Shown: positions 1 to 33,358 of the stretch, in pieces | Layout: each line of letters begins with the position of its first letter | How positions within the stretch are numbered: position 1 is the first letter of the stretch | Source: Oligoflexales bacterium | Lineage (GTDB): Bacteria > Bdellovibrionota_B > Oligoflexia > Oligoflexales > RGVZ01 | Reading direction: 5' to 3' | DNA: 33,358 bases | Assembly: GCA_947476525.1 (NCBI GenBank) | Contig: CANJQY010000012.1 | Span: 1 to 33,358, forward strand | Made by a program: the position numbers and the translations under genes | The notes under the pieces: generated by a model | What the model was told of the DNA's origin: nothing | The model's input: the letters and a program-made list of their open reading frames with translations, nothing else | Database searches by the model: none

Positions 1-623
1 AGGTTTTTAAATACGAGACTTAAATTTTGGGTGTCAACCACCTCGGAGTCCGGGATCGGAAAGCTCTTTAACAATGTCATAAACTCCGGAATTCGCTCCG
101 CGTTGCCAGGCATTGCAGCGTCAGCGGCACTGAGAGCTCCGGCAAATAATTCTTCGACGTCACCCACACTATTGCCAACTATCTCCGCAACCTCGTCTGG
201 TGAAAATCCAAACCGTTCGTGGAGGAGAAAAACTTCGCGCTGCTTGGGATGCAGTCGCCTGACAACGTGCTCCAAAGACACGAGGGTCGAGGTGTTTCGC
301 TCCGCCGGGACGCCTTGCTGACTATAGGCTGAATTTTCCAGGCGAGAGGTGTCGGAATTCCAATTCTCTATGGTGAAATTTCTTGCGGTTTTATAAAGGA
401 GCACCAAAAGTTCCTGAAGCGAATCCTCCAAGTCTAATGCCGGCCCTACGGCCAAAATCGCTTCGTCCACCGTATCTAGGGATTTCGTTTGTTGACCCGT
501 CATCCGAATTAGAAAATCAAACAACCGAGGCCTTTCTGACGCGAAAATCGTGTTAAGTGCATCAAAGTCTCCTGACTTATAATCCAAATAATTTTGCTTT
601 AAACTTGATGGCCGGTAGCGCAT
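1..623 (-). CDS. ECF-type RNA polymerase sigma factor (3' end outside window)
   Basis: An open frame starts at ATG (623) and continues past the left edge, giving at least 207 residues. The N-terminal part (about residues 10-85) resembles sigma region 2: it has the pattern GDFDALNTIF, then RPRLFDFLIRMTG, and later LLYKTARN, as in the 'wLy.iArN' element of ECF factors. Residues about 118-160 contain a region 4 type helix-turn-helix, beginning LHPKQREVFLLHERFGFS and followed by PDEVAEIVG. ECF sigma factors direct core RNA polymerase to stress or envelope promoters. The start lies 23 bases after the stop of the DUF4105 gene, so the two are probably co-transcribed. Region 2 is divergent where the core-binding residues normally lie, so it might be an atypical factor. 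No anti-sigma gene is visible in the window. Confidence 0.75.
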   Translation of the reverse strand, partial: MRYRPSSLKQNYLDYKSGDFDALNTIFASERPRLFDFLIRMTGQQTKSLDTVDEAILAVGPALDLEDSLQELLVLLYKTARNFTIENWNSDTSRLENSAYSQQGVPAERNTSTLVSLEHVVRRLHPKQREVFLLHERFGFSPDEVAEIVGNSVGDVEELFAGALSAADAAMPGNAERIPEFMTLLKSFPIPDSEVVDTQNLSLVFKN

Positions 624-646
624 GCTTTAATTTTCCCCCAGACTTT

Positions 647-1945
647 CTATAGGTTCGAGTCACCATGCCAGGTTAAACTTACCATTACGAAATAGTATAA
701 CAGAGAAAGCGGAACCATAAAAATAACCACGCGAATTGTATCTTGATCAAATAAGCTTGAACAGGCGATGGCCACATAAAAAGGTATAGACACTAAGTGG
801 GCCGCCCCAAATTTCGACCAGAACCTCCGGGTAAGCCACCTTTCTTTGCCGACATATCCACCCACTATGACTAAGCGCAATCCATACACTAACACTATGA
901 AATCAATGGGCCAAAAGAGCAAAATATTCAAATTATTGTATAAGTCTGTATGAAGCGAAAAGAACCAGCCCCAAATATGGGTCAGTCCAAAGAAGCCTGC
1001 CGTGAGGCTCCACCAGATACACACGATTCCAAAAACGCGATTTTGCCACCGTAACGCGGCCCTCTTCCCGGCCATGCGCCGAAGAAGGATGGATACAAAT
1101 ACTATCAACAATGGAATTCCTGCCACCACCCACGTCAAGTAATAGCCGTCTAGCGCCATGCCCTCAAACTCTGGCAGGTCCACCAATACACGCCTGTTCG
1201 AAAGGAGAAGTTGACCCGCAATTGGCAGGCCTTGATCATCGTAACTGAGAAGATTAGACAGGTGCTCCTGTAATTTTTTTGGATAGAACATTTCATCCCA
1301 ACCTCGCAATGGAACGTCGGTATCGCCGTTAAAAATGATGTCTATTCCCCAAGCCACAAAAGAATTAACACTCAAATTTTGACGGGCATAATCTCGGTAA
1401 GTAGTCGTTGGCTCAATGATCCCACCTAAATCTTTCTGCAACGCCCCCCCCACCGCAAAGTCAATATAGTCGCGGGGGATCGTCGCACAATTGTTTCGAA
1501 AATACTGATACGGATAAAATAAATTTTCTGGCTTCATGTTCCATATAATTTTATCCATGAGCTTCTGTTTTTGTAGGTGCGTCAGCGCGATTTCATCTTC
1601 AACGATGCCACGGTGTTCGATGTCACGGTAATAACGAATAGCCTTTTTTGTCGGGGAAAATCCCATTTTATAAATTAAATTTCCACGAAAAAATTTGGGT
1701 ATAAACAACGGATCTGAAAAGTCAAATTCGCCCCAATTAACTACAAAATCAACTTCATTTGCTTCATCCAGAAACCTCAACATCGTATGGCCAAATCTGG
1801 AGTACAACTCCGACCCGTCATTGACCGTAAGCAGGCTGACTGTCGTAGCAGCCAAGTTTGTCGGCAGGCGCGGCACATACTCTGACGCACGCGCCCAAAA
1901 TGGAGGTGCGAAGACGCCTACAAAAATTAAAAGTAATTTTACCAC
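647..1945 (-). CDS. DUF4105 (Lnb N-terminal domain) protein with five C-terminal membrane helices
   Basis: The 432-residue product has a signal peptide (about 1-20, cleavage after ARA), a periplasmic DUF4105 domain (about 35-240) and five hydrophobic helices from about 268 to 428. Family hallmarks are visible: LLTVNDGSELYSRFGHT with His53, WGEFDF, the FFRGNL segment and NNCATIPRD with Cys153. The Pfam family is now named after Lnb, a lipoprotein N-acyltransferase described in Bacteroidota, in which a conserved His and Cys are essential; both occur here in the right order. Acyltransferase activity is therefore a plausible inference, not proven. The start is GTG, with a TGAGG ribosome site overlapping the end of the thioesterase gene 8 bases upstream. 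The sigma factor gene follows. A run of eight G on the coding strand (1444-1451) is a possible slippage site. Confidence 0.8.
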   Translation of the reverse strand: MVKLLLIFVGVFAPPFWARASEYVPRLPTNLAATTVSLLTVNDGSELYSRFGHTMLRFLDEANEVDFVVNWGEFDFSDPLFIPKFFRGNLIYKMGFSPTKKAIRYYRDIEHRGIVEDEIALTHLQKQKLMDKIIWNMKPENLFYPYQYFRNNCATIPRDYIDFAVGGALQKDLGGIIEPTTTYRDYARQNLSVNSFVAWGIDIIFNGDTDVPLRGWDEMFYPKKLQEHLSNLLSYDDQGLPIAGQLLLSNRRVLVDLPEFEGMALDGYYLTWVVAGIPLLIVFVSILLRRMAGKRAALRWQNRVFGIVCIWWSLTAGFFGLTHIWGWFFSLHTDLYNNLNILLFWPIDFIVLVYGLRLVIVGGYVGKERWLTRRFWSKFGAAHLVSIPFYVAIACSSLFDQDTIRVVIFMVPLSLLYYFVMVSLTWHGDSNL

Positions 1946-1953
1946 ATCTAGCC

Positions 1954-2466
1954 TCAGGCGTTTTGTCCTAGTCGAGAGTGAATTTCTGCTTTCAGCTTTA
2001 AACGATTGGCCCTGCGAATTTGCGCGGCACCATGACGTCGGCGTTCATCTTCAGTCTCCAGCACCAAAGGTGGAATGGCTGTCGGACGGCTATGACTATC
2101 AAGGGCCACAAAGGTCAAATAGGCGGAGGCGGTATGGAAAGTTTCGCCAGTGATCGCATTTTCTGAGCGAACGATCACGCCAATCTCACAGCTAGTGCCT
2201 CCAACATAATTGACAGAGGATTGAATGGTCACGATCCACCCCAATCGCACGGGCGCTAAGAAATGGAGGGCATCGACACTCGCAGTCACGACCTGGCGCG
2301 CACAGTGCCGCATGGCACAAGTTGCAGCGGCAATATCAACCCAACTCATGACCGTCCCGCCGAAAACACTACCCAACGCATTAGTATGCTGCGGCAAGAC
2401 CATTTCCGTCATGGTTACTTGGCTCCGGCGCACTGTTTTGGGAGGTAAATTAACGGTTCCCGACAT
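1954..2466 (-). CDS. Acyl-CoA thioesterase, hotdog fold
   Basis: The 170-residue protein matches the YciA/YkhA (BFIT-like) acyl-CoA hydrolase group, which cleaves acyl-CoA to free fatty acid and CoA in the cytosol. Family motifs are clear: MTEMVLPQHTNALGSVFGGT at about 19-38, where the Asn and Gly-Gly belong to the active-site loop, then SWVDIAAA and VVTASVDALHFLAPV with the strand-helix pattern of a hotdog domain. Length is normal for a single-hotdog family member. Its ATG shares one base with the stop of the GGDEF gene (TAATG), which indicates translational coupling. The last 30 residues are a basic, charged tail that probably is not part of the fold. The substrate cannot be told from sequence. 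Confidence 0.9.
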   Translation of the reverse strand: MSGTVNLPPKTVRRSQVTMTEMVLPQHTNALGSVFGGTVMSWVDIAAATCAMRHCARQVVTASVDALHFLAPVRLGWIVTIQSSVNYVGGTSCEIGVIVRSENAITGETFHTASAYLTFVALDSHSRPTAIPPLVLETEDERRRHGAAQIRRANRLKLKAEIHSRLGQNA

Positions 2467-3599
2467 TATGGCGTCTCCCTTCGATTTTTCGCGGAGGCGG
2501 GCTCGTAATCGTCGTCTTGCAGTTCGTTTTCATTAACCATTATAACCTGATTTTTTCCGCCACGTTTAGCCAAATACATAGTCTCGTCCGCTAAACGAAC
2601 GATGGTGGCTTTGTCCCGAGCATGCTCGGGGCAGCAGGCGACACCTATCGAAGCCGTAATGTGAATTTGTTTACCCAATCCCTCAGAAACAAATGGATGG
2701 GCATCAATACAGCTGCGAACCCGCTCTGCCGCCATAAGTGCTTGCTGCGTTGTTGCCCCAAGCAAAACAACCACAAATTCATCTCCGCCAAAACGAATCA
2801 CGCTATCAACGTCTCGAACCGCTCCCAAAATCTGCACTCCGACCTGTTTCAAAACACTGCTACCTGTCAAATGCCCATGGACATCATTTACCTGCTTAAA
2901 ATTATCGAGATCAATGAACAAAAGGCTGAACGGTAAATGGAAACGTTGATGGCGGCGTATTTCACTGTCAATAGCCACGTCCATAAATCGGTAGTTGTAG
3001 AGGCCCGTTACTTCGTCTTGATACAATAACGCCTGCGAGTTATCGAGTCGACGAAGCCAATGCGCCGATTGCTGCGCTGTGCGAACCACAAAATCCACAA
3101 CTTCTTCGAAATTTACTGTTCCGCCTTCAATTATTGCTCCTTGGCCGATTTTTGGCGAATCACTCTCTCGCCAAATCAAAACTCCTCGCTGTGTTTCAGA
3201 CTCGTCAAACTGGGCGCAATTATAAACCTCGCCTGCGGCGTAGATTGGATAAAATCCCCTGCGAACATCGTCCTCCCCTGTGGTCACGGCCTGCAATGCC
3301 AAGCGAACTGCACCAAGGGCTGCTTCGGACATGACTGGTGCATTTACGAACTTCATGGTGCGACGTTTTTGCTCGCTGTGCGCCGTTTCAAGCGTCATAT
3401 AAACTACTTCGGCGACTCCAAACCAATCGGAGAGCATGGATACAAGGCGCCGAAGTACGTTACTACAGGAGGTCTGAGCATTTAGTTGTTCGCTACAAAA
3501 ATGCGCAAACTCAAAAGTCGATCCAATAAAAGTTGGGATTGAGTCGAAGTTAGGAAGCAAATTTTGATTAATTTGAGAGTTGGGCAACAATTCACTCAT
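2466..3599 (-). CDS. Diguanylate cyclase with N-terminal sensor-like domain
   Basis: The chosen start is ATG at 3599, because a perfect AGGAGGT lies 11 bases upstream inside the end of the prepilin peptidase gene; this gives 377 residues. A GGDEF domain occupies about 190-360, with intact GGDEF at 271-275 and an RxxD inhibitory site (RDVD, 262-265) exactly five residues before it. It should make cyclic di-GMP from two GTP and be subject to product inhibition. Residues about 25-180 look like a GAF-type sensory domain, but no ligand residues can be named. No membrane helix or signal peptide is present, so it is cytosolic. Sharing an operon with prepilin peptidase suggests a link between c-di-GMP and pili or surface behaviour, which is inference. 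Confidence 0.92.
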   Translation of the reverse strand: MSELLPNSQINQNLLPNFDSIPTFIGSTFEFAHFCSEQLNAQTSCSNVLRRLVSMLSDWFGVAEVVYMTLETAHSEQKRRTMKFVNAPVMSEAALGAVRLALQAVTTGEDDVRRGFYPIYAAGEVYNCAQFDESETQRGVLIWRESDSPKIGQGAIIEGGTVNFEEVVDFVVRTAQQSAHWLRRLDNSQALLYQDEVTGLYNYRFMDVAIDSEIRRHQRFHLPFSLLFIDLDNFKQVNDVHGHLTGSSVLKQVGVQILGAVRDVDSVIRFGGDEFVVVLLGATTQQALMAAERVRSCIDAHPFVSEGLGKQIHITASIGVACCPEHARDKATIVRLADETMYLAKRGGKNQVIMVNENELQDDDYEPASAKNRRETP

Positions 3600-3604
3600 A
3601 AATA

Positions 3605-4450
3605 TTACTGACCTCCTGAAAATATGTATAGAGCTTCGGGTCCAAAAATCAAATGCGTCACAGCGCCAAGTGCAAGAAACGGCCCAAATGGAATTTTTGA
3701 TTGCCATCCTTCCTGGCGATAAATCACCATGACTGCAATACCAATGATACTACCAACGATGCTTCCAAGGAATAGAGTCGGCAAAATAGACTGCCACCCA
3801 AGCCAACCCCCAATCGCCGCCAATAGTTTGACATCCCCAAAGCCAAGTCCATACTGTTTCCGAACAAACCAGTAGGACCAAGCCACACCGTAGAGAAGCC
3901 CACCACCCGCAGCAATCCCAATGAGAGATCCTACCAGCGTCAAATCAGGATGAATCCAAGCCACTAACGGTGACAATACAATCATCCCGATACTCAATTC
4001 ATCCGGAATAATCATCAATTTGGCGTCAATCACACTCATGGCAAGCATCAAGCTAATAAAAATCGCTGCATGAGCCCAACGAACAAAAATGGCAGGTTCA
4101 AAGATTCCAGAACCTACAGACCAACCGGAGAACGGAAACTTTAAATACAGTAGTCCAAAAATGACTGATGTTGCAAATTCCACCGCAGGATAATGCCACG
4201 AAATTTTAGTGCCACAACAGTTTGCCTTGCCGCGCAAAATAAAATATCCGACAACTGGAATATTAAAATAAAAGGGAATCATGACACCACAAGTTGGACA
4301 CACAGACCTTGCGTTCTTGAAAAATGTCCGCTCTGGGAGGCGCAGAATAACAACATTTAAAAAAGAACCAATGCATGCGCCAAGCGCCACCACTGACCAA
4401 AAAACAAATGATTGAACAGCTTGAAAGCCCAGAATCAACAAGTCATTCAC
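3605..4450 (-). CDS. pilD: Type IV prepilin peptidase (leader peptidase / N-methyltransferase)
   Basis: This 281-residue polytopic membrane protein cleaves and normally N-methylates type IV prepilins and type II secretion pseudopilins. The N-terminal domain shows GSFLNVVILRLP and the first cysteine pair CPTC (51-54). The catalytic aspartates are Asp142 in SVIDAKLMIIPD and Asp206 in GFGDVKLLAAIGGWLGW. About seven to eight hydrophobic segments can be traced. The second zinc-type pair is unusual: adjacent Cys78-Cys79 instead of CxxC, just before GTKISWHYPAVE. Its start overlaps the end of the transglycosylase gene by four bases (ATGA), and the GGDEF gene begins five bases after its stop. No pilin gene is in the window. 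Confidence 0.92.
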   Translation of the reverse strand: MNDLLILGFQAVQSFVFWSVVALGACIGSFLNVVILRLPERTFFKNARSVCPTCGVMIPFYFNIPVVGYFILRGKANCCGTKISWHYPAVEFATSVIFGLLYLKFPFSGWSVGSGIFEPAIFVRWAHAAIFISLMLAMSVIDAKLMIIPDELSIGMIVLSPLVAWIHPDLTLVGSLIGIAAGGGLLYGVAWSYWFVRKQYGLGFGDVKLLAAIGGWLGWQSILPTLFLGSIVGSIIGIAVMVIYRQEGWQSKIPFGPFLALGAVTHLIFGPEALYIFSGGQ

Positions 4451-5400
4451 GGTTGCTCCTTCGCATTACTGTCTTTCTTTACGTCACCCTTTAATTCAGT
4501 TACAGGTAGTGGGCTCGCCAAACTTGGAGCATTAGGGCTAGGCGAATCTTCATTACGAGATTCATTACCAGATTTGCCCTCACTCACCCCATCTTCGCAC
4601 TCGGTATCACCACGACAATCGTCCGCATCTCCACCGCCGTAGCCCGCAATTGGATTGCCGAAATCTCCGCGCGCGAGAGCCGTGCTTTTTTGGATCTCAG
4701 TAATATAGCCACCCAAAAAAAGATTATTCACAATGTGAGCGAATCGCCGCCCCCCAAAGGGAGTCAACGACCTCGACCGCAGGCCTTTGCTCCATTTGTT
4801 TGGACTTGGAATAACCACGGCAAGGTGCACGGCTTGTTCAATCGTCAATAGTTCTGGTCGGGTCTTGAAGTAGTAGAGTCCGGCAGATTTAACACCGTAA
4901 ATCCCGCCGCCAAATTCACAGAGGTTAATATACCACTCGAGAATTTTATCTTTGGGCAGAAAAAGCTCCAAGAGGATAGTCCCCATCGCTTCCCGCAATT
5001 TACGAACGATCGTTTTTTCACGGCTCAAAAAGGTGATTTTTATGACTTGTTGACTAATCGTCGATGCACCGCGAACGTACCGCCCTTTTTTTCTATTGAG
5101 TGCGATAGCCTTTTGAATAGCTTCAAAATCAAATCCATTATGCTGATAAAATTTACCGTCTTCGGCTACAACCACAGCATTAACGACGTGTCTTGAAACC
5201 CTTTCAATCGGAACCCATTGCTTTGTGTAGGGCCCGACCTCTACACTAATTGGTAGCCCTTTCGCATCGAGTCGAGTCACAGTAATTGTACCAAAATACA
5301 GTGCCGGCACAAACGGCACAAACCAAACCACAAGAAGTCCAAAAAAAATGACTCCGCCCGCAATCCACCACTGCTTTTTGGACAGAGCCAATCGTTGCAT
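4447..5400 (-). CDS. mtgA: Monofunctional peptidoglycan glycosyltransferase (GT51)
   Basis: The 317-residue protein has one N-terminal membrane anchor (about 11-35) and a periplasmic GT51 domain that polymerises lipid II into glycan strands. Conserved elements are VVAEDGKFYQHNGFD with catalytic Glu80, RGASTISQQVIK at about 110-121, RKLREAMGT, and KILEWYINLCEFGGGIYG with the second acidic residue at Glu155. No transpeptidase domain follows. Instead there is a tail of about 65 residues that is acidic, then Pro/Ser/Ala-rich, and looks disordered. That tail is longer than in typical MtgA proteins. The gene begins one base after the cyclophilin stop and overlaps pilD by four bases, so it sits inside one transcription unit. 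Confidence 0.92.
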   Translation of the reverse strand: MQRLALSKKQWWIAGGVIFFGLLVVWFVPFVPALYFGTITVTRLDAKGLPISVEVGPYTKQWVPIERVSRHVVNAVVVAEDGKFYQHNGFDFEAIQKAIALNRKKGRYVRGASTISQQVIKITFLSREKTIVRKLREAMGTILLELFLPKDKILEWYINLCEFGGGIYGVKSAGLYYFKTRPELLTIEQAVHLAVVIPSPNKWSKGLRSRSLTPFGGRRFAHIVNNLFLGGYITEIQKSTALARGDFGNPIAGYGGGDADDCRGDTECEDGVSEGKSGNESRNEDSPSPNAPSLASPLPVTELKGDVKKDSNAKEQP

Positions 5401-5401
5401 T

Positions 5402-6259
5402 CTACTGTGCCAGTCCTCGGCTAAACTGAAACTGCTCTATTTCTGGGGTTTTTCCTTCTTTAATCGACATGACTCCCACGAATTGGCTGGACTTGAATTT
5501 TGGATAACTAACTGTATACCTCACCTGTAATTGATCTCCCCGCGCCATTCCATCCGTAAACGATGCTTGAACCATTTTCCCGTATCCTTGAGCTTCGCCA
5601 ATTTTTGTGAGGAGAGTTTGGACAGGTTTTTTACTGATAGAGCTGATTTCATCTTGAGTCATTTCCTTCGACTTCTTCACCTCTCCAGCTTTATACCAAT
5701 CACCAACGATCTCCAGCTTTTCAATCTTGACGTCTTTTACGGGACGATCGTTATTCGCTTTCACAAGCGATATTTTTTTGACGATATCGTACCCGGAAAC
5801 AACTTCACCGAAAATAGAGTGCTTATCATCAAGGTGTGAAACCTCTTTGACGGTTACAAAAAACTGGCTGCCGTTCGTGTTTGGACCGCTGTTCGCCATA
5901 GAAAGCATCCCCGGCTTTGAGTGCCTAAGGGCTGGGGAAAATTCATCTGCAAATGAGTAGCCTGGACCACCAGTACCTGTTCCCTGTGGATCACCGCCTT
6001 GAATCATAAATTCAGGGATGACTCTGTGAAAAATAAGTCCATTATAGAAACCCTTCCTAGCTAGTTCGACGAAATTTGCGACTGTTTTGGGAGCTTCTTT
6101 ATAGAAAAGTTTTGCTTCGAACGTACCCTCTGAAGTTGTAAATTTAGCTTTCAACTCGGGGTCGCCCACTGCTGATACAGGCATGGTTATGGTAAGTGAA
6201 GAAAACCCTAACACCAGTGATACTAATATCGTGGATGTAATCCATCTAGAAAGCTTCAT
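5402..6259 (-). CDS. Secreted cyclophilin-type peptidyl-prolyl isomerase
   Basis: The 285-residue product has a signal peptide (about 1-30, cleavage near VSA) and a cyclophilin domain at about 35-195. Motifs include [20 protein letters not shown] with the catalytic Arg, [26 protein letters not shown] and [10 protein letters not shown]. The residue matching Trp121 of human CypA is His (SHLDDKHS), as in many bacterial cyclosporin-insensitive forms. It should speed proline isomerisation of exported proteins in the periplasm. An extra C-terminal domain of about 90 residues (200-285) has beta-rich character and no recognised family. The ATG is preceded by GGAGTGA. It is the first gene of the tight series leading to the sigma factor. 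Confidence 0.9.
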
Positions 6260-6387
6260 CAGTCACTCCATTCATCAAAAAAAAATTGTTTTAAGTTACC
6301 CGTCACTGGACCAGTTAAATAACGTGTCAAATATTATCAATAGATGACAGTCGGGCGCAAGGAACAAAAGCATGCGGTAGCGGATGC

Positions 6388-7023
6388 TTATTGTCCGATA
6401 TTTAACCACTGGCCGCCGGCAACCCAGCCCACAAAGAAACTACCTTGGGCTGGAGTTTCCTTCAAAATAGCACGCTCTCGGCGAACGCCTAATCTAAACC
6501 ACATGAGATCGGCAACGGGAAAATCAAAGGCCAAACTCCCACTAATGTGTGGAGCCCATTTTGATCGATCTGAGGCTTTCGATTCCATGCGTGCAAGGCG
6601 TTCGTCCATAGTTCGGCGAACTCGCGAGACTCCAGCTCCTAAGCAAATTCTCAAGGCGTGAAATCCTTCTAGCATTGCGGTGGAATGCTCCCAGACTAGG
6701 TCCAAGGAACGAGTCATCAACTTCGCATCCTCGGTGGTAAGTTCGTGTAGGGACGATTCTGCGGATAGTCCAAACGCATTCGCAGGCCTAGGCGTCCATA
6801 ACGCCGTCACCCCACCACTTACACCGGGACTCGGAAATGCGTAACCGCCGCGAACGTCAAGCCTCAAAACGTCTCGATCATTAGATAATGCCGTCCCAGG
6901 CATCTCAGCCCTAAGCGCTGCGGACGTTAACACAAAAATAAGAAAGCATGCCCCTTTGCACACAGATTGATGACTCAACTGGCGTGAAAGCGCACCACGA
7001 AACCTAAAATAAATCACCGGCAC
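6388..7023 (-). CDS. Probable outer-membrane beta-barrel protein, unknown function
   Basis: I do not recognise a named family. The 211-residue frame starts at GTG and has a basic, then hydrophobic export signal ending near SAALRA (about residue 39). The mature part alternates hydrophobic and polar residues in short strands rich in Gly and aromatic residues, for example RLDVRGGYAFPSPG, GGVTALWTPRP, AFGLSAESSLHEL, WAPHISGSLAFDFPV and GSFFVGWVAGGQW. That is the pattern of a small outer-membrane barrel. It follows the cyclase gene by 38 bases on the same strand and may share its transcript. The exact start is uncertain, since a second GTG occurs two codons later. Confidence 0.6.
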   Translation of the reverse strand: MPVIYFRFRGALSRQLSHQSVCKGACFLIFVLTSAALRAEMPGTALSNDRDVLRLDVRGGYAFPSPGVSGGVTALWTPRPANAFGLSAESSLHELTTEDAKLMTRSLDLVWEHSTAMLEGFHALRICLGAGVSRVRRTMDERLARMESKASDRSKWAPHISGSLAFDFPVADLMWFRLGVRRERAILKETPAQGSFFVGWVAGGQWLNIGQ

Positions 7024-7061
7024 CCCACCCTAACGGCATATCGAATGCCGTGATTCTACGT

Positions 7062-9206
7062 TTATCCAGCAGCCTTGTGCATAGTATGGATAGCACCAGA
7101 TTCGTTGCCATAATCCGGAGCCAACACGATTACTGGAGAGGTCGCTAACACGCCAGGACCACGAATATTAGTCGCCTCTTCGAAAATTTCCGAGCCGATA
7201 ACAAATACGTTATTTTGCATTTGCATTCCAATTAACTTTACAATTCCAAACTGCTTTGACATGCCTCGTACTTCGCTCATGCCTAAATCTTCAATCAATG
7301 CATCTTTCTGGATATTCTCATATACATCTCGAGACAAGATAATATCACATTGATACGTTTTGGATAGTGCTTCCATTCTAGATGCTACATTAATAGTCGA
7401 CCCAATGACCGTATAATCCAAACGAATTCCATTGCCTATGGCCCCAAAAATCGCCGGTCCACAGTGCACACCAATCCCCGCATCCAACAAAAACAGCCCC
7501 TGCTCGGCACGCCGTTGATTAAGCTGAGCCATCCCTACACGCACGTCAATTGCTGCTCTTGCCGCCGCGGCACAATCTTCAATTCCCTGCTCTGGTACGC
7601 CCCAAAGAGCCATCACCGCATCCCCAACAAACTTATCGACAATGCCGCCATGTTTTTTAACGGCAGTCGTTACGACGTCTAAATATTGATTCAAAGCAGT
7701 GGTCACCACGGTGGGTTCAAAAACATCGCACATTTTAGTAAAAGATCGAAGGTCAGAAAATAGCACGGTAACCGCTTCAAGACGCGTTGATTGGTTTTGC
7801 CTACCGTGGATAATATCGTTCATTAAACGAGGATCGACGACCTTGCCGAAGCGTTCGAGAACCTGCTGCCGGCTACTCACAATCAACGCCCATTCGGTGG
7901 CAATTAAAAGTCCCAGACCACTAATGAATGCCTGAATTGAATACCGCATCCAGTCGTACAGGTGCTTATAGGGTAGAAATCCCTCCCCTGTTAAATTTAG
8001 ATTCTCAGCTCGCCCCCGCAGGGCAAACCCAATAGCAAGGCCAATAGCCAAGACACCGACTGCAGCCGTAACGTTCCTACGAAAAGCGGCCCATGGCTTT
8101 TGTCTCGTCTCTCGCCAGGCTAGAAAAGCATAATACGCAGTCGTGAGGTAGGCCAAAGAATAGTTGAAATCATTACTCCTATTTTCGAATATCAATAGGT
8201 CTAGGCCAATTCCGTAGCGCCCTGACACGTAACACAATGCCGCCAGCACCGAATAACCGACCACAGGTAACCACATAAGCCGTGAAACAACCCGAAAATA
8301 AAGCCCAGAAAATGCGTACAATGCGGCAACAGCCAAACACTTTATGATGCCTGAAACAGTCACAAAATCTACGGACAAAAATTGCGGAAATGAAGCCAAA
8401 TCATTAACCAGCAGGCCACGCCAACTGGTCAATGTTACAAACAGCGAAAAGGCAAAAATTTCTCGGTAAAATGGTGTAAAAAAGCAACCGAGCCCGGCCA
8501 AAATGGCTACAAAAAAATAGCCCGTTGCTGACGGTAGCATCCGCGTTTGATCAAGTCCTCGGAAGGACGCCCTTAGTTTGGGCGCAACGGCTGGGGGGCT
8601 AAGAAATGGCTGCCCGACCGTTATCAAACCCGGCGCCAGAGACCTGCCCGCAATGATCTCAAAGCCAAATGTCAACGGGCTTCCTCGTGCCTTTTTCGGA
8701 TCAAAAACAATCATCCCCCGAGACGCATTTTTGTCGGCAGCAGGCACCTCTACGCCGTCCACAAAAAATCGGAATGACTTTCCTGCGATTCCATAAAAGT
8801 CGAAAGCAATTAAATCACCGGGCGTAACTACAAAATCGGGAACCTTCACGTCCCAGCGTAAATGTAAGGTTCCACGCCAAAATTTTTTTTCCGCGGCTAC
8901 AGCAATATTATAAATCGGCGTGGTTTCACGTCTCAATAATCTTGGATCGACCTCTGGATTTAACGGACACGCAGGTCCAGGGCAAGACGCTGCCACGTTT
9001 CCTTCAGTCACAACGTCATAACGATATTGCACACCTTCGAGACTCATGACTGCACGAGTGTCGGAAGCGCTCAAGTCTTGTTGCATGGATTGATCGGCAA
9101 TTCTGGTGGGAGCAAAAATCGCAAACGCAAACCCAATTGCAAACATCGCAGACAGCTTGCGTTCACCATACCGCTTCAATCCACTAAGACTAGTCCACTG
9201 AGCCAT
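7062..9206 (-). CDS. Membrane adenylate/guanylate cyclase, class III, with 7TM sensor part
   Basis: The 714-residue protein begins with a membrane anchor or signal (about 18-32), then has an extracytoplasmic domain of about 170 residues (45-215). About seven membrane helices (226-445) follow, then a cytosolic class III nucleotide cyclase domain (about 470-660). Catalytic features are VLFSDLRSFT with metal-binding Asp485, FVGDAVMALWG with Asp529, and DYTVIGSTINVASRME with the transition-state Asn/Arg pair. It should convert ATP or GTP to the cyclic nucleotide in response to an external signal. The arrangement recalls 7TMR-DISM receptors, although that exact family is not proven. The AGGAGAAG ribosome site is clear, and a tandem 11-base repeat lies directly upstream of it. 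The last 55 residues carry no recognisable domain. Confidence 0.9.
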   Translation of the reverse strand: MAQWTSLSGLKRYGERKLSAMFAIGFAFAIFAPTRIADQSMQQDLSASDTRAVMSLEGVQYRYDVVTEGNVAASCPGPACPLNPEVDPRLLRRETTPIYNIAVAAEKKFWRGTLHLRWDVKVPDFVVTPGDLIAFDFYGIAGKSFRFFVDGVEVPAADKNASRGMIVFDPKKARGSPLTFGFEIIAGRSLAPGLITVGQPFLSPPAVAPKLRASFRGLDQTRMLPSATGYFFVAILAGLGCFFTPFYREIFAFSLFVTLTSWRGLLVNDLASFPQFLSVDFVTVSGIIKCLAVAALYAFSGLYFRVVSRLMWLPVVGYSVLAALCYVSGRYGIGLDLLIFENRSNDFNYSLAYLTTAYYAFLAWRETRQKPWAAFRRNVTAAVGVLAIGLAIGFALRGRAENLNLTGEGFLPYKHLYDWMRYSIQAFISGLGLLIATEWALIVSSRQQVLERFGKVVDPRLMNDIIHGRQNQSTRLEAVTVLFSDLRSFTKMCDVFEPTVVTTALNQYLDVVTTAVKKHGGIVDKFVGDAVMALWGVPEQGIEDCAAAARAAIDVRVGMAQLNQRRAEQGLFLLDAGIGVHCGPAIFGAIGNGIRLDYTVIGSTINVASRMEALSKTYQCDIILSRDVYENIQKDALIEDLGMSEVRGMSKQFGIVKLIGMQMQNNVFVIGSEIFEEATNIRGPGVLATSPVIVLAPDYGNESGAIHTMHKAAG

Positions 9207-9218
9207 CTTGCTTCTCCT

Positions 9219-9240
9219 GATACCGCTAAGATACCGCTAA
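9219..9240. repeat. Tandem GATACCGCTAA repeat in the cyclase leader
   Basis: Two perfect, abutting copies of the 11-mer GATACCGCTAA (9219-9229, 9230-9240) lie directly upstream of the cyclase ribosome site. The first eight bases recur at 9357-9364. Position and spacing (one helical turn) would suit a regulator binding site, but no regulator is known. The rest of the 272-base divergent spacer (9207-9478) shows a small palindrome, TTAGT-taacg-ACTAA, at about 9430-9445, and no other gene. Confidence 0.5.
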
Positions 9241-9478
9241 TTTACTCGAACAATTTTTGGAGCGATCGTGCTTTTATCGGAAGATGGTCCTTGATCATTA
9301 GGCATCTCAATTGGGCACTGCGCAATATTGACCCTGCTCACAAGTAATTACCGCAAGATACCGCCGTCACAAAGAACACTCCTTTCTTATCGGGAGCCTT
9401 GATGCTAGGCTAGCTCCACCCGCGCCCAATTAGTTAACGACTAACTCGGGGGGCGGAGTTGCTTTTTGGAGAGTACTA

Positions 9479-11536
9479 TTGGTCTTAAGCACACGATCTA
9501 AACAAGGTTTCTTCACGGCAGTATTAGCCGGTATCTGCATTATTTCCCTGCTGCTTTGCGGCGGAATTTATGCGTACTTATGGTCTGAGGGCGTGTTAGA
9601 AGGTGAACAAGAACAAATCCAGAAGCTGACGGCCGCCATCATCCCGGATAATTCCACGGTCCTCGACCGATCGGGTGTGAAAATTGGCGAATACTTCAGC
9701 TACTATCACATACAAATCCCAATAGAAAATATTCCTCGACCGATGATCAACGCACTTTTAGCGGTTGAAGACCGAAAGTTTTTTGAACATGCAGGGGTCA
9801 ATTGGAGTTCCATTGGAAGAGCGTTCATCGCCGTGGCGACGTCGGGCCATCTGAAGCAGGGAGGATCGACCCTGACGATGCAGCTCGTCAAAAACTATCT
9901 TTTAACCCGCGAAAAAAAAATATCGCGGAAACTTCGCGAAATCATTTTGGCCTATTACGTCGAAAAGAATTTATCTAAAGAGCGAATTCTTGAACTGTAT
10001 CTGAATACTATGTACATGGGGCACGGAGCGTACGGCGTTGGCGCTGCGTCCATGGTCTACTTCGGCAAACCACTTTCCGAGCTTTCCCTAGCGGAAATTT
10101 CTTTGCTTGCTGGACTATTTCAAGCCCCAAGTGCCTATGACCCTCACAAAAAACCTGAAACCGCCATCAAACGGCAGCAAGTGGTTTTGAATGCCATGGT
10201 TGCTGCCAATTTTGCGAGTCCTGCAGATGTAGACACCGCCAAAAAAATGCGGTTAGAATTCAAACCGTGGACTCCCGTTAATGAAACAGTGGCGCCATTT
10301 TTTATTGCCTGGATTCGCTCAGAGGTGAAGCGGTTGTTGAATGAAGATGAAATGGTGCTCAATGATCGCGGCTACAAAATTTCGACCACATTAGACCGAA
10401 AAATTCAGGAGATCGCCAACAAATCTATTCTCGACAATTCACCCCCCCTCGACCTGATCCAGACTCGCATTAATTTACATCGCAAAAAAACCTCCTTTGA
10501 ACGCATTGAATCAGCCATGTTAGCGACCGATTCCAGAACTGGCGGGATATTGGCCATGGTCGGGGGTCGTAATTTTCAACAATCGCAATTCAACCGCGCC
10601 ATTTCATCGAAAAGGTCTCCGGGCTCGTCCTTTAAGCCGGTGATCTACAGTTTGGCCTTAGAAAAAGGCATGTCGTGGGCCGATCTAGTTTACGTAAGTC
10701 CTATAGACGTCGGTGGATTTCACCCGAAAAACCATGAAGGCGATGATATGACCGAAGTCACCCTAGTCAAAGCTCTGGCAAAATCCATGAATACACCTGT
10801 GATCAGCCTCGCTCAAAAATTTGGAATAAAAACAGTTATAGATCGAGCCGAGCTGCTTGGCGTGAAATCGCCGATGAATGCTGAGACAGGCATTGCCATT
10901 GGAGGTTTCAGTGCGAGCATGATGGATGTCGACTCCATCTACAGAACCATCGCCAATGAAGGCGTTCAAAGAGATGCCTTCGCCATCACTAAAATCGAGG
11001 ATCGCGACGGCAAGGTGCTATATCAATTTGACCCCGCCACGGCTCCGCAGGTGCAGGTTTTTAAGGCTGAAATTGCCACACTTCTTCGGTCGGGGTTACA
11101 AGCCGTGTTGACCAACGGCACAGGCTTGGCCGCAAGCCAGTTTGCTCCGTATGCTGCAGGGAAAACCGGGACCTCTGACGGCTCACGAGATAATTGGTTT
11201 GCAGGATTTACAAAAGAATTCGCGATAACCGCCTGGGTAGGAGGTGACGGCAATTCATCACTTGGCGACGGGGCAACAGGGGCCTCTTTAGCCCTTCCCA
11301 TTTGGTCGCAGTTTCTTGCGGAGTCGATGGCCGCAGGATTTCCTGCCACACCTTGGACGACGCCCGACTCCCTCGTATCCGTGACCATCGACCCAGACTT
11401 CGGTAGTCCTGCAGACGTAGGAATTCCTGTCCTGTTTTTAAAGGATAAAATTCCAAAAAAATCTCAGGCCACGGAAGATATTAGAACCATTAAAAGTGGT
11501 AACGGCAGTTACCGGGAGCTAAAACTTGGCGAATAA
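9479..11536 (+). CDS. Bifunctional penicillin-binding protein, PBP1A type
   Basis: The 685-residue class A PBP has one N-terminal membrane helix (about 11-34), a GT51 domain and a transpeptidase domain. In GT51 the catalytic Glu97 lies in VEDRKFFEHAG, and GGSTLTMQLVKN (about 128-139) and ILELYLNTMYMGHGAYG follow. The transpeptidase shows SSFK with nucleophile Ser383 in SPGSSFKP, SMN at 436-438, and KTGT at 562-565 in GKTGTSDGSRDNWFAGF. It polymerises and cross-links peptidoglycan on the periplasmic face. TTG is used as start, five bases after GGAGAG. The 3' end overlaps the next gene by 11 bases, so the two products are probably made together. An OB-like insertion as in E. coli PBP1A is not obvious. 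Confidence 0.94.
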   Translation: MVLSTRSKQGFFTAVLAGICIISLLLCGGIYAYLWSEGVLEGEQEQIQKLTAAIIPDNSTVLDRSGVKIGEYFSYYHIQIPIENIPRPMINALLAVEDRKFFEHAGVNWSSIGRAFIAVATSGHLKQGGSTLTMQLVKNYLLTREKKISRKLREIILAYYVEKNLSKERILELYLNTMYMGHGAYGVGAASMVYFGKPLSELSLAEISLLAGLFQAPSAYDPHKKPETAIKRQQVVLNAMVAANFASPADVDTAKKMRLEFKPWTPVNETVAPFFIAWIRSEVKRLLNEDEMVLNDRGYKISTTLDRKIQEIANKSILDNSPPLDLIQTRINLHRKKTSFERIESAMLATDSRTGGILAMVGGRNFQQSQFNRAISSKRSPGSSFKPVIYSLALEKGMSWADLVYVSPIDVGGFHPKNHEGDDMTEVTLVKALAKSMNTPVISLAQKFGIKTVIDRAELLGVKSPMNAETGIAIGGFSASMMDVDSIYRTIANEGVQRDAFAITKIEDRDGKVLYQFDPATAPQVQVFKAEIATLLRSGLQAVLTNGTGLAASQFAPYAAGKTGTSDGSRDNWFAGFTKEFAITAWVGGDGNSSLGDGATGASLALPIWSQFLAESMAAGFPATPWTTPDSLVSVTIDPDFGSPADVGIPVLFLKDKIPKKSQATEDIRTIKSGNGSYRELKLGE

Positions 11537-12962
11537 TTCCCGCGGCCCCTCGGCAATGAACGCCGCACGCAACAACTCCCGACCTGTAAATTTGGTGCCG
11601 TTGTATTCGGTAATCTTCTCAATTCTCTTTGCTGCATGCTCGTTCATTGGAGTCAATCGCCAGGTGGAGGTTGTGCTCGCCACGAGCGAAATCGTACGTG
11701 TGGACCTCACTCCCAGGCACTACCGAGCCTTGGAGCACTGCCAAATGGCTGTTGCCAGCATTCCGCACAGCCTTTTTGCATCCCTCGCACCATTAACCCC
11801 AGCACAGCGTGCACTGCTGAAATGGCCTGCCCAATTGGCCACTGTCACCGCTCATGATTGTAATTCGTTTCAAAAACGCGGCGAAATATTAGATGATTTT
11901 GATGGCCTCTTTTCCTCAAAATCTCCACGTATCGGTATCATCTTACCCCCGGCCTCAGAGAATAAAGCTGCCCTCGATTTAATTATCGCTCAAATGCGCA
12001 AAGATCTGCTGGCTGAAGGCTTTCACTCAAAGGACACGTTAATTATTCGCCGCATAGAAAAAAACAAAACGGATGCCTTAAAAGCCGCAGCAGAACTTGT
12101 TCACATGGACCGCGTCTCACTTCTAATCGGCGGCCTTCATCCCTCACACGCCGCGGCCATTGTCCAAATTGCAGATCAGTCGCAAACCCCAGCCTTAATC
12201 ATCAGCGCCAACGCCCCACTTGGACGTACCAAGCAAACTATGCGAGTTTATCCACCGCTAAAACGGCTGGCCATCCGGTTAACTACAGCACTGCAAGAAA
12301 AGGACGTCCATGACGTCGTCGTTGTTTATCCAAATAATAGCAATTTAGAGCTTTTCAACCTTATGAAACAGCTAAACGGTGCAGGCCTCCGCTACTCACA
12401 AGCCAGCTACAATTCATCAGATGCGGCATCAATACTTGCAGCCATAAAAAGCCAGACGGCCAAAATTGCGGCTGCCCAGGGACGACCTGCTGTATTGATT
12501 TTTGATAATTTTAGAATGGTTCGGCACATCGTAAATATCGCAACCACCGCTCTACCCACGTCGAATATTTTGTTTGCGGGAAATCAGCAATGGCGCTCGC
12601 CGGCCTTGGTCATGCCTCGAGACGAAGCTTTGCAAGGGGCCATTTTTGTAGATTTTATCGGCAGCTATCGCAATCTACCAGATACTTTGGAGACCCCAAT
12701 ATCCGATAACGACTATTTTACAACTGCCGAGGCTGCTAGCCGGTTAGACTACCAAATTATCGGGCATCGATTAGGAAGTTTAGCTGCGGAGGCTGCCCAC
12801 TGGGGAACCAATCGCCACGAAATAGCGAACCGAATTCAAGGCTTCAAAAACAAATGGGACCTTTATTTCCCCAGCTCAGAACTGGCCTTCGACAGCCAGA
12901 GGGAAAGTAGTTGGCCAGTATTTCTCTTTGGCGTAACAGATAACACAATAAAGGAACTTTAA
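11526..12962 (+). CDS. Periplasmic-binding-fold candidate lipoprotein, possible PBP1A activator
   Basis: The 478-residue protein begins at TTG with GGAG eight bases upstream; an internal ATG at 11556 is the alternative. A hydrophobic segment (about 22-37) ends in LFAAC with Cys38, which could be a lax lipobox. Residues about 130-470 follow the type I periplasmic-binding-protein pattern: an initial strand RIGIILPP, then VSLLIGGLHPSHAAAIVQIAD, TPALIISANAP, DVVVVYPNNSNLELF, VLIFDN and NILFAGNQQW. LpoA (LppC), the outer-membrane activator of PBP1A, has this same fold in its C-terminal half. The 11-base overlap with a PBP1A gene makes an activator role reasonable, but this is inference. An unrelated amino-acid or branched-chain substrate-binding protein is the alternative. 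Confidence 0.72.
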   Translation: MANNSRGPSAMNAARNNSRPVNLVPLYSVIFSILFAACSFIGVNRQVEVVLATSEIVRVDLTPRHYRALEHCQMAVASIPHSLFASLAPLTPAQRALLKWPAQLATVTAHDCNSFQKRGEILDDFDGLFSSKSPRIGIILPPASENKAALDLIIAQMRKDLLAEGFHSKDTLIIRRIEKNKTDALKAAAELVHMDRVSLLIGGLHPSHAAAIVQIADQSQTPALIISANAPLGRTKQTMRVYPPLKRLAIRLTTALQEKDVHDVVVVYPNNSNLELFNLMKQLNGAGLRYSQASYNSSDAASILAAIKSQTAKIAAAQGRPAVLIFDNFRMVRHIVNIATTALPTSNILFAGNQQWRSPALVMPRDEALQGAIFVDFIGSYRNLPDTLETPISDNDYFTTAEAASRLDYQIIGHRLGSLAAEAAHWGTNRHEIANRIQGFKNKWDLYFPSSELAFDSQRESSWPVFLFGVTDNTIKEL

Positions 12963-13019
12963 TATGCGAAGTCTTTTATCATGAGCCAATTGAGGCCTCG
13001 TCTCGTTACAATCTATAAT

Positions 13020-13511
13020 CTATGGCCTTTCCTCTTCAAACTCACCTAGCTTACGGTTTTTTAGAACATTGTCCCAGTTAAAGATTCGGCCGTTCATCGC
13101 AATATATACGCCCGGTGGGAGGGCTTGGACAAACCCAACGGCGCACCCCAAATTGAATAGGCCATCAGAACTCCCGAATTTGAATGGGATCATCGCACCG
13201 GTTAAGATGATTACTTTATTTATTTTTGCATGACCCAGAACTGTGGCCGTCTCGACCATTGTATCCGTACCGTGAGTAATGACGATCCGGTCTTCAGCAC
13301 ACCGAGCACAATTATCGCGAATCGTAAATCTATCAAGTTCAGTCATATCGAGGCTGTCGACCATCATTAATGTGGTTGACGTGAATTCAACTTTGCAGCG
13401 GCCGAGCTTTAAAATCTCATTGATGTGAGTATCTTTGAAGAACAGCTTGCCGTCTATCTCGTTATATTCTTTATCGAATGTGCCGCCAGTTACAAAAATT
13501 CGAATGGCCAT
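13020..13511 (-). CDS. Single-domain asparaginase-like protein
   Basis: At 163 residues this equals only the N-terminal catalytic domain of type I/II L-asparaginases, which are usually about 330 residues. It carries the threonine motif FVTGGTFDKEY (Thr11), the HGTDTM motif (80-85) and the following segment VIILTGAMIPF. These match the two catalytic triads of the family, apart from parts supplied by the second domain. No frameshifted second half is found downstream, so this is probably a genuine short family of asparaginase-domain proteins and not a truncation. Whether it hydrolyses asparagine is unknown. ATG is preceded by GAGG. It converges with the PBP-fold gene, and hppA lies 198 bases upstream. 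Confidence 0.82.
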   Translation of the reverse strand: MAIRIFVTGGTFDKEYNEIDGKLFFKDTHINEILKLGRCKVEFTSTTLMMVDSLDMTELDRFTIRDNCARCAEDRIVITHGTDTMVETATVLGHAKINKVIILTGAMIPFKFGSSDGLFNLGCAVGFVQALPPGVYIAMNGRIFNWDNVLKNRKLGEFEEERP

Positions 13512-13560
13512 ACCAAAACCTCAATTTCAAAAAAAAACAAGAGGTGCGTGTACTAAGCAA

Positions 13561-13580
13561 ATTTACCAGGAGTAAACTCC
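13561..13580 (-). repeat. 20-base inverted-orientation copy A
   Basis: On the minus strand this reads GGAGTTTACTCCTGGTAAAT, identical over all 20 bases to 17216-17235 on the plus strand. The unit holds two overlapping inverted repeats (GGAGT-TT-ACTCC and TTTAC-TCCTG-GTAAA). It lies in the 198-base spacer between hppA and the asparaginase-like gene, where no gene is supported. Confidence 0.6.
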
Positions 13581-13680
13581 ACTTGTCCAGCTCCTCTCGC
13601 CTTGATTCAGAGAACGCCGAACAGGCTCCTCTCAGCACACGCCCCTCACCAGACCAAATGCCTTGATAACAGAACGACTC

Positions 13681-13707
13681 CCGAGGAATCGAACCACCTT
13701 CCCTCGG
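13681..13707 (-). terminator. Hairpin directly after hppA stop codon
   Basis: CCGAGG at 13681-13686 pairs with CCTCGG at 13702-13707; two further A:T pairs follow across a one-base bulge. It begins three bases after the hppA stop. No U-run follows, so it may be a 3'-end stabiliser or a rho-type stop and not a classical intrinsic terminator. Confidence 0.4.
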
Positions 13708-13709
13708 CC

Positions 13710-15860
13710 CTACATTCCTAAAGCAGATAGCAGCCAATTGTGCGCCGATTGAAAGAACGGCACAAATACCAGACTAATAATCGCCATCAGTTTCATAAGG
13801 ATGTTAAGTGATGGCCCGGAGGTGTCCTTGAACGGATCTCCCACCATGTCCCCGACAACCGCAGCCTTATGCTTATCGGTCCCTTTGCCTTCATGCTTCT
13901 CAATATACTTCTTTGCATTATCCCAGCCACCACCAGAATTTGAGGTCGATAGCGCCATGACCAAACCAGAAATCATAGATCCCGCAAGCACACCGGCCAA
14001 CGCTTCCACACCGAAAATAACCCCAACAAACAAAGGCGAGAAAATAACTAGGACTGCAGGTGCGACCATCTCTCTAAGTGCAGAGTTCGTCGAGATCGCA
14101 ACGCAGGCTCGGTAATCTGGACGGCCCGTACCTTCAAGGAGCCCTGGAATTTCGCGAAACTGACGACGAACCTCGTGAATCATCCCTTCAGCAGCACGTC
14201 CAACAGCAAGCATTGTTTGAGCGGTAAACAAAAACGGCAACACACCGCCGATAAATAGGCCGGAAAATACGACTGGGCTAAGCATGTTAAGAGCTTCAAA
14301 ATGTGCTCTAGTTAAGAAAGCAGCAAATAAAGCCAAGGCGGTTAACACGGCCGAGCCAATGGCAAATCCTTTACCGATTGCAGCCGTTGTATTACCGGCA
14401 GCGTCCAATAAATCTGTACGATCACGTACCTCTTTGCCCATATGACACATCTCTGCGATACCGCCAGCATTATCTGACACAGGACCGTACGCATCGATGG
14501 TCAATCCAGTCGCGATTGTGGAAATCATTCCGATGGCAGAAAGTGCGATTCCGTACATTCCTGCCATAGTCCACGATGCGTAAACAGTTATTCCAACCGC
14601 AATAACCGGAATAACGGCAGACTCATAGCCTAAAGACAATCCGTAGATGATGTTGATCGCTGGACCCTTATCCGAGGCGGCAGCCAAGCGACGAACATGC
14701 TTAAATCCGTGGGACGTATAGACCTCCGTCACAGCACCAATAACCATACCTGCCCAAAGACCCGCTAACACAGAATACAGAACCTTATCTGGGGTAATTT
14801 CCATGCCGCCAATCGTAAAGTTCTCGATCATCACGGCCTTCGTTACGAAGTACAAGGCAATGGACATGAGAATCGTTGAAATAATTAATTGACCTCGAAG
14901 CGTGGGCTCAACTTGCGTTGCGTCCGGCTTTAAACGGGCAAAAAGTGCCGTGATCAAGCAAACAGGAATTCCAACTGCACTAATTAATAGAGGATATAAA
15001 AGAGCACCCATGTTCTGAGCCAGGTACGCTGACGTGCCCCCAATCACTAGGGCCGCACAGGTTGCTTCAGCACAAGATCCAAACAAGTCGGCACCCATTC
15101 CTGCGATGTCGCCAACGTTGTCCCCAACGTTATCGGCGATCACGGCTGGATTGCGTGGGTCATCTTCAGGAATACCGGCCTCAATTTTACCAACAAGGTC
15201 TGCACCAACATCTGCTGCTTTGGTGTAGATACCACCGCCAACGCGGCCAAACAAAGCCACGGTGGAACCCCCAAGTCCAAACCCGGCGACTAGTTCCATG
15301 ATGTTGTGTTTTTCAATTCCGTGGGCTGACAGCAAGCTATCGAAAATCAGAACCACCAGTAGCATCCCCAAAACAGCAAGGCCGGTCAATCCAAACCCCA
15401 TCACGGAGCCAGACTGAAAGGCCACGCGGAAGGCTTCAGTAATACTTCGGCTCGCAGCCACCGCGGTTCGTACATTGCCTATAGTAGCAATTCTCATTCC
15501 CATGAACGCACACACACTCGATATAATAGCTCCGATCACAAAAGCAAGGGCCGTATATACCCCTTCATTTACGGCTGCTGTATCTGGATTATCCAAAGCA
15601 AACCCGATAACCACTGCGAAGCAGGCGACGAACATAGCCACGTACTTATACTCTTCAGACAAAAACGCCATCGCCCCCTCGGAGATGGCCCCCGAAATTT
15701 CGCGCAGTCGAGCTAGCGTCTGCTCAGACCCACCGACTGTTTCGACTGTCAGCTTCAAAGAACTAACTTTATATGCGAAGTATGCTGCGACGGCCAAAGC
15801 CAAAATCGCACATCCCGCAATCACCCCAACCACACCACCACTACCAACAACAGATTCCAC
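13710..15860 (-). CDS. hppA: Membrane-bound pyrophosphatase, K+-dependent type
   Basis: This integral membrane protein of about 16 helices couples pyrophosphate hydrolysis to H+ or Na+ export. The substrate site is seen in [15 protein letters not shown] (208-222), [23 protein letters not shown], and the C-terminal [12 protein letters not shown] and [16 protein letters not shown] motifs. The K+-dependence determinant after GNTT (about 489-492) is Ala-Ala, not the Lys of K+-independent enzymes, which predicts K+ stimulation; the pumped ion is not decided by this. I prefer GTG at 15860 as start, because AGGAGG sits five bases upstream of it but only two bases upstream of the in-frame TTG at 15863. 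The length, 716 residues, is typical. The gene is apparently monocistronic. Confidence 0.96.
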
Positions 15861-16056
15861 CAAAACCTCCTGAAAACGAGTTCGTTAAAGCATTCATATT
15901 TAAATAGAAACAAGCTTCCATTTATGCCCATAAAACTCGTTCCTTTCAACAGGTTTAGATCCACTTTCCTCTAAAAAATGGAATCACTTTTACAAGTGAA
16001 TAAAAAAAAGACATGGGTGGCACCCAAAGGCATAAAAAAGTTACAAAAAAAAGCAC

Positions 16057-16093
16057 AAAAAAAGTCCTGCCGAGGCAAAACCTTGACAGGACT
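16057..16093 (-). terminator. Intrinsic terminator of the H1-like gene
   Basis: AGTCCTG (minus-strand 5' arm, bases 16093-16087) pairs with CAGGACT (16069-16063). Seven T follow on the minus strand (16063-16057). A second imperfect hairpin with GGAC/GTCC arms lies between this and the stop codon, at about 16104-16124. Confidence 0.75.
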
Positions 16094-16132
16094 CGATTTC
16101 AAAGGACCTCCTAAAAAGGAAGTCCCACCGAA

Positions 16133-16381
16133 TTACTTCTTCTTAGCAGCTTTTTTGGTTGCTTTTTTAGCAACTTTTTTCGTTGCTTTTTTAGCAACTT
16201 TTTTCGTGGCTTTTTTGGTGGCTTTTTTAGCAACTTTTTTAGTTGCTTTCTTAGCTACTTTTTTCGTCGCCTTCTTGGCTACTTTTTTCGTCGCTTTTTT
16301 AGCAACTTTTTTTGTGGCCTTCTTAGTTGCCTTTTTGCGAGTTGCTTTTGCCACTGGGGCTCCGTGTTCTACATTATCCAT
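16133..16381 (-). CDS. Histone H1-like lysine/alanine-rich DNA-binding protein
   Basis: The 82-residue protein has a short N-terminal stretch (MDNVEHGAPVAKATR) and then about 65 residues built from repeats of KKATKKVA with KKAT insertions, ending AAKKK. Such sequences match the C-terminal tail of eukaryotic H1 and bacterial H1-like proteins (Hc1/AlgP types), which bind and condense DNA without sequence specificity. The DNA is likewise a set of near-identical 24-base units, so copy number may vary between strains. AGGAGG precedes ATG. It has its own terminator. A pentanucleotide repeat and a small palindrome lie in its leader. Confidence 0.85.
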   Translation of the reverse strand: MDNVEHGAPVAKATRKKATKKATKKVAKKATKKVAKKATKKVAKKATKKVAKKATKKATKKVAKKATKKVAKKATKKAAKKK

Positions 16382-16412
16382 TTTACAATCCTCCTAAAAA
16401 TTTGTTCTTCAA

Positions 16413-16435
16413 TTCGCTTCGCTTCGCTTCGCTTC
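16413..16435. repeat. TTCGC pentanucleotide repeat in the H1-like leader
   Basis: Four perfect TTCGC units plus TTC lie 32 bases upstream of the H1-like start codon. Next to it, TACTC-TCAC-GAGTA (16449-16462) forms a small palindrome. A TATAGT at about 16482-16487 (minus strand) could be a -10 element, without a good -35. Confidence 0.5.
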
Positions 16436-16439
16436 AGAT

Positions 16440-16876
16440 CCCGATGCCGTACTCTCACGAGTAGGGATTTATTTCTTCACTATAAAAGTGTCTAAAAAAA
16501 TAATAACACAACACACGGTAAAAATCCAAGCCTTCTCAGCAATTATTTTTTTTTTTTTTGAAAATGACTCCAGACGAATCCAAGATTTGGATTTCAATTA
16601 TCGATGAGGCCTCTTCTCGTTTCCTTGACCGGGCAAAGAATTGTTCCGCACGATAAGGCGCCAAGCATTTTTAATTTTCGTAGAAGCGTTGCGCGCCAAC
16701 GATTTCAGGCATTTTTGGTAAATTGAAAAATGTCCAACTCGCCAGCTGGTTAAAGATTTCCTTACTTGTGAAGAGAAGCTCGCCGAACTAGTGATGGGTA
16801 AACAGACGAGGCACTCGATGCCAAAATGGGATCAAAAAACTTTACCCCACAGTGAGGCTAGTAAGAATCTGGGCAG
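16440..16876. other. Non-coding or decayed stretch
   Basis: No intact gene is seen between the H1-like leader and the response-regulator pseudogene. A T-rich tract occurs at about 16544-16559. From 16722 to 16880 (plus) one frame stays open for 52 codons (TRQLVKDFLTCEEKLAELV and onward) and ends in TGA overlapping the pseudogene ATG by four bases. That junction is typical of an operon, so this may be the 3' remnant of a lost upstream partner gene. No domain is recognised in it. Confidence 0.4.
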
Positions 16877-17304
16877 ATGAAAACTAAGACGATTGGAACT
16901 TTGCTGGCGATTGACGACGAAGAGGGCCTTTGAGAATGCACATGTTCGGTCTCAGAAGTCTTGGGGCTCAATGCGTTGATGGCAGAAGACGGGGAGGACA
17001 CCCAAGGAATCCTTTCGACTCAAACACCAGGCATTCTCGTATCAGAGATGAACATGCCGCGCATGGACGGCTCGACACTCCTCAGCGAAATTCGGAAGAC
17101 CTGGAGCCACCCGCTCATTTTATTCATTCCGGCATTCACTTCGAACAGGTACACATTAAAAGCGCCAAGCCTCGGCGCATACGACTACCTTGATTCAGGG
17201 AGGATCTGGACACGCGGAGTTTACTCCTGGTAAATGAGCATCGTCCAGCGACGAGCAACGCACAGTCAGGGAACACCGCTCTATATAATGTGGTCATGTC
17301 ATAA
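16877..17304 (+). pseudogene. Degraded receiver-domain response regulator
   Basis: Reading from ATG 16877 gives LLAIDDEEGL, the acidic start of a receiver domain, and then an in-frame TGA (16931-16933) where Arg (CGA) would be expected. The same frame continues with ALMAEDGEDTQG, ILVSEMNMPRMDGSTLLSEI, LILFIPAF and LGAYDYLDS, covering most of a receiver. The phosphoacceptor position reads Glu (SEMNMP) instead of Asp. At about 17195-17200 the frame shifts: the expected Lys-Pro is lost and the next frame reads EDLDTRSLLLVN through to TAA 17302-17304. A stop, a shift and loss of the phospho-Asp together argue for a dead gene. The 3' part contains copy B of the 20-base repeat. Confidence 0.75.
17216..17235 (+). 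repeat. 20-base inverted-orientation copy B
   Basis: GGAGTTTACTCCTGGTAAAT, a perfect match to the minus strand of 13561-13580, 3.6 kb away. Here it encodes SLLLVN in the shifted end of the receiver pseudogene. The same reading (LDKWSLLLVN) is possible at the other copy, so shared descent from a regulator gene is conceivable. Confidence 0.6.
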
Positions 17305-17323
17305 ACTAGCAGGCCACAATATT

Positions 17324-17357
17324 AAAGGGGCACTTACCCTGAGGAAGTGCCCCCTTA
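17324..17357. terminator. Bidirectional hairpin terminator
   Basis: GGGGCACTT (17327-17335) pairs perfectly with AAGTGCCCC (17345-17353) around a nine-base loop. T-rich sequence follows on both strands. It sits 20 bases beyond the stop of the SMC-like gene (minus) and 20 bases after the receiver pseudogene (plus). Confidence 0.8.
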
Positions 17358-17377
17358 TCTATAGAGAGAACATGAAT

Positions 17378-19714
17378 CTATTTTGTTGGTCTCGGGTTTA
17401 GAACTCGCAACGCAGCTTCGGCACGCGGATTCAAATGGGCCTTCCTCTGCGGCGGCTCGCTGCCTTTGATGATCGTCGGAGCCTTAGGAGCAGGCTCAAC
17501 AACCCGCTTTCCTTTTAATTCTGCTTGAACCACTGCCCCAACTCGGCGCGGGCCATCAACCAGATTTACTCCACCCAGCTCAATACTCGTCGCCCCACCA
17601 GTACCCGACCTTTGCAAAACTCCCGCAAGCTCAGAATCACTTACAAGAAGCAGCACGGGTACTCCGCCGTCTCCGACAAAGGAAGGCAGAGCCTTCAAAA
17701 AACTAGCTTTCTGCGCATCTGCCAAATTTGTGTCCGACCATCGATAGACGACCACTACCGAATCCAGTCGTGACGGCCACAACGATGCCGCCGCAAACCT
17801 CTCGCGCTCCTCTACCCGAACGATTTCCAGTAAGGCAGCACACCGCTGCGCTGCCGCAACGACCCCGGGTACTGCATCCGACAAAATATCTAATGGTGGC
17901 AGTCCGGCATCTACGAATACGCGGCACCAATCCTCGCTCAGTTCTTTAAGGCGAGAACTGATCCAAGTCGTGGTTGACTTTGCCCCCAGCGCCCGAGATG
18001 ATTCATCCAAGCCCTTTTGAATTCGATTTCGCCGCCCGTCTCGGTATCTCAGCGTCGCCCGGGCCTCAACAATTAAAAATGACACATTACTGAGGTCCAT
18101 CTCCTTTTGGCTACCGATAATTTTCCACCATTGACGAACATGGGTCTCTAACGCTTCCTGAACCGCAACTCGGTCGGCAACTCTCAAACCCAAGTCTTCT
18201 CGTGAATGCATTATAATGAGGTATTCAGTGGCATCTCTGAGCAAATCCGAGAATTGCTTCATCCCGATGCTCTCGCTAATCCCTAGCTCGAGTGCTTTTA
18301 TCGACCACTCCGCCTTTAGCCTTTCATTTTCTGTGATCGCCTTTTGAAGAAGTACATTCAGGGCCGAGGAATCTTTTTCGAGGAGGGCTTGAGCATCCAC
18401 AACCACATCGGTCAACCCCTGAGACGTCTGAAGTGCGTATTCGGTGGCTATTTTTACTGACTCAACCTCTCTAGCCAAGCGTGAAATCCATTCCCTCTGG
18501 TGTTTAAGCGCAGGCTCAACGTCCCTAATTTGTTCTTCGACTATCTTACTGGACCCAAATTTAAAGCGGTCAAACCAATTAAGAGGCTTAGTAGTGACTA
18601 CCTGACGCAAAATCGAGTTGGAAGCCTGACCTGATGATTGTGAGGAGTAGCGGTCCACCTCTTGGCCCATTTGCTTAATTCCCAGCAGCATACTTGCAAG
18701 GCAGCTTTCAATGTCTTGACCACTAGTTCGAGATCCCGCCAAGAAATTAGTCCAAACCTTCACTCCCTCCACATTGGTAGGACGGATTTTCTTATCCATG
18801 ATTACTGCCACTCGGTTGAGATTCTCGATAAATCGACCCCAGGCCCGCAAGGCCACCAACTGATCCAAAACTTGGCACGAATCGGGCAACTGATTCACTG
18901 CGGCCAAAGTTTCCTTGGTCCACTTATCTTCAATAGCCAAAACTCGCGCACAAGTCGATTCATGAAGGACTGAAAGACGAGAAAATGATTCGCCGCCGCC
19001 ATTAATGCGACGAATTAACTGGTCAATTTGATTTAGAATATCAACTTCAACTTGCATGGACTCGAGACTTTTTTCGGCATCTCCCGGTGCATCTGTAAGG
19101 CCGCCTAAAGTCTCAGCTTGACGTTTTAATTCATGAAACGCACCAAGTAAACTTGAGCAACGATCTGCAATTTTCGACAACTTTGTTGGATCGGAGAACT
19201 CCGAAATATTTGTTTTCTGCGCACATTTTCTGGATATTTCTTTCGCGGCAGTAACTCCCGCAACATCTGAGTGTCCGGCACGCACCCCAAGGTCCCAAAC
19301 GGTGGCCGCAATTTCAGTTTCTCGAGAAATAATTTGGCGAAGCTCCAAGGGAGCCACCAGCCCCTCACTTTGACTCAAACTTGCATCTAAATCCAAAAGT
19401 GACGCCAGCAAGGAGCGTTGAGCATCCTCTAATGATAACATCCGATTATTCTGTCGAAAGACGCTTCCTTTTATCCCCCGCTCAATAGTCCAAACATCTC
19501 CGGCGTCATCGACAGCATCTAACCACACTTCTTCAAGATTCTCAGATCTCTTCCCGGACAATGCAAATTTAAGCGCTATTGCAAGATTCTCTAGCTGGTT
19601 ATCGGTTCCAGAAATAGTCACTACTGGACGCATTTTCCCTATTCCGGCTGATAATTTCCAACCTTGAACATCTTTCGCGCCGTGTTTTCGAAAGCGTATG
19701 CCTGTAATATACAC
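17378..19714 (-). CDS. SMC/RecN-like large coiled-coil protein lacking Walker A
   Basis: I choose GTG at 19714 (778 residues), because GAGGGGGG lies five bases upstream; an in-frame TTG at 19762 has no ribosome site. The product then begins MYITGIRFRKHGAK, like the first strand of RecF/SMC/YhaN-type ATPases. The strand that normally leads into the P-loop follows (RPVVTISG), but the GxxGxGKST segment is replaced by GTDNQLENLAIALKFALSG. DDAGDVWTIERG also fits the second strand of that ATPase head. The middle is long, helical and charged. Near the C-terminus, DSVVVVYRWSDTNLADA and VPVLLLVSDSELAGVL resemble the Walker B/D-loop and final strand of the head, again without the acidic pair. No family is proven. 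The divergent neighbour is a histidine kinase. Confidence 0.6.
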   Translation of the reverse strand: MYITGIRFRKHGAKDVQGWKLSAGIGKMRPVVTISGTDNQLENLAIALKFALSGKRSENLEEVWLDAVDDAGDVWTIERGIKGSVFRQNNRMLSLEDAQRSLLASLLDLDASLSQSEGLVAPLELRQIISRETEIAATVWDLGVRAGHSDVAGVTAAKEISRKCAQKTNISEFSDPTKLSKIADRCSSLLGAFHELKRQAETLGGLTDAPGDAEKSLESMQVEVDILNQIDQLIRRINGGGESFSRLSVLHESTCARVLAIEDKWTKETLAAVNQLPDSCQVLDQLVALRAWGRFIENLNRVAVIMDKKIRPTNVEGVKVWTNFLAGSRTSGQDIESCLASMLLGIKQMGQEVDRYSSQSSGQASNSILRQVVTTKPLNWFDRFKFGSSKIVEEQIRDVEPALKHQREWISRLAREVESVKIATEYALQTSQGLTDVVVDAQALLEKDSSALNVLLQKAITENERLKAEWSIKALELGISESIGMKQFSDLLRDATEYLIIMHSREDLGLRVADRVAVQEALETHVRQWWKIIGSQKEMDLSNVSFLIVEARATLRYRDGRRNRIQKGLDESSRALGAKSTTTWISSRLKELSEDWCRVFVDAGLPPLDILSDAVPGVVAAAQRCAALLEIVRVEERERFAAASLWPSRLDSVVVVYRWSDTNLADAQKASFLKALPSFVGDGGVPVLLLVSDSELAGVLQRSGTGGATSIELGGVNLVDGPRRVGAVVQAELKGKRVVEPAPKAPTIIKGSEPPQRKAHLNPRAEAALRVLNPRPTK

Positions 19715-19797
19715 GTTACCCCCCTCACAGTGCTCAATGTTTTCCAAAATCTGCCGATACAAATGTTACAGCGATCAACCAAACTTCGGAGAATTGT

Positions 19798-21021
19798 GTG
19801 CCCATCAAAAACACCCACAAATTCACGTTCTCAGATCTCGACGCTATGAACCGAGAGATCATCGGAGAACTCGCGCGAGAGAACCAAATAACTCGCCTAG
19901 CTTGCTACCGCTTGTCGGGGCAGGCTGCGACTCTTATTCTCGACACTTGTGAAGAACCGAGTATCGCATGGCCTGCCATAATTAATACTGCTAATTATTA
20001 TTGTACACTAAAAAATAGACCACACCTTACATTTGGTTGGCAAGCAACCGCGAACAATGAAATAAAAAAATGTCCCGCGCTTCGCGGCACAAAATCATAC
20101 CTCCCCCCCCAAGATCCGTGGGCTACAAAAATACTATTTATTGTAAAAAAGAAGGCTCGCTCTTCAGGAGAAATTGGCTCTTTAGACGGCTTTCTTGAAG
20201 CGTTGGCGCGAAAATTTCACTTCTGGCTTGCAAGTGACGAACTGCGCCATTTTATTGACGACACGACGATACAAGAACAAGGCCGCGCGTTTGGATTGCA
20301 GGTATCACATATTGTGAGCCATGAAATTAGAAATCCGGTCATGAATCTATTGAGCCTTGCTCAAAGCCATTTGATCGTATGGAAGGATTCTGGCGCAGAA
20401 GTACAACAATTCGCAGCTGAGGTGGAAGTCTACACCCAACGCATCTGGGATGTGATCCAAAAACTAGAATTACTTGAGGCCAACGGCAAAGACGATTTCC
20501 GTCCCGCTGAAGTGGCAAAGGAGGTCGACCTTAAAGAATTGGTGTCATTAGAGTGTGCAAAATGGAGCACGTCACCACCAAACGTCCTCAATCAAGACAA
20601 GACGACATCAAATAGACTGCGAATCAGTATGGCCGACGGTCGTCTTCTCATTTCAGGGCTCCCATCATTGATCAAAATTTCGGTTCGAGAAGTTCTTCAA
20701 AACGCATTCATGTATTCCGCCGGTACTCCCATTACTGTGGCGCTTTATCATGCGGGCGAAAATATAATTCTCGATATTTCGGATGAGGGCGCTCCCATCC
20801 CGCCAGGGCAAGAAGAGCTTATGTTTATGCGCTACTATCAGGGTCAAAAATCGCCATCCAACAAAAGCAGCATCACACGCGGCCTTGGCCTAGGCCTGTA
20901 TTTGGCACGGTTCATTTGCACCTATCATAATGCTCAGTTAATATTTGTGCGCGGTGTCGGTAAAAAAGGTGTATTCCGCTTCATTTGGCCAGAAAACAGG
21001 CGCGAGTCTAAAGCATCATAA
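19798..21021 (+). CDS. Cytosolic sensor histidine kinase
   Basis: The 407-residue protein starts at GTG with GGAG six bases upstream. It has no membrane helix, so it senses something inside the cell or through a partner. Residues about 10-150 look like a GAF-type input domain of unknown ligand. The H-box is VSHIVSHEIRNPVMNLL with phospho-accepting His175, the N-box is REVLQNAFMYS (Asn302), the G1 box is DISDEGAPIP and the G2 box is RGLGLGLYLAR. It should autophosphorylate and pass phosphate to the receiver protein encoded 18 bases downstream. A run of eight C (20103-20110) lies inside the coding region and might be prone to slippage. The SMC-like gene lies 83 bases away on the other strand. 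Confidence 0.93.
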   Translation: MPIKNTHKFTFSDLDAMNREIIGELARENQITRLACYRLSGQAATLILDTCEEPSIAWPAIINTANYYCTLKNRPHLTFGWQATANNEIKKCPALRGTKSYLPPQDPWATKILFIVKKKARSSGEIGSLDGFLEALARKFHFWLASDELRHFIDDTTIQEQGRAFGLQVSHIVSHEIRNPVMNLLSLAQSHLIVWKDSGAEVQQFAAEVEVYTQRIWDVIQKLELLEANGKDDFRPAEVAKEVDLKELVSLECAKWSTSPPNVLNQDKTTSNRLRISMADGRLLISGLPSLIKISVREVLQNAFMYSAGTPITVALYHAGENIILDISDEGAPIPPGQEELMFMRYYQGQKSPSNKSSITRGLGLGLYLARFICTYHNAQLIFVRGVGKKGVFRFIWPENRRESKAS

Positions 21022-21039
21022 ACGAGGAGAAAAGGTATC

Positions 21040-21435
21040 ATGGCAAACATCCTTCTAGCGGAAGACGAAATCCATATTCAGCGCCTAGCTAAAGTTGTCC
21101 TCGAACGAGGAGGCCACAAAGTTCAAGCTGTAAGCAGTGGAGAAGTGCTTCTTAAGTTTCTTGACACGGCCACCAGCCTCCCCGACCTATTGATGTTGGA
21201 CATTATGATGCCTGGAATTGACGGCCTGCAAGTTCTTCGAACTCTTAAGGCACAGGCCAAATTTGCGACTATTCCTGTAATCATGCTGACGGCCCTCGCC
21301 CAAGAGGCTATCGTCTTAAAGGGAATTCAATTGGGGGCTAAAGATTATATTCGAAAACCCTTCCATCCTGTTGATCTGCTGGATAGAATCAATCGACAAT
21401 TACCACAACCACTGCCTCAGGCGGAAGGAAATTAG
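21040..21435 (+). CDS. CheY-like single-domain response regulator
   Basis: The 131-residue protein is a lone receiver domain. Acidic residues in LLAEDE (8-10), phosphoacceptor Asp54 in LMLDIMMPGIDG, Thr84 in VIMLTALAQEA and Lys106 in YIRKPFHP are all present. It has no DNA-binding or enzymatic output domain, so it must act by protein contact or as a relay. GAGGAGAAAAGG lies upstream of ATG. It follows the histidine kinase by 18 bases and precedes pyrD by six, so kinase, receiver and pyrD are most likely one transcript. A short Pro/Gln tail ends the protein. Confidence 0.95.
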   Translation: MANILLAEDEIHIQRLAKVVLERGGHKVQAVSSGEVLLKFLDTATSLPDLLMLDIMMPGIDGLQVLRTLKAQAKFATIPVIMLTALAQEAIVLKGIQLGAKDYIRKPFHPVDLLDRINRQLPQPLPQAEGN

Positions 21436-21441
21436 AGCCCG

Positions 21442-22494
21442 ATGATCGATGCCTTTGATAAATCTGGTCGTTTTCTCACCGCCTGTCTCCGTTTACTGCC
21501 TGCCGAATTAGCTCACGATGTTGCCCTACTAGCTATGGAGCACGGTGCACTACGGTGTTTTCCGAAGCAACAACAGCCCACCCTCGAAGTACCTCTGCAA
21601 GTGCATGTTCCCGGTATCGGACGCCTTCGCCACCCAATCGGCTTAGCGGCTGGTTTCGATAAAAATATTCGCTGCCCTACAGCATTTGAACACATGGGTT
21701 TATCATTTCTTGAAATGGGAACGGTGACCCCACGCCCGCAGCCCGGTAATCCTAAACCTCGTATTTTCAGGCAACCGGAAACCCTATCCATTATCAACCG
21801 AATGGGTTTCAACAGCCACGGGGCAGCTTTGGTCCTCCATCGGCTGAGGGAATTGAATTGGAAACCTACGAGTGTGCCTCTCGGAGTTAACCTCGGCAAA
21901 AATAAGACAACCCTCCAAGAGGATGCTGTCAACGATTTTGCGGCTGGAATCATAGCGTTTGAATCCCACGCACAATGGCTAACCGTCAACATCTCATCGC
22001 CGAATACTTCGGGACTTCGAGATTTGGCGACTCCAGAATTTTTGCGTAGCCTCGAGCAGGCCATCGGTAGCCTTCGCTCAAAATGCTGGATTAAACTCGA
22101 TCCTGACATGGATAGAGGGTCCTTTCAAAAAATGATTTCAGCCATCAAAACCGAAGGTTTTCAGGGAGCTGTGTTATCGAATACACACCGCGTGGAGTCA
22201 CCCCAGGCCGGTGGGCAAAGCGGTCACCCGCTACTTTCACCGAGCAACTCATGTTTAGAATGGGCGTGGGATGTCACAAAAGGAACCCTTCCAGTCATCG
22301 CATCAGGCGGCGTCCTGTCTGGAGTCGATGCGTATCATAAACTGGCTAGGGGCGCCTGTGCTATCCAAATATATACAGCCTTGGTGTACCGGGGGCCCGG
22401 TGCCACCGCGAGAATCTGCGAAGAACTCAGCAGTGAGCTAAAACTTCGAGGTTTTGCATCGGCCGAGGAAGCCATTGGATCATGGTATTTATAG
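21442..22494 (+). CDS. pyrD: Dihydroorotate dehydrogenase (quinone), class 2
   Basis: The 350-residue flavoprotein oxidises dihydroorotate to orotate with membrane quinone, the fourth step of pyrimidine synthesis. Class 2 features are an N-terminal helical membrane-contact segment (about 1-45), HPIGLAAGFDKN for FMN and substrate, GTVTPRPQPGNPKPRIFR, NRMGFNSHG, and the catalytic serine motif VNISSPNTSGLR (Ser186 being the general base). Then come WIKLDPD, AVLSNT with the following lid segment, and IASGGVLSG plus QIYTALVYRGPG for phosphate binding. Length is normal. Its placement behind a two-component pair is unusual and may be only read-through. Confidence 0.95.
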   Translation: MIDAFDKSGRFLTACLRLLPAELAHDVALLAMEHGALRCFPKQQQPTLEVPLQVHVPGIGRLRHPIGLAAGFDKNIRCPTAFEHMGLSFLEMGTVTPRPQPGNPKPRIFRQPETLSIINRMGFNSHGAALVLHRLRELNWKPTSVPLGVNLGKNKTTLQEDAVNDFAAGIIAFESHAQWLTVNISSPNTSGLRDLATPEFLRSLEQAIGSLRSKCWIKLDPDMDRGSFQKMISAIKTEGFQGAVLSNTHRVESPQAGGQSGHPLLSPSNSCLEWAWDVTKGTLPVIASGGVLSGVDAYHKLARGACAIQIYTALVYRGPGATARICEELSSELKLRGFASAEEAIGSWYL

Positions 22495-22617
22495 TGTTTG
22501 GAAGGAAATTCAAAGAATTGCATTGGGCTAAGCATTATAGTAACTCATCTCCCTAGCGACCTACAAAATGAGATGTTAAACCGCCATGAAACCCTAAAGG
22601 CAATGAGGTGAAACGAA

Positions 22618-24174
22618 ATGGAAATTACAAGACGAATCCGCGACAACATCCACGGAACCATTAATATCTCAGCATTCGAGGATCTGGTCATTAGCCACCC
22701 CACGGTTCAACGCCTTAGGCGAATTAGACAACTCGCTTTTTTACAGTATGTTTTTCCGGGCGCTAGCCACAGCAGGTTTGAACACAGTTTAGGGGTCATG
22801 CACCTATCTGGAGTGGCATGGCAAAAAATTTTTGAAAATCAAAAAAATCTGCGCAACGTTACTAAAAAATACAATAACTTCGAACAACTGGAAAAAAAAT
22901 CCTCAGACACAAAAGACTCCCACGAATCTTTGAGCCCCACCTTTGCCATGCTCGACGAAATTAGCGAAGATGCATACACACTGCAAGCTTTGCGACTCGC
23001 AGCCCTCATGCATGATCTTGGCCATTCTCCATTTTCACACAGCGGCGAAGGTTTCATGCCCACCTGGCAAAAAATGAGTGACAATCGCGCGCAGTACCCA
23101 GACTACATAGCCACCTTTATCGAGATGCAGTGCCAAACATATCGCTCACAGGGGCAAAACCCTGCCACGATGCACGTTCGCCACGAGATATATACGTTAC
23201 TCGCGGTCGATGCCGTTTTTGCCGATATTTACCGTGAAAACCCCAATCTAAAAGGCCCCAAAATTTCCGCTCAGGATGTTGCCTGCATGATTGCACCTGA
23301 GATTCCACCATCTAAAAATAGCCCCGTGCTAAAATATGGCCTTCATCGACTCTGCAACGAGCTCGTGTCTGGTGAGTTCGACGTGGACCGCATGGATTAC
23401 CTGCTAAGAGATAGCCGAGAGTGTGGGGTAGTTTATGGCATTTTTGACGAAAGCAGAATTCTCAACTCCCTCGCAATATATTGGGACGACAAAGGAAAAT
23501 CACTGCATCTGGCAATTCAGTTTTCGGGGCTTGCTGCATTTGAGGATTATCTCCGCGCACGACATTCGATGTACCTGCAGCTTTATTTTCACAAAACCTC
23601 GGTTGCGGCCGAGGCCATGATCAAAAGAATTGTCAAAATGATTCCGGATTGGACGCTCCCCCTGAACATTCAAGACTATGCGGCAATTGACGAATACAAC
23701 ATGCCAACAATTTTGATTGAAGCCGCGAAAAAACTAATTTCCGACAAGAACCAACTAGAAGTATTTACCTCGCTAGTAAATGATCTTATGTATAATCGAA
23801 AATTATGGAAGCGGGCTTTTGAAGTCGCCTCCAACATCGGACCAACGACAGGAATCGAAAGCCTCGACGAGGCGGCGACTGTTATCGCAAGCCTCGGATT
23901 TAAGTTCGAAAAAGTGTCTAGCAGCAACTCTCTCACCCGCTTCAAGCCGCGCTCTGCCAATGAACCAAACCACCAATCACTTAGACTCATCAAAAAAGAT
24001 GAATTTCAGTTCCCACGGGTCATCCCAATCGAAGACCAAATGAGCCTATTGGATCAGAACTCCCGAGTCCAAATAACCAGACTTTACGTGGAAAACACGA
24101 AAGATCCAAAAACTGGCAAACTTTCCGTAAACGTTATCCGCGAGGAGCTACAAAAACTAATTCGCAATGATTAA
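22618..24174 (+). CDS. HD-domain phosphohydrolase (dGTPase/SAMHD1-like)
   Basis: The 518-residue protein belongs to the COG1078 type of HD phosphohydrolases. The metal-binding set is complete: FEHSLGVMHLSG (His56), the HD pair in ALMHDLGHSPFSH (His131, Asp132), and FDVDRMDYLLRDS with Asp256. PTVQRLRRIRQLAFLQYVFPGASHSR near the start is the typical dGTPase-like entry. Members hydrolyse dNTPs or other nucleotides in the cytosol; the substrate here is unknown. A charged insertion with Lys/Asn/Ser (about 75-105) separates the first His from HD. GAGGTGA lies before ATG. The 123-base leader has a CATCTC/GAGATG inverted repeat at about 22545-22574. It converges with the PrkA gene, with only 22 bases between. 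Confidence 0.92.
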   Translation: MEITRRIRDNIHGTINISAFEDLVISHPTVQRLRRIRQLAFLQYVFPGASHSRFEHSLGVMHLSGVAWQKIFENQKNLRNVTKKYNNFEQLEKKSSDTKDSHESLSPTFAMLDEISEDAYTLQALRLAALMHDLGHSPFSHSGEGFMPTWQKMSDNRAQYPDYIATFIEMQCQTYRSQGQNPATMHVRHEIYTLLAVDAVFADIYRENPNLKGPKISAQDVACMIAPEIPPSKNSPVLKYGLHRLCNELVSGEFDVDRMDYLLRDSRECGVVYGIFDESRILNSLAIYWDDKGKSLHLAIQFSGLAAFEDYLRARHSMYLQLYFHKTSVAAEAMIKRIVKMIPDWTLPLNIQDYAAIDEYNMPTILIEAAKKLISDKNQLEVFTSLVNDLMYNRKLWKRAFEVASNIGPTTGIESLDEAATVIASLGFKFEKVSSSNSLTRFKPRSANEPNHQSLRLIKKDEFQFPRVIPIEDQMSLLDQNSRVQITRLYVENTKDPKTGKLSVNVIREELQKLIRND

Positions 24175-24196
24175 CAAAGCCCGCTGATTATTCCAC

Positions 24197-26479
24197 TCAA
24201 GTCAGACTTTGATTCTTGACGGTCATTAAAAACCGGACGCATTCGATGGCTGACACCCTGTCATAACCAAATTTCCGCTCAAGTTCCAATAGGGTTGACT
24301 TAGCAGACGCATTTTCGACAGCGCTAAATTTCTTTTGAGCCTCACTATCTGGAGCCAAAATGGCCTTCAATGTCGCAGAAATTAGCAGAGACTTCTGGCC
24401 ATAATAATGCTCCTTTATCCGCTGTAAATGGTCGAAGAAAATGACGCCAAAATCAATCTTCTCCTTGGGATTGTCAATCTTATAGCTTGCAATCCGAGAC
24501 AATAAGCTTTCACGGAATCGTAGGGGGTCGCCGCCGCTGACTCCCAATATCACCTCGACGTCATTCATCTGAGTTTCCGATGGAATTTCGTTACTTTCCT
24601 TCTTTTGATTAAATATATTCTCCTTCTTTACAAACGCTACCGCCTGCTCAACGTATTTCGAAAGTACTTGCTCGTATTGCCCCTCCTCTACCAGCGACAT
24701 AGCAGAAAGCAACTCCCCCTCGAACACCCCGGCAAACCAGTCTTTGACGTTACGTATGAAAAACGCCGCATCATGATACTTGTTGCGAGGCTCGAATTGT
24801 AGGAAATCATAGACGCTTCGCTCCTTGAGAAAATGCTCAAGCGCCGTCATTATCACCATCGGAGTGATAGTTTCAAACGACTCGTCTTCGCCCACCCTAT
24901 GGATTAAAGCCCGAACTTCTCGGGGGGAGGCACCAAACCGTCCCTCATAGATGGCATTTCTTGATGACTCATTTAAAATCATTGGGCGAATTTGCCGAAG
25001 GATCGATTGATCCGCAGCCACAAATGCGTCGCCAGTAGGTTGTCTGTCGTAAAGCATCGCTTTCGCAAATGGCTCCAAACGATTGATCACACCCCGAAAT
25101 TCGTTCGGATAAGAGTCCGCATCAGGATGCATTATGCGGGTTAAAATAGCCCACAAGGCCAGCGATTCTATCGAGTGAGGCGCAATTTTCTTCACTTTTG
25201 AGATGGCTGCAACATCGCGTTTGTAAATTTTAACTTCATCTGAAATCTTGAGCAAATATGGCACCTTGATAAACTCGAATCGGCCCCGAAACGAGCCAAA
25301 ATCCGGCAGTGTCTTAAATGCGTCAAGGTGAGTTTCATTGGCGGTTGCGAAAAAAACGACGTCTAAATTTTGCACCGCCGAAGGCAGTGCAAGGGTTGCC
25401 CTCTCCACAGTTGTCAGCAGATATTTAAATGTCTCCGTAGGCCGCTTCAAAAGGTCGCTAAATTCCAAAATTCCACGGTTCGCTTCGACGATTTCACCAA
25501 CACACTCGGTAAACCGGATGTTGTGGAGCACTGCCGGAAGGTTCGCTATATTGCGGTCCATGGTTAGCTGTTTTTCTTGGGCGTCCATAGACATTTGTGG
25601 CTCTACCGTAGAAATACCAACTCGGTACTGTCGCGAATAGAAAAATCGCTCGACCTGAATGTGACTATATACCTTTTGAACCTCGCCTTCATAAGCGACC
25701 AACAAATTCTCAAATATTAATTGATTTCTTTTACTCAAGCCCGACAAGAAAATGTGAGCTGAACATTCTACATCCTTAAGATCAGCACGGTCCGAATTCG
25801 CCACGTAGTCTTTCAGTAACTTTTCACGAAATGGCATGGGAATCAAAAACAGTGGATTCTCTTTGAATTCACTTTGTAATTTGCTCGAAATTTGGTTTTC
25901 ACTAAGCGTCGCAAAACTCTCTCCCTTCGCTGTACTGGCTTCATATTTAGAAGAGAATCCAATTTTGCCCGCCTCACCGCTAATGGCGCGCGGTGTTGAG
26001 CCTTTATCAACCGGAAATATCCAATTAAATCGGTACACAGACCCCTCGTCGGTCTCGCTATACCGCTGCATTGCATGGGAAATGGCCTCAATCGTTGAAG
26101 ATTTGGCAGAGCCGTTTGGTCCATGCAAAAAAATCACTTTGTTGGCAATCCCCTGCCTAACAAAACCCTGCAACACCCGAAAAATATCCTGCTGAACACT
26201 TTCGCCTCCTACAATAGGAATTCCTTTGTCGGTGCCGTTGTCGAAGAGAGTAAAACGACGAAAATCAGCCGTTTCGTTCAGCTTGTCTGAGTTTGGATTG
26301 GTCACCCCGAAATACAAAAAACAATCTCGCAAATACTCAGACGCATTGCGCATCAACCTATGCGGATTGGCCTTTACTACGTCTAAAAACTGGTCAAACG
26401 ACAAAATACTCTGCCGCGCCCTGTACAGATGTTTAATCTCAGTAGAGATGTGATCAACTGATTCCATTTTTTCCACCAT
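24197..26479 (-). CDS. prkA: PrkA-type AAA+ serine protein kinase
   Basis: The 760-residue protein shows the PrkA arrangement: an N-terminal helical part (about 1-75), an AAA+ module with Walker A LHGPNGSAKSST (about 118-129), and a C-terminal PrkA domain. Family-like segments are DVVFFATANETHLDAF (sensor-like), GSFRGRFEFIKVPYLL and GRFGASPREVRALIHR. PrkA proteins are described as serine kinases and, in Bacillus, as having AAA+ protease-like activity. It is longer than E. coli YeaG (about 640), and the usual neighbours yeaH and spoVR are absent. The ATG at 26479 shares one base with the stop of the tandem-receiver gene (TAATG); ATG at 26467, preceded by GGTGGA, is the alternative start. The two products are probably made in fixed ratio. 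Confidence 0.9.
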   Translation of the reverse strand: MVEKMESVDHISTEIKHLYRARQSILSFDQFLDVVKANPHRLMRNASEYLRDCFLYFGVTNPNSDKLNETADFRRFTLFDNGTDKGIPIVGGESVQQDIFRVLQGFVRQGIANKVIFLHGPNGSAKSSTIEAISHAMQRYSETDEGSVYRFNWIFPVDKGSTPRAISGEAGKIGFSSKYEASTAKGESFATLSENQISSKLQSEFKENPLFLIPMPFREKLLKDYVANSDRADLKDVECSAHIFLSGLSKRNQLIFENLLVAYEGEVQKVYSHIQVERFFYSRQYRVGISTVEPQMSMDAQEKQLTMDRNIANLPAVLHNIRFTECVGEIVEANRGILEFSDLLKRPTETFKYLLTTVERATLALPSAVQNLDVVFFATANETHLDAFKTLPDFGSFRGRFEFIKVPYLLKISDEVKIYKRDVAAISKVKKIAPHSIESLALWAILTRIMHPDADSYPNEFRGVINRLEPFAKAMLYDRQPTGDAFVAADQSILRQIRPMILNESSRNAIYEGRFGASPREVRALIHRVGEDESFETITPMVIMTALEHFLKERSVYDFLQFEPRNKYHDAAFFIRNVKDWFAGVFEGELLSAMSLVEEGQYEQVLSKYVEQAVAFVKKENIFNQKKESNEIPSETQMNDVEVILGVSGGDPLRFRESLLSRIASYKIDNPKEKIDFGVIFFDHLQRIKEHYYGQKSLLISATLKAILAPDSEAQKKFSAVENASAKSTLLELERKFGYDRVSAIECVRFLMTVKNQSLT

Positions 26480-27276
26480 TATTCGACCAACTTTCCAATT
26501 TGCGCCACCAACTCTTCTACCGATTTAAATGGCTTTTCCATGATGTCATTACCACCGGCCGCTAGCGCCTCTAACGCTTCCGGCTCACTTCGTCCGTGCC
26601 CCGTCATTACAATAATCGGAATCGATGCGTTCAGTTGGCGAATTCGAAGAATAGCTTCCTTTCCCGACATTGTAGGCATGTTCAAATCTATAATAATAAC
26701 ATCAAATTTTTGAACTGCAAAACAAGCCAAGGCTTCCATTGGATCTGTAAATGTATGAAGGTAATAATAGTCTTCCAACAGAAGTTGTAATATTTCAACG
26801 ATTCCCGCATCATCATCCATTGCCAAAACCCTAGGCTTCGACTTCTGTCCAGAAACAACCGGAGCCGCAGCAACAGCAGCAGCAGCAGCAGCCGGATCCT
26901 GCCCCTCCAATAATTTTTGAAGCAATCCTATGATCTTTCCTGGATCGCCAAATGGCTTAAACAATACCTCACTTGCTCCCAATCCAATCGCTTCCGCTTT
27001 ATCAGCAACCGTCTGAGCATGACCCGTGATTAACACCACAAAAACTCCAGGACGCACCGATTTCACGTGCTTCACGACGTCAAGCCCAGATAGAAATGGC
27101 ATTCTTATATCTGAAATGACTAAATCATAGTGCCTTTTTGTGATCTCTGCACAAGCCTCTCGCGGATCTGTAAAAATTGTTACATCAAAATCGTCTCCGA
27201 GGAATATGCCCAATAGAGCACCGATCTCGGGCTCATCATCCACAATTAGTACCGAAGGATTTTTTGACATCGCCAT
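26479..27276 (-). CDS. Tandem receiver (REC-REC) response regulator
   Basis: The 265-residue protein contains two complete receiver domains and no output domain. REC1 (about 7-125) has DDE at 13-15, phosphoacceptor Asp56 in VISDIRMP, Thr84 in VLITGHA and Lys107 in LFKPFG. REC2 (about 148-265) has DDD at 154-156, Asp197 in IIIDLNMP, VMTGHG and EKPFKS. The linker (about 127-146) is an alanine run encoded by GCA/GCC repeats, so its length could vary. Its stop overlaps the start of the PrkA gene, which implies that phosphorylation state is coupled to that AAA+ protein. AGGA lies before the start. Confidence 0.93.
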   Translation of the reverse strand: MAMSKNPSVLIVDDEPEIGALLGIFLGDDFDVTIFTDPREACAEITKRHYDLVISDIRMPFLSGLDVVKHVKSVRPGVFVVLITGHAQTVADKAEAIGLGASEVLFKPFGDPGKIIGLLQKLLEGQDPAAAAAAVAAAPVVSGQKSKPRVLAMDDDAGIVEILQLLLEDYYYLHTFTDPMEALACFAVQKFDVIIIDLNMPTMSGKEAILRIRQLNASIPIIVMTGHGRSEPEALEALAAGGNDIMEKPFKSVEELVAQIGKLVE

Positions 27277-27348
27277 ATTCCTATCTCAATTCGCTTCCAC
27301 TAACGAAACCAAAAAAAAGATTCTCTTTGTAGTATTGTACCTCAATCA

Positions 27349-27372
27349 AACTGGCCCCGTCGAATGGATATT
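27349..27372 (+). repeat. Left terminal inverted repeat of the IS
   Basis: It begins AACTGGCCCC, then four unmatched bases, then A-N-TGGAT-N-TT. It matches the reverse complement of 28756-28779 at 18 of 24 positions, with the outer ten bases perfect. Confidence 0.75.
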
Positions 27373-27533
27373 GGTTTGGATGTCTGTGAGGCGGGGGTGT
27401 GACACAAAAATATCCGCCGAGGACGGCCATATCTATTTGAATTAACAGGATTTATTGGAAAATTTTTTGAAGGACTTGAACTGCTTTTTTTAGTTACACT
27501 TTTGCAATCGTCGATTTGCAAAGGTGAACAGGA

Positions 27534-28529
27534 ATGACCCCTCAACTAGAAAAAATGTTCCAAGAGAAAATGGTACGGCACAACGCAAGTTTGCCCATTA
27601 ATTGTCCAAAATGCGAAAAATCTGCAGCTAATATGCGAATTTGTCGAGCTGGATTTTTTTTGCGAAATTGTGACGGATTAAAAGTGCAACGTTTCAGGTG
27701 CTTAGATTGTGGTCGCAGATTTTCAACCGCAACGAGATCACTAGAATTTCGACAACAAAAACGCGCACCAAATTTCGCGATTTTTCGGGAACTGTCTTCT
27801 GCCGTGAGTCTTAGGCGCACGGCAGAAAATACTGGGGTAAACCGCAAAACAGTGTCGGCTCGTCTACAATATTTTGAAAAATTATCGCGTATTTGTAGTG
27901 ACTTCCTTGCTGACGATCTCAGACGAAGTGGGAAGCTTTCGGCACATGTACAATTGGATGATATGGAAACGTACGAACATACAAAATTGAAGCCAATCTC
28001 CGTGCCAATTCTCGTTTGCAAAACGATGCGCTATGTTTATGGAGTTGATGCCGCTGCGATGCCTGCAAAAGGCCTAACTGCGGCGTTAAGCCGAAAAAAA
28101 TATGGACGCCGAAAAGACGACCGGCCGGAGGCATGGGAGGCCGTTTTAAAGCAAGGCAGCAAATTTATTCAGCCGGGCGCAACAATCACGAGCGACATGC
28201 ATAATTCCTACGCCAAAACAATTGTCGCAAATCTTCCTGGCACTATCCATTTAACAACAAAGGGACGACAGCCGCGCTCGGCTGGGCAAGGGGAGCTCAA
28301 AAAGGGCGGGCTTGATCCGTTGTTTTCCATTAATCATACAGCGGCCATGTTTCGCGCGAACACGAGTCGCCTCATTCGAAAAACTTGGTGCAACACAAAA
28401 CGAATTTCCTTCCTGCGAAGCCACTTGTGGGTGTATGTGCTTCGACATAATTTCACCATTGCAGCAAATCTCGCAAAAAAATCGGTAGCCACTCCCGCAA
28501 TAAAAAAGAACAAGTTGGCGCCCACTTAA
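27534..28529 (+). CDS. IS transposase with zinc-ribbon/HTH N-terminus
   Basis: The 331-residue protein has a zinc ribbon (CPKC at 24-27, CLDC at 56-59, then GRRFST), a helix-turn-helix (about 88-112, SLRRTAENTGVNRKTVSARL) and a DDE-type catalytic core. Candidate acidic residues are in HVQLDDMETYEH (Asp142/143) and ITSDMHNSY (Asp221). The C-terminal motif SINHTAAMFRANTSRLIRKT with WCNTK matches the Asn-Arg-Arg-Thr-Lys signature near the third acidic residue in IS1/IS1595-like enzymes. That third residue is not certain here. The frame is intact and AGGTGAACAGGA precedes ATG, so it may be functional. Exact IS family assignment would need a database comparison. Confidence 0.85.
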   Translation: MTPQLEKMFQEKMVRHNASLPINCPKCEKSAANMRICRAGFFLRNCDGLKVQRFRCLDCGRRFSTATRSLEFRQQKRAPNFAIFRELSSAVSLRRTAENTGVNRKTVSARLQYFEKLSRICSDFLADDLRRSGKLSAHVQLDDMETYEHTKLKPISVPILVCKTMRYVYGVDAAAMPAKGLTAALSRKKYGRRKDDRPEAWEAVLKQGSKFIQPGATITSDMHNSYAKTIVANLPGTIHLTTKGRQPRSAGQGELKKGGLDPLFSINHTAAMFRANTSRLIRKTWCNTKRISFLRSHLWVYVLRHNFTIAANLAKKSVATPAIKKNKLAPT

Positions 28530-28755
28530 GCAGAAGACGTCACCATCTCGGCCCCATTTGCTCTGCGGCCCCATTTACCATGCAATGCAACAATTGTAGC
28601 GAGACACATTCCTTCGCCAATATAGCTTGCCAGGTCTGAATATTTACGGCTTTCTAGCAAAATACGGCTAAAAACTGCCGCCACTCACCCGTACGCCTTC
28701 CACATGCCTCAATAATTACCGTTATTCACTGCCAGACATTAGGTCCAACCAATAA

Positions 28756-28779
28756 AAGATCCACTGAGTGGGGCCAGTT
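28756..28779 (-). repeat. Right terminal inverted repeat of the IS
   Basis: Read on the minus strand it starts AACTGGCCCC and continues with A-G-TGGAT-C-TT at the same spacing as the left end. It contains the small palindrome CACTGAGTG. Confidence 0.75.
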
Positions 28780-28842
28780 AGTGGTATAGTCAATGCAAAT
28801 GCAAGTTCCATCCACTTATTTCCTCGAGAGGGTTTTTGCTAT

Positions 28843-30171
28843 ATGAAAAAGACTTTTGTCATCGATACTAATATTTTGTTGAATAACCCTGCTAGTATTT
28901 TTAAGTTTGACGACAACGACGTAGTCATTCCAATTTCTGTGATTGAGGAGGTTGACACCTTCAAAAAGGACCTCAGTGAAAACGGTAGAAACGCGCGAGA
29001 GGTGAGTCGAATTTTAGATCGCCTTCGCGAGCGTGGAACTTTATCGGCTGGAATTCCTCTTTTCGAGGGTCGCGAAGACAGCGGCCGTTTGTTTATAAAT
29101 CTGGGAGCGGATTTCGAGCTAGTCGGCCGCCTGGCGCAAAATACGGATAACCAGATACTAGCGGTAGCATTGACGTTACAAAAACAGCATGGCGATTCTT
29201 GCAAAGTGGTGATCATCACTAAGGACTCTAACCTCAGAATTAAGGCCGATGCATTCAATGTAGCTGCTGAAGATTTTGAGGCTGACAAAGTTGATATCAA
29301 TCACATGTATAAGGGAATTTCGACCCTTCGCGTTGGCGGTGAGGTAATCAACCAATTTTATTCTCGCCGAGAATTAAAACTTGAGGACAAGACGATACTT
29401 CCCAATCAGTTTGTTATTTTAGAAGACGAGACGGACGCCAATCAATTTGTATATGGGATGTATGACGGGCAAGATCAAGTACTCAGGATGCTCGACCCGC
29501 ATAGCGAGGGTGTTTGGGGAATTTATCCGCGCAATATTGAGCAGACGTTTGCGCTCGAGGCTTTATTGGACGACAACATAAGGCTAGTCACTTTGAGTGG
29601 GGGCGCAGGAACGGGTAAAACGTTAATGGCGATTGCGGCAGGCCTTACTAAAACGACCGACGACAACGAATACCACAAATTGCTGGTAGCCCGGCCAATT
29701 TTCCCGCTAGGCAAGGACATTGGCTTCTTGCCAGGGGATCTCGATGAGAAATTAAATCCTTGGATGCAGCCTATTTTCGACAATCTTGAATTATTGTTGA
29801 GTGGCGGGCAACAGGGGCGTACGAAGCGTTTCAGCAAGAGTTATCAGGAGTTGATCAACCAAGGCATTTTGGCGATCGAGCCTTTGACATATATCCGTGG
29901 CCGTTCTCTTCCCAACCAATTTTTCATCGTGGACGAGGCACAAAATTTAACTCCCCATGAAATCAAAACGATTTTGACTCGTGCCGGCGAGGGAACTAAA
30001 ATTGTTTTGACGGGCGACCCGTATCAAATAGACAATCCATATATCGACAGTGAGAGCAACGGAATGACTTACGTCATTGAAAAGTTCAAGAACGAGCGAA
30101 TTGCGGCACACATCACTTTCAATCGCGGGGAGCGAAGTGAGCTTGCAACCCTTGCTGCGGCGTTACTTTAG
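28843..30171 (+). CDS. PIN-PhoH protein (PhoH2/YlaK type RNase-helicase)
   Basis: I choose ATG at 28843 (442 residues), because the product then begins directly with the PIN strand MKKTFVIDTNILL and GAGAGGG lies upstream. The PIN domain (about 1-145) has acidic residues Asp8, Glu35/Glu36 in SVIEEVDTFKK, Asp102 in NTDNQILAVAL and ITKDSNLRIKAD. The PhoH ATPase domain (about 230-440) has Walker A LSGGAGTGKT (251-260), Walker B FFIVDEAQNLT (360-370), GDPYQIDNPY and the closing FNRGERSELA. PhoH2-type proteins combine sequence-selective RNA cleavage with ATP-driven unwinding; the cellular role is unsettled. The gene starts 63 bases after the IS end, so its promoter may have been altered by the insertion. 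Confidence 0.94.
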   Translation: MKKTFVIDTNILLNNPASIFKFDDNDVVIPISVIEEVDTFKKDLSENGRNAREVSRILDRLRERGTLSAGIPLFEGREDSGRLFINLGADFELVGRLAQNTDNQILAVALTLQKQHGDSCKVVIITKDSNLRIKADAFNVAAEDFEADKVDINHMYKGISTLRVGGEVINQFYSRRELKLEDKTILPNQFVILEDETDANQFVYGMYDGQDQVLRMLDPHSEGVWGIYPRNIEQTFALEALLDDNIRLVTLSGGAGTGKTLMAIAAGLTKTTDDNEYHKLLVARPIFPLGKDIGFLPGDLDEKLNPWMQPIFDNLELLLSGGQQGRTKRFSKSYQELINQGILAIEPLTYIRGRSLPNQFFIVDEAQNLTPHEIKTILTRAGEGTKIVLTGDPYQIDNPYIDSESNGMTYVIEKFKNERIAAHITFNRGERSELATLAAALL

Positions 30172-30630
30172 CGGTTAAAAACACATCTCACTGCGGGCGT
30201 TAGCAAGTCGCTGTCGCCGGAAAACGCCGCAGAGAGACTTGTCCCGAGCGACGAGGGGTCTCGGCCAATAACCACGAGCGTTGTTCTGCGTCTTATCTGG
30301 CCAATCCTGGCATCTCCCTGGACAATATCGGTGGTAAAAGCGGGGGGGGGATTGGCATGGTTACGGTTCAATAGTTAGCCAGCGGCATTTGTGTGACCCT
30401 CTGAAAAACATAACCCACTGAAATTTAAATATATATTTGCACATTAGCCGACCGCCGGGCTGGTTAGCCACGACTAACCGTCAAGAGCTAATGTGTGCTA
30501 TAGGCCTCGTTTACATGTTTTCAAATTGCTGGTGAACGTGCTAGCATAAGTTCTTTATAGGGCTCTTTATGGGGTATATTTTGAGCCTGTTATCGTTCGT
30601 GCTTTTAACTACACTATGAGGAGTATTTGT
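30172..30630. other. Gene-free leader between phoH and infC
   Basis: No convincing gene occurs in these 459 bases. Just after phoH, GCGG-GCGTT (about 30199-30207) and AACGC-CGC (about 30223-30231) can pair, a possible terminator without a T-run. A run of nine G lies at 30342-30350. A large nested inverted repeat follows at 30439-30498. The last 120 bases before infC are AT-rich and must hold its promoter, but no consensus pair stands out. Confidence 0.5.
30439..30498 (+). promoter_or_regulatory. Nested inverted repeat in the infC leader
   Basis: The outer arms GCACATTAGC (30439-30448) and GCTAATGTGTGC (30487-30498) pair with one bulged base. Inside, GGTTAG (30462-30467) and CTAACC (30474-30479) form a second hairpin, extended by GAC/GTC. 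The fold is a branched, bulged RNA or a cruciform. It could be an RNA leader, an operator pair or a terminator-like block. It lies 133 bases before the chosen infC start. Confidence 0.6.
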
Positions 30631-31104
30631 TTGCTAGTTATCAATCGTGCCGCCGCTCGCAGTTATACGAAAGTTCGCCTTGTTGGCGAAGAAGCCAATG
30701 AAGTCATGTCAGTTCTAGAGGCGCTTTCGCGCGCAGAAGATTCAGGACTAGACCTCGTGATGATCAGCGACAAGGGAGACTTCCCGGTCATGCGCATTCA
30801 GGACTTTAAGAAGGTCCAGTACGAATTGAAAAAAGCCAAGAAAAAACAAATCGTTCAAGAACTAAAAGAAATCCAGCTCAAACTTAATATTGCGGAGCAC
30901 GATCTTTCAACAAAAGTTGGTGCCATAGAGAAATTTTTGGCTCGTGGCGACAAGGTTAAAGTCATCGTCCGACTTAAGGGACGGGAGCGAGAAAACCCAG
31001 AGCGTGCGCGCACACTACTGGAGCGAGTGATCACCAGCGTAAAGTGCAAGGCGAGTTATGTGCCGGGACCGATTACGATTGCGATTTTAGAATCACTCAA
31101 ATGA
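30631..31104 (+). CDS. infC: Translation initiation factor IF-3 (divergent)
   Basis: IF-3 binds the 30S subunit and checks start codon and initiator tRNA. N-domain segments here are VINRAAARSYTKVRLVGEEA and GLDLVMIS, then the basic linker KKAKKKQ. The C-domain follows with VQELKEIQLKLNIAEHDL, GDKVKVIVRLKGRE and the final pattern GPITIAIL. The likely start is TTG 30631 (157 residues), seven bases after GAGGAG. The ATG at 30616 overlaps that Shine-Dalgarno and has none of its own. IF-3 genes commonly use rare starts (AUU in E. coli) for autoregulation; ATT 30625 is too close to the ribosome site. Usual motifs such as PPVCRIMDYGK are changed (FPVMRIQDFKK). A terminator follows, so rpmI and rplT are not co-transcribed. 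It may be a second IF-3 copy. Confidence 0.85.
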   Translation: MLVINRAAARSYTKVRLVGEEANEVMSVLEALSRAEDSGLDLVMISDKGDFPVMRIQDFKKVQYELKKAKKKQIVQELKEIQLKLNIAEHDLSTKVGAIEKFLARGDKVKVIVRLKGRERENPERARTLLERVITSVKCKASYVPGPITIAILESLK

Positions 31105-31142
31105 ATTCGCCGTCAGCAAGTCAATATTGAATTACATTAAAT

Positions 31143-31172
31143 AACCCACCGAAAAGAATTCGGTGGGTTTTT
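31143..31172 (+). terminator. Intrinsic terminator of infC
   Basis: ACCCACCGAA (31144-31153) pairs perfectly with TTCGGTGGGT (31159-31168) around AAGAA. Five T follow. The stem of ten pairs is strong and begins 39 bases after the infC stop. Confidence 0.92.
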
Positions 31173-31222
31173 AAATGTGTTAGTCAAGCCCCCCCTAAAA
31201 CCTTGCCACAAGGCAAAAAACG

Positions 31223-31245
31223 TTCGAAAACAAAGTTTTTTCGAA
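31223..31245. promoter_or_regulatory. Palindrome upstream of the HTH gene promoter
   Basis: TTCGAAAA (31223-31230) and TTTTCGAA (31238-31245) form a perfect eight-base inverted repeat with a seven-base centre, 17 bases before the -35 box. A further repeat, TTGCC-ACAA-GGCAA, lies at about 31203-31216. These are operator candidates. Confidence 0.5.
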
Positions 31246-31252
31246 TATCGGG

Positions 31253-31268
31253 CTGTCATTATTGACAG
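31253..31268. promoter_or_regulatory. Palindrome covering the -35 box
   Basis: CTGTCA (31253-31258) and TGACAG (31263-31268) form a perfect inverted repeat whose right arm overlaps the TTGACA box. A protein bound here would block the polymerase; autoregulation by the downstream HTH protein is an inference. Confidence 0.5.
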
Positions 31269-31291
31269 GACCCCTCATTGTATCGTCTAAT
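31262..31291 (+). promoter_or_regulatory. Strong sigma-70-like promoter
   Basis: TTGACA (31262-31267, perfect) and TCTAAT (31286-31291, five of six) are separated by 18 bases. This is the best promoter match I see in the window. It lies about 135 bases before the HTH gene start, leaving a long 5' leader. Confidence 0.7.
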
Positions 31292-31425
31292 TTTATATAG
31301 AGACTTTTCCTATTTCGTTCCGAATTCGCCTAGGCAGGACGCCAAGGTACTTTCTATAGTTGCGGTGTCACCGAACTTTCGCAAAACACCATTAGTCGTT
31401 AATTGAAACCAAGGAGGTATTTACG

Positions 31426-32328
31426 ATGAAAAAAATAGCCGAGAATCGTTATCCCAATTCGGCCACTCTATTCAAATTCTGCAAAGAGGCGCTTGCGATT
31501 CGCTACGAAGGCAACGTCAAAGTTATCGACCAAGATGTCGGTGCGATATTGGGCTATGACCCAGCTGATTGCAGCCATTGGAAGAAGGGCAAGAAGAATA
31601 TTCGCGCACTTTCGACCTTGCGTGCTATTGCTGATCATCTTGCGATTGACGATCGCCTTTTGATCGAAATCGCCGCTGGAAAAGTTGGATTTGACGAGGC
31701 TGTTTTTGAATTTCGCGGATACGGTTCATTTGCGTTAAATGGTCGTACCGGTGAAAACCTGAAAAAAGAATTTTTCAAAAACCCGTCTCGGTATCAAGGC
31801 GACAATGCGAAACTAACGTTTGAAGAGTTATTCGACATTGACCGTGCGAGTGTTTATAAGTCCGTCGAATCCCTTCTTGCCATTGGAAAATTCGAGGAAG
31901 CGCCGATTTACATCCCAGAAATTTGTAATCTATTTCCAAATTTTGGAATCGTGTCAGACGACACAGTCTCAACCGCAGTCGACGTTAAGTCTGAGGGCCA
32001 AGGTGCAGACCTTCGCGTGACGGTTCGTTACACTGGTAGCGATATGCGTCCATACCTTCGATTCCTCGTCGCAAAGGAACTCTTCAAATATTTGATCCGT
32101 AGTGGCAGCATGCATGTTGCGAACATTCGCTCCTGCCCAGAAGAAGTACTGGATATTCGAGCAAATATCTTCGCAGGTCTTTTGTTAGTTCCTGGAAAGA
32201 TGCTTCGCAAAGAAGTTGAAAAAATCGACTCCGCGCATGATATCGTTATGCAATTATCTGAAACCTTCTGGGTATCGAAGGCTATGATGAACCAAAGACT
32301 GCGCGACTACATGGAAAATTTAACGTAA
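31426..32328 (+). CDS. HTH regulator with degenerate ImmA/IrrE-like domain
   Basis: The 300-residue protein starts with ATG seven bases after AGGAGGT. An XRE-like helix-turn-helix lies at about 30-80: DQDVGAILGYDPADCSHWKKGKKN, then LSTLRAIADHL. The C-terminal part (about 205-300) follows the DUF955/ImmA-IrrE metallopeptidase pattern: RPYLRFLVAKELFKYLI, then DIRANIFAGLLLVPGKML. The zinc motif HExxH is replaced by KELFK (217-221), so it should not be a protease, and it may keep only a structural or ligand-binding role. ImmA/IrrE proteins usually cleave a partner repressor. The gene has its own promoter with overlapping palindromes and its own terminator, so it is a single-gene unit. Confidence 0.75.
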   Translation: MKKIAENRYPNSATLFKFCKEALAIRYEGNVKVIDQDVGAILGYDPADCSHWKKGKKNIRALSTLRAIADHLAIDDRLLIEIAAGKVGFDEAVFEFRGYGSFALNGRTGENLKKEFFKNPSRYQGDNAKLTFEELFDIDRASVYKSVESLLAIGKFEEAPIYIPEICNLFPNFGIVSDDTVSTAVDVKSEGQGADLRVTVRYTGSDMRPYLRFLVAKELFKYLIRSGSMHVANIRSCPEEVLDIRANIFAGLLLVPGKMLRKEVEKIDSAHDIVMQLSETFWVSKAMMNQRLRDYMENLT

Positions 32329-32348
32329 TCAGCATTTCAATGTCAACT

Positions 32349-32379
32349 AAAACCAAAGGGGAAACCCTTTGGTTTTTTT
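32349..32379 (+). terminator. Intrinsic terminator of the HTH gene
   Basis: AACCAAAGGG (32351-32360) and CCCTTTGGTT (32365-32374) pair fully around a GAAA tetraloop and run into seven T (32373-32379). It begins 20 bases after the stop codon. Confidence 0.93.
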
Positions 32380-32497
32380 GTTTTTGACCAAATCCGATTT
32401 AGCCTTAAGAGAGGTACTCGACCTCAAGTTTTTAAACGAAGTTCCGATTAATGTTTGCAGATGCGCATCTTAGTCCACATATGTATGGGAATGCTAC

Positions 32498-33358
32498 ATG
32501 AGCAACGCGTTTAAACTTTCAAATGGCAACGTCCTTCTTTCAACAGAAGCGCCTGGCGGGATTTATAATGCCTCCCAGTTGAAGAAGATCGCGGCACTGT
32601 GCGACAGAGAATCTATCATCGTCAAAGCTACCGAGGATCACCGGCTGGCACTTTTTGTAAATCCAGACAAGGCCACCGAGATCACAGCCGAACTGCAGTC
32701 CATCGGCCTAGGCGTTAGACCCTATCAAGAAGGGCTTCACCAGCCGGTAAGTTGCATTGGCGAGCTATGCAAGGACCACGAGCAAGACGCACTCGGAACC
32801 GCCTTAGACATCACCTCAGAGCTCGAGGCCATTGCCTTGAATAGCGTCTTAAAAATCGGAATCAACGGCTGTGCTAAATGTTGCGTTCCTTGCCACACCT
32901 TGGATATTAGTATTGTGGGTGATCCGAACGGCTACCGAATTTCATTGGGTGGCAAAAACTCGCAACTGGCAGAAATGGCTAGTTTCATGGCCGACGGCGT
33001 TCCGGCGGCTGAGACCCCTAGGCTCGTCAAATCTATCGTAGAAATCTTCAAGCAGAATTCTCAAACTGGCGAATCCCTTCAAGAGCTAATCGAGCGAGCG
33101 GGAGGGGCAGCCTTTGTTGCCGCTCTAGCACCTTGGAGCCAAGACGCAGCCGACACAGGCGATCCATTTGGATCCTCATCTGGGGCATCTGAGGCATCTG
33201 AGGCATCTGAGGCATCTGAGGCATCTGAGGCATCTGAGGCATCTGAGGCATCTGAGGCATCTGAGGCATCTGAGGCATCTGAGGCATCTGAGGCATCTGA
33301 GGCATCTGAGGCATCTGAGTTAGAAATGGACTTGGCCGGCGAAGAACAAGAAGAGACA
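32498..33358 (+). CDS. Minimal sulfite/nitrite-reductase-like siroheme 4Fe-4S protein with ASE repeat tail (3' end outside window)
   Basis: The frame is open from ATG 32498 (GGGA seven bases upstream) to the right edge, at least 287 residues. Residues about 18-75 match the ferredoxin-like half domain of sulfite/nitrite reductases: GGIYNASQLKKIAALC and LALFVNPDK. Residues about 84-195 match the siroheme/4Fe-4S domain: SCIGELCKDHEQD (Cys86, Cys91), LKIGINGCAKCCVPCHTLDI (Cys125, 128, 129, 132) and GDPNGYRISLGGK. Cysteine spacing differs slightly from the usual Cx5C...Cx3C. Real reductases carry two such halves; this has one. From residue 230 comes (Ala-Ser-Glu)15 and then an acidic end. It could be a small reductase, a siroheme carrier or an electron-transfer protein. 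Confidence 0.8.
   Translation, partial: MSNAFKLSNGNVLLSTEAPGGIYNASQLKKIAALCDRESIIVKATEDHRLALFVNPDKATEITAELQSIGLGVRPYQEGLHQPVSCIGELCKDHEQDALGTALDITSELEAIALNSVLKIGINGCAKCCVPCHTLDISIVGDPNGYRISLGGKNSQLAEMASFMADGVPAAETPRLVKSIVEIFKQNSQTGESLQELIERAGGAAFVAALAPWSQDAADTGDPFGSSSGASEASEASEASEASEASEASEASEASEASEASEASEASEASEASELEMDLAGEEQEET
33185..33319 (+). repeat. Fifteen perfect GCATCTGAG tandem repeats
   Basis: The nine-base unit is repeated 15 times without a single mismatch over 135 bases, in frame with the reductase-like gene, where it encodes Ala-Ser-Glu each time. Perfect identity means recent expansion or ongoing slippage. Changes in copy number keep the frame, so tail length but not expression would vary. 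Confidence 0.97.

Follow-up and report, generated by a model that had tools for sequence, protein, structure and literature searches.

Can a gene that encodes one half of a sulfite or nitrite reductase, followed by a long run of identical nine-base repeats, make a siroheme enzyme, as was originally predicted for this locus? The gene is the last one in the window, the stretch of 33,358 bases analyzed here, which is a whole contig of a 2.74-Mb, 176-contig assembly with an estimated completeness of 88%. Because the window is the entire contig and the reading frame, which starts with ATG, runs off its end without a stop codon, the gene is cut at the contig end. The features of the region are as follows.

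31426 to 32328, + strand: upstream neighbor, encoding a 300-aa M78/IrrE-like protein; adjoins the reductase-like gene in four families of the order; HExxH zinc motif degenerate
32349 to 32386, + strand: intrinsic-terminator-like hairpin (12-pair stem, T-run) between the M78-like and reductase-like genes
32498 to 33358, + strand: truncated reductase-like gene, first 287 codons (closed orthologs, 397 to 813 aa)
32543 to 32701, + strand: NIR_SIR_ferr, ferredoxin-like half domain, residues 16 to 68 (Pfam PF03460, sub-threshold in five orthologs)
32750 to 33127, + strand: NIR_SIR 4Fe-4S domain, residues 85 to 210 (Pfam PF01077, E = 1.6e-12)
32753 to 32770, + strand: C86-x4-C91, first half of the cluster ligand set (41/41 orthologs; aligns with C-x5-C of NirB)
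32870 to 32884, + strand: C125-x3-C129, second half of the cluster ligand set (41/41 orthologs)
33143 to 33358, + strand: start of the acidic tail (D+E, 22 to 41%, and K+R, 1 to 9%, in closed orthologs)
33185 to 33319, + strand: (GCATCTGAG)15, a perfect tandem array encoding (Ala-Ser-Glu)15, residues 230 to 274

A truncated gene and its closed orthologs

The rest of the gene was found nowhere else in the assembly when its last 31 bases were used as the query, nor when the C-terminus of a relative was used, in a search that had no positive control. In closed orthologs, the module is followed by an acidic tail of 107 to 523 aa and a conserved C-terminal beta domain of about 75 aa. A second reductase half past the contig end was therefore rejected. 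The prediction of one reductase-type half without a second thus stands: the protein has a single NIR_SIR_ferr plus NIR_SIR module, and genomes of the window's own genus have a single NIR_SIR match. The premise that such proteins need two siroheme/ferredoxin halves does not stand, as the one-module proteins NirB, Fsr, and Dsr-LP are already known. The C-terminal domain gave no noteworthy Pfam match and, with a model built from only four sequences (pLDDT of 76), no Foldseek match at an E value of ≤0.001.

The NIR_SIR domain, which also defines sulfite and nitrite reductases (SiR/NiR), scored 47.6 bits against a curated cutoff of 27. NIR_SIR_ferr, spanning about residues 13 to 68, stayed below the threshold in all five orthologs tested (E values of 0.0007 to 0.023); within it, T45-E46-D47 is invariant and R49 is found in 40 of the 41 orthologs. 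The nearest NCBIfam model is NirB (TIGR02374), of which only the C-terminal module is matched (positions 558 to 753), with a score of 59.1 bits versus the curated cutoff of 578 bits for full-length NirB, which has FAD and Fer2_BFD domains. The predicted structure of the module has Fsr (7np8 and 7npa) as its top Foldseek matches; its confidence is modest (pLDDT of 63) and lowest around the cysteines, the alignments being shallow.

A scan of genome contigs found five loci in close relatives, metagenome-assembled genomes mostly in or near Oligoflexales. Whole-genome searches found single-copy orthologs in 33 of the 43 genomes of the order, and the gene was matched in 46 of the 58 genomes of the phylum set, sister group included (E value of about 1e-50), a count that includes two weak or partial matches (G043 and G046). 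The match in G043, a small 1.2-Mb genome of the class, contains a stop (G043:C27:6828-7241) and is possibly a decayed copy. Additional matches were true NirB in G027 and G033 and a canonical SiR half in G014. Each of these two NirB genes (L079 and L080, respectively) lies in a large genome of the order that also has the half-module, and they serve as internal controls.

infC, the M78/IrrE-like gene, and the reductase-like gene form a row of three in the genus of the window and in other families of its order. The infC gene (IF-3) lies at 30616 to 31104 on the + strand, and its first listed ATG is perhaps not the real start; infC often starts at a rare start codon. At the N-terminus of the M78/IrrE-like protein, the stretch VKVIDQDVGAILGYDPADCSHWKKGKKNI is nearly invariant; the HExxH zinc motif is absent in 10 of 10 aligned orthologs, and the protein is probably a protease-dead regulator. 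The row is not present in the sister group, and no common neighbors, as of a conserved operon, were found in the sister order. Because of this absence, and because of the terminator-like hairpin between the two genes, the gene context is uninformative and points neither to a function nor to redox sensing. Elsewhere in the window, a gene on the − strand (16134 to 16381) encodes an 82-aa, histone H1-like protein rich in Lys, Ala, and Thr and made of KKATKKVA repeats, which makes it another tandem-repeat gene, and at 24197 to 27276 (− strand) a gene with a PrkA-like kinase match adjoins one whose product has two receiver-type domains.

Cluster ligands, sulfite-binding residues, and siroheme supply

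The original prediction placed six cysteines in the site, and all are present at the positions claimed (86, 91, 125, 128, 129, and 132). Four of them, Cys86, Cys91, Cys125, and Cys129, are invariant in the 41 orthologs and stand in a ligand arrangement from which a [4Fe-4S] cluster can be predicted; the other two are variable, Cys128 being found in 25 and Cys132 in 18 of the 41. The canonical cluster motif is CX5CXnCX3C (PMC10229431), and the first pair of the window protein and its orthologs is one residue short of it (C-x4-C...C-x3-C). His133, beside the cluster site, is found in 30 of the 41 orthologs, with Ala or Ser in the other 11.

Four basic residues of Fsr, Arg355, Arg423, Lys460, and Lys462, are perfectly conserved across sulfite reductases (PMC10229431). 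Mapped onto the orthologs by sequence alignment only, they fall on D47 (41/41), on position 81 (His in 30, Leu in 7, and Pro in 4), and on positions 117 and 119, where Lys occurs in 1 of 41 and Lys or Arg in 30 of 41 orthologs, respectively. Three of the four sulfite-binding residues that mark SiR/NiR are thus lost. NirB of the order keeps the last three.

SUMT (TIGR01469), the entry enzyme of siroheme synthesis, was not matched in the genome that carries the window or elsewhere in its genus; in the family, no match exceeded the cutoff, and one sub-threshold match (G041; E = 9e-4) was not counted. Precorrin-2 dehydrogenase (TIGR01470) gave no over-cutoff match in the same genome, genus, and family either, with the genomes searched being partly incomplete. 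In the order, SUMT exceeded the cutoff only in G014, G016, G017, G027, G031, G032, and G033, and precisely these seven also encode a canonical SiR or NirB (P = 3e-8, ignoring kinship). The canonical copy of G017 is a fragment at a contig end, adjoining SUMT; in the other six genomes, canonical enzyme and one-module protein are found side by side. SUMT presence differs within two genera (g14 and g23) and still tracks the canonical enzymes. Precorrin-2 dehydrogenase exceeded the cutoff only in six of the seven SUMT-positive genomes (not in G033) and in G044. Among 15 further genomes, SUMT was found in G044 alone, together with only the half-module; further SUMT-like methyltransferases occur there, and these or the SUMT itself may have a role in cobalamin synthesis.

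SUMT was thus not detected in 38 of the 46 carriers, including genomes that are 96 to 98% complete and two that are single contigs; this absence is a homology-search result, and some of the genomes are incomplete. HemE was found in 40 of the 43 genomes of the order, the window's own included, and tetrapyrrole synthesis as such is therefore present. The name siroheme reductase, given in the original prediction, does not fit this protein: no entry enzyme for siroheme was detected in its own genome, and its sulfite site has lost three of four basic residues.

Known one-module proteins share some of these features. Like the C-terminal module of NirB, the window protein has one NIR_SIR_ferr and one NIR_SIR domain, a T-x-x-Q/H-R motif, and the cysteine ligand set, and NirB gives the best NCBIfam score. 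Unlike NirB, it has no FAD or Fer2_BFD domain, has C-x4-C in place of C-x5-C, has lost the first Lys of K-x-K and the Arg that precedes the first Cys by five residues, and belongs to a family whose members carry a new C-terminal domain behind an acidic tail. Group I Dsr-LPs and Dv-alSir are likewise small sulfite reductase-like proteins of one module that stands alone, with no ferredoxin domain inserted (PMC3448663). In Dsr-LPs, the motif that couples siroheme and cluster is retained, as are at least three of the four Arg/Lys residues that bind sulfite, the fourth being always present in group I (PMC3448663), whereas the window family keeps one or two at most and has Asn, Ser, or Thr at position 119 in 11 of 41 orthologs. 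Its tail and C-terminal domain have no counterpart in PMC3448663. Fsr likewise has a single reductase repeat, and one module per protomer is enough (PMC10229431), but the window protein has neither the F420H2-oxidase half nor the extra clusters of Fsr and does not keep its CX5CXnCX3C motif. The two-half enzymes (CysI, NirA, and Sir) have a homologous module, with two fused halves versus one in the window protein. Our literature search, which had partial coverage and is weak evidence on this point, found no account of a one-module family with an acidic tail.

In-frame repeats in the acidic tail

The predicted acidic tail of perfect nine-base repeats was confirmed, with 15 perfect copies of GCATCTGAG. 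Tandem Repeats Finder reported the array at 33177 to 33319 (143 bases), with 15.9 copies, 99% matches, and a score of 279; it is the sole array of its type in the assembly. With only 39 bases between the array and the contig end, and with the rest of the gene not found in the assembly, the repeat count in the window is uncertain.

Arrays of at least 2.5 copies were found in 17 of the 41 tails and in none of the 41 modules. Their periods range from 9 to 72 bases and are all multiples of 3. When the codons of the tails were shuffled, a mean of 0.46 tails had arrays, with a maximum of 3 in 50 runs versus the 17 observed. Copy number differs between close relatives. The sister species carrying L091 and L094, with a module identity of 95%, have 6.6 and 15.5 copies, respectively, of the same 21-base unit in the same place, and L088 and L089 have 2.7 and 4.8 copies of a 69-base unit. 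The tail is thus a length-variable, in-frame repeat tract at the species level, in line with the proposal that it varies in length. On/off phase variation was rejected as a mechanism, given the nine-base unit and the periods in whole codons throughout the family.

Interpretation and alternatives

We favor, with some reserve, the reading that the gene's product is a [4Fe-4S] protein that arose from a NirB-like module, carries no siroheme, and has a variable acidic tether and a C-terminal domain. The module would hold the cluster on Cys86, Cys91, Cys125, and Cys129, and the acidic tail would be a long tether, probably disordered, with the C-terminal beta domain as its attachment/docking or effector end. 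Whole-codon tandem repeats would lengthen or shorten the tether with the frame intact, and length changes would be tolerated; (ASE)15 would be a young expansion of this kind. The module may act as a redox- or Fe-S-sensing head or as an electron relay, a role that is conceivable but, judged by itself, doubtful. Several points count against the siroheme-free reading: the reductase fold and the four ligand cysteines are kept, as a siroheme enzyme would show too; G044 has SUMT with only the half-module detected; siroheme might be scavenged by carriers that lack SUMT; and the structure model and the gene context, as described above, give little help.

A rival reading is a true siroheme-dependent reductase of nitrite or sulfite with one module, a NirB-like homodimer that scavenges siroheme or obtains it by an unrecognized route. 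NirB is the closest family, at 59 bits, the ligand cysteines, R49, and (in the order) K119 are retained, and the top Foldseek matches are to Fsr, which manages with one module per protomer (PMC10229431). We nevertheless consider such an enzyme unlikely. SUMT is missing from most carriers, nearly complete and single-contig genomes among them, three of the four sulfite-binding basic residues are altered, neither an electron-donor domain nor such a neighbor was seen, and the siroheme genes track the canonical enzymes and not the half-module gene. Heme or another tetrapyrrole might take the place of siroheme next to the cluster, which would agree with HemE in nearly all carriers of the order and with His133 beside the cluster site; this is improbable, given the replacement of that His by Ala or Ser in 11 orthologs and the loss of most of the basic residues for tetrapyrrole carboxylates.

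A decaying, functionless remnant of NirB or SiR could account for the lost active-site residues, but it is contradicted by retention of the gene across the class, the invariant cysteines, the conserved C-terminal domain, and a module identity of 82% to the nearest relative, and we give it hardly any credence. As for the array, the assembler may have closed it at the wrong length near the contig end, the real one being shorter or longer. The position of the array and the missing remainder of the gene would allow this; a miscount would not create an array, though, and comparable in-frame arrays occur in the same tail of 16 other orthologs, some of them from single-contig genomes (L089 and L094), so that we see little likelihood of an artifact.

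For the family of siroheme-free proteins as a whole, we offer a more tentative proposal: that across the class a reductase module was stripped of siroheme to become a [4Fe-4S] sensor or relay on a repeat-tuned acidic tether, whose slippage-evolved length tunes the reach of the head to a partner. All known sulfite reductases have been described as sharing the siroheme-cysteine-[4Fe-4S] center (PMC10229431). If our reading is true, the persistence of the cluster ligands in a conserved family whose hosts mostly have no detected siroheme genes would mean that this fold is open to a noncatalytic Fe-S role. Because defining features of nitrite and sulfite reductases were tested and found lacking, the protein should not be filed as either. 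Automatic annotation likely gives such genes this label, and sulfur or nitrogen metabolism may therefore be misassigned to these bacteria. The tail, for its part, offers a tractable example of how repeats that vary in frame can lengthen a linker within a protein.
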